From the NCBI GenBank assembly GCA_013697005.1, contig JACCXM010000033.1, forward strand, positions 1 to 42,830: a stretch of 42,830 bases of DNA, read 5' to 3'. Each line of letters opens with the position of its first letter. The first letter of the stretch is position 1. A model generated the notes under the pieces. It had not been told where the DNA came from. It did no database searches and saw only the letters and a list, made by a program, of their open reading frames with translations. Positions 1 through 42,830 of the stretch are shown here, piece after piece. The position numbers were made by a program, and so were the translations under genes. Source of the DNA: Chloroflexia bacterium (GTDB taxonomy: Bacteria; Chloroflexota; Chloroflexia; Thermomicrobiales; UBA6265).

Positions 1-467
1 TCGATGACCTGCTTCGCCGCGGCCGGGCGGAACACAGGCAACGCTCGGCCGAACGCGGGAGCACGTTCGGCGTTCCGCTTCACAATGTCGAGACGCACCC
101 GTTCGATCGCGGCAGCGTCCTCCACGCCAAATCCTTCGATTCGAACAAGCGGCACCTGCGGGGATGCGAACCGAAGCGCTTCCGCCACGCGCGTGCCAGC
201 TCCCGTCCGTTCCGGGTCCCAGATCACCGCCGCATCTACCTTACCGACCGCGTCAAAGGACTCATCGACCGCGCGAAGCACCGTTGTATGGGCACCTTCA
301 TCACCTGTCAAAGCGAGGCCAAGACGACGTGCCTGCTCTTGCGTGGATCCAACTATGAGGAGTCGCGGTGTGATTTGCGCCTCTTCGCGAATGTCTTCGA
401 GGCTGACCTCCCGCAAAACGGCCATCATGGTGCGCATTGCGTTCACGGCGCCAAGTCGCTGGACCAT
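1..467 (-). CDS. Partial conserved protein, DUF697-like N-terminal part
   Basis: The start and about 155 codons are present; the 3' end lies beyond the window edge. Reverse-strand reading from ATG at 467 gives an open frame beginning MVQRLGAVNAMRTMMAVLRE, preceded by GGAGG about 6 nt upstream, which fixes the start. The only other long frames here are on the plus strand and are Ser/Arg/Ala-rich antisense shadows. The protein has a short helical lead, then PRLLIVGSTQEQARRLGLAL, resembling a P-loop-like or Rossmann-like beginning but with no intact Walker A. It then continues to LPVFRPAAAKQVI at the edge. The general pattern resembles Chloroflexota proteins annotated as DUF697 (YcjF/GTPase-associated membrane family), whose membrane part would lie outside the window. 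This assignment is from memory of the family style and is tentative. It lies 89 nt downstream of moeA on the same strand. Confidence 0.55.
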   Translation of the reverse strand, partial: MVQRLGAVNAMRTMMAVLREVSLEDIREEAQITPRLLIVGSTQEQARRLGLALTGDEGAHTTVLRAVDESFDAVGKVDAAVIWDPERTGAGTRVAEALRFASPQVPLVRIEGFGVEDAAAIERVRLDIVKRNAERAPAFGRALPVFRPAAAKQVI

Positions 468-556
468 TGTTCCTCCGGGAATGTCTTGCCGGACATTCCT
501 CGCCCAGCACGACTGAAATCAGGGAGACAGTCTACCGGGTGTGAACGTCGGCAGAT

Positions 557-1789
557 TTAAAGAACCATGGCGCGCAGCCGCATTCCTGGTTCCACTCGTT
601 CCACGTCTTCCGGAACGATCAACAATGCATCGGCCGCGGCGAGGGAACTGAGAATACCCGCGCCCTGATCCCCAACCACCGACGCAATTGCTGGTCCTTG
701 TTCCTGAGGTTTCAATGTTACCCGCACGTAGTGCCTTCGCCGCCCCCGGTTTTCGATCGGATCGGCCGACTGCACCTCCACGGTGCGCGGTGTCACATCG
801 GAATCTCCCAGCATCGTTCGCACCGCGGGACGACCGAAAAGCATGAAGCTCACCGCGGCAGCAACAGGGTTTCCAGGTAAACCAAGTAGCGGCGTGCCTG
901 CCACTGTTCCGAACGCCAGCGGTTTCCCCGGCTTCATCCGCACTTGCCATATCGCTATGTCTCCAACAGCGCGAAGCACATCTTTGACGAGATCGAAGTC
1001 ACCCCGGGAGACGCCTCCCGTCGTAACCACCAGGTCGAGTTCGCTGGCATCCGAGAGACAGGCAGTCAACTCGGACACAGTGTCACGGGCGATCCCCAGC
1101 AGTCGCACTCGCGCCCCCCATTCCCGGGCCATCGCAGCGATCACGAGCGCATTGCTGTCGCGGATCGTTCCCGGCTTAAGTGTGCTTCCCGCATCGACGA
1201 GCTCGTTACCAGTCGAGAGGACGCCGATAACGGGACGCCGATGGACCAGCACCGAGCGTTCGCCGGTAGCAGCAATGAGCCCCACCATTGCCGGTCTGAG
1301 CACCGTGCCCCGTGTGGCGACGACGTCCCCCGCGGAAACGTCCTCGCCCATCTCGCGAATGTTTTCGCGCGGAGCGGCGGCGCTATACACTCGCACGGAG
1401 CGCCGATCGCGATACTCTCCAGTCTGCAATTCGTCGATTTCTTCGAACCGCACCACCGCGTCCGCGCCATCGGGCATGGGCGCTCCGGTCATGATTCGGA
1501 TCGCATGGCCCACTTCCAACCGTGCCGCGCTGCGATCCCCGGCTGCGACATTCGCGGCGACGGGTAGTTCGATCGGATCCGATCGGCTCGCCGCTAGCGT
1601 GTCAACAGATCGCACCGCATAACCGTCCATCGCCGAATTGCGAAATGGAGGAACGTTGTCGCGAGCAACAACATCGGAGGCCAGAACGCGGTTCGCTGCA
1701 TCACGCGGAGCAACCGCCTCCGCCGGCAATGGCGCGAACGCCCTCAAAACCACCTTCAGCGCGGAATCGACGTCGAGCATGCGGGACAT
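557..1789 (-). CDS. moeA: Molybdopterin molybdenumtransferase MoeA
   Basis: Catalyses insertion of molybdate into adenylylated molybdopterin, the last step of molybdenum cofactor synthesis, in the cytoplasm. The 410-residue length is normal for MoeA. Family signatures are in order: PPFRNSAMDGYAV (about residues 47-59), TGAPMPDGADAVV (101-113), the STGNELV segment (192-198), the MPT-binding TTGGVSRGDFD loop (256-266), MKPGKPLAFG (285-294) and LLGLPGNPVAA (301-311). A C-terminal MoeA domain IV follows. It lies 62 nt downstream of mdh on the same strand and upstream of the partial gene at the window edge. No moaA, moaC or mobA is nearby. A molybdopterin hydroxylase subunit at 34464-36758 is a plausible client of the cofactor. 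The start has only a weak ribosome-binding site; a second ATG three codons in is possible. Confidence 0.95.
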   Translation of the reverse strand: MSRMLDVDSALKVVLRAFAPLPAEAVAPRDAANRVLASDVVARDNVPPFRNSAMDGYAVRSVDTLAASRSDPIELPVAANVAAGDRSAARLEVGHAIRIMTGAPMPDGADAVVRFEEIDELQTGEYRDRRSVRVYSAAAPRENIREMGEDVSAGDVVATRGTVLRPAMVGLIAATGERSVLVHRRPVIGVLSTGNELVDAGSTLKPGTIRDSNALVIAAMAREWGARVRLLGIARDTVSELTACLSDASELDLVVTTGGVSRGDFDLVKDVLRAVGDIAIWQVRMKPGKPLAFGTVAGTPLLGLPGNPVAAAVSFMLFGRPAVRTMLGDSDVTPRTVEVQSADPIENRGRRRHYVRVTLKPQEQGPAIASVVGDQGAGILSSLAAADALLIVPEDVERVEPGMRLRAMVL

Positions 1790-1851
1790 CTAACTACGGT
1801 CGTTGGACAACGGTTGTGTCGGATCCTGGCGCGGTAAAGCCCCCGCTGCCG

Positions 1852-2829
1852 TCAGGCATCGGGCTCGCCATTCGAGGCAAGGCGCGCCATCGTGTCGACT
1901 AGGTCCTTGACGGCGGCGGCTGATTGCTGGAGCGCAGCAGTCTCCTCTGGCAACAAGGAAAGCGGAATAATCTGACGCACCCCACCATGTCCGAGCTTCA
2001 CCGGCACGCCGACGAACAGGCCGTCGATTCCAAATTCACCTTGCAGATAGACACTACACGGCAGGATTCGGCGCTTATCGAGCAGGATCGAGTCGATCAT
2101 TTCCACCACCGATGCCCCGGGCGCTTGGTAGGCACTACCTGTCTTTAGCAAAGCCACGATCTCCGCGCCGCCGGAGGCGGTGCGCTCCTCCAGCGCTTTT
2201 ACCTGCTCTGGTTCGAGAATATCCGTGATCGGCACTCCCGCCACCGTCGAATAACGCGAAATGGGAACCATCGTGTCGCCATGACCACCCAGCACCATGG
2301 CGCTCACGTCCTCAACGGACACATCTGTTGCTTCGGCAATGAACGCCCGGAATCTGGCGGAATCGAGTACTCCTGCCATCCCAATGACGCGCTCTCGCGG
2401 CAGTCCCGCGGCCGCGAATGCCACGTGGCACATGGCATCCAGCGGATTTGACACGACGATGAAGATCGCGTTGGGCGAATTTCGCACCGCTTGCTCGGTT
2501 ACTGAGCGGACGATTCCCATATTCGTTCGCAAGAGGTCGTCGCGGCTCATCCCCGGTTTGCGCGCAATGCCCGAGGTGATGACTACGATGTCCGAGTCCC
2601 CCGTTTCCTCGTAGGCGTTAGTCCCCGTCAGTGCGCTATCGTATCCAAGCACCGGCGCCGATTGCGCCAGATCGAGCGCTTTTCCCTGCGGCAGCCCGTC
2701 GACGACATCTAGCAGCACGATATAGGCATAGTCGCGGAGTGCCAGGTATTGCGCCACCGCGCCGCCTACCATTCCGGTGCCGATGATCGTAACTTTTGGC
2801 CTTCCTTCTCCGCCTCTTCCCATCGCCAT
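1852..2829 (-). CDS. mdh: Malate dehydrogenase (LDH-like type)
   Basis: NAD-dependent interconversion of malate and oxaloacetate in the TCA cycle; cytoplasmic. The 325-residue protein opens with the dinucleotide-binding GTGMVG loop (about 18-23) and an acidic residue after the second strand (LLDVVDG), which favours NAD. The substrate loop [10 protein letters not shown] (about 87-96) carries the arginine typical of malate rather than lactate dehydrogenase. VSNPLD, the aspartate in GVLDSAR and the catalytic histidine in GGHGDTM (about 181-187) are present. The start at ATG 2829 is chosen because AGGAA lies about 12 nt upstream. A GTG at 2838 and an ATG at 2823 are alternatives differing by only a few codons. 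It is the first gene of a probable mdh-moeA unit. Transcription would begin in the 227-nt gap shared with the divergent tRNA cluster. Confidence 0.96.
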
Positions 2830-3003
2830 GGCAGCCACACTTTCCTATACGATCCACCGCGCCTGGCATCCGCCCGCGCACGCTAATCAATTTCTCAGGT
2901 GAGAGAAAGCATACGCCCTCTCCCGCGGCTTGGCCGCGGTTCTTCCTGCTCCCCGGCGCCCCGTATCTGCTGAGCGGCCGGAGCATCGGTGAATTGCTAT
3001 CGG

Positions 3004-3033
3004 TTGACTCCCCGTACTGGCGATCCTTATAAT
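3004..3033 (+). promoter_or_regulatory. Sigma-70-type promoter of tRNA cluster
   Basis: TTGACT (3004-3009) and a perfect TATAAT (3028-3033) are separated by 18 nt. The -10 lies 23 nt before the first base of tRNA-Leu(GAG), so transcription would start near 3040 with a very short 5' leader. This is the closest match to consensus seen in the window, as expected for a stable-RNA promoter. Confidence 0.85.
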
Positions 3034-3056
3034 CGCGCGGTGCCGTGCAAAGCCTT

Positions 3057-3141
3057 GCCCAGGTGGCGGAACTGGCAGACGCGCTAGCTTGAGGGGCTAG
3101 TGCCCGATTAGGGCGTGAAGGTTCAAATCCTTTCCTGGGCA
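3057..3141 (+). tRNA. tRNA-Leu (GAG)
   Basis: Class II tRNA of 85 nt with a long variable arm. Acceptor GCCCAGG (3057-3063) pairs with CCTGGGC (3134-3140), and the discriminator A is at 3141. The anticodon stem-loop GCTAG-CTTGAGG-GGCTAG region exposes GAG, reading CUC/CUU leucine codons. The T-arm GGTTCAAATCC is canonical. The 3' CCA is not encoded (the following bases are CCG), so it needs CCA-adding enzyme. It is first in the Leu-Val-Phe cluster. Confidence 0.95.
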
Positions 3142-3159
3142 CCGCTTCCCGCCAGCCAT

Positions 3160-3235
3160 GGGCGATTAGCTCAGCTGGAAGAGCGCCACGTTTACACCGT
3201 GGATGTCAGAGGTTCGAGCCCTCTATCGCCCACCA
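3160..3235 (+). tRNA. tRNA-Val (TAC)
   Basis: A 76-nt tRNA including encoded CCA (3233-3235). Acceptor GGGCGAT (3160-3166) pairs with ATCGCCC (3225-3231). The D-arm is GCTCAGCTGGAAGAGC, the anticodon arm has CACGT/ACCGTG with the loop exposing TAC, and the T-arm GGTTCGAGCC is canonical. It is 18 nt downstream of tRNA-Leu(GAG). Confidence 0.96.
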
Positions 3236-3253
3236 GCCGGGCCGGCACGTATC

Positions 3254-3326
3254 GCCAAGGTAGCTCAGTTGGTAGAGCTCACGACTGAAAATCGTGCGGT
3301 CGGCAGTTCGAGTCTGCCCCTTGGCA
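3254..3326 (+). tRNA. tRNA-Phe (GAA)
   Basis: A 73-nt tRNA with acceptor GCCAAGG (3254-3260) pairing with CCTTGGC (3319-3325), discriminator A at 3326 and no complete encoded CCA. The anticodon stem CACGA/TCGTG encloses loop CTGAAAA, giving anticodon GAA. The D-arm GCTCAGTTGGTAGAGC and T-arm CAGTTCGAGTCTG are canonical. It is the last member of the cluster; I see no obvious terminator before the convergent sulfurtransferase gene ends at 3347. Confidence 0.96.
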
Positions 3327-3346
3327 CCCCTCCCACACCCCGCATA

Positions 3347-4231
3347 TCACGCTGATCCCTCGACCACCGGTAACTCGGGCCGCTCCCCCCATTCATTCCA
3401 GGAACCGTCGTAATTCGCCCAAGACCCATGACCGATACGATCGAGCGCGAACAGGATTGCGGTCGCTGTTACGCCGCCATTGCAATAGGTGATGACAGGC
3501 ATGCCAGACTTCACTCCGCCAGCAGCGAGGACGTGCTGTAACTCCTCATCCTTCTTCCAGGTGCCGTCGTCGGCGAAGAGCGATTTCGCCCAGATATTCA
3601 CCGCCGAAGGCACATGCCCTCCCCGCGCCCCCCGCCGCACCGCCCCGGAATACTGGCCAGGATCGCGAGCATCGACGATCAGTGCATCACCCGCACGTAC
3701 TTTCGCCAGTAACCCATCGCTATCGACTCGCAAATTGCCGTGCTCCCGTGGCGTGAATTGACGTCGCTCAGGCTCCGAAACCGCTTGCGTGAGCGGGAGC
3801 CCGAGCGCCTTCCAGCGATTGAATCCTCCATCGAGAACTGCCGCGCGATCGTGTCCATAGTATTTCAGCGCCCACCACAACCGGGTCGCGAAATGACCTC
3901 CCGTGTGATCGACGATCACGACGTCGGTCGCGTCGCCGACCCCACGCTCGCTCATGGCGGTAGAAAATAGGTCAGATTTCGCCAACTGAACCTTGACCGC
4001 GCAGTCCTGGTCAGTGATGTCCAGGGTCCAGTCGACATACGTGGACCCCGGAATATGTTCGGCCAGGTATTCCTCGCCTGCCGCCACATATTCCGCACGC
4101 TGTTCGCCGTTGCCAAGATCTTGCGTGTTCACATACCCACGGATGTCGACCACCTGCACATCTGGATCATCCAGATGCGTCACTAACCACTCCGGGCCGA
4201 CAAGCGTTCCTGGCAACGAAGTCGGAGACAT
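3347..4231 (-). CDS. Sulfurtransferase, tandem rhodanese domains
   Basis: Transfers sulfane sulfur from thiosulfate or 3-mercaptopyruvate to a thiophilic acceptor. The 294-residue protein has two rhodanese domains. The N-terminal copy begins VGPEWLVTHLDDPDVQVVD and carries a non-cysteine residue in VIVDHTGGHFATR, so it is inactive. The C-terminal copy ends with the active-site loop YCNGGVTATAI, whose CxGGVTA form resembles 3-mercaptopyruvate sulfurtransferases (CGSGVTA) more than thiosulfate sulfurtransferases (CRxGxR). The start at ATG 4231 is supported by GGAG about 8 nt upstream (minus strand). The open frame continues upstream to 4603, but that extension is antisense to two tRNA genes and is spurious. 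The gene stands alone between two tRNA groups; its true sulfur donor is not determinable. Confidence 0.9.
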   Translation of the reverse strand: MSPTSLPGTLVGPEWLVTHLDDPDVQVVDIRGYVNTQDLGNGEQRAEYVAAGEEYLAEHIPGSTYVDWTLDITDQDCAVKVQLAKSDLFSTAMSERGVGDATDVVIVDHTGGHFATRLWWALKYYGHDRAAVLDGGFNRWKALGLPLTQAVSEPERRQFTPREHGNLRVDSDGLLAKVRAGDALIVDARDPGQYSGAVRRGARGGHVPSAVNIWAKSLFADDGTWKKDEELQHVLAAGGVKSGMPVITYCNGGVTATAILFALDRIGHGSWANYDGSWNEWGERPELPVVEGSA

Positions 4232-4250
4232 CTGGCACTCCTGCAACTCC

Positions 4251-4279
4251 TTGACGAGGATTCTGAGCCTCACTATCAT
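4251..4279 (+). promoter_or_regulatory. Promoter of tRNA-Gly
   Basis: TTGACG (4251-4256) and TATCAT (4274-4279) are separated by 17 nt, and the -10 ends 17 nt before the tRNA-Gly 5' base. It lies immediately upstream of and opposite to the sulfurtransferase start, so the divergent genes share this short region. Confidence 0.7.
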
Positions 4280-4296
4280 ACTGCGACGGAAGCGAC

Positions 4297-4371
4297 GCGG
4301 AAGTGGCTCAGTGGTAGAGCATCTCCTTGCCAAGGAGAAGGTCGCGGGTTCGAATCCCGTCTTCCGCTCCA
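4297..4371 (+). tRNA. tRNA-Gly (GCC)
   Basis: A 75-nt tRNA including encoded CCA (4369-4371). Acceptor GCGGAAG (4297-4303) pairs with CTTCCGC (4361-4367), with discriminator T at 4368. The anticodon arm TCTCC/GGAGA has loop TTGCCAA, giving anticodon GCC. The T-arm CGGGTTCGAATCCCG is canonical. A Rho-independent terminator begins 6 nt downstream, so this is probably a single-gene transcript. Confidence 0.96.
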
Positions 4372-4376
4372 TCGTC

Positions 4377-4401
4377 ACCCGGGCCTCGCCCGGGTCTTTT
4401 T
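4377..4401 (+). terminator. Rho-independent terminator after tRNA-Gly
   Basis: The 8-bp stem ACCCGGGC (4377-4384) / GCCCGGGT (4388-4395) with loop CTC is followed by CTTTTT (4396-4401). It is positioned directly after the tRNA-Gly CCA end. Confidence 0.88.
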
Positions 4402-4453
4402 GTGCGCGGCGATGGACGGGCGATGTATGCTCTGCCAACGTCTCTCGATCGGC

Positions 4454-4541
4454 GCGGGCGTGGCGGAATGGCAGACGCCGCGGTCTTAAAAACCGCTGAG
4501 GGGCAACCCTCGTGCGGGTTCGAATCCCGCCGTCCGCACCA
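4454..4541 (+). tRNA. tRNA-Leu (TAA)
   Basis: An 88-nt class II tRNA including encoded CCA (4539-4541). Acceptor GCGGGCG (4454-4460) pairs with CGTCCGC (4531-4537) with one G-U pair. The anticodon stem GCGGT/ACCGC encloses loop CTTAAAA, giving anticodon TAA. The long variable arm GAGGGGCAACCCTC and T-arm CGGGTTCGAATCCCG are present. A TATGCT at 4426-4431 could be its -10, but no good -35 is seen. Confidence 0.95.
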
Positions 4542-4605
4542 GAGTGATCGCCAATTCGGCCACCGCCGCCGGCATCGCGGCCTTCAGGAGTCGAGCAACT
4601 CACCC

Positions 4606-4896
4606 ATGGCGATGGATATCACCAAAGGATCCACCCGAGTCTACATCGACCCCAAGCGCTGCATCGCCAACGCCAAATGTACGACTGCCGCTCCCGGCGT
4701 CTACGTCCTCGATGAAGAGACTGGCGTTGCCGTCATCGAGAACCCGGATGACGCCACCATCGATCAGCTCTTCGCCGGCGCACGCGCATGTCCAACCCAG
4801 GCCATCATCATCGAGCAGTTTGGCCGGCGACTGTTTCCCACTATCCTCACCCCCATGTTTGGCGCAGGCAAGAATAGCGATGAGAGCGATTCATGA
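4606..4896 (+). CDS. Small single-cluster ferredoxin
   Basis: A 96-residue soluble electron carrier. Only three cysteines are placed for cluster binding: C-x5-C in RCIANAKC (about residues 18-24), with asparagine where a 4Fe-4S ferredoxin would have its second cysteine, and the distal CPTQAIII (about 64-71). This CxxNxxC...CP layout is that of monocluster [3Fe-4S] ferredoxins that often serve cytochromes P450, or of [4Fe-4S] forms with a non-cysteine ligand. Neither can be decided from sequence. The C-terminal tail is polar. The start at ATG 4606 gives the usual family N-terminus; a second ATG at 4612 is possible, and the nearest GGAG is about 15 nt upstream. The last four bases overlap the start of the phosphoesterase gene (ATGA), indicating translational coupling. 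No P450 or other obvious partner is adjacent. Confidence 0.85.
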   Translation: MAMDITKGSTRVYIDPKRCIANAKCTTAAPGVYVLDEETGVAVIENPDDATIDQLFAGARACPTQAIIIEQFGRRLFPTILTPMFGAGKNSDESDS

Positions 4897-6233
4897 CCGG
4901 GCGCGCGATATCGTCTCGACATGCCGTGGCGGTCGTGGTGGCGCTGACAGTGTGTCTGTCCCTTCTTCGTCTCACGTTCTTGAACATCTCGGCCCAGCAA
5001 GCCACCCCATCCGCATCTCCGGCATCAGATGACGTAGCCGGTCAGTTACCCCCAGCGTGGTTGGAGTTCGGTCCCGGCGGACTGCTAATCGCCAGAGTCA
5101 TCGTCGATGGTGCTTGCCCTCCACTGACCCTCGAAGGTCTCGACCTCGCGATGACTCGGCGCACAACACCGACTGCAGCCTTCCCCGTCATTGCGTGCGA
5201 AGCAACCATTCCTTTCGGTACCGACACGGCCACGATCGCCGACCAGACACTTCCGCTTCCCTCCGGTTCCCTGCAGCGGATCGCCGTGATCGGCGATACC
5301 GGTTGCCGGTTGAACGACTGGGAAAAACGATATCAAAGCTGCAATGACCCCCAGCAATGGCCCTTTGCGCAAGTAGCAGCGTCGGTCGCGGCCTGGCAGC
5401 CGGATCTAATTGTTCACGTTGGTGATTACCTCTACCGCGAGAGCCCCTGTCCGGCACTGGGATTCGATTGCCAAGGAAGTCCATTCGGCGACAACTGGGC
5501 GACCTGGAATGCCGACTTCTTCGCCCCGGCCTCGTCGCTCCTCGCTGCTGCCCCCTGGGTGTTCATACGCGGCAATCATGAAACGTGCGAGCGCAGCCCT
5601 GAAGGCTGGTTCGCCTATCTCGACACCCGTGCCTATCAATCGTCCTGTCAACAATTCACACAACCATACGTGGCGCCATTGAACGGTGTTTCGTTGGCAG
5701 TCATCGACTCCGCTGAAGCCGGTGATACGAAAGTCACACCGGACGAGCAAACGCAATATGCCCAGCAGTTCGCGGTGCTCGGGGCGATGGCGCCCACTGG
5801 CTCGTGGCTGGTGACGCACCGGCCAGTCTGGGGCATTCTGGAAGGCAAAACTGACGAGTTCGAAGTGGAAAATGCCAGTTACCAGGCCGCCACTGATGGC
5901 TCGCTCGAGGGCGATTACGCCCTCATCATTTCAGGACATATTCACGCCGCTGAGTCGATTGCGTTCGACGAAGATTCGGGCAAACAGCCGCAAATCATTT
6001 CTGGCAACGCTGGCACCGCCCTCGATGGACTTCCCACCGCGAGCCCGGCCGCCGGTGTGCTGAACGATTCCACTGTCGCGCAGGCCGAAACGCTCTCGGA
6101 ATTTGGCTTTCTCACACTTGAATCCGACGGCGAGAACTGGCACGCCACCCAGCGCGGCGCCAGCGGCGAGCCACTGCTCGAGTGCTTCCTCGACGTGCCT
6201 GAGATGGTCTGCGCTGCGGCTGACGCTGGATAG
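4893..6233 (+). CDS. Secreted calcineurin-like metallophosphoesterase
   Basis: A 446-residue predicted extracytoplasmic phosphoesterase. The N-terminus has basic residues, a hydrophobic stretch (about 11-30, AVAVVVALTVCLSLL) and then Ala/Ser/Pro-rich sequence typical of a signal peptide or membrane anchor followed by a linker. The dimetal phosphoesterase motifs appear in order: AVIGDTG (D, metal), VHVGDYLY (GD), FIRGNHETC (GNHE), WLVTHRPVWG (H) and ISGHIHAAE (GHxH). Several extra cysteines suggest disulfides, consistent with export. The substrate is unknown; the family includes purple acid phosphatase-like and Icc-like enzymes. It overlaps the ferredoxin gene by 4 nt. No strong terminator is seen directly after it; the next 0.7 kb is gene-free. 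Confidence 0.88.
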   Translation: MTGRAISSRHAVAVVVALTVCLSLLRLTFLNISAQQATPSASPASDDVAGQLPPAWLEFGPGGLLIARVIVDGACPPLTLEGLDLAMTRRTTPTAAFPVIACEATIPFGTDTATIADQTLPLPSGSLQRIAVIGDTGCRLNDWEKRYQSCNDPQQWPFAQVAASVAAWQPDLIVHVGDYLYRESPCPALGFDCQGSPFGDNWATWNADFFAPASSLLAAAPWVFIRGNHETCERSPEGWFAYLDTRAYQSSCQQFTQPYVAPLNGVSLAVIDSAEAGDTKVTPDEQTQYAQQFAVLGAMAPTGSWLVTHRPVWGILEGKTDEFEVENASYQAATDGSLEGDYALIISGHIHAAESIAFDEDSGKQPQIISGNAGTALDGLPTASPAAGVLNDSTVAQAETLSEFGFLTLESDGENWHATQRGASGEPLLECFLDVPEMVCAAADAG

Positions 6234-6949
6234 GAACCCCGACCTTCAAGCATTCCAACTCGCCATAATTGTCAGTTTTTACGTAGCCTAAGCTACAAAT
6301 TGAGCCACGCAACCACGCCAATATCTACGAAGGTGGCACTAAAACCCGTCCCCAAAGGGTCTTATTAAGGAGAGGGGATGAACACGGACGCGGTCGGACA
6401 CCGTCGACACCACCGCGCCACGCATTCCTGCCCCGGCCCAACGCCCTGGTCCGGGAGCCCGCCTCGGTCAGCAGTGGCCACGGGAGGTACGGCCGTATCT
6501 CCTTCCGGTTGCTGCGCGCACCGACGCGGTCCCGCTCCTGAGTCGACCCGTCGTGTTGCTCATGGCTGACGTATTCCGCCACCGTGCTGGGTCGGATCAT
6601 TTCCGGGCGCGCGCTCCCCGTCGTGGGGGGTCCGCTCCTCTTCCCGGCCTGCTCCAGCAGGTAGCAGCCCAGGGCGTTGGGCGCCGGGGGGTTCCGGCGG
6701 TCCCGGCTCGGTGCGGTGACCACCTCTCCTCAACGCATCGTCTGGCACGTCGCTGGATGGGAGAGCTGCGCCCGACTCCCGCTTGACACCGGAGTGCTCT
6801 CAGGGAAAGGGGTTGGGGTGAGGGTTTCTCAGACTGCGGCGATCGCCCTCCGCGCCCGCGTGCCGAGATTGGCACTACATGAGCGTGGTCCCCATGTGCC
6901 CGGATTACCGTGACAGGGGATTGCGAGGAATCTTTCAGTTCCTCGACGC
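6234..6949. other. Gene-free, GC-rich stretch of unknown nature
   Basis: About 700 nt separate the phosphoesterase from the groL terminator. The first 100 nt are ordinary intergenic sequence with a small inverted repeat, GTAGC-CTAA-GCTAC (6283-6296). From about 6330 to 6900 the composition becomes G/C-rich. Frames are open on both strands but the translations are Arg/Pro/Gly-rich, with no recognisable domain and no convincing start signals. A purine-rich GGGAAAGGGGTTGGGGTGAGGG segment lies near 6805-6826, a sequence style often seen in dispersed intergenic repeats of many bacteria. An 8-bp direct repeat TGGCACTA occurs at 6334-6341 and 6870-6877, but an 8-mer repeat is expected by chance over this length. 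I cannot call a gene here; a dispersed non-coding repeat or decayed insertion is the best guess. Confidence 0.5.
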
Positions 6950-6981
6950 AAAAAGAGAGGGCGGCCCCGGGGCCGCCCTCT
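6950..6981 (-). terminator. Rho-independent terminator of groES-groL
   Basis: On the minus strand a very strong GC hairpin, with arms AGAGGGCGGCCC and GGGCCGCCCTCT (6956-6981), is followed by TTTTTGCG. It starts about 31 nt after the groL stop codon. Confidence 0.9.
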
Positions 6982-7012
6982 GCTTGCCTGCTGTCAGATA
7001 TGTCGATCTGGA

Positions 7013-8644
<1,632 letters not shown>

Positions 8645-8704
8645 TTACCTCCGCTGATTTCCTGCGAGTCGAATAATGTGCCGCGTGCCTGTTCCGAACC
8701 TCGA

Positions 8705-9025
8705 TTAGTCCTCGACCTTGGCAAGAATGTCCTTCTCGGAGAGGATGAGGTACTCGACCTCCTCATATTTGAATTCGGTCCCACCATACTTGGCGAAAAG
8801 CACCGAGTCCCCGACCTTGACATCCATCGGAATCCGCTCGCCGTCATCATCCCGGCGGCCCATGCCCACCGCGATCACGCTTCCTCGCTGCGGCTTCTCT
8901 TTGGCAGTATCAGGGATGACGATTCCCGACTTCGTTGTCTCTTCGCGGTCCGCTGGCTGCACGACCACGCGGTCACCCAGCGGCTGCAGCTTGACGGCAG
9001 TCGCCGTCCCATTTGACTTCGCCAC
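8705..9025 (-). CDS. groES: 10-kDa co-chaperonin GroES
   Basis: The heptameric lid of the GroEL chamber. The 106-residue protein has the canonical core [17 protein letters not shown], the mobile loop [15 protein letters not shown] and the C-terminal [18 protein letters not shown] choose the GTG at 9025 (giving [14 protein letters not shown]) because an AGGAGG lies about 10 nt upstream. The longer reading from TTG at 9046 would put that ribosome-binding site inside the gene. It is the first gene of the two-gene chaperonin operon, directly controlled by CIRCE. Confidence 0.97.
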
Positions 9026-9097
9026 GTCTCCTTGTCCTCCTACCAATCGACCGATCCAAGTCCTGCCTCACACGAGGCGGAACGTTTGACTTTGCCA

Positions 9098-9126
9098 AGC
9101 GTAGCAGCCCGTTTAGCACTCTGCAA
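9098..9126 (-). promoter_or_regulatory. Promoter of groES-groL overlapping CIRCE
   Basis: On the minus strand, -35 TTGCAG (9126-9121), a 17-nt spacer and -10 TACGCT (9103-9098). The -35 box lies within the CIRCE operator, so a bound repressor would block RNA polymerase. Confidence 0.65.
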
Positions 9127-9139
9127 GGGTGAGTGCTAA
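9113..9139. promoter_or_regulatory. CIRCE operator (HrcA binding site)
   Basis: TTAGCACTC (9113-9121), nine spacer bases and GAGTGCTAA (9131-9139) match the CIRCE consensus in both arms with no mismatch. CIRCE is the binding site of the heat-shock repressor HrcA. hrcA itself is not in the window. Confidence 0.97.
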
Positions 9140-9292
9140 ATCGGGTGTCGTCGCTGCCCGCCACTTCGGCCGCGGCGAATCAAGTGGGGCACGCCCAATA
9201 CGCCATGTTAGAATCACTGGTCACTGAGGAGATTCCGGGACATCCCTTTTTGAAGCGGCACTCCCGTTCGATGGATGCGGCGAGGGCTTCGC

Positions 9293-10504
9293 ATGTCGTC
9301 ACCCACGAAAACACTCGCGCCGATGTCGGGGTTTGTGAGCGATCGCGTCCGCACCCTCGCGCCGTCGCCGACACTGGCCGTTTCCGATCGCGCCAGGGAG
9401 ATGAAAGCCCAAGGCATCGACGTGATCGATCTCGGCGGTGGCGATCCCGATTTCATCACCCCAGAGCATATTCGCCTGGCGGCGACCAATGCGATGAACG
9501 CCGGCGAGACCCACTACGTCGCGAGCGCCGGCATTCCGGCGCTCCGGGAGGCGATTGCCGAAAAGCTCCGCGTCGACAACGGGATCACGGTCGACCCTAG
9601 GGGCGGCGTCGTGGTGACGCCCGGCGGCAAACAGGCGCTGTTCGAGGCCGCGCTCACCTTTGTCGAGCCAGGTGTGGATGTCCTGATCCCGGAACCCGCC
9701 TGGGTCTCCTATGCGCCCATGGTCGAGCTCGCGGGCGGCACGGCAATTCCGGTGCCGCTCGATCCAGATGACAACTGGCGCCTCACACGTGCCAATCTCA
9801 CGAGTGCCTTGACGCCAGCGACACGCATCCTGCTGCTCAACTCACCAAATAACCCGACCGGGCGCGTGCTTGACGATCGTGAATTGGGGGACATCGCCTC
9901 GTTCGCTCTGGACCACGGCCTGTTGGTGTTCTCGGACGAGATGTACGAGAAAATCCTCTACGATGAGAATAGACATACGAGCATTGCCACCCTTCCCGGC
10001 ATGGCCGAACGGACGCTCATCTTCAACGGGCTGTCCAAGGCGTACGCCATGACCGGCTGGAGGCTCGGTTACGTCGCGGGCCCACCGGCTTTTATTCAGC
10101 AAATTGAAAAGGTGCATAGCCATTCCGTGACGTGCGCCACGTCGTTCGTGCAAAGAGCCGGCGTCGTGGCGCTCAGTGGCCCCCAGAACTTTATCGATGA
10201 GATGGTCCAGGCGTGGGATCGCCGGCGGCGAGCCGTTGCCGCCGATCTCAATCTGTTGCCCGGCGTGCTCTGCCCGCTCGTCGAAGGCGCGTTCTATGCC
10301 TTTGTCGATATTCGAAAAACTGGGATGCCATCCGTGGCGGCGGCGGATCTCCTCCTCCAGGAAGCCCACGTTGCCGTAACCCCTGGCGTCGCGTTCGGCG
10401 CCGCCGGCGAGGGACATCTTCGGCTCTCCTTCGCCACCAGCGACGAGCTGTTGGAGGAGGCGGTTGATCGCATCGGCAACGCGTTCGGACGCCGGGCAGC
10501 GTAG
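9293..10504 (+). CDS. PLP-dependent class I/II aminotransferase
   Basis: A cytoplasmic fold-type I aminotransferase of 403 residues in the AspC/AAT-like subgroup. The N-terminal LGGGDPDFITPEHIR substrate segment is followed by VTPGGKQALFEA (cofactor phosphate region), LLNSPNNPTG, the aspartate in VFSDEMYEKILYD, the PLP lysine in LSKAYAMTGWRLGY, and the carboxylate-binding arginine in HLRLSFATS near the C-terminus. Substrate cannot be fixed; aspartate, aromatic amino acids or LL-diaminopimelate precursors are all possible for this subgroup. The start at ATG 9293 has GCGAGGG upstream; an ATG at 9275 is also in frame. It heads a plus-strand run with the RidA, GreA-type and 2H genes and diverges from the groESL promoter. 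A nearby RidA-family protein makes sense, because PLP enzymes release reactive enamines. Confidence 0.92.
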   Translation: MSSPTKTLAPMSGFVSDRVRTLAPSPTLAVSDRAREMKAQGIDVIDLGGGDPDFITPEHIRLAATNAMNAGETHYVASAGIPALREAIAEKLRVDNGITVDPRGGVVVTPGGKQALFEAALTFVEPGVDVLIPEPAWVSYAPMVELAGGTAIPVPLDPDDNWRLTRANLTSALTPATRILLLNSPNNPTGRVLDDRELGDIASFALDHGLLVFSDEMYEKILYDENRHTSIATLPGMAERTLIFNGLSKAYAMTGWRLGYVAGPPAFIQQIEKVHSHSVTCATSFVQRAGVVALSGPQNFIDEMVQAWDRRRRAVAADLNLLPGVLCPLVEGAFYAFVDIRKTGMPSVAAADLLLQEAHVAVTPGVAFGAAGEGHLRLSFATSDELLEEAVDRIGNAFGRRAA

Positions 10505-10537
10505 TGGGCGACCTGCTCGCACGGAGAGGATGCAGCG

Positions 10538-10987
10538 ATGAGTGCTGAACGGAAGATCAGGGAGTTGGGAATCGTATTGCCGGAGCCGGCGCAACCGATG
10601 GGAAGCTATGTGCGCTGGGTGCAAACCGGCAACCTCCTCTTCATCTCTGGCACGGGACCAGGAAATGAAACTCAACGCGGCAAACTCGGGAGCACAATGT
10701 CTTTGGACGAAGGGTATGCCGCGGCACGTGAGGTGGGATTGCAAATCCTGGCTACTGCCAGGGCGGCGCTGGGTGATCTCGACCGCGTGACCAGGGTTGT
10801 CAAAGTTCTGGGAATGGTCAATTCGACCCCTGACTTCGCCGATCAACCTAAAGTGATCAACGGCTGCTCGGATCTTTTAGTCGAGGTGTTCGGAGAGGCC
10901 GGCCGCCACACCCGGTCTGCCGTCGGCTTCGTCGCCCTCCCCGGCCAGATTCCCGTAGAAATCGAATGCACCATGGAAGTGCGATAA
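10538..10987 (+). CDS. RidA/YjgF/YER057c family protein
   Basis: A 149-residue protein of the Rid family, whose founding members hydrolyse reactive enamine/imine intermediates made by PLP enzymes. The trimer core is visible: YVRWVQTGNLLFISGTGP, an internal helix VGLQILATARAALGDLDRVTRVVKVLGMVN, and GRHTRSAVGFVALPGQIPVEIECTMEV. The arginine in HTRSAVG occupies the position of the conserved carboxylate-binding arginine of active RidA proteins. The N-terminal extension and overall length place it in the YER057c-like branch rather than classic RidA (about 128 residues). The start at ATG 10538 has GGAGAGG 8 nt upstream. It lies 33 nt downstream of the aminotransferase, a functionally plausible neighbour. 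Confidence 0.9.
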   Translation: MSAERKIRELGIVLPEPAQPMGSYVRWVQTGNLLFISGTGPGNETQRGKLGSTMSLDEGYAAAREVGLQILATARAALGDLDRVTRVVKVLGMVNSTPDFADQPKVINGCSDLLVEVFGEAGRHTRSAVGFVALPGQIPVEIECTMEVR

Positions 10988-11057
10988 CCGCTGCGGCAGC
11001 AAAGTCGTCGCTGATCGCGGCGCCTCCCTCTGGGGACGCGTCGTGTGGAGAGATTCC

Positions 11058-11531
11058 GTGACTGATCGACAAGTACCGGTCACTCGGGAAGGTTTGGAGC
11101 GACTTCGCTCCGAGCTCGATGACCTGAAAAAGATACGTCGCCCGGCCATCGTCGCCGCAATTGCGGAAGCGCGTTCACATGGCGATCTGCGCGAAAACGC
11201 CGGCTATGACGCGGCCAAACACGACCAGGCCATGACCGAAAAGCGAATCGCCGATCTCGATACCTTGCTGCGTCAGGCAGTGGTGATCGAAACCAACGCC
11301 GGCGGCAGCGTCGATCGCGTCCAGATCGGTTCGACCGTCGTCGTCGATGTCGAAGGGGATGAAGAACGCTTCACGATCGTCGGAGCAATTGAAGCGAAAC
11401 CAGCCCAGGGACTCATCTCCAACGAGTCGCCTGTTGGCCAGGCGCTGCTCGGAATGCGTCCCGGTGATGAAGCGGTCGCTGCCGCTCCGCATGGGGAAAC
11501 TCGCCTCCGCGTGCTCAGAATCGAGCGCTGA
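11058..11531 (+). CDS. greA: Transcription elongation factor, GreA/GreB family
   Basis: Rescues backtracked RNA polymerase by stimulating transcript cleavage. At 157 residues it is the normal size. The N-terminal coiled coil TREGLERLRSELDDLKKIRR with acidic tip region ARSHGDLRENAGYDAAK (the DLxENxEYxxAK signature with G for E) is followed by the C-terminal FKBP-like domain (VDRVQIGSTVVV, ESPVGQALLGMRPGDEA). The start GTG at 11058 is supported by GGAG 7 nt upstream; an upstream in-frame GTG at 11043 lacks a site. In the tip sequence the residues DLREN are retained. It is coupled closely (7-nt gap) to the downstream 2H phosphoesterase gene. Confidence 0.93.
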   Translation: MTDRQVPVTREGLERLRSELDDLKKIRRPAIVAAIAEARSHGDLRENAGYDAAKHDQAMTEKRIADLDTLLRQAVVIETNAGGSVDRVQIGSTVVVDVEGDEERFTIVGAIEAKPAQGLISNESPVGQALLGMRPGDEAVAAAPHGETRLRVLRIER

Positions 11532-11538
11532 CGCACGC

Positions 11539-12231
11539 ATGGTTGGGCCATTGCCACCGAAACGCAACGTCGATCCCTATCAGCAAATCTGGGACGCGTT
11601 CCAGCAGAGTGAGACCACCAGCGATGGCCGGCATGACACACCGTACTGGCGCGCGCAACCCGGTCCGTATGCCGCGTGCGTCGTCCGCGTACCTGGTCAG
11701 GTGCTCGAGCCTGGACTCAGCCGCGTGCGCGGTGATCTCTCACGGCTGTTGGGAACTCGCATTCATCCCGATCATTTCCTGCACATCATGCTTCAGGAGC
11801 TCGGATTCGTCGTCGACCAACCCCGGCGCCCTGATGAGATCAGCGCCGCCCGGCTGGAAGAATTCGCGCACGCCGCGGCCGAACCGGTTTCCCGCATCGC
11901 GCCGTTCCCGGTTGCTCTTGGCGGCGTAAATACATTTCAGGACGCCGTTTTTCTGGAGGTTCGCAGCGCTGAACCGCTTGCTCAAATCCATGAGCGGTTA
12001 TTCGACCTGGCAGCCGTACCGCACGTTCCAACATTTCCCTATTTGCCTCATTGCACCATCGCGCACTACGACGGCAATGTTTCTCCTCGTGAAGCGATGC
12101 GAATTCTCGACCCTTGGAGAAACGATGTCTGCGGCGAATTCATGGTGGCCGAAATCGAAATCGTGACCATCGATCCCGCCGAGTCTTATCCCGAATTCGA
12201 GAGTTTCGCCGTCATTCCGCTGGCGACGTGA
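11539..12231 (+). CDS. 2'-5' RNA ligase (2H phosphoesterase) superfamily protein
   Basis: A 230-residue protein resembling the LigT/2H superfamily, which acts on 2',3'-cyclic or 2'-5' phosphodiester bonds in RNA or nucleotides. The second HxT motif is intact in PHCTIAHY (about 171-178). The first is less standard, HFLHIML (about 78-84), where methionine replaces the usual threonine/serine after the histidine. The pseudo-symmetric fold is consistent with two such motifs about 95 residues apart. The start at ATG 11539 lies 7 nt after the greA-type gene; the open frame also continues upstream inside greA, which is spurious. The 3' end overlaps the convergent leuB gene by 20 nt. Substrate unknown; RNA repair near an elongation factor is only a context hint. 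Confidence 0.7.
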   Translation: MVGPLPPKRNVDPYQQIWDAFQQSETTSDGRHDTPYWRAQPGPYAACVVRVPGQVLEPGLSRVRGDLSRLLGTRIHPDHFLHIMLQELGFVVDQPRRPDEISAARLEEFAHAAAEPVSRIAPFPVALGGVNTFQDAVFLEVRSAEPLAQIHERLFDLAAVPHVPTFPYLPHCTIAHYDGNVSPREAMRILDPWRNDVCGEFMVAEIEIVTIDPAESYPEFESFAVIPLAT

Positions 12232-13342
12232 TCCTCGTAGCCGCGCCCCGTTCTGTGACATGACGTACGACCTCGTCCCCGAACTCAGCGGTGCTGACGG
12301 CCGCTACGTCCCGCTCCGCGATGTCGATAGTTCGCACCCCGGATGCAATCACGTTAGAAACCGCCTGCTCGATCTTTCGAGCCAGGTCGGGCATTCCGAG
12401 CGACCATCGCAACAGCATCGCTCCCGACAGAATCGCTCCCGCCGGATTGGCGCGGCCCTTGCCCGCGAGATCGGGCGCGCTCCCGTGAATCGGCTCATAT
12501 AGACCGTATCGCGTTCCCGGTTGCATCCCTACCTTGTCGCTCAGGCTGGCCGAAGGCAGAAGACCGATCGATCCCGAGAGGACGGACGCCTCATCGGTGA
12601 GGATGTCGCCGAACATGTTTTCGGTCACGATCACGTCGAATCTGCCCGGATTCTGGATCAGGTGCATCGCCATCGCGTCGACAAGAATATGCTCGGTTTC
12701 GACGTCCGCATACTCTTCTCGCAGTTCATCGACAACCTCGCGCCATAGCTGCGACGTACGAAGGACGTTTGACTTATCCACACTCGTCAGCCGGCCCCGG
12801 CGCGTTCGCGCCAGTTCATAAGCAAGGCGCACGACCCGTTCGATCTCGTCATCGCGGTAGCGCAGCGTGTCGACCGCCGACCGGCCCCGAGCACTGACCC
12901 ACCGTCGGGATGGCCTGCCAAAGTAGATCCCGCCCGTTAACTCTCGCACCACAAGAAGATCGACATGCTCGACGATCTCGGCTCTCAATGGCGAGTTTTG
13001 CACGAGCGCGGGAAGCACGTGAACCGGCCGCAGGTTTGCAAAGAGACCGAGGGCGTGGCGAATCTGAAGGAGACCCCGCTCTGGTCGCAGTGCCGGCTCC
13101 ACGGCGTCCCATGCCGGTCCACCCACCGCCCCAAGGAGCGCCGCGTCAGCGTTTCCGGCAAGGTCTATGTCCGATTGACGAATCGGCAACCCGAAACGAT
13201 CGAGTGCATCACCACCTATGGCAAGCGGAACAAACTCAAAAGTTTCCCCGGACCGCCCCTCCACCGCACGCAGCGCCTTTACCGCCTCCGCGATGACCTC
13301 GGGACCGATCCCATCGCCGGCGAAAAGCGCGATTCTCGGCAT
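12212..13342 (-). CDS. leuB: 3-isopropylmalate dehydrogenase LeuB
   Basis: Third step of leucine synthesis: NAD-dependent oxidation and decarboxylation of 3-isopropylmalate. The 376-residue protein starts MPRIALFAGDGIGPEVIAEA. It shows the LeuB-specific region ANLRPVHVLP, VRELTGGIYFGRPSR, the catalytic lysine in SVDKSNVLRTSQLWREVV, DAMAMHLIQNPGRFDVIVTENMFGDILTDEAS, and the NAD-binding EPIHGSAPDLAGKGRANPAGAI. The start has GAGGA 5 nt upstream. It is the last gene of the ilv-leu operon, 93 nt after leuD, the largest gap in that operon. Its stop lies 20 nt inside the convergent 2H gene. Regulation is expected from the leader at 20.6 kb. Confidence 0.97.
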   Translation of the reverse strand: MPRIALFAGDGIGPEVIAEAVKALRAVEGRSGETFEFVPLAIGGDALDRFGLPIRQSDIDLAGNADAALLGAVGGPAWDAVEPALRPERGLLQIRHALGLFANLRPVHVLPALVQNSPLRAEIVEHVDLLVVRELTGGIYFGRPSRRWVSARGRSAVDTLRYRDDEIERVVRLAYELARTRRGRLTSVDKSNVLRTSQLWREVVDELREEYADVETEHILVDAMAMHLIQNPGRFDVIVTENMFGDILTDEASVLSGSIGLLPSASLSDKVGMQPGTRYGLYEPIHGSAPDLAGKGRANPAGAILSGAMLLRWSLGMPDLARKIEQAVSNVIASGVRTIDIAERDVAAVSTAEFGDEVVRHVTERGAATRITSPAE

Positions 13343-13435
13343 GAAATCCTCGCCTCTGAGCTCGCGGTCGTCATATCGAACGTTGACGCTCGCGGTTGCA
13401 CCTTTCGTCGTTGAGTATGCGGTCCTTGACCGCCC

Positions 13436-14038
13436 CTAGTCGGGATCGACACTTGGCATCCACGCTGGCCGCCCAGTTTCGTACGCCGAAATCTTGTCGA
13501 CGTGCCGCAACGACAATCCAATGTCGTCCAATCCCTCGAGCAAGCGATGACGCGTGAATTCGTCGAGCGTGAACTCGGATTCCAATCCCACGCTTGGCGC
13601 GGAAATCCATCCTTCGGCCACATCGATCATGATCTCCAGCGTCGGATCATGTTCGACTGCCCGCAGCAGTGCCTCGCCGAACTCCTCCGAGACGACCACC
13701 GGCACCAGACCCGTCTTGGTCGCGTTGTTCCGGAAAATATCACCAAAGCGCGGTGAAACGACTGCCTCGAACCCGAAATCGGTCAACGCCCAAACCGCAT
13801 GTTCGCGCGACGAGCCAATCCCGAAATTGGGACCAGCGATGAGAATTTTTGCTCCGCCGAACTCTGGCCGGTTCAGCACGAAGTCGGGATCATTTTCTCG
13901 CCATGCCGAAAAAAGTCCTATACCAAACCCCGTTCGCTCCACGCGTTTCAACCAGGACGCGGGGATAATCTGATCCGTGTCGACGTCGCTCCGATCCAGT
14001 GGCGCCGCCGTTCCCACAATGCGTGTCACGGGTTGCAT
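13436..14038 (-). CDS. leuD: 3-isopropylmalate dehydratase small subunit LeuD
   Basis: Small (swivelling) subunit of isopropylmalate isomerase, a heterodimer with LeuC. The 200-residue protein has TAAPLDRSDVDTDQIIPASWLKRV, FGIGLFSAWRENDPDFVLN, the substrate-binding loop GPNFGIGSSREHAVWAL and PRFGDIFRNNATKTGLVPV, all typical of bacterial LeuD. The start at ATG 14038 lies 4 nt after the leuC stop, so translation is probably coupled. A longer reading back to 14149 would overlap leuC and is rejected. It is the sixth gene of the ilv-leu operon. Confidence 0.97.
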   Translation of the reverse strand: MQPVTRIVGTAAPLDRSDVDTDQIIPASWLKRVERTGFGIGLFSAWRENDPDFVLNRPEFGGAKILIAGPNFGIGSSREHAVWALTDFGFEAVVSPRFGDIFRNNATKTGLVPVVVSEEFGEALLRAVEHDPTLEIMIDVAEGWISAPSVGLESEFTLDEFTRHRLLEGLDDIGLSLRHVDKISAYETGRPAWMPSVDPD

Positions 14039-14042
14039 CGGT

Positions 14043-15443
14043 TTACCCGAGCTCGGATGGTGTTGCGAACGTCCCGGCGATCGCCGTGGCGGCGGCGACA
14101 GCGGGCGATACCAGGTGGGTTCGCCCCCCCGGTCCCTGCCGTCCTTCAAAGTTTCGGTTCGACGTCGACGCGCAGCGCTCCCCAGCTCGCAGTTTGTCTG
14201 CGTTCATCCCCAGACACATCGAGCAGCCCGCGGCGCGCCACTCGAAACCAGCATCCTTGAATATCCGGTCCAGACCTTCCACCTCAGCCTGGGCCCGCAC
14301 CATCATTGAGCCGGGCACAACCATGGCGCGGACGTTCGGCTTCACCGTTCGTCCCGCTACGACGTCTGCCGCAAGCCGCAAGTCCTCGATACGGCTATTC
14401 GTACAAGAGCCAATAAAGACGGTATCGACCGCAATCTCCCGCATGGGAGTTCCCGGGACAAGCCCCATGTACGTCAGCGCTCGCGCCGCTACTTCGCGCG
14501 CGCCAGCGTCGTCGAAACTTTCCGGACTGGGCACCGCCCCGTCAATCGGCACGACCTGTCCAGGGTTCGTTCCCCAGGAGACGTGCGGCCGAATTGCCGA
14601 TCCGTCCAGCGCGACGTCGCGCGCGAATTCCGCCGCGCTATCTGTTGGCAAGGTGCGCCAATCGTCCAGGGCCCGCTCCCAGAGAACGCCTCTGGGGGCA
14701 TACTTGCGACCTTCAACATAGGCGAAGGTCGTGTCGTCTGGCGCGATCATCCCCGCTTTGGCTCCAGCTTCGATCGACATGTTGCAGATCGTCATCCGGC
14801 CTTCCATCGACAGCGCCCGTATAACCGAGCCCCGGTACTCGATAATGTGCCCGATACCACCGCCGGTGCCGATCATGCCAATGATGGCGAGAATCACGTC
14901 CTTCGCCGTCACTCCCGGTTGGAGGTCTCCGTCTACCGTAATGGCCATCGTCCTGGGTCGGATTTGCGGCAGGCACTGGGTCGCCATGACGTGCTCGACT
15001 TCGCTGGTGCCGATACCAAACGCGAGTGCGCCGAAGGCGCCATGGGTTGAAGTGTGGCTGTCCCCACAAACGACGGTCATCCCCGGCATGGTCAGTCCCA
15101 ACTCGGGACCAATCACATGCACGATGCCCTGGTTCGGATGAGCGAGCGGGTACAGCTCAATGCCAAATGCCGCGCAGTTCGTATCGAGGGCTCGTAGCTG
15201 GGTTGCCGAAACCGGATCCGCAATCGGCCGATCGATGTGAATCGTCGGTACGTTGTGGTCCGCCGTGGCAAGTGTCAAATCAGGCCGCCGTACGGGACGG
15301 TTCGCCAGCCGCAGTCCGTCGAAGGCCTGTGGCGAGGTCACCTCATGCACGAGATGCATATCGATGTACAGCAGATCCTGATCGCCTGGAGCCTCGTGCA
15401 CCAGATGGCGTTCCCACAATTTTTCACTCAGCGTTTTCGACAT
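14043..15443 (-). CDS. leuC: 3-isopropylmalate dehydratase large subunit LeuC
   Basis: Aconitase-family [4Fe-4S] subunit of isopropylmalate isomerase; 466 residues, the standard length. It begins [17 protein letters not shown] and contains [38 protein letters not shown] and [12 protein letters not shown]. The three cluster cysteines lie in [13 protein letters not shown] and GCSMCLGMN. The start ATG at 15443 shares its A with the leuA stop (TGATG), giving a one-base overlap and coupled translation. The frame stays open upstream to 15818 inside leuA, with Arg/Ser-rich sequence that is not LeuC. The cluster assembly partner genes are not in the window. Confidence 0.98.
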
Positions 15444-17032
15444 CAGGTCCACCGGGAGACGGCCGACACGGGACCGGGAATAATCGCCGTTGGTTGATCT
15501 TGCAGCACGTTGCTCAACGCCGCCAGATAGGCCCGCGCACTCGCTTCGATAACGTCGGTCGCCAGTCCGTGACCGGTGTACACCCGGCCGTTGGCGCGAA
15601 TGCGAAGCCTGACCTGACCCTGGGCGTCTTCCCCTGGTGTCACGGCTTCGACGTGATAATCCTCGAGCTCGCACGGAATCCCGATCGCGCTGTCGATCGC
15701 TTGAAAGAGGGCGTGCACGGCGCCGTTGCCTTGTCCGTCGCCACTGATTTCCTGACCCTCGCGATTCACCACCACACTTCCCGTGGCCGGCCCATTGGAG
15801 CCCAGACTCGCGTTCCATCGCACAAGGTGCAGCGGGTCATCGGCCACTTCGAGTTGATCGCTGACGAGTGCGACGAGGTCAGCCGCGGTAACGAATTTCT
15901 TGCGATCTGCAAGATCGAGAAATCGCTGATACGACTCGTTGAGTTGATCGTCATCAAGCCGGATTCCTACCTCCTGCAACGTATTACGGAACCCGGCCCG
16001 CCCCGAATGCTTTCCGAGCACGAGGCGGGTTCCTTCCCAGCCAACGTCTGTGGGATCCATGATTTCGTAAGTCGTCCGCTCTTTGAGCATCCCGTCCTGA
16101 TGGATACCCGCCTCATGCGCGAATGCGTTCGCACCCACGATCGCCTTGTTCGGTTGAACGACTACCCCGGTCAGGCTGCTCACCAACCGGCTGGTCGGAA
16201 CGAGGCGGTCTTTGCGGATGCGAGTCCACCCGCCGCCAAACTGATCGCCACGCGTCGCCAACGCCATCACGACTTCCTCGAGCGACGTGTTCCCGGCACG
16301 CTCACCAATCCCGTTCATGGTTACCTCGACCTGGCGCGCCCCGGCGCGGACCGCGGCCAGCGTATTGGCGGTTGCCATACCGAGGTCGTCATGACAATGG
16401 ACCGATATCACCGCTCGCTCCAAACCCGGAACCTGTTCCAAGAGAAACTCCATCAGCGCCGCGTACTCTGGGGGAGATGTGTATCCAACGGTGTCCGGAA
16501 CGTTGAGCGTCGTGGCGCCCGCCGCAATCGCCGTGCCGAACACCTGGGCCAGGAACTCCCATTCGCTCCGGGTCGCGTCTTCGGCCGAGAATTCGACATC
16601 GGCGGTGAAGCCCTTGGCAAAACGCACCATGTGCGCGACTCGATCGAGAACCTCTTGCCGCTCCATGCGGAGCTTGTGTTTCAGATGGATGTCAGATGTC
16701 GCGATGAAGGTGTGAATGCGCGCCGCCTCCGCACCTCGTACGGCCTGGGCGGCACGCTCGATATCTGATTCGTTGCAGCGCGCCAGACCCGCAACTGTCA
16801 CTCCTTTGACTCGATTGGCGATCGAGCGTACCGCTTCGAAATCGCCAGGTGAGGCGGCGGGGAAGCCCGCCTCCATGACATCGATACCAAGCTCGACCAG
16901 TGCGTCGGCAACCTCGAGTTTCTCGTTCGCTGTCAGTGTCGCACCCGGTGATTGCTCGCCGTCGCGCAGCGTCGTGTCAAAAACGATGACACGCTCTGCA
17001 TCCTGCGCTACGTCTGTTGCATCTTTCGGCAT
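15443..17032 (-). CDS. leuA: 2-isopropylmalate synthase LeuA
   Basis: Condenses acetyl-CoA with 2-oxoisovalerate, the committed step of leucine synthesis. The 529 residues comprise an N-terminal DRE-TIM barrel and a C-terminal regulatory domain. Signatures: [15 protein letters not shown] (metal-binding D, about 18-32), [16 protein letters not shown], the metal-binding histidines in [37 protein letters not shown], and [18 protein letters not shown]. The C-terminal about 150 residues form the LeuA allosteric (dimerisation) domain that normally mediates leucine feedback inhibition. The length is that of the long bacterial LeuA type. It lies 3 nt after ilvC, and its stop overlaps the leuC start. 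Confidence 0.97.
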
Positions 17033-17035
17033 CGT

Positions 17036-18067
17036 TCAGCCTCCCGCCTGGCCAGCGACCGCAACCGGACGGCCTTTTCTCAGCCACGGCATCATCTTGC
17101 GCAGTTCCGCTCCAACCTGCTCGACCTCGCTGCCTTGGGCGCTTTCCCGCATGCTGAGAAATCGTTCACGCCCCGCCTCGTTTTCCGCGAGCCATTCTTT
17201 CGCGAAGGAACCGTCCTGAATACGCGCCAACAATCCCTGCATCGTTTCTTTCACATGGCCGTCAATGACCTGCGGACCGGCATAATAGTCACCAAACTCG
17301 GCGGTATCGCTCACCGAGTAGCGCATGTACTCCAGACCACCTTCGTAGATCAGATCGACGATCAGCTTCAATTCGTGCAGACACTCGAAATACGCGATCT
17401 CCGGTTGGTATCCGGCGGCCACCAGGGTGTTGAACCCCGCCTCGATGAGGTTGCTCACGCCACCACACAGTACCGCCTGCTCGCCAAATAGATCGGTCTC
17501 CGTTTCCTCCTTGAAAGTTGTTCCCAGCACTCCCGCGCGCAGCGACCCAAGCGCTCTGGCATAGGAAAGAGCGGTATCCGTCGCCTCCCCAGTCGCGTCC
17601 TGATGCACGGCAAGCAGCGCGGGGACGCCGACTCCCTCCTGAAACAGCTCGCGTAGCCGATGGCCAGGACTCTTTGGCGCGATCATCGCCACGTCGATTC
17701 CCTCCGGCGGCGTGATGGCGCCAAAATGGATGTTGAATCCGTGCGCGAACATCAGCGTCTTGCCCGGAGCCAGATTCGGTGCAATCTCCTCCTCGTACAA
17801 CCGCTTCTGGATGTGGTCTGGAACCAGAACCATGATGACGTCGGCATCACGCGCCGCGTCCGCAACCGAGGAAACCCGCAGACCTTCAGACTCCGCCTTT
17901 GCGCGGCTACTGCTTCCCTCATGCAGCCCTACGACAACGTCGACCCCGGAATCTCGAAGATTCAGTGCGTGCGCGTGACCTTGACTGCCGTAACCAATCA
18001 CGGCCACGGTCTTGCCCTGCAGCGCGTCAAGTCCGGCGTCACTCTCGTAGTAAACCTTCGCGGGCAT
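17036..18067 (-). CDS. ilvC: Ketol-acid reductoisomerase IlvC (class I)
   Basis: Converts acetolactate or acetohydroxybutyrate to the dihydroxy acids in valine and isoleucine synthesis. The 343-residue length is that of short class I KARI. The N-terminal [20 protein letters not shown] leads to the Rossmann motif [18 protein letters not shown]. The cofactor loop [16 protein letters not shown] contains several serines and an arginine, consistent with NADPH preference, though this should not be over-read. The C-terminal knotted domain has [16 protein letters not shown] and the substrate/metal motif [16 protein letters not shown]. The start ATG 18067 (MPAKVYYE) has GGAGG about 11 nt upstream; in-frame upstream ATGs would lengthen it slightly. 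It lies 45 nt after ilvN. Confidence 0.97.
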
Positions 18068-18112
18068 TGCGGCTTTCCCCTCCATTGGTCGATCGAACAC
18101 GTTGCATTCATC

Positions 18113-18676
18113 TCAGTTGCTGATAGCTACCGTTCCATTCCCGGCCACGGCCAACTCGCGGTCCGGCCGCGGACCCTCCTTGACTCCCACCGTTGACGTC
18201 CCACGCATCATGGCCACCGGTCCGGTTCTCACCAGCTCACGGATACCGAACGCCTTCAACATGTTCAGCAACCCGTCGACCTGCTCTTCCGGTCCTGTTG
18301 CCTCGATGAGCAGTGTGGTCGGACTGGCGTCAACGACTCGGGCGTTGTAAATCTGCGCGATCTGCAGAATTTCTGAACGTGTTTGTGATTTTGCCGCAAC
18401 CTTGATCAGGGCAAGCTCGTGCGCTATGCAGTTCAGCGGCGTCACGTCAGTGACTTTCAGCACCTCCATCAACTTGTACAGTTGCTTGCCAGCCTGCTCG
18501 ACTTCCTGATCTCGCCCGAGCACGACAATCGTCATCCGCGATACGCCTGGTTGCTCCGAATGCCCGACGGTGATCGAGTCAATATTGAACGATCTGCGTC
18601 TCAGCAACGAAACCACCCGATTCAGCACGCCGGGATGGTCTTCCACCAAGACGCTGAGGGTGTGCCGGTTCTTCAT
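18113..18676 (-). CDS. ilvN: Acetolactate synthase small (regulatory) subunit
   Basis: Regulatory partner of IlvB that binds valine for feedback inhibition and raises catalytic activity. The 187-residue protein begins KNRHTLSVLVEDHPGVLNRV, a classic ACT domain with the GVLNRV ligand-binding turn, then SFNIDSITVGHSEQPGVSRM. A second ACT-like C-terminal region includes IYNARVVDASPTTLLIEATG. The length is typical of the IlvN/IlvH long form. It lies 9 nt downstream of ilvB, consistent with stoichiometric co-expression. Confidence 0.97.
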   Translation of the reverse strand: MKNRHTLSVLVEDHPGVLNRVVSLLRRRSFNIDSITVGHSEQPGVSRMTIVVLGRDQEVEQAGKQLYKLMEVLKVTDVTPLNCIAHELALIKVAAKSQTRSEILQIAQIYNARVVDASPTTLLIEATGPEEQVDGLLNMLKAFGIRELVRTGPVAMMRGTSTVGVKEGPRPDRELAVAGNGTVAISN

Positions 18677-18685
18677 CCCATGCCC

Positions 18686-20443
18686 CTACCCTTCATACCG
18701 TTGCTGATGCAGCATTCCTGAATTCGCGGCGCCCGGGGGAACGATCGGCCAGACATTCGCTTCCGGCTCGATGACGAAATCGATCAGCACCGGTCCCCGG
18801 ATCGCACGCGCGCGGTCGATCGCGGGACGAATTTCCGCGTCAGTCCGCACGGTGATCCCGGTGATCCCGTACGCCTCGGCGAGCTTCTCGAAATCGGGAG
18901 CCCCGATCTTGACTTCAGAATAGTTCTTGGCGTGGAACAAATCCTGCCACTGGCGCACCATGCCGAGATACCCGTTATTTATGACCGCGATATTGATATC
19001 GAGATTTTCCTGCACCGCCGTGGCCAGCTCGTTGCAGGACATCTGAAACCCGCCGTCACCAATGATCGCCCACACTTCGCGATCCGGCCGTCCAATCTTT
19101 GCGCCGATCGCCGACGGCAGCCCGAATCCCATGGTCCCCAAGCCGCCGGAAGTAATCCAGCGGTCGGGATGGTCGAACCCATAGTGCTGGGCGGCCCACA
19201 TCTGGTGCTGACCGACATCTGTGGTCACAACCGCTTCGCCATCCGTCGCTTCGGCAATCGCCTTGATGATCGTGTAGGGCTCAGGCCATGCGGGCCGTTC
19301 TTCCAACGCCTCGTCCAGCGCACGGTCCCGCCGCGAATCGATCCACGCCAGCCAGTCGTCCCGGTGCTCCTGCTCGACCTCAGGGATCAAAAGCCTGAGC
19401 ACTTCAGCTGCATCTCCAACCACCGGGACGTCGGTGTGGACGTTCTTGCCGATCTCCGCGGGATCGACGTCGACGTGCACGACGAAGGCGTTTGGAGCGA
19501 ATCCACTCACCTGGCCGGTTGCGCGGTCGTCAAACCGGGCGCCAATGTTGAGCAGCAGATCGCATTCATCAAGCGCGTCGTTGACATGTTTGTGCCCATG
19601 CATCCCCATCAGACCGAGCCCCAGCGGATGAGACTCCGGAAATGATCCTAGACCCAGCAGCGTATGCGCGACTGGAATGCCGGTCTTCTCCACGAACTGC
19701 CGAAATAAATCGGTCGCGCCGCTGAGCATGATCCCATGACCTGCCATGACCAGCGGCCTTCGGGCAGTGGCGATCGCATTCGCCGCGAGTCTCACCTGCC
19801 TGATATTCGGCACTGACGTCGGCTGATAGCCACGCCGGTGAACGGTCTGTGCAGGAGTATATGGATGCTTCTGCAAGAACAACGTCTTTGGGATATCGAT
19901 GAGCACCGGCCCCGGACGGCCGGTTGTCGCAATATGAAAAGCCTCCCTGATGGTTGGCGCCAGGTCCTCGATGCGGTTGACAAGATAGTTGTGCTTCGTG
20001 ACGGGCAGCGTAATCCCGGTGATGTCGACTTCCTGGAACGCATCACGTCCTATCAGCGGCTGAATGACCTGTCCGGTAATAGCGATAATCGGGATCGAGT
20101 CGAGCATCGCATCGGCAAGACCAGTAACCAGATTCGTGGCGCCCGGACCCGACGTGACGAGACACACTCCCGGTTTCCCAGTTGCTCGTGCATAGCCCTC
20201 CGCGGCCAAGGCCGCCCACTGCTCGAATCGCACCAGAACATGGTGGAAGCCCGCTTTTGGCAAGGCGTCGTACAGGGGAATAACGGCGCCCCCTGGGTAT
20301 CCGAATACCGTCTCGACGCCCTCATCCTCCAGCGCCCGGCAGACGATTTCCGAACCGGTCAACAATGACCGTTCCTCAGATCGCCCACTTCCCGGCGGCT
20401 GTGCTGACGGGTGCTCCTCCAGCGCCGTACTCCTCGTCGCCAT
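18686..20443 (-). CDS. ilvB: Acetolactate synthase large subunit IlvB
   Basis: ThDP-dependent condensation of pyruvate with pyruvate or 2-oxobutyrate, the first common step of branched-chain amino-acid synthesis. The 585-residue length is normal. TPP and FAD domains are intact: EDEGVETVFGYPGGAVIPLY, SGPGATNLVTGLADAMLDS, GRDAFQEVDITGITLPVTKHN, the TPP motif GDGGFQMSCNELATA...NNGYLGMVRQWQ. The catalytic glutamate is present in VRFEQWAALAAEGYARATGK, but the usual RHEQGA reads RFEQWA here, with His to Phe and Gly to Trp. This is directly encoded and not a reading error in my translation. The start at ATG 20443 is supported by AAGGAG 7 nt upstream. It is the first structural gene of the operon, preceded by the attenuator. 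Confidence 0.97.
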   Translation of the reverse strand: MATRSTALEEHPSAQPPGSGRSEERSLLTGSEIVCRALEDEGVETVFGYPGGAVIPLYDALPKAGFHHVLVRFEQWAALAAEGYARATGKPGVCLVTSGPGATNLVTGLADAMLDSIPIIAITGQVIQPLIGRDAFQEVDITGITLPVTKHNYLVNRIEDLAPTIREAFHIATTGRPGPVLIDIPKTLFLQKHPYTPAQTVHRRGYQPTSVPNIRQVRLAANAIATARRPLVMAGHGIMLSGATDLFRQFVEKTGIPVAHTLLGLGSFPESHPLGLGLMGMHGHKHVNDALDECDLLLNIGARFDDRATGQVSGFAPNAFVVHVDVDPAEIGKNVHTDVPVVGDAAEVLRLLIPEVEQEHRDDWLAWIDSRRDRALDEALEERPAWPEPYTIIKAIAEATDGEAVVTTDVGQHQMWAAQHYGFDHPDRWITSGGLGTMGFGLPSAIGAKIGRPDREVWAIIGDGGFQMSCNELATAVQENLDINIAVINNGYLGMVRQWQDLFHAKNYSEVKIGAPDFEKLAEAYGITGITVRTDAEIRPAIDRARAIRGPVLIDFVIEPEANVWPIVPPGAANSGMLHQQRYEG

Positions 20444-20514
20444 CCGCTTCTCCTTCCCTGGCTCCCGGTGCCATCGTCCGGGATCCTGTGTCACATTCCT
20501 ATCTGCAACAAACA

Positions 20515-20544
20515 CGAAAATGGCCTCCCGGTTTCGGAGGCCAT
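20515..20544 (-). terminator. Attenuator terminator in ilv-leu leader
   Basis: Minus strand: 9-bp stem ATGGCCTCC (20544-20536) / GGAGGCCAT (20528-20520) with a 7-nt loop, followed by TTTTCGTG. It lies about 75 nt before the ilvB start, between the leader ORF and the first structural gene, where an intrinsic terminator would be pointless unless conditional. Confidence 0.8.
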
Positions 20545-20587
20545 CCTGGGAATCGACTTTCGTTGTCTTGCGGCAATCGCCGAACGC

Positions 20588-20625
20588 ATGGCCCCCTTAA
20601 CGCATGCGGCTCCCTACCGGGAGCC
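20588..20625 (-). promoter_or_regulatory. Alternative pairing segments of the ilv-leu attenuator
   Basis: Minus strand, in transcript order. Segment 1, GGCTCCC (20625-20619), overlaps the late control codons. Segment 1', GGGAGCC (20614-20608), pairs with segment 1 to form a 7-bp hairpin with loop GGTA. Segment 2, GGGGGCCAT (20596-20588), starts immediately after the leader stop codon. Segment 2 can pair with segment 1 (7 positions with one G-U), or with the 5' arm of the terminator, ATGGCCTCC (9 positions with one G-U). A ribosome stalled at the Leu/Val codons would cover segment 1 and leave segment 2 free to disrupt the terminator. A ribosome at the stop codon would cover segment 2 and let the terminator form. 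The pairings are read from the sequence; the mechanism is inferred. Confidence 0.75.
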
Positions 20626-20683
20626 CCGTAAGTACGAGGCTGGTAATCTGCGAGCGTGCGCTTCGGCCCAAGCGTTGTGTCAT
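20597..20683 (-). CDS. Branched-chain leader peptide of the ilv-leu operon
   Basis: A 28-residue ORF, ATG at 20683 to TAA at 20597, too short for routine gene calling. The product begins MTQRLGRSARSQ and continues ITSLVLTGLPVGSRMR. Between codons 13 and 23 six codons are for regulated amino acids: ATT (13), CTC (16), GTA (17), CTT (18), CTC (21) and GTA (23). That density, its position about 40 nt after a strong promoter, and the overlapping alternative hairpins identify it as a probable attenuation control peptide, like IlvL/LeuL of enterobacteria or the ilvB leaders of actinobacteria in concept. It has no detectable homology by eye. The ribosome-binding site is weak (GTAGGG just before the ATG). 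It would act in cis by ribosome stalling when charged Ile-, Leu- or Val-tRNA is scarce. Confidence 0.8.
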   Translation of the reverse strand: MTQRLGRSARSQITSLVLTGLPVGSRMR

Positions 20684-20730
20684 AGCCCTACGTTACCAAT
20701 TAATGCTGATCGTGCCCAAGTTCTGGACGA

Positions 20731-20760
20731 ATCGTATTGCGCACACCGCCCGCTTGTCAA
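20731..20760 (-). promoter_or_regulatory. Promoter of the ilv-leu operon
   Basis: Minus strand: perfect -35 TTGACA (20760-20755), an 18-nt spacer and -10 TACGAT (20736-20731). Transcription would start near 20724, giving about 40 nt before the leader ATG and about 280 nt of leader before ilvB. Confidence 0.82.
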
Positions 20761-20796
20761 ATAGGCGCCAGCGCCGGTGCGGGAATGGCGGTTCCA

Positions 20797-21333
20797 CTAT
20801 ACCTCTTCGACATCATCTGTAGGCTCTAAGTCATGCCGATAATGTCCGTTTTGCTGCGGGCAGACATGTGGCTCCGGCCCCATTGGTTCCCCACACATCG
20901 TGCATCGTGGGCGACCCGCGGCAACGACAGCGGCAGCCTCGATACTGAGTTCCCGCGCTTGCGCACGCGTCATGCGACACGCGAACGCGGCGTCCGCCTC
21001 TTCCTGACCGTTCAAGTCGTGCGCCACGACGACGATTCGGTCCTCGTCGTCGTCGTAACCGAGTTCCATGCGTCCCACGCGAAACTGTTTCCGTGTTTCG
21101 CGGTCAAATTCCGCGATACTGGATGCCCCACTGAGTGGGGATTCCGCGTCTGGCAGCCGCTCGAGCATCTGCTCGAGCGCCAGCCCCAGTGCTTGGAGCT
21201 GCTGTTTTTCCATCCAGACAGCGAACGTCTGGCCATTTACGATCGACAGGAGCCGGAACCTGCGGTCACCTGGTTCGCCAAGTGCTTCGATCTGCATTCG
21301 CTCCGCGTCGAGATCTCCACCCATGCGTACCAA
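20797..21333 (-). CDS. DUF3090 family protein with C-terminal zinc-ribbon-like motif
   Basis: A 178-residue protein matching DUF3090, a family common in actinobacteria and Chloroflexota with no established biochemical role. The N-terminal domain begins about residue 18 (GEPGDRRFRLLSIVNGQTFAVWMEK) and contains a central acidic strand. The C-terminal short metal-binding module CTMCGEPMGPEPHVCPQQNG has a CxxC and a following HxC arrangement. It lies upstream of the ilv-leu promoter on the same strand with no terminator seen in the gap. An extended -10 element, TGCTATGAT (around 21394-21402 on the minus strand), may be its promoter. In actinobacteria DUF3090 genes often sit near histidine-phosphatase or SCO1664-like genes; that neighbour is absent here. 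Confidence 0.85.
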   Translation of the reverse strand: MVRMGGDLDAERMQIEALGEPGDRRFRLLSIVNGQTFAVWMEKQQLQALGLALEQMLERLPDAESPLSGASSIAEFDRETRKQFRVGRMELGYDDDEDRIVVVAHDLNGQEEADAAFACRMTRAQARELSIEAAAVVAAGRPRCTMCGEPMGPEPHVCPQQNGHYRHDLEPTDDVEEV

Positions 21334-21524
21334 CCACCTGCTGACGGCAAAAAAGTATCTCTTGTGCCAGTTACTTGAGCTCGAGAATCATAGCATGGGC
21401 CATCGCGGCTCGAGTCGTCGTTTTGCGAGCCGCGTTCCGGCATTCTTTACTTGATTAGTCGAACGCGCGCTCCCTCCATATACTCGGTACTAGCATCAGT
21501 GCCGCTCCCTCCCGCGGCGGATTG

Positions 21525-22697
21525 ATGCTCGGGCAACCGGCTCTGCTTCGGGACGCGTCCAACGGGAAAGCAACGGTGCATCGACTCGGCCGAGGTTGGA
21601 AAGGGTTCGATTTTTATATTCTGGTGACGACGATTGTCCTCCTGGGCTTCGGCGCCTTGACAATTTATAGCGCTGATGGGGGTGGACCTTTGACTCCAAC
21701 GAACCTTGGAGTCCGGCAAGCACTGTACGGCGCACTCGGCATCGTCGTGATGCTCCTCGTGGCGAGTATCGACTATCGCATCCTGGGGTCGCTTTCCTGG
21801 GCTCTCTACGGGGCCTCGCTGTTGGCGCTCACCCTCGTCCTCATACCTGGAATTGGCACGGAGATTGCCGGATCCCGTCGCTGGTTCGATTTCGGATTTT
21901 CCACGGTACAGCCGTCGGAATTTGCGAAAGTTGCCACACTTTTGGCTCTTTCGGCGTTCGTCGCCTCGCGCGGCCCCGCAATGCGCGAATTCGGCAATTT
22001 CATTGTCTCGATCCTCATTGTTCTGGCGCCGTTGCTGCTGGTCTTTCGTCAACCGGACCTCGGCACCAGCCTGGTCTATGCCATTATCTGGGTTTCTGTT
22101 ATGACGATTACGCAGACTCGCAGACGCTATTGGTTGGCTATCCTCACAATTGCCCCGGTCGCGGTGCTGGCGACCTGGGAGTTTTTTCTCGCTGATTATC
22201 AGAAACGGCGCTGGTCGGTGTTCCTTAATCCGGAAGCAGATGCTCGCGGCGATGGCTTCAACCTCATTCAGGCTCGCATCAGTATCGGCTCAGGTGGATT
22301 GACTGGGTTCGGTATTGAAGGAGGTACGCAGAGCCAGCTTGGACTGCTCAAAGTTCGCGAATCGGATTTCATATTTGCCCACGCCAGCGGCATGTTCGGC
22401 TTTATGGGCATGGTTGCCCTCATGCTCATGTTCGCGATTCTTCTCTGGCGTTGCTTGGATGTATCCGCATCGGCGCGCGACGAACTGGGTCAAGCGCTTG
22501 CAATCGGCATCGCTGGGATGGTGTTCTTTCAGGCCTTCGTCAACATCGGAATGAATATCGGTCTGATGCCGGTCACAGGTGTTACACTGCCGTTCGTCAG
22601 CGCCGGGCTGTCATCACTTTGGACGTTTCTCATTGCCGAGGGAATCTTGCAAAGCATCTTGATCCGGCAGCGCAAGCTCGCGTTCCAACCCGTCTGA
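21525..22697 (+). CDS. rodA: Peptidoglycan polymerase of the RodA/FtsW (SEDS) family
   Basis: A multi-spanning (about ten helices) SEDS glycosyltransferase that polymerises lipid II, acting in the membrane with a class B PBP. The 390-residue protein starts with a cytoplasmic lead, then TM segments from FYILVTTIVLLGFGALTIYSADG onward. Family landmarks: the RRWFDFGFSTVQPSEFAKV extracellular loop, FRQPDLGTSLVYAI, KVRESDFIFAHASGMFGF, and the C-terminal MNIGLMPVTGVTLPFVSAGLSSLW. The last differs from the usual PFVSYGGSS: the YGG is AGL. The start at ATG 21525 has GGCGG upstream. The RodA-like rather than FtsW-like call rests on overall resemblance and is not firm. No mreBCD or PBP genes adjoin it. 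The 3' end overlaps rsmI by 84 nt on the opposite strand. Confidence 0.85.
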   Translation: MLGQPALLRDASNGKATVHRLGRGWKGFDFYILVTTIVLLGFGALTIYSADGGGPLTPTNLGVRQALYGALGIVVMLLVASIDYRILGSLSWALYGASLLALTLVLIPGIGTEIAGSRRWFDFGFSTVQPSEFAKVATLLALSAFVASRGPAMREFGNFIVSILIVLAPLLLVFRQPDLGTSLVYAIIWVSVMTITQTRRRYWLAILTIAPVAVLATWEFFLADYQKRRWSVFLNPEADARGDGFNLIQARISIGSGGLTGFGIEGGTQSQLGLLKVRESDFIFAHASGMFGFMGMVALMLMFAILLWRCLDVSASARDELGQALAIGIAGMVFFQAFVNIGMNIGLMPVTGVTLPFVSAGLSSLWTFLIAEGILQSILIRQRKLAFQPV

Positions 22698-23519
22698 TTC
22701 GTTCCCCCGCATTTGTCGGGCCAGGGTGTAGAGATCGGATCGCGGCAATCCTGTCAGCGTCGCGGCTTCCCTCGCCGCCTGGCTCACGCTCATCCCTGCT
22801 CTGGCCAACATCCTCAGAAGTGACGGGACCTCTTCTTGCTTCACCTCGATTTCTGACCCTCCCCCAATAACCAGGACGATCTCACCTTTTGGCGAGTCTT
22901 TTCTGATCCACCCAAGGAGTTCCGCGATTGACCCAAACCGAATTTCTTCGTGGATCTTGGTCAACTCTCGCATCACTGTGGCTGGGCGGTCGCCGAGCAG
23001 ACCATGCAGCTCCTCTAGTAATTTTTCCACCCGCTGCGCCGACTCGAAGATAACGAGCGGGAATCCGGTTGCCGCGCCGCGAACGACAAGTCGCTTCCGC
23101 GGGTTGGCTTCACGCGGGAGAAAACCGAGACTGAGAAATGGCCCGTGAATCAGACCGCACGCGCTGACGGCCGCGGTCAGCGCGGACGGTCCGGGGATGG
23201 GAGATACCATGTGGCCCGCCTTGAGCGCGGCGGCTACCAATTCAGCGCCAGGGTCTGACACCGCGGGCGTCCCAGCATCGGTTATCAGCGCGACGTCCCC
23301 GGTTGCCAATGCAGTCATCAATTGGCCGCGTCGTCCCCGTTGGTTATGCTCGTGGTAGCTCAGCAAGGGTGTGGCAACGCCAAAATGGGCAAGCAAGCGC
23401 CGGCTGTGTCGAGTGTCTTCGGCGGCGATCAACGCCACCTCGTGCAGCGTACGCAGGGCCCTGGGTGAGAGGTCTTCAAGATTGCCTATCGGCGTGCCAA
23501 CGATGTAAAGAGTGCCCAA
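22614..23519 (-). CDS. rsmI: 16S rRNA (cytidine1402-2'-O)-methyltransferase RsmI
   Basis: SAM-dependent 2'-O-methylation of C1402 in the 16S rRNA decoding centre. The 301-residue protein is a tetrapyrrole-methylase-fold enzyme: GTLYIVGTPIGNLEDLSPRAL at the N-terminus, AAEDTRHSRRLLAHFGV, LLSYHEHN, VALITDAGTPAVSDPGAELV (SAM region), PIPGPSALTAAVSACGL and LVIFESAQRVEKLLEEL. A C-terminal extension of about 27 residues is encoded within the antisense 3' end of rodA and is probably unconserved. The N-terminal start MGTLYIVGTP is typical of the family. The gene diverges from dnaX across 126 nt. Confidence 0.96.
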   Translation of the reverse strand: MGTLYIVGTPIGNLEDLSPRALRTLHEVALIAAEDTRHSRRLLAHFGVATPLLSYHEHNQRGRRGQLMTALATGDVALITDAGTPAVSDPGAELVAAALKAGHMVSPIPGPSALTAAVSACGLIHGPFLSLGFLPREANPRKRLVVRGAATGFPLVIFESAQRVEKLLEELHGLLGDRPATVMRELTKIHEEIRFGSIAELLGWIRKDSPKGEIVLVIGGGSEIEVKQEEVPSLLRMLARAGMSVSQAAREAATLTGLPRSDLYTLARQMRGNESDGLERELALPDQDALQDSLGNEKRPK

Positions 23520-23645
23520 TCTTTGCCTTTTTTCCCGTCAACCCAGAGCGATCGATCGCGCGCCTGACACTATCCTATACTCGCGTACGGACACGGTGAT
23601 TCGGCCCATGACTGCAATGACTACGCGCTTTGGAGGGATAACGGT

Positions 23646-25523
23646 ATGACGACCCCGTCGCTTTTTGGCGACACCCCAGATCCAGAGGGATCATTGCCGA
23701 GCGTGGGCCAGACTGACGCACCGCAAAGCGACAGCTCGCCAGTGTACCTGCCGACATCATCACTCTATCGGAAGTATCGCCCCCAGTCATTCAGCGTGCA
23801 GGAGCTCGTCGGCCAGGAGCATGTGGTCCGCACGATTCGCAATGCGATCGCACTCAACCGGGTCGCCCATGCGTACTTGTTCAGTGGTCCTCGCGGTACC
23901 GGGAAGACGACAACGGCGCGGCTGTTAGCCAAAGCGGTCAATTGTCTTCACGATGATCCCGATTATCGGCCATGTAACACATGTGTCAATTGTGCGGCAA
24001 TCAACGCCGGTGCCGCGTCTGATATCGTCGAGATCGATGCCGCCAGCAACCGCGGGATCGATGATATTCGCGATCTGCGGGAACGAGTCCGTTACGCGCC
24101 TTCGCAGCTTTCGTCCAAGGTGTACATCATTGACGAAGCTCATCAAATCACCGGAGCAGCCGCGAACGCCTTTCTCAAGACCTTGGAGGAACCACCGGAT
24201 CATACTCGGTTTATTTTGGCCACGACCGACCCCGAGCTCTTACTCCCCACGATTGTCTCGCGCTGCCAACGATTCGAGTTTCGTCGCGTCGGCGTCAGCG
24301 ACATCGCTCAGCGACTACGTACCGTGGCGGACGTTGAAAAGATCGTTATCGATGATGACGCTCTACGCCTCATCGCGCGACATGCGACGGGAAGTTTGCG
24401 AGACGCACTCGCACACCTGGAGCAGGTAGCCCTGTATTCGGCCAGATTCCAGGGTAATTCCTCACCGGGATCGATCACTGCGTCCGACACCAGGGCGGCG
24501 CTTGGATTGAGTCACGACGAGCGAGTGGATCAACTCCTCGCGGCAATCCAGCAGCGGGACACTGCGTGTGCCCTCCGCGTCGTCCAGGAAGCACTCGATC
24601 AGGGCGAGGATGCCAGACAACTCAATCGCCAACTTTTGAGTTTTGTCCGTCTGCTGATGATCGAGCGTTCCGGCGGCGGATCGGCGTCCTCCGACCGGAT
24701 TCGTGAGATGGCCTCCGCGTTTTCCTTGAATGAGCTCGCGATCCTGGCGCGGCGTTTTGGCGAGATCGATTTCAACATCAAACATGCACCGTATCCGCAA
24801 TTGCCGCTTGAAATTGCGCTTGTCGAGTCCACCGCGAATCCAGAACCCGAGAGTTTCAACGAGTCAATTGACCGCGACGCGCCGATCCCAAGAACCACCA
24901 TTCCGCGTCCGGCCACGTCACTTCGCGAACGCGCGCGAGGAAACTCGTCTATCCGCGAACTTCCACCGGCCCAACGCGCCCAGCTACGTCCGGCTGAGCC
25001 CGCGCCTGTAACACCGCTCCGTCCAGACCCTTCACCCCAGGTTGATTCCGAGCCGCGGCCAGACCCCGCTGAGAACTTCTCCGTTGCTCACATTGCCGAT
25101 CTCTGGCCGAGTGTCAGGGCCGATGTGAAGGCGGTAAATCGCAGAGTGGAGGCACTACTGAGCGAAGTCGATCCCGTCGCCGTTTCGGGCAACCAGATCA
25201 CCTTGGCGGTGCCCTATCCATTTCACCGCGACAAGCTGAACTCCGACGACGTGCGTGAAATACTTTCCTCTGTTCTTTCTCGGATATTGGAAAGAGACGT
25301 TACTCTGCTCTGCATCTTGCGAGGAGAGATGACCCTACTGGCTCCACCGCGTGTTTCCTCGAATGAGTCTGAATCGGCGATTCCCACCGAATCAGCGGCC
25401 GGATCACCGGACGATGAAGAACGAGCAAGAATTCGGTTGCAAGCGGCGATCAACATTTTCGATGCGGAAGAGATCGCTGACTCGCCGTTGGTAGCCCAAT
25501 CCACGTCCAGCGAGACTGTTTAG
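23646..25523 (+). CDS. dnaX: DNA polymerase III subunit gamma/tau DnaX
   Basis: ATPase of the clamp-loader complex that also couples polymerases at the fork. The 625 residues are tau-like in length. After an unusual 38-residue polar lead comes SLYRKYRPQSFSVQELVGQE. Walker A is in FSGPRGTGKTTTARLLAKA (about 80-98). A zinc-binding set follows, with cysteines in NCL, RPCNTC and VNCAAIN. Next come Walker B VYIIDEAHQIT, LKTLEEPPDHT and the SRC motif IVSRCQRFEF. Domain III runs to about 370; the remainder is Pro/Arg-rich linker then a C-terminal helical region. The start has GGAGGG 8 nt upstream. I see no slippery sequence suggesting programmed frameshifting. A TATACT at 23576-23581 may be the -10. 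The usual neighbours ybaB and recR are not adjacent; ybaB is at 32.3 kb. Confidence 0.96.
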   Translation: MTTPSLFGDTPDPEGSLPSVGQTDAPQSDSSPVYLPTSSLYRKYRPQSFSVQELVGQEHVVRTIRNAIALNRVAHAYLFSGPRGTGKTTTARLLAKAVNCLHDDPDYRPCNTCVNCAAINAGAASDIVEIDAASNRGIDDIRDLRERVRYAPSQLSSKVYIIDEAHQITGAAANAFLKTLEEPPDHTRFILATTDPELLLPTIVSRCQRFEFRRVGVSDIAQRLRTVADVEKIVIDDDALRLIARHATGSLRDALAHLEQVALYSARFQGNSSPGSITASDTRAALGLSHDERVDQLLAAIQQRDTACALRVVQEALDQGEDARQLNRQLLSFVRLLMIERSGGGSASSDRIREMASAFSLNELAILARRFGEIDFNIKHAPYPQLPLEIALVESTANPEPESFNESIDRDAPIPRTTIPRPATSLRERARGNSSIRELPPAQRAQLRPAEPAPVTPLRPDPSPQVDSEPRPDPAENFSVAHIADLWPSVRADVKAVNRRVEALLSEVDPVAVSGNQITLAVPYPFHRDKLNSDDVREILSSVLSRILERDVTLLCILRGEMTLLAPPRVSSNESESAIPTESAAGSPDDEERARIRLQAAINIFDAEEIADSPLVAQSTSSETV

Positions 25524-26851
25524 ATCGGCTGTGGCGTCGCCGCGGGCGTGCCGCTGATCGGCGTTCCGGCCGGCACGGGAGCCGCCCACAACACCCTGAC
25601 CTGCCCGTCGTGGCGAACTTCGAGCAACTCCTGCGCGCCAGTTCTTTCGCCAGGGTTTCCCTGCGTCGTGACGGCGATCACCAGCCCCTGATCGGTCCAC
25701 CAAATGTCATCGACGCTATCGACCGACGGCAGCGCTATTTTGAACCCCAAATGCGATTCCAGGTCCCGAACCCAAACGCTGTCAGCCCGAGGACCGTCCG
25801 GACCCGGAATCTGCACCGAATACGCCACGCTGCGGCCATCTGAAGATGGCCGGACATTCGTGACCCGGGCCACGGGGGCAACTGTTCCGGCGCTAACCAC
25901 CAACTCGCGGTTCGCGCCATCGGCATCGATCCGCCACAGGTCGATACCACCTACGGCTCCTCCGAGTTCCCCTCCCTCGGTGAAGAGGAGTGTATTGCCG
26001 TCCGGCATCCAGGCGAAGTCGACAACGAACCGGCCATCTGTGGGCACGATGAGGGTATCCACGCGGTGACTGTTGACGTCGAGAACCGAGAGGGACCGCG
26101 CGCGTTGGGAGTCGGTAACGGAAATGAACCCCACCCGTTCTCCAGTGGGTGACCACGCCGGGTTTACTACCGTTCCGGCGCCTACGCGGCCAATGAGCTC
26201 CATCTGATCCGCGTCGTCGTTCAGCGGCAGTGCAAAAATTGCTCCATTCCGAAACGACACCAACGCACGGTCACCCTGCGGTGACCAATCGATTGCCTCG
26301 GCAACCGACACTGGTTGGGGAGGCCCCGGCGTGGCAGGCACAACCTCGAGGTTTGCCAACCGCCCCACCGTCTCGCCGTCGCTAGCAAGGATCAGGACCT
26401 CATCGATCTGCCTGTCGGGCGCGGCAGAACTCAGCAGCACGGCAACCTGTTGGCCACTTGGGTCAGGATCAATCGCGACGATCGCCGAACCGGCCCGAGG
26501 CGTGAACAGGCGAGTCGCTCGTCCGCTACTTGCGATCGACCAAAGCGTGCCATCCACTACCGTGAAAACGCGGCTTGGTGCGCCGCGGGCCGCGAGAATA
26601 TCAGAGACCGTTGCCGGCGTCGCACTCGCCGGTGTGGCATCCACGGCCGATGTTGGTAATGGCAAAGGCGTGCCGAGTGGCGCGGAATCGGGCAATGACC
26701 GAGTCGGCATTGGATTATTCGCGAACTGGGGACCAGCGTCTTCTTCCGCGCAAGACACGAGGAAGAGACACACCACCACAATAAGGAATTGTGAGCCCCG
26801 AGTTGGGAGGATACGCTTCGCTGGATTCACTCCAGTTTGTCGGTATGGCAT
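25520..26851 (-). CDS. Lipoprotein with WD40/TolB-like beta-propeller repeats
   Basis: A 443-residue predicted exported lipoprotein. The N-terminus has a basic segment, a hydrophobic core FLIVVVCLFLVSC ending in a lipobox-like LVSC (Cys about residue 34), then a Pro/Thr/Ala-rich linker to about 80. The rest consists of repeated beta-strand modules with PD40/TolB-like signatures: AIVAIDPDPSGQQVAVLLSS, EAIDWSPQGDRALVSFRNGA, VNPAWSPTGERVGFIS, FAWMPDGNTLLF and VRPSSDGRSVAYSVQIP. A propeller of about six or seven blades is likely. Function unknown; such proteins often bind ligands or partners on the outer face of the membrane. The stop overlaps the convergent dnaX stop by 4 nt. It diverges from the MerR/B12 regulator. 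No good ribosome-binding site is seen at the chosen ATG; an in-frame GTG near 26830 is an alternative. Confidence 0.8.
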   Translation of the reverse strand: MPYRQTGVNPAKRILPTRGSQFLIVVVCLFLVSCAEEDAGPQFANNPMPTRSLPDSAPLGTPLPLPTSAVDATPASATPATVSDILAARGAPSRVFTVVDGTLWSIASSGRATRLFTPRAGSAIVAIDPDPSGQQVAVLLSSAAPDRQIDEVLILASDGETVGRLANLEVVPATPGPPQPVSVAEAIDWSPQGDRALVSFRNGAIFALPLNDDADQMELIGRVGAGTVVNPAWSPTGERVGFISVTDSQRARSLSVLDVNSHRVDTLIVPTDGRFVVDFAWMPDGNTLLFTEGGELGGAVGGIDLWRIDADGANRELVVSAGTVAPVARVTNVRPSSDGRSVAYSVQIPGPDGPRADSVWVRDLESHLGFKIALPSVDSVDDIWWTDQGLVIAVTTQGNPGERTGAQELLEVRHDGQVRVLWAAPVPAGTPISGTPAATPQPI

Positions 26852-26953
26852 TGCAACACATGAATCGGCACGATCGTCGGCGCCTAACGTTGCTCAGACC
26901 ACAGACGATGCCAACAAGGATTCCGTATATTCTCCCGCGAAGGAGCAGTGGCT

Positions 26954-27976
26954 GTGGAGTTATTCAGCCAGGTTGCGACCCGGCCAGTCTACAACACGCG
27001 CGCGGTGGTTCTCCGCACCGGCGTTCCGGCGGACACGTTTCGTGCCTGGGAGCGTCGCCATGGACTCCCCGCTCCAGCGCGCACCGAGGGCAATCACCGG
27101 CTCTATTCCGATCGTGACGTAGCAACTATTTCCTGGCTGCGAGATCAAACTCTGACCGGAGTTACCATCCGGCAAGCGATTGCTCTGCTGAAGTCTCGCG
27201 AAGCATGGTATCCGGCATCCGATGCTACGGTCAGCGGGCCATCCCCGATCCGGGCGAACCCGGACCACTCGGCGATTCTTGGTCCTCGGCTTGCTCGTTT
27301 CTGCATCGGAATGGTGGCAGCGCTCGTGGCGTATGACTCACGTGCGGCGTCTCATCTCCTTGACGAGGCGTTCGCTTTCGCCCCCTTTGAGAATGTTTGC
27401 CTCCAGGTGCTGCAGGCAGGACTCTATGAAATCGGGGACCGCTGGCAGCGGGGAGAAGTACTCGTCAGTGGCGAGCACTTCGCCACGTCCTTTGTCGCAC
27501 GCAAACTTGGCGCATTCCTGAGCTCGTCTCGGCCGAAACTAGGAAGAGGGCCAATCCTCACTACGTGTCTGGAAGGGGAGCTGCACGAAGTCGGGATGCT
27601 CATGACAAGTGTGTTTCTCTCCCGACGGGGGTATTCGGTGGTTTACCTGGGACCCAACCTACCCACGGACGACTTGATCACGACCATTCAGAACATCCGG
27701 CCCCCGATGGTGCTGCTTTCGGCCTCCACCCGAGAAAGTGCGCGAAAACTCGCGCGATCCTCGAACGAGATCAAGTCGGCGTGTTCCGCGCTAGGCTCAC
27801 GACCATTCGTCCCGGAGATCGGCTTCGGGGGTCGAGTCTTTGTCGAAGACCCTTCGCTTTTGCGCGAGGTAGATGGCATTTTCTGCGGCCGCGATGTCGA
27901 CCATGCGGTAGCCTCGATCGAGTCTGTTCTCGACCTGACTCCGCCGGCGGCTGCCACGAAGACGGGCAGTGCATAG
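26954..27976 (+). CDS. MerR-type regulator with cobalamin-binding domain (CarH/LitR-like)
   Basis: Predicted transcription factor of 340 residues. Domains: MerR winged helix (about 8-80; VYNTRAVVLRTGVPADTFRA, WERRHGLPAPARTEGNHRLY), a helical B12-binding cap (about 105-185) and a Rossmann B12 domain (about 195-320). The cap carries the W-x9-EH signature in RWQRGEVLVSGEHFAT. The Rossmann domain carries the lower-ligand histidine in EGELHEVGMLM, i.e. an ExHxxG form of the DxHxxG motif. Both features characterise adenosylcobalamin-dependent, light-sensitive CarH-type repressors. The N-terminal MerR head and cap support a DNA-bound tetramer. GTG 26954 is preferred over GTG 26948 because AAGGAG is 8 nt upstream of it. 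A TATATT (26926-26931) sits just upstream, where an autoregulatory operator could overlap. No carotenoid, photolyase or cobalamin genes are nearby, so its targets are unknown. Light sensing is inferred. Confidence 0.85.
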   Translation: MELFSQVATRPVYNTRAVVLRTGVPADTFRAWERRHGLPAPARTEGNHRLYSDRDVATISWLRDQTLTGVTIRQAIALLKSREAWYPASDATVSGPSPIRANPDHSAILGPRLARFCIGMVAALVAYDSRAASHLLDEAFAFAPFENVCLQVLQAGLYEIGDRWQRGEVLVSGEHFATSFVARKLGAFLSSSRPKLGRGPILTTCLEGELHEVGMLMTSVFLSRRGYSVVYLGPNLPTDDLITTIQNIRPPMVLLSASTRESARKLARSSNEIKSACSALGSRPFVPEIGFGGRVFVEDPSLLREVDGIFCGRDVDHAVASIESVLDLTPPAAATKTGSA

Positions 27977-28090
27977 TCTTCGGTCGCCCACCGAATCCGA
28001 AAAATTGCCATGCTAGACTCAGGTTCCGGTCTTGCCGAAGTTCGCGTTCGGCGCGCTTCGGGCCGCGCCTCGAAATGTGGACGGACCTCT

Positions 28091-28402
28091 ATGCCACTCT
28101 CTCGCGAAGAAGTCGAGCATGTCGCGTCGTTGGCCAGACTCGGGCTGACGACCGAAGAATTGTCACTGATGCAAGACCAATTATCCTCGATCCTGGGACA
28201 CATCGCGGTCATCGATCAGGTCGACACCGCGATGATTTCGCCTACCGCCCAGGTAGGTTCGGTTTCCCTCCTGTTACGCGCCGACGTTGTCACGGCATCA
28301 CTGCCGCGGGATGCGGTCCTGGCCAATGCACCCCGGCAGCAAGATGGTTTCATTGAGGTTTCCGCGATTCTTGACGTCGTCAACGAGGAAACTGACTCGT
28401 GA
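28091..28402 (+). CDS. gatC: Asp-tRNA(Asn)/Glu-tRNA(Gln) amidotransferase subunit C
   Basis: Small belt subunit of GatCAB that stabilises the GatA-GatB complex. The 103-residue protein begins PLSREEVEHVASLARLGLTTEE and has the conserved LSSILGHIAVIDQVDT helix and C-terminal LPRDAVLANAPRQQDGFIEV, the extended segment that wraps GatA/GatB. The start at ATG 28091 gives the family N-terminus; the frame continues upstream but without similarity. A TGCTAGACT extended -10-like element (28011-28019) may be the promoter. The stop overlaps the gatA start by 4 nt. Confidence 0.96.
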   Translation: MPLSREEVEHVASLARLGLTTEELSLMQDQLSSILGHIAVIDQVDTAMISPTAQVGSVSLLLRADVVTASLPRDAVLANAPRQQDGFIEVSAILDVVNEETDS

Positions 28403-29877
28403 GTAACGGCGCCGCCGAGATCACGGCATTGACCGCGGCGGAAGCTCGCCGCGCGCTCGATGCACGAGAACTCTCCGCGATTGAGCTCACCCGCTCATAC
28501 CTCGCGCGCATTGACCGGCTGGATGACGAGATCGGCGCCTATTTGCATGTGATGCGGGACGTTGCGCTCTCCCAGGCAGAAACCGCGGATCGGCGCATTG
28601 CCGCGGGGAACTCTGAACCGATGACCGGCATCCCAGTCGCGCTGAAGGATGTGCTTTGCACGATCGACGCCCCGACGACCGCGGCTTCCAGGATTCTCGA
28701 AGGGTTTCGCCCTCCATACGACGCCACCGTTGTCAACCGCCTCCGCCGCCAGGGCGCCGTCTTCTTGGGCAAGGCCAACACCGACGAGTTCGCAATGGGC
28801 TCCTCCAATGAGAACTCGGCGTTTAAACCCGTCCGCAACCCGTGGCATCGCGATCGAGTGCCTGGAGGCAGCAGCGGAGGACCGGCTGCCGCCGTGGCGG
28901 CGGAAATGGCGATGGTCAGTCTCGGCTCGGACACCGGAGGTTCGATTCGGCAACCTGCCGGATTCTGCGGCGTCGTCGGACTGAAACCGACGTATGGGCG
29001 AGTCTCTCGGTTTGGCTTGCTTGCGTTTGCTTCGAGTCTGGACCAGATCGGACCGTTCGCACGCACCGTGCGGGATGCGGCCATGGTGCTTCAGGCAATT
29101 GCGGGCCATGACCCGTTCGACGCCACGTCGTCGCCTGAACCCAGCCCGGATTACTCGAGGGCGCTCTCGGGCGACATTCGCGGCATGAAGATCGGACTTG
29201 CCCGGGAATACACCGCCGATGGCATGGAAGACGGCGTCTTTGCGGCCTTCAACTCCGCGATCCATCGATTTAGGGCACTTGGTGCAGAGATTGTTAGCAT
29301 TGATTTACCGCATACCGAGTATGCACTTCCAACCTACTACATCACCGCTCCGGCAGAGGCGAGTGCAAATCTGGCTCGATATGACGGCGTGAAATATGGT
29401 TCCGTCGAGACCGCCTCCACACTGCGAGAAACGTATGCGCGGACCAGGGGCAAGGGATTCGGGCCTGAGGTGAAGCGCCGGATCATGCTCGGCACATACG
29501 CTTTGAGCTCTGGCTACTATGATGCGTATTACATCAAGGCTCAAAAAGTGCGCACGCTCATCAAGCAGGATTTTGATGCGGCATGGTCTAAAGTGGACGC
29601 CATCGTGGCGCCGACTTCGCCAACCGTCGCTTTTCCGTTAGGAGCCCGCACCGATGACCCATATCAAATGTACTTGGCGGACGTCTTTACAATTCCCGCG
29701 AACATGGCAGGCATCCCCGGCGTGGCGGTTCCCTGTGGATTCAGTGAAGAGCTTCCGGTCTCACTCCAGGTCTTGGGCCCGGCATTTGCTGAAGCGACGA
29801 TCCTGCGGATCGCCGACGCCTATGAGCGCACCGAATCATGGGCTGCGCGGCGGCCGCAAATTGCGGCCGCCGGTTAA
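28399..29877 (+). CDS. gatA: Asp-tRNA(Asn)/Glu-tRNA(Gln) amidotransferase subunit A
   Basis: Amidase subunit that releases ammonia from glutamine for transamidation of misacylated tRNA. The 492 residues are normal length. The Ser-cisSer-Lys machinery is visible: lysine in MTGIPVALKDVLCT (about 77-90), the glycine/serine-rich RVPGGSSGGPAAAVAAEMA, and the cis-Ser and nucleophile Ser in SLGSDTGGSIRQPAGFCGVV. YGRVSRFGLLAFASSLDQIGP follows. The C-terminal IPANMAGIPGVAVPCGF is typical of the amidase family. The start is GTG at 28399, overlapping the gatC stop (GTGA). gatB is not in the window. The last codons are inside a hairpin that may serve as terminator. Confidence 0.97.
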   Translation: MSNGAAEITALTAAEARRALDARELSAIELTRSYLARIDRLDDEIGAYLHVMRDVALSQAETADRRIAAGNSEPMTGIPVALKDVLCTIDAPTTAASRILEGFRPPYDATVVNRLRRQGAVFLGKANTDEFAMGSSNENSAFKPVRNPWHRDRVPGGSSGGPAAAVAAEMAMVSLGSDTGGSIRQPAGFCGVVGLKPTYGRVSRFGLLAFASSLDQIGPFARTVRDAAMVLQAIAGHDPFDATSSPEPSPDYSRALSGDIRGMKIGLAREYTADGMEDGVFAAFNSAIHRFRALGAEIVSIDLPHTEYALPTYYITAPAEASANLARYDGVKYGSVETASTLRETYARTRGKGFGPEVKRRIMLGTYALSSGYYDAYYIKAQKVRTLIKQDFDAAWSKVDAIVAPTSPTVAFPLGARTDDPYQMYLADVFTIPANMAGIPGVAVPCGFSEELPVSLQVLGPAFAEATILRIADAYERTESWAARRPQIAAAG

Positions 29878-29884
29878 TTTTGCC
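29849..29884 (+). terminator. Putative terminator spanning the gatA stop codon
   Basis: A perfect inverted repeat, GGCGGCCGCAA (29849-29859) / TTGCGGCCGCC (29861-29871), is followed by GGTTAATTTTG. The hairpin encodes the last residues of GatA (RRPQIAAAG), and the stop codon falls between stem and T-run. The T-run is interrupted, so efficiency is uncertain. Confidence 0.6.
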
Positions 29885-29892
29885 GGTACGGA

Positions 29893-29922
29893 TTGACACC
29901 AGTTTTGCAAGGTTGCTATCCT
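29893..29922 (+). promoter_or_regulatory. Promoter of tRNA-Lys
   Basis: Perfect TTGACA (29893-29898), an 18-nt spacer and TATCCT (29917-29922), 8 nt before the tRNA 5' end. The transcript would have almost no 5' leader. Confidence 0.75.
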
Positions 29923-29930
29923 TTCCGCGC

Positions 29931-30006
<76 letters not shown>

Positions 30007-30072
30007 GGGTTCGTTTTCCCACAAACAATGCAGGCCACGCCTTTGGGTGTGGCTGTATGTCGCAAACATCCC

Positions 30073-30477
30073 ATGTCTGATCCCCGAGCAACCGCCGGAC
30101 CAAGTGAAGATCTCGGACCGCTCCTGGTGCGGCTGCGCACTGAGCGTGGTCTGGCGCAAAAACAGGTAGCGCGAAGCGCGGAAATCAACGGCAGTACATT
30201 GAGTCGTCTCGAATCTGGCGAACGCGGCGTAAGCCGAGAAATCCTGGAACGCATCGGTGTCGTGCTCAACCTCGATCGGCAGGATCGCCTCAACCTCCTC
30301 GTTGCGGCTGGGTTTCTCACCGATGACGCCGGGAGATTACTCGCGGACGAATCCCTGGCCAGGTTTGCGCGAGTCTTGAGCGATCCTGCCACCCTTCCCG
30401 GAGACATCGTCGTCCTTCGCGGCTTTCTCGAGCTTGCTTTGGCACATGCTCGTGCACTCGGCTATGACTGTGACTGA
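30073..30477 (+). CDS. Small XRE-family HTH regulator
   Basis: A 134-residue predicted DNA-binding protein. The N-terminal helix-turn-helix of the Cro/C1 type lies at about residues 17-75: LLVRLRTERGLAQKQVARSA, EINGSTLSRLESGERGV and ILERIGVVLNLDRQDRLNLL. It is followed by AAGFLTDDAGRLLADESLA and a C-terminal helix. This is the MmyB/XRE-like arrangement in which a post-HTH LLVAAGF segment is common. No toxin, phage or restriction gene adjoins, so it is likely a free-standing regulator of unknown targets. The start at ATG 30073 is chosen because the protein family begins about there; an in-frame ATG at 30028 lies inside the tRNA-downstream repeat. It ends 2 nt from the convergent MFS gene. Confidence 0.85.
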   Translation: MSDPRATAGPSEDLGPLLVRLRTERGLAQKQVARSAEINGSTLSRLESGERGVSREILERIGVVLNLDRQDRLNLLVAAGFLTDDAGRLLADESLARFARVLSDPATLPGDIVVLRGFLELALAHARALGYDCD

Positions 30478-30479
30478 GT

Positions 30480-31943
30480 TCAACCAGCCGGAGGAACCGC
30501 TTCGGGTCCCTGCCGGTGGCGGGTTCTGACCCGGAGATGGCGCAATTGTTGATTTCTCCGGGCGCGAACGAGCCCATATGAGCCGACCGCGATAAGGAGG
30601 ATTGCGACTCCAGTGAGTACCGTCACGACTCCCAGAATGTCGGCAGCCGCGGCGGCGAAAAAGATCGGGATGAATGAGACAACGCTCGTGACTGTAAAGA
30701 ACGTCGCGTAAACCCTGGCCCTGATATGCTCGTGTGAACGCTCTTGCAAAATCGTCTGCGAGGGCACCAGCACCAGTGCATTACACACCCCAAGCACCGC
30801 TGCCAGCAATCCGGCTACCACCACCTCCAACATACGGGGAACTTCGGCTGGCATCAAGATCGTGGTGAGAATCGCTCGGCTCAATGCCAGCAGCAGCAGT
30901 GATAATCCTCCGACAACCACTGCCCAATCAATTAACGCCTCCCGCGGGAAACGGCGGACCAGTCGCGGCACGATTACCACGCCCACGATCACGCCGAAAC
31001 CACCCGGTGCAACTAGGTACCCAATATCACTGGGCGGCAGTCCAACCACGGTTGCCACAAAATTCGGCGCCAGCGCCGCGATCAACATGAATATCGTGGT
31101 CGCGAACGTCAAATAGGCGATCGATTTGATCAAGATCGGATCTTGCTTGATGTAATCAAGCCCTTCTCGGATGTCAGCCCAAATCCGCCGGAATAGATGG
31201 GCGGGTTCATCCTGGCTGAGCCGTTTCGGCAAGGGCATAGGCGGCAACCAAACCGTCAACAACGCCGAAATGATGAATGCCGCCATCGTCACCATGAAAA
31301 GCGTATCGACGCCCAGTGCCTGAGAGAGGAGCGGCCCCAGAATCGCGAAGCCAAGAAGCTGAGTTGCGGTAAAGGTCAAGTTGAACAGGGCGTTGGCGGT
31401 GGTGAGCTGATCCCGTGGCACCAGTGCCGGAATCGAAGCCCCCTGTGCCGGCATGAAGAACTGGCCCGCCGCCCCAAACAGAAACGAGATCGAATAGTAG
31501 GATGCCAGCGCGATCTGCACCGGCCAGGACGGTTGGACGAGCAGGAACAGCAAGACTAACGCGGCGCGCACGATATTGGTAATGATCATCAACGTGCGCC
31601 GGCTCATGCGGTCCGCTACCGCGCCGGCGATCGGACCGAAGACCACGGCCGGAAGCGAAAACGCCAGGATGACGAAACTCACCGCTGTGTTCGCCTGCGA
31701 TACCTCGTGAAAATCAACCGCCTCGCCGACACGCAGCAGCAAGGAAAAGTCGACCATGCTATTCGCGGTTTGGGAGACTGCCTGGGCGATCCACAGGCGG
31801 AGGAATGGATAGTTCCCAAGCACGGCCCGAAACGAGCCCTGATTTTGCGGTCGGAGCACTCTGCGGGTCTTACTTACTGGTGGCGCGGTTCCCGCTGAGG
31901 TATCTGGTTCAGGGGTCACCGGCCCGTAATCCGGACTGCTCAA
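30480..31943 (-). CDS. Major facilitator superfamily transporter
   Basis: A 487-residue integral membrane protein with about twelve hydrophobic segments from residue 48 on, with N-terminal ([20 protein letters not shown]) and C-terminal Arg-rich cytoplasmic tails. The loop after TM2 has the MFS motif [17 protein letters not shown] (related to GxxaDrxgRR). The layout with [20 protein letters not shown] at the first helix is that of MFS_3 / enterobactin-exporter-like (EntS) drug or siderophore exporters. Substrate unknown. It is the last gene of a minus-strand run with DUF951 (4-nt overlap) and ybaB, and may simply be read through from them. Confidence 0.88.
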
Positions 31944-32209
31944 GAGTGGCCCTCGATGCTGGCGGCAACGGCGGCAGACTCACGACACGTGTTTGCATCT
32001 TCGGCCATCAGGCCGCGCTCGAGGAATTGCTTGAGACGCCGCTCCAGCTCCCGCCGCGGCAGAAGCACTCGCCGCCCGCAGCGGAGACATTTTAATCCGA
32101 TATCGGCGCCCAATCGCACGACGGCCCAATCAAAACCGCCACAAGGGTGTGATTTCTTCAATCGCACCACATCGCCGAGGATGAACGGAACTGGGTCTTT
32201 GCTCACCAT
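31940..32209 (-). CDS. DUF951 family protein
   Basis: An 89-residue protein matching DUF951, known from Firmicutes and Chloroflexota and of unknown function. The core is compact: [20 protein letters not shown], then [20 protein letters not shown] with a CxxC pair and a lone upstream cysteine in HPCGG, which could form a small metal site. The C-terminal segment is helical and charged. The start is ATG 32209; a GTG immediately after gives nearly the same protein. It overlaps the MFS gene by 4 nt and lies 48 nt downstream of ybaB. Confidence 0.88.
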
Positions 32210-32257
32210 GTGACGTATCGAAACTGGATTGGACTGTAATCGGGCCGGAAATCCGTA

Positions 32258-32560
32258 CTACATCAATCCGGGAATCCGCATGCCACCGGTGAGCGCGCCC
32301 ATTTTATCTTCGGCCAGCGCGGTGGCACGATTCATCGCGTCCTGGATGGCCACTGTCACTAAGTCCTCGAGGACTTCAACATCATTAGGGTCGACGACGC
32401 TCGGGTCGATCGAAATACCTCGAAAGTCACGCGCCCCTGTCACTTGCGCTTTTACTACTCCCCCGCCTGCCGCACCCTCAACGACCGTCTCCGCAAGCTC
32501 CTTCTGCATCGACTCGAGCCGCGTTTGCATCTGTTGAATCATCTTCATGTTTACGCTCAT
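32258..32560 (-). CDS. ybaB: YbaB/EbfC family nucleoid-associated protein
   Basis: A 100-residue DNA-binding dimer of the YbaB/EbfC family. It begins MKMIQQMQTRLESMQKELAE (long N-terminal helix) after a short lead, then TVVEGAAGGGVVKAQVTGAR, RGISIDPSVVDPNDVEVLED and LVTVAIQDAMNRATALAEDK, the standard tweezer-like fold. The start at ATG 32560 has GGAG 7 nt upstream. In many bacteria ybaB sits directly between dnaX and recR. Here it is separated from dnaX by about 7 kb and follows recN in a minus-strand run, so the classical cluster is broken. Confidence 0.94.
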   Translation of the reverse strand: MSVNMKMIQQMQTRLESMQKELAETVVEGAAGGGVVKAQVTGARDFRGISIDPSVVDPNDVEVLEDLVTVAIQDAMNRATALAEDKMGALTGGMRIPGLM

Positions 32561-32651
32561 GGCGCGGCTCCTTCATTCCGTATCTGTCGGCCACTTCAGG
32601 TCAGCGCTTAACGGTCGGTCCTGGAGTATAGCAATCAGTCCGGAGGTATCT

Positions 32652-34421
32652 TTATTGATGCCGGATCCTGACATTTTTTGCTTCGCTTGCCCGGTCGATC
32701 ATCTCCTCCGCGTTTTGTCGCGCCGTGTCAGAAACGGGGAGACCGTCGAGCATCGCGGCCAACTCCCCGACCCGAGCCGACGATTCGAGCTCAGTGAACT
32801 TCGAGATCGCGCGCCCCTCGCGATCTCCTTTCTCGATCCGAAAATGCGTGTCGGCAAATGCCGCGATTTGTGGGAGATGAGTAATGACGATAACTTGATG
32901 ATCGTTCGTCAGGCTCCAAAGTGTTTCACCAACAACTTGCCCAGACCGTCCACCAACACCCACGTCGATTTCGTCGAAAACGAGCGTTGGCGTTTGATCG
33001 ACTTCAGACAGAATCGACTTGAGCGCCAGCATCAATCGCGCCGTTTCGCCGCCCGACGCGATCCTGCTCAACGGTTTCAAATCCTCTCCGCTATTCGGGG
33101 CTATCATGAACGTAATTCGGTCGATTCCGAAGGTATCGGCGGCGAAGCTTTTGATGATCTCACGGGTTCCCCCAACCGGAAGTCCCCGCGGATCTTCCAC
33201 CCTTTCCATAGCGACCGCGAACCGCGCGTTTCCCATGTTCAGTTTCGCAACCATGTTTTCTACCTCGGCCGCCAATGCGGCCGCCGCGGCAGACCTCATG
33301 GCCGAGAGCTCTTCCGCAAGTGCACCACTCTCCTGCGCCAATTCGGCTTCTCTGGCAGCTAGCGTCTCGGCGTTCGACTCCGCCCCCTCCAAGCGCGCCA
33401 GCTCTTCCTCCGCCTCCCGCGCGCAGTCGAGGATCGCGGCGATGTCCGCCCCGTATTTCCGCTTGAGCTGACGAATCTCCGCAAGACGCTCCTCAACGAT
33501 CTCCAGGCGGTCAGGGTCCGCCTCGATCGCGTCTCGGTAATCCCTGATATCGCTCGCAATGTCTTCGACGAGATAGAGCACTTCTGCTGCCCGCGCCGCG
33601 ACAGTGGTCGACTCCGGGTCTATAGCGGTCAAGTCATTGAGCGTTTGCGCAGCAGATCTGAGGGAGGGAAGCGCCGCACCGTTGGCGGCGATTTCGTCGA
33701 CGCCAACAAGTGCCGCGTATGCCGCTCCTGCATCGCGCGCCAGTCGATCCGCGTTGGCGAGCCGCATGCGCTCGGCTTCAAGTTCTGGTTCTTCTCCGCT
33801 TCGCAGGTTGGCGTTGGCAATTTCGTCAACTTGGTATCGCAACAGGTCGGTCCGCTGTATTCGCTCCCGCGCGCCTGTAACTGTCTGCTCCAGAGAAGCG
33901 CGAGTAGCTCGCAGCGCCGCGAAGCTCTTGCCGTATTGGTCTCGCGTTTCCGTGACTCGCGCGAAGCGATCGAGGAGTTCTCGTTGCGCCGAGGTGTTCA
34001 GGAGCGACAAGTGATCGCTTTGGCCGTGGATATCCACCAGCAACGAACCCACCTGGGAAAGGATTGTTGCGGTCGTCGGCCTGCCATTGAGTCGCGCACC
34101 GCTGCGTCCCCCGCTTTGGATTTCCCGGCCGAGAATCAAATCGCTTCCAGGTTCCGCGATCCCAAGCTCCGCGAGCAGACTCAATACGGAACCACGGTTG
34201 GAACACTGATCGAGATCGAACGTAGCGTCGATGGTCGCGGCGCGCGTTCCGGTGCGTACCATGTCGGAATGAACGCGATCGCCGAGGACTGCCCCAAGGG
34301 CATCGATGAGGATCGATTTACCCGCGCCGGTTTCGCCCGTCAGCACATTGAGCCCGGCGCCAAAGCCGATCCTCACTGCCTCGATGATGGCAAAGTTTTG
34401 GATTGCGAGTTCAACCAGCAT
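32652..34421 (-). CDS. recN: DNA repair protein RecN
   Basis: SMC-like ATPase acting early in double-strand-break repair. The 589-residue protein begins LVELAIQNFAIIEAVRIGFG. Walker A is in NVLTGETGAGKSILIDALGA (about 26-45), with the RecN-specific extension after it. Two coiled-coil arms run at about 165-375 (ELEAERMRLANADRLARDAG to ALAEELSAMRSAAAAALAAE). The C-terminal ABC head has LKPLSRIASGGETARLMLAL (signature) and TLVFDEIDVGVGGRSGQVVG (Walker B/D-loop). The central DIHGQSDHLSLLN motif is typical. The gene lies 42 nt downstream of the hydroxylase gene and 91 nt before ybaB. No LexA-type box is evident from reading. Confidence 0.97.
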   Translation of the reverse strand: MLVELAIQNFAIIEAVRIGFGAGLNVLTGETGAGKSILIDALGAVLGDRVHSDMVRTGTRAATIDATFDLDQCSNRGSVLSLLAELGIAEPGSDLILGREIQSGGRSGARLNGRPTTATILSQVGSLLVDIHGQSDHLSLLNTSAQRELLDRFARVTETRDQYGKSFAALRATRASLEQTVTGARERIQRTDLLRYQVDEIANANLRSGEEPELEAERMRLANADRLARDAGAAYAALVGVDEIAANGAALPSLRSAAQTLNDLTAIDPESTTVAARAAEVLYLVEDIASDIRDYRDAIEADPDRLEIVEERLAEIRQLKRKYGADIAAILDCAREAEEELARLEGAESNAETLAAREAELAQESGALAEELSAMRSAAAAALAAEVENMVAKLNMGNARFAVAMERVEDPRGLPVGGTREIIKSFAADTFGIDRITFMIAPNSGEDLKPLSRIASGGETARLMLALKSILSEVDQTPTLVFDEIDVGVGGRSGQVVGETLWSLTNDHQVIVITHLPQIAAFADTHFRIEKGDREGRAISKFTELESSARVGELAAMLDGLPVSDTARQNAEEMIDRASEAKNVRIRHQ

Positions 34422-34463
34422 CGATCGTGTCTTGGACGACGAACCCGTTGGGTCGCTTGATTC

Positions 34464-36758
34464 CTAGTCGGCGGCGGTCGCCGGAGCCCTTTCCCACAGC
34501 GCCTCGGACACCGCCTCCGGCCGTATCGGGAGGCACAGCAACCGCGTCCCCGTCACATCGCGAATCGCGTTCGCTACTGTCGCGGCGCCAGGAATTGCAG
34601 GCGGCTCGCCAATGCCTTTTGCTCCATAGGCGCCATGTTCGGAGGCAACCTCCACCAGCACAGTTTCGATCCAGGGCGCCATTTCCGCGCGAGGGAGCGC
34701 ATAATCCATCAGGGTTGCGGTAAGCAACTGCCCGTCGTTGTCGTAGACCATACCCTCATAAAGCGCCCACCCGAGACCCTGGACGACGCCGCCGTGGATT
34801 TGCGCCTCGACTTCAGCCGGATTGATCGCGAACCCGACATCCTGCACGGCGACGTAGCGAACAGGACGCGTCACCCCCGTGACCTCGTCGATTTCCACTT
34901 CGACCAGATGCGCCGCAAACCCTGGGGCGCTTTCGCGAATTGCCGTCGACCCAGTGCCATAGACCGGCTCGTTCCTCGCCGCGAATCCCATCGTCCGCCC
35001 AGCGATATCTTTAAGCGACAGCCCGGATCCGGGGACACCGCGCACACGAACGGACCCGTCGACCATCTCGAGATCGTCCACTGAAGCTTCCAGGGCCTCG
35101 GATGCCACGGCGAGAATCTGCAGCATCGCGTCTTCCGCGGCGCGCTGCACGGCTTTGCCAACGGTGTACGTAATTTTGGAGCCGCCTGTACCACCTGCGA
35201 ACGGCGCGGCATCCGTCGGGGCCGTCGTGACCGCTATGTTTTCTGCGCTCATGTTGAACGTCTCGGCCGCAATTTGGGCAAACGCCGTATTCGTGCCAGT
35301 GAGATCGACGGAACCGAGAACAACAGTCAATTTCCCGTTTGAGTCGAGACGGCAGACGGCCGTCGCGGGCTCGATCCCTCCCGGCCATCCTCCGACCGCA
35401 ATACCAACCCCTCGCCCTTGCTCGCGGGCCGCATTGCGATTGATCCAGGCCGGGTGCTCTCTGAGCGCGAGGAGGCATTCTTTGAGACCTATCCGCGGCC
35501 AAGCCCCACCATTCGGTCGCTCGTCGCCCTCCACGGCGCAATTGCGTAGCCGAAACTCAAGCGGATCGAGATCGAGCTTGCGCGCAAGCTCATCGACCGC
35601 GGATTCGATGGCAAATGTGGCCTGCTGTGCTCCCGGTGCTCGGTATGCTCCCGCCCCCGGCTTGTTGGTCAGAACTTCGTGCCCCTTCAGCTCGAGATGG
35701 GGGAACCGGTAGTAGCCACCCAGCAGGATCGCGGCAATCTGGAGTGGCGAGCCGCCGCTAGAACCGGTGTCGAAGACAAGACGGGACTCGAGCGCGGTAA
35801 TATCACCGTCTTTGGTTGCTCCGAGTTTTATGGCGATACGGCAATCGGGTGCAGGATTGCCGGCTAGAAAGTCGTCCATCCGCGCGTACCGCAACAACAC
35901 CGGCCGGCCCACTGCAAGCGCGGCAGCGGCGACCATTGGCTCAATGAGCACAAATTTGCCGCCAAATCCACCGCCGACCGGCATCGGCACCACATTGACG
36001 CGCTGCGTCGGCATGCCAACCGTTTCCGCCACCCGTGTGCGGCAATAGAACGCGGCCTGGGTGCTGGTATAGACCGTTAAATCACCAAGCGGCTCAATGT
36101 CTACCAAACAGACTTGCGGTTCCAGATACCCTTGATGGACAGTCTGCGACTCGACGGTAAACTCGACGATGGCATCGGCTTTGGCAAATCCCGCCGCCAC
36201 ATCTCCGCGACTGAAATGCACGCTATTCGACACATTCGGCGCGACGAACTCGTCGTTCTCCTCAGCGTGTACGGCGGCATCCGCGTTATGCATAGCCGCC
36301 TCTTCATCGTTCGCTTGCTGCCGTGTTTCTCGAATATGCGGTGACGTTGGATCGAGCCCCTCGTCCAGTGTGGCAACCACCGGAAGCGGTTCGTAATCGA
36401 CGACCACGGCGACGACGCCGTCTTCGGCCGCGGCATCGGTCTCGGCCAGGACCAGTGCCACGAACTGGCCCACGTAAACCGCTTCATCCGAATCGATTGG
36501 CATCTTTACTGGCGCCCCACTCTCGTCTCGGGCCACAACGAGGTCATGCGAGGTGAGCACCCGTACCACGCCAGGGACGAGCAGCGCTTTCGATGCATCG
36601 ATGCCATTGATCCTTGCATGCGCGTAGGGGCTCGTTACCGGACGAGCAATGAGCATCCCCGGCACGCGCAAGTCTCCGGTGAATCGCTCTTGGCCAGTCA
36701 GTTTGGGCGGCGCGTCGATGCGTCGCACACGTTGACCTACGGCACGGGTTTCGACCAT
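34464..36758 (-). CDS. Xanthine dehydrogenase family molybdopterin-binding subunit
   Basis: A 764-residue large subunit of a molybdenum hydroxylase (xanthine dehydrogenase / CO dehydrogenase large-subunit-like). The N-terminal small domain runs RVRRIDAPPKLTGQERFTGD to about 120. Then come the Mo-cofactor domains with PVGGGFGGKFVLIEPMV, GAYRAPGAQQATFAIES, GGTGGSKITYTVGKAVQRAA, and the catalytic glutamate region AKGIGEPPAIPGAATVANAI near the C-terminus. The electron-transfer partners (FAD subunit, [2Fe-2S] subunit) are not adjacent on either side. They must be encoded elsewhere or are absent. Substrate is not predictable. moeA at the window start is a plausible cofactor source. It sits between a small unknown gene and recN, and co-transcription with recN is possible. 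Confidence 0.9.
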   Translation of the reverse strand: MVETRAVGQRVRRIDAPPKLTGQERFTGDLRVPGMLIARPVTSPYAHARINGIDASKALLVPGVVRVLTSHDLVVARDESGAPVKMPIDSDEAVYVGQFVALVLAETDAAAEDGVVAVVVDYEPLPVVATLDEGLDPTSPHIRETRQQANDEEAAMHNADAAVHAEENDEFVAPNVSNSVHFSRGDVAAGFAKADAIVEFTVESQTVHQGYLEPQVCLVDIEPLGDLTVYTSTQAAFYCRTRVAETVGMPTQRVNVVPMPVGGGFGGKFVLIEPMVAAAALAVGRPVLLRYARMDDFLAGNPAPDCRIAIKLGATKDGDITALESRLVFDTGSSGGSPLQIAAILLGGYYRFPHLELKGHEVLTNKPGAGAYRAPGAQQATFAIESAVDELARKLDLDPLEFRLRNCAVEGDERPNGGAWPRIGLKECLLALREHPAWINRNAAREQGRGVGIAVGGWPGGIEPATAVCRLDSNGKLTVVLGSVDLTGTNTAFAQIAAETFNMSAENIAVTTAPTDAAPFAGGTGGSKITYTVGKAVQRAAEDAMLQILAVASEALEASVDDLEMVDGSVRVRGVPGSGLSLKDIAGRTMGFAARNEPVYGTGSTAIRESAPGFAAHLVEVEIDEVTGVTRPVRYVAVQDVGFAINPAEVEAQIHGGVVQGLGWALYEGMVYDNDGQLLTATLMDYALPRAEMAPWIETVLVEVASEHGAYGAKGIGEPPAIPGAATVANAIRDVTGTRLLCLPIRPEAVSEALWERAPATAAD

Positions 36759-36870
36759 CGACCTCGTCCTTGGGTGAGTACCAACATGCGCGATAGGTCA
36801 CTTCCCACCTCGCGCTTCGATTCTAGCATCGAGGACCAGTGACAGGTTCTGGGCTGCTCCCTGTCCCGCG

Positions 36871-37167
36871 TCACCCCTCCGCGTCGAGAACGTCACGTGG
36901 TCCCCACTCGCGGACTTGAAAAGGCGTGGCATCCATTTCGTCGAGAAAACCGAAATCGGCAAGGATTGCCCGGACGTCGTCGGCCGACATGGCCTCCCAA
37001 AGGGTAAAAATCCGATCGTCGTGCAGATCGGGCGACCAAGTCTTCAGCCAGCGCGGTGAGCGTTCATTGTCCAGCGACAATTCCGCCAATTCACGGAGTC
37101 GCGTCGGCGGCCGCACCACATCGACGTCAGCAGCTCTCGGGGAATGCTCAACAAAATACAACGCCAC
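36871..37167 (-). CDS. Small protein of unknown function
   Basis: A 98-residue protein I do not recognise. It opens ALYFVEHSPRAADVDVVRPP and has WLKTWSPDLHDDRIFTLWEA and FLDEMDATPFQVREWGPRDV. The beta-strand start, the histidine and the tryptophans recall small alpha-beta-barrel-type (DUF4242-like) proteins, but this is only a resemblance. The start is GTG 37167 with GGGAG about 8 nt upstream, which supports it as real. Codon use and composition fit its neighbours. It lies 35 nt downstream of ricT and about 112 nt upstream of the hydroxylase gene, so it may belong to the holB-ricT transcript. Confidence 0.6.
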   Translation of the reverse strand: MALYFVEHSPRAADVDVVRPPTRLRELAELSLDNERSPRWLKTWSPDLHDDRIFTLWEAMSADDVRAILADFGFLDEMDATPFQVREWGPRDVLDAEG

Positions 37168-37202
37168 CGGGACACTCCCCTGTTTTGCGCGATCTCCTCC
37201 GT

Positions 37203-38372
37203 TTATTGCCCGCCGCGACGGCCACCGCGGCGACGCCTCCGCCGCCGAACCACCGGTGCCATTAGTTCTTGGGGTGCCTTCTGCACGGAAAGAGACGCTT
37301 CTGGATCGGCAGGTTCCTCAGGCAGAGCTGGCAGTGCCACGACGGTCACGGGATCGATTCTCACCTTTCGATCCATTCCAAAATCGACTTCGCTGGAAGG
37401 GAAGGCAACCTCGGCCAAGTCGTTCTCCAGTCTGACCGTAACTAATTCCTTGAGCAGATGCATCGAAACGACCTGTCCAGCACCACGCGACGTTTCCACC
37501 ACTTGACCGAGTTTCGGCATCACGGCCTTCATTTGGCGATATTGCTCGTTTTCATATGAAAGACAGCAGAGGAGGCGGCCACACACCCCTGACACCTTTG
37601 TCGGATTGAGCGGCAGGTCCTGATTCTTTGCCATACTCATCGAGATTTCCGGATACACCGGAAGCCACGACGAACAGCACAGAGTTCGTCCACAACGACC
37701 CAGGCCGCCGAGCAGACGCGCCTCGTCCCGCGGTCCGACCTGGCGAAGCTCGACTCGACAACCAAGACGTTCGGCGAGTTCCCGCGCCAGTTCGCGCAAC
37801 ATCCCAGAGTCAGGTCCACGCTCCCGATCCGGCACCGAATAGCTCAATGTTACGGCCAGACCATCGAAATCATATTCAGCTGAGATGACCTTCATGCCCA
37901 GCCGTCGCGCTCGGACACGTTCCCCAAACGTCTTGACGGCGTTGGCGGTCCTCGTTTTTTGCGCCGCCATGTGCCCGGCATCATCGTTGTCGAGGCGGCG
38001 CACCACGTTCCCGAGTTCACCGTGCAGCATGGCCTGCCGCACCAGATGCGCGGCGATAACGACCCGTGCTGCCTCTTGACCGCGTTCGGTTGCCACGACG
38101 ACCCAGTCGCCAACATGCACGTCGTCCTGAGCAGAGCGGAAGTAATACACGCGCCCAGAGTCGCGAAAGCGGACCCCAATGACGCACTCGACCGGCGAAT
38201 TATCGTGATCGCCGACCACCCGATCATCCGCCCCGCAACCGCACTCCCCTATCTGTTGACCCGATTCGAGCCGGCTCTTGAAACGCTCTCGGGCACGGGC
38301 GCGGGCCTCATCAATCGACGCTGGCGGCAACCACGGGTCACTCAAGCCTGCTGAAGTTCCAGATTCGGCCAT
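37203..38372 (-). CDS. ricT: PSP1-domain protein, RicT (YaaT) homologue
   Basis: Homologue of B. subtilis RicT/YaaT, part of the Ric complex that binds Fe-S clusters and affects RNase Y, sporulation and biofilm regulators. About 389 residues from ATG 38372. The PSP1 core runs about 58-310: VECVIGVRFRDSGRVYYFRS, VGDWVVVATERGQEAARVVI, LELRQVGPRDEA-like region, LGGLGRCGRTLCCSSWLPVY and GVCGRLLCCLSYENEQYRQM. The CCSSW and GRLLCCLSYE cysteine clusters are diagnostic. Compared with the family, it has an N-terminal extension with ECGCG and a strongly basic C-terminal tail (RRRRRRR and GG repeats) that could bind nucleic acid. The start overlaps the end of holB. The holB-ricT order matches that of Firmicutes. 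RicA and RicF partners are not in the window. A start at 38435 is also open. Confidence 0.9.
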   Translation of the reverse strand: MAESGTSAGLSDPWLPPASIDEARARARERFKSRLESGQQIGECGCGADDRVVGDHDNSPVECVIGVRFRDSGRVYYFRSAQDDVHVGDWVVVATERGQEAARVVIAAHLVRQAMLHGELGNVVRRLDNDDAGHMAAQKTRTANAVKTFGERVRARRLGMKVISAEYDFDGLAVTLSYSVPDRERGPDSGMLRELARELAERLGCRVELRQVGPRDEARLLGGLGRCGRTLCCSSWLPVYPEISMSMAKNQDLPLNPTKVSGVCGRLLCCLSYENEQYRQMKAVMPKLGQVVETSRGAGQVVSMHLLKELVTVRLENDLAEVAFPSSEVDFGMDRKVRIDPVTVVALPALPEEPADPEASLSVQKAPQELMAPVVRRRRRRRGGRRGGQ

Positions 38373-39400
38373 TGCATCACCATCGTTTCGAGAGCCAGTC
38401 GAGGCCGTACGTTGGCTTCGAGATCGCTGAGGCATTGCAGGGAAGCCGTTATTGACCTGCTGATCGCCAACGGCGAGTTCTTGACACCTGTGGCGCCAGT
38501 AGGCGCGGCAACCTCTTCCGCACCGGCGGCCGCATCGATCATGCGTGCGCGCAGGATTTGCACCACGGTTTGCACGACCGCCAGGACATCAGAGCGCTTC
38601 TTACCGAATCGCTCACCCATCGTGAACGCCGTCACCAGGCGATTGTACCGGGAGGCATCGATCCATGTCGTCGCGGCGTCCCACTCCGCACGCCGCGCTT
38701 TCAGCATAGTCCCTTCAACCGCTGCTGCACGCGCCCAAGCGGGACAGCCCCGGCTCAATACCGCAACCTCACGCGCGAGCGTAGCTTCCACACCCCGCTC
38801 CATGAGAAAAGAGCTGATGGCAACTTCTGGACGGGGCCGCACTGGGATCTGCTGGCATCGCGACCGTACCGTTTCCAGGAGTGTTTCGGGTTCGTCGCTC
38901 AGGAGCAACAGCGTCACCATCGCAGGTGGCTCTTCAAGTGTCTTCAGCAGCGCCTGCTGGGCCGGATGCAACAGTGTTTCCGCGTCATCAATAATCAGGA
39001 TGCGTCGCGAGGACTCCAACGGTAGCAGCGACGCCGATGAGCGCAAACTCCTCACCGTTTCGATGCTCAAACTTGCGCGCGACGAGCCTTTATCGATCAA
39101 CGCTGATTGCGATTCGAGATCGAAAGTCTCGACGTCAGGGTGCGCGCCGCGATCCACATTGCGGCACGCGCGACACTCGCCGCACGCCTGAGATGCATCG
39201 CCTTGCATGACAGTTGTACAGCAGATGGACTGTGCGAACGCCAGCGCAAGATCGGCCTTCCCAACGCCTTTGGGTCCCGCCAGGAGATAGGCGTGCCCGA
39301 TGTGGTTATTGCGCAGACACTCTCTCAGGCGCTCGGTTGCGAGTGGATCGGCCCAATCGGGCCAGCCCAGGACGCTGGATCGTTTCGAGTTCTGCGGCAT
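38342..39400 (-). CDS. holB: DNA polymerase III delta' subunit HolB
   Basis: Clamp-loader subunit of the replisome. The 352-residue protein starts MPQNSKRSSVLGWPDWADPL. It has AYLLAGPKGVGKADLALAFA (Walker A region, about 36-55) and a zinc-ribbon set CGECRACRNVDRGAHPDVE. LLPLESSRRILIIDDAETLL corresponds to the DEAH region (DDAE), then LLKTLEEPPAMVTLLLLSDE and the SRC motif TVRSRCQQIPV. The Walker A lysine is retained, unlike classical delta' proteins. The start at 39400 is separated from the preceding stop by one base (TAAC-ATG). It is translationally coupled upstream to the NERD-like gene and overlaps ricT downstream by about 31 nt. The frame extends to 39457 without support. Confidence 0.93.
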   Translation of the reverse strand: MPQNSKRSSVLGWPDWADPLATERLRECLRNNHIGHAYLLAGPKGVGKADLALAFAQSICCTTVMQGDASQACGECRACRNVDRGAHPDVETFDLESQSALIDKGSSRASLSIETVRSLRSSASLLPLESSRRILIIDDAETLLHPAQQALLKTLEEPPAMVTLLLLSDEPETLLETVRSRCQQIPVRPRPEVAISSFLMERGVEATLAREVAVLSRGCPAWARAAAVEGTMLKARRAEWDAATTWIDASRYNRLVTAFTMGERFGKKRSDVLAVVQTVVQILRARMIDAAAGAEEVAAPTGATGVKNSPLAISRSITASLQCLSDLEANVRPRLALETMVMQWPNLELQQA

Positions 39401-39401
39401 G

Positions 39402-40190
39402 TTACGCCGCCCGCCGCTTGACTGGCCGTCTCGTGGGAACTGCCTGTGGCGCGGCAAAAGCTCCCTCGCCGGTCAGGACTTCCACAATTCGTTGCCGTTG
39501 CGCGGATTGCAGGCTGGCATCGGATGGAAGCGACGCGATATACGGTCTGAGACCCTCACCATTCGTGACCGGGTAGTCTGGTTCAACAGCGTCGATCTTG
39601 ATGCGCGGATTGATGAATGCAATGACCGCGTCGACGTCAACCGGCCATTGGTCTTCGCCAAGTCGGTCCGATACCGCTTGCGTGTCGGCTTTGGCATCAG
39701 CCGTCGGATTGCCAAGATACGCTCCACCCATGCCGATAAATCGACTCAGACCCTGCCCGACTTTTCGCCAGCGACCGTCCCTATACGCCACGCCACCTGG
39801 CAATTCTCTCGCACTGATCGTCAACACTCCCCCTGGATGGATGAGAGCATGTTCCACAGTCCGCTTGCCTACCCGAGCGTAGTGAATCAAGGCATAACGG
39901 TCCCCGAGATCTTTCAGCAACGTATCGAGAATCACGTCGTTGCGCTGGGCTCGATTCCATTTTCCAACTTGCTGCATTCCGAGATGGAAAATGACTGTGC
40001 CCGCGAGCAAAGGAAGGTAAGCGATAAATATGCCGGACTGGCCGCCCGTCGAGGCGAGCCAGAACGCCGAGCCAAGGAGGGCGACGCCTGCGATTGCCGC
40101 CACCGTCGCGATACGCTTTCGCTTTCGCACATAGTCGACGTCGCGATAGACCTTCATTAGGGGATCAACCAGAAAATCGGCAAACCCCAT
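39402..40190 (-). CDS. Membrane protein with nuclease-related (NERD)-like domain
   Basis: A 262-residue protein. A short basic N-terminus is followed by two transmembrane segments (about 26-47 and 54-72: ATVAAIAGVALLGSAFWLAS and GIFIAYLPLLAGTVIFHLGM). The soluble part, KWNRAQRNDVILDTLLKDLG, then DRYALIHYARVGKRTVEHAL and IHPGGVLTISARELPGG, matches the early NERD pattern (an Asp/Gly-rich strand, then a position for a catalytic acidic residue and a GxxVI strand). A low-complexity KKR-rich tail ends PTRRPVKRRAA. NERD domains are predicted nucleases often tethered to membranes; activity here is unproven and I cannot identify all catalytic residues. It is directly upstream of holB with overlapping-type spacing. 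Confidence 0.5.
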   Translation of the reverse strand: MGFADFLVDPLMKVYRDVDYVRKRKRIATVAAIAGVALLGSAFWLASTGGQSGIFIAYLPLLAGTVIFHLGMQQVGKWNRAQRNDVILDTLLKDLGDRYALIHYARVGKRTVEHALIHPGGVLTISARELPGGVAYRDGRWRKVGQGLSRFIGMGGAYLGNPTADAKADTQAVSDRLGEDQWPVDVDAVIAFINPRIKIDAVEPDYPVTNGEGLRPYIASLPSDASLQSAQRQRIVEVLTGEGAFAAPQAVPTRRPVKRRAA

Positions 40191-40273
40191 CGTGCTGTGC
40201 GAACTCGGCGAAAGTTGAAAAAGGCGGTCACGGCTGGGAGTGTATCACAGGGAAAGGCCATGACACGCTATGT

Positions 40274-41095
40274 CTACTGCGGAAGTCCGAAAGCGGATTC
40301 TGCCATCAATCTCATCCCCGCCAATTCGGCAATGATCGTGATCGCCAGCAAGGTTCCCCCACCCATCATCGGAAGGAAATCACCATATGAATAGCACGTC
40401 CACGCGCGTCCGCGGGCAAGAGCGAGTGCGACCATTCCGATCGCGGAAAAGACGAAGACTGTGGCGACAACAAGTCCCACGGCGAACGGAGTGAATAGGA
40501 TAGGCAGACCAGATACCACGAGCATTCCCAGCGTCGCCGCCATCACGAGCGAAGGGAATAGCTCCAGCGGACTCTCGACGACTGCCTGTCGGGCTTCGGG
40601 ATTGGCCCACAACGAAGAACCAATCAACCACGCGATCACGACTCCCACGGTATTGCCTCCCAGGATTCCGGTCACGAGCCGCAACTCGTTGGAGGGTTGG
40701 TACGGGTGTGGCAGACCAAGATCGAACGCCAGTGCGTTTACGCCGTCCGATCCGAGCAGTGCTATGAAGAACACCAGTACGCTGATCACGAGACGAGAAG
40801 GCATTCGTGTCGCGCGCAAACGGCCGGAGCCGATGAGCCACAAAAGTGAACAAACCGCTCCGATATAGAGTCCCGTCATCCGCGCGTCGAGCGGCAAGGT
40901 CGCGCCCCCCAGAACAAAACTGTGGCTAGGACGCTGTGAGCACAGCCCATGAAGGACAATTTGCGTCTTCGCCGCGATGCTCCCGGGAAACACAAGCAAC
41001 CCGGCCACCACGATCAGAACGATGGCGAGCGATAACAGGATTGCGCTTCTAGACGATGGTGGTATCTGATCGGTGTCGCGAATCATTGCCGTCAA
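40274..41095 (-). CDS. DUF2085 family membrane protein
   Basis: A 273-residue polytopic membrane protein with about seven hydrophobic segments. Its first soluble-face motif VLHGLCSQRPSHSFVLGG and the following LPLDARMTGLYIGAVC are the signature of DUF2085 (typically CHQxPxRS and LPxCaRcTGiYxG). The usual second cysteine, in LPxCAR, is aspartate here, so the family's cysteine pair is incomplete. Function of the family is unknown. The start is assigned to TTG 41095 because GGAGG lies exactly 7 nt upstream; the ATG at 41086 would be 16 nt from it. The gene is divergent from the PAP2 phosphatase gene and upstream of the NERD-holB run. Confidence 0.75.
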   Translation of the reverse strand: MTAMIRDTDQIPPSSRSAILLSLAIVLIVVAGLLVFPGSIAAKTQIVLHGLCSQRPSHSFVLGGATLPLDARMTGLYIGAVCSLLWLIGSGRLRATRMPSRLVISVLVFFIALLGSDGVNALAFDLGLPHPYQPSNELRLVTGILGGNTVGVVIAWLIGSSLWANPEARQAVVESPLELFPSLVMAATLGMLVVSGLPILFTPFAVGLVVATVFVFSAIGMVALALARGRAWTCYSYGDFLPMMGGGTLLAITIIAELAGMRLMAESAFGLPQ

Positions 41096-41230
41096 CGCGT
41101 ATCCTCCGGTGAATAGTGTCTGTGGCGACAGTGACCTCGCTTCGGCGAGAACGCACTTCGAATCTGGGGCCATTGGAACGTGCTGACTGCAAACGCAAGA
41201 TCAACCGAAAGAGGGACGCCCCGTCTCCTC

Positions 41231-41935
41231 ATGGAGACTCCTACTGGTAGGCTTTCCGTTCGTCAAGTGTTTCCCCCACGCCGGGCTGCTGCCAGAGGGC
41301 GAGGCGCGACGGCCATTGTCGCCGTCGCGATTGGCGTCTTCGCCGCCGTCTTTACCATTGTCAAGCGCAACCGCAGCCAACTCATCGATCTCCGCGCGAC
41401 GCGAGCTCTGCAGCGCGTCGACACCCAATGGTTCGATCGCGTGATGCACGTGGTCTCTTGGCCCGGCTTTCCGCCACAGTCTCGGCTAATTCCGGTCGTG
41501 CTTTCGCTCTTCTGGCTCCTTCTTGGCTTCCCGATTGAAGCGGTTTTTCAACTCTTGGCTTGGGGCACAGGAGTCATCTCCGCGGCAGTGAAGATGATCA
41601 TGCGGCGCCCAAGACCCGTGGCGCCCGATGTTCGCGTGTTTCCGGGGCGCCTGGGCGGATCATCATTTCCCAGCGGCCACGTCTTGATCTACAGTGGAGT
41701 GTATGGATTCCTCGCATTCCTCCTCGAAACGCTGGTCCGCCCGGAACGCTATCGGCGCATCGCCGTTTCTTCCCTTCTGGCGCTCGTGACACTCGTCGGT
41801 CCCAGCAGGATCTATCTTGGCCATCACTGGTTTACTGACGTCGTTGCCTCTTATCTGTTGGGAACATCCTATCTGCTCGCGCTCACGGCGCTCTACAGGC
41901 GCACGAAAACACGCTGGATCAACCGAGGAAGGTAG
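41231..41935 (+). CDS. PAP2-family membrane phosphatase
   Basis: A 234-residue integral membrane phosphatase of the PAP2/undecaprenyl-pyrophosphate or phosphatidic-acid phosphatase type. The three signature motifs are in order: KMIMRRPRP (KxxxxxxRP), SSFPSGHVLIYSG (PSGH) and SRIYLGHHWFTDVVA (SRxxxxxHxxxD), so all catalytic residues are present. Five to six transmembrane segments start at TAIVAVAIGVFAAVF. A likely role is lipid-carrier recycling or lipid dephosphorylation at the membrane outer face; the substrate is unknown. The start at ATG 41231 is weakly supported; GTG at 41180 is in frame too. It lies 27 nt before ileS. No bcrC or uppP neighbours help to specify it. Confidence 0.88.
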   Translation: METPTGRLSVRQVFPPRRAAARGRGATAIVAVAIGVFAAVFTIVKRNRSQLIDLRATRALQRVDTQWFDRVMHVVSWPGFPPQSRLIPVVLSLFWLLLGFPIEAVFQLLAWGTGVISAAVKMIMRRPRPVAPDVRVFPGRLGGSSFPSGHVLIYSGVYGFLAFLLETLVRPERYRRIAVSSLLALVTLVGPSRIYLGHHWFTDVVASYLLGTSYLLALTALYRRTKTRWINRGR

Positions 41936-41962
41936 GTTTCGATACCTGTGGAGAATTCCGAA

Positions 41963-42830
41963 ATGACCGAAGTGCGAGGCGGTATCCAGAAAGTTGAATC
42001 GCGTCCCGACTTCCCGGCGTTGGAGCGAGACCTTCTGGCCACGTGGGATCGGGACGGCATCGTCGAGAAATATCTCCACCGCAACGACGCCTCGGAAGAA
42101 CGGTACTCGTTCCTCGACGGCCCGATCACGGCGAACAATCCCATGGGCGTTCACCATGCTTGGGGAAGAACATACAAAGATCTCTTTCAGCGCTATCAGA
42201 CCATGCTCGGCAAGCGCCAACGGTATCAGAACGGCTTCGATTGCCAGGGCTTGTGGGTCGAGGTTGAAGTCGAGAAGGAACTTGGGTTCAAGAGCAAACG
42301 CGACATCGAATCATTCGGGATCGCCGAGTTCGTCGAGCGTTGCAAACAGCGTGTGTTGAAGTCGGCGGCGCGCATAACCTCCCAATCTGTGCGACTCGGC
42401 TACTGGATGGCCTGGGGCGATTCCTACCTCACGATGTCGGATGAAAACAACTACACCATTTGGCACTTTCTCAAGAGCGTGAACGATCGCGGTTGGCTTT
42501 ACAAGGGACATGACGTGATGCCATGGTGCCCGCGCTGCGGCACCGGCATCTCCGAGCACGAGATCGTGACGGAGGGATACCAGGAGCGGACCCACCTCGC
42601 GGTCTTCGTGGCCTTCCCGTTGCGCGATGAACCAGACGCGAACCTGCTGGTCTGGACCACGACGCCCTGGACCCTCACCGCGAATATCGCCGCGGCGGTC
42701 CATCCAGAATTGACGTACGTGCAAGCCAAGCAAAATGGCAAGAGTTTCTACGTCGCCAAAGAGGCGATGCGCACGGCCCTGCGCGGCGACTCCACAGCCA
42801 TCCGGGAACTACGGGGCCGCGACCTTATAG
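41963..42830 (+). CDS. ileS: Isoleucine-tRNA ligase IleRS, 5' part
   Basis: Class I aminoacyl-tRNA synthetase charging tRNA-Ile. Only the first 289 codons are in the window; the gene runs past the edge. It begins MTEVRGGIQKVESRPDFPAL and has GPITANNPMGVHHAWGRTYK, where the HIGH motif aligns as GVHH, a variant found in this branch of IleRS. FDCQGLWVEVEVEKELG, the zinc-binding WCPRCGTGISEHEI and the start of the editing domain (LVWTTTPWTLTANIAAA) follow. The start at ATG 41963 has GGAG 9 nt upstream; GTG 41948 is in frame but lacks a site. No T-box or other leader is evident in the 27-nt gap to the PAP2 gene, so it may be transcribed with it. The catalytic KMSKS loop lies outside. Confidence 0.96.
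   Translation, partial: MTEVRGGIQKVESRPDFPALERDLLATWDRDGIVEKYLHRNDASEERYSFLDGPITANNPMGVHHAWGRTYKDLFQRYQTMLGKRQRYQNGFDCQGLWVEVEVEKELGFKSKRDIESFGIAEFVERCKQRVLKSAARITSQSVRLGYWMAWGDSYLTMSDENNYTIWHFLKSVNDRGWLYKGHDVMPWCPRCGTGISEHEIVTEGYQERTHLAVFVAFPLRDEPDANLLVWTTTPWTLTANIAAAVHPELTYVQAKQNGKSFYVAKEAMRTALRGDSTAIRELRGRDLI

Follow-up and report, generated by a model that had tools for sequence, protein, structure and literature searches.

A putative leader-peptide attenuator of the ilvBNC-leuACDB operon, apparently conserved across the class Chloroflexia

Leader-peptide attenuation is an established mode of ilvB control in enterobacteria and Corynebacterium, with predictions for Mycobacterium and Streptomyces (PMC1262725, PMC8079986, PMC10272879). 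In Staphylococcus, an attenuator peptide rich in Leu is described (PMC5794164), and the ilvB-OMG and Leptospira ilvB motifs were reinterpreted as upstream open reading frames (uORFs) for branched-chain amino acids (BCAA) (PMC10272879). According to a survey from 2010, leader-peptide systems had previously been found only in Proteobacteria and Actinobacteria, to which the Firmicutes were then added (PMC2965389). Leader codon substitution was reported to be without effect on ilvB in Streptomyces coelicolor (PMC1262725), which indicates that similar-looking leader ORFs are not always regulatory in the expected way. For Chloroflexi or Thermomicrobi, no earlier case of leader-peptide attenuation was found in the open-access literature, which does not contradict a preceding sequence-only reading of the DNA studied here, in which no described case from Chloroflexota was known.

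The window (the whole stretch of DNA analysed, 42,830 nucleotides) is part of a draft genome of 4.05 Mb in 479 contigs. The order Thermomicrobiales, to which the genome belongs, is placed in the Chloroflexota by GTDB, and NCBI now has a separate phylum Thermomicrobiota. The operon is encoded on the minus strand in the order ilvB (acetolactate synthase large subunit, 18686-20443; TIGR00118, 750 bits), ilvN (small subunit, 18113-18676; NF008864/TIGR00119), ilvC (ketol-acid reductoisomerase, 17036-18100; TIGR00465), leuA (2-isopropylmalate synthase, 15443-17032; TIGR00973), leuC (14043-15443; TIGR00170), leuD (13436-14038; TIGR00171) and leuB (3-isopropylmalate dehydrogenase, 12212-13342; TIGR00169), the starts of leuC and leuD being placed at the beginning of the family match. 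The intergenic gaps are short, with a maximum of 93 bp before leuB. A sigma-70-type promoter, TTGACA-18-TACGAT, is located on the same strand at 20731-20760 (TTGACA 20760-20755, TACGAT 20736-20731), as the sequence-only reading had it, and its type is conserved: a TTGACA-type promoter with a 17-18 nt spacer was found 96-132 nt 5' of the control codons in 26 of 26 loci of the family (25 with exact TTGACA), compared to 75 of 520 shuffles.

Downstream of this promoter, a leader ORF of 28 codons (20597-20683, minus strand) encodes the predicted peptide MTQRLGRSARSQITSLVLTGLPVGSRMR, and a counterpart in frame is present in each family locus whose upstream DNA is intact. It reads ATG ACA CAA CGC TTG GGC CGA AGC GCA CGC TCG CAG ATT ACC AGC in codons 1-15 and CTC GTA CTT ACG GGG CTC CCG GTA GGG AGC CGC ATG CGT TAA in codons 16-28 and the stop. 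Both the ORF and the six Ile, Leu and Val codons claimed for codons 13-23 were found where they had been placed; this corresponds to six BCAA codons in 11 and to at most four in any seven. The control codons CTC GTA CTT (Leu-Val-Leu, 20630-20638, minus strand) are almost invariant in the family; GTACTTA is present in 24 of the 26 loci, the other two (L020 and L023) having CTC CTT ATT within VVVLLIT in the same frame. Since the nucleotides differ in these two loci while BCAA codons stay in frame, coding and not the RNA alone is argued to be under selection. The proposal that all three branched-chain tRNAs are sensed is supported in part by the codons: Leu and Val codons are strongly conserved, but Ile is found once only in the window copy, three codons 5' of the Leu-Val-Leu core. 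Taken alone, the window leader is modest evidence, with a whole-leader fold z of -1.94 and no call by the strict caller described below; its Shine-Dalgarno sequence is weak.

Directly adjoining the leader stop codon is segment B, GGGGGCCAT (20588-20596, minus strand), the putative 5' arm of an antiterminator, which can form 9 bp with segment C, ATGGCCTCC (20536-20544). C is common to the antiterminator and the terminator, pairing with either B or D. The predicted intrinsic terminator (20517-20544, minus strand), based on its fold and on conservation in relatives, consists of ATGGCCTCC, a loop of 7 nt and GGAGGCCAT (20544-20520, -17.0 kcal/mol) and a short U-tract. The hairpin is followed by TTT, and the U-tract of the window copy is weak. 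Within the leader ORF, GGCTCCC (20625-20619) and GGGAGCC (20614-20608) form a hairpin (20608-20625, minus strand) that is paired in 26 of 26 loci (100% of cells; one compensatory change, GATCCC/GGGATC in L022), and we infer that it is possibly an RNA-polymerase pause hairpin. The sequences and positions of these two arms, B and C had been given correctly. Of the three mutually exclusive structures proposed earlier, the switch between B:C and C:D is conserved; GGCTCCC:GGGAGCC, however, can coexist with the antiterminator, and GGCTCCC:GGGGGCC was rejected as a third conserved structure (hairpin arm with B, mean z -0.49 in 26 family loci). Pairing of an upstream segment with B, as in a trp-like 1:2 helix, gave a mean z of -0.80 (20 of 26 negative).

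It is very probable from these features and their conservation that ilvBNC-leuACDB is under the control of a ribosome-mediated transcription attenuator. RNA polymerase would start approximately 40 nt before the leader ORF. With charged Leu- or Val-tRNA scarce, the ribosome would stall at CTC-GTA-CTT, where its footprint ends well 5' of B, so that B would pair with C once C is made; no terminator would form and the operon would be transcribed. With plentiful charged tRNA, the ribosome would reach the stop codon and cover B, leading to C:D and to termination before ilvB, and for an untranslated leader the terminator would be the default fold. In simulations with a ribosome footprint assumed to reach 12 nt past the A-site codon, a stall at ATT13, CTC16, GTA17, CTT18, ACG19, CTC21 or GTA23 left B free and gave the 9-bp B:C before D was made, while a stop codon in the A site covered B (B:C 0 bp, C:D 9 bp). 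Folding with and without the leader covered, which had been suggested as a check, thus showed a switch between B:C and C:D that depends on ribosome position. In the full RNA with D already made, C:D was favoured in every case; as the terminator (-35.3 kcal/mol) is more stable than the antiterminator (-29.8 kcal/mol), antitermination would have to be kinetic.

A search of 61 genomes, the source genome among them, gave IlvB in 55. The family set comprises 27 loci with the window, of which the 26 with intact upstream DNA were counted. All 26 carry upstream of ilvB an in-frame leader with Leu/Val control codons, the hairpin, B, C, D and the promoter, so the comparison of relatives proposed with the sequence-only reading disclosed no loss of the BCAA ORF or of the pairing segments. 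Leader length differences among the family loci are almost all multiples of 3. Downstream of the control codons, the conserved segments are of the types GGAGGCC (B), GGCCTCC (C) and GGGAGGC followed by T residues (D). C:D is paired in 98.9% of cells, with two compensatory pairs, and is followed by TTTTTT in most relatives. Compared to B regions shuffled by dinucleotide, the B:C duplex has a lower energy (mean z -2.20; z negative at 25 of 26 loci). By column count, B:C is paired in 88.5% of cells, below C:D, due to mismatch or slid pairing in some species (for example L020, where GAGGACAGC pairs with GCTGGCCTC). Locus L006 has a C in place of the central T of segment C, and B and D both carry the G that matches it. 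Covariation is otherwise sparse within the family, since the helices are very strongly conserved. Two kinds of leader stop position were found in relatives, either just 5' of B or some 10-20 nt 3' of B, and from both of them a terminating ribosome would cover B.

The conserved pairing bears on a first alternative, by which the leader ORF acts on ilvB via translation coupling or Rho-dependent termination and not via an intrinsic-terminator switch. The short U-tract of the window copy and the leader mutants of Streptomyces ilvB, which were unlike the classical attenuation prediction (PMC1262725), would fit this explanation; nevertheless, we consider it very unlikely, given C:D with TTTTTT in most relatives, the conserved B:C complementarity and the approximately 150 nt between the leader stop and the ilvB start in the window.

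The control codons are also distinguished by codon choice. With the 26 family leaders compared to the window genes and the 26 family ilvB genes as background, and with counts that are not independent because the species are related, Val is encoded by GTA in 71% of cases in the leaders, compared to 1.8% in the adjacent ilvB genes and 7.7% in the window genes. For Leu, CTC and CTT together make up 86% in the family leaders; CTT alone accounts for 34% compared to 5.6% in ilvB genes, and CTG for 9% compared to 48%. Ile is ATT in 68% of cases compared to 13% in ilvB genes. Among 51 Leu/Val columns conserved in IlvB, there is none that holds a single codon in 96% of the species. Similar shares, given without genomic background, were obtained for leaders of other Thermomicrobiales (GTA 67%, CTC and CTT 85%, ATT 61%) and other Chloroflexia (GTA 62%, CTC and CTT 82%, ATT 63%). 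Selective charging, a theory for the codon choice of attenuators (PMC1183508), could explain the preference for GTA and CTC/CTT. It does not explain ATT over ATC, for which the same tRNA is expected, so that the speed of decoding or constraints on the RNA may play a part. tRNA-Leu(GAG) and tRNA-Val(TAC), the readers of the conserved control codons, were each found once in the genome, adjacent to each other in the leader's own window (3057-3143 and 3160-3235). The other Leu and Val tRNAs found in the genome survey are Leu TAA, TAG (two) and CAA and Val CAC and GAC.

According to a second alternative, the operon is controlled by a riboswitch or T-box, and the ORF only reflects conservation of the RNA. 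CTCGTACTTA is indeed conserved as nucleotides, and a T-box is present upstream of ilvB in Thermobaculum-type genomes. No match to the T-box (RF00230) or any other Rfam riboswitch was obtained at the window locus or in the sampled family leaders, by which an Rfam/T-box identity of the window locus is ruled out; together with the altered nucleotides and retained in-frame BCAA codons of L020 and L023, and with distant leaders that are alike in amino-acid type and codon choice and not in one sequence, this makes the alternative exceedingly improbable. Rfam leader families (Leu_leader, Phe_leader and others) gave nothing above gathering either, the best being Phe_leader with 20 bits compared to 55; the L032 leader reached 32.1 bits for an Rfam leader family with a gathering threshold of 55.

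In one Chloroflexia family (Thermobaculum-type), ilvB is preceded in 4 of 4 sampled genomes by a T-box and then a BCAA leader. The T-boxes score 131, 137, 106 and 147 bits in G144, G146, G148 and G149 (gathering 93) and are located at 259-476 in L077, 246-455 in L078, 274-488 in L079 and 223-438 in L080, each followed by a leader ORF and a second terminator. CTC follows the conserved GAA in all four and is apparently a leucine specifier, judged from the sequence. B, C and D are readable in the tandem leaders of L077 and L078; B:C pairing is unsupported in L079. No T-box was found in the other tested ilvB upstream regions, and no description of a tandem of T-box and leader peptide was found in the open-access literature. 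Upstream of trpE, Rfam T-boxes were found at 4 of 18 Thermomicrobiales loci (L160 892-1163, L162 1057-1341, L167 3115-3399, L168 3200-3479), so the order uses T-boxes elsewhere too. Most other trpE loci have a similar GCCTCCGTCCC-type terminator below the Rfam threshold. Control of trpE by Trp leader peptides was considered for the relatives and rejected, as no convincing set of Trp-rich ORFs was found.

That the terminator just ends the neighbouring gene (20797-21333), which lies on the same strand immediately 5' of the leader region, and that the leader ORF is incidental, is exceedingly improbable as well, considering the conserved promoter between this gene and the terminator and the comparative data on frame, codon choice and the B arm. 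The attenuation by a leader peptide put forward in the sequence-only reading is, on the other hand, strongly supported by the conserved frame, the control codons, B:C and C:D pairing, the promoter and the folding under ribosome occupancy.

Beyond the family, upstream regions of ilvB were searched with a strict caller, which requires an ORF 9-60 codons long with five or more BCAA codons among 7 and a U-tailed hairpin 15-170 nt downstream. Leaders were called in 22 of 26 loci of the family, 14 of 20 of other Thermomicrobiales families, 24 of 40 of other Chloroflexia and 7 of 39 of other classes, compared to 2 of 125 reverse strands and 1 of 375 shuffles. The caller misses 16 of 40 Chloroflexia loci outside the Thermomicrobiales. 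Several loci without a call nevertheless have a clear leader, among them L033 (VVGILVLTGLPSAGG), L103, L077 and L080. In divergent leaders, the mean z of B:C was -1.35 (37 of 45 negative), and in divergent Chloroflexia the two segments vary in sequence but remain complementary, for example GTGCGGAAGGC with GAACCCTTCCGCA in L082 and GTCGGAGGTTTTGCG with GCGAGCCTCCGGA in L035. From these comparisons, the attenuator is apparently conserved across the class Chloroflexia, back to its base. For the 7 of 39 calls in other classes, B:C pairing is unsupported for the group as a whole, and presence throughout the phylum is therefore not claimed. The motif CTCGTACTTA-4 nt-GCTCCC...GGGAGC was found in 17 stretches among one genome each of 84,980 species, and every one of these stretches is from a draft genome that carries the label Thermomicrobiales, Sphaerobacteraceae, Chloroflexia or Chloroflexi. 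CTCGTACTTA occurs a second time in the window's genome (L183, C405), at a site that was rejected as an attenuator; it lies within an apparent protein-coding gene, which we take by eye to be elongation-factor-P-like. The predicted leader ORF of L045 (G035) holds a second palindrome, GCGCGTTACCCTACGGGTAACGCGC, unlike other leaders. In L096, L097 and L098, all from one Chloroflexia family, the called BCAA-rich ORF is located about 750-840 nt before the end of the region, with a second, longer BCAA-rich ORF downstream.

As a tentative scenario, which we regard as possible and somewhat short of probable, the attenuator would be ancestral to the Chloroflexia, its codons CUC/CUU, GUA and AUU tuned to tRNA-Leu GAG and tRNA-Val UAC as the first to become uncharged; in the Thermobaculum-type lineage it would have been joined in tandem with a Leu (CUC) T-box upstream of ilvB, so that the same tRNA would be read in two ways. 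In the tandem, a single mRNA would carry two mechanisms for sensing tRNA, which may illustrate how either is replaced by the other. The conserved synonymous control codons offer a natural test of the selective-charging theory (PMC1183508) in many species. Leader-peptide attenuation, known chiefly from Proteobacteria, Actinobacteria and Firmicutes, would be extended to another deep lineage with cultured members.

The mechanism proposed is classical, and the lineage, Chloroflexia, is apparently one for which it was undescribed. The leaders of Corynebacterium, Mycobacterium and Streptomyces (PMC1262725) likewise consist of a BCAA leader ORF and an intrinsic terminator upstream of ilvB, as does the Corynebacterium ilvB-II motif (PMC10272879), and Streptomyces IlvL, MRTRILVLGKRVG (PMC8079986), shares the Leu-Val-Leu core. 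The window differs from the actinobacterial ilvB leaders in phylum, peptide and B/C/D sequences, in its longer ORF (28 codons) and the lack of an Rfam match, and its cluster also has leu genes. The ilvB-OMG motif, from various phyla, and the Leptospira ilvB motif similarly represent ilvB leaders containing a uORF, while the leaders scanned here do not match Rfam. The ilv-leu operon of Bacillus subtilis (Leu T-box and CodY, PMC12452182) has the same fused gene content, Leu-tRNA sensing and termination control, but there uncharged tRNA is sensed directly by the T-box, which the window does not have. In the enterobacterial ilvBN, ilvGMEDA and leuABCD attenuators, a stall frees the antiterminator arm and completed translation covers it, as proposed for the window. 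The conserved hairpin of window-type leaders does not involve B, so that no conserved 1:2 protector helix as in trp-type attenuators was found, and in contrast to the enterobacterial attenuators, the mixed Leu, Val and Ile codons would serve the ilv and leu genes jointly.
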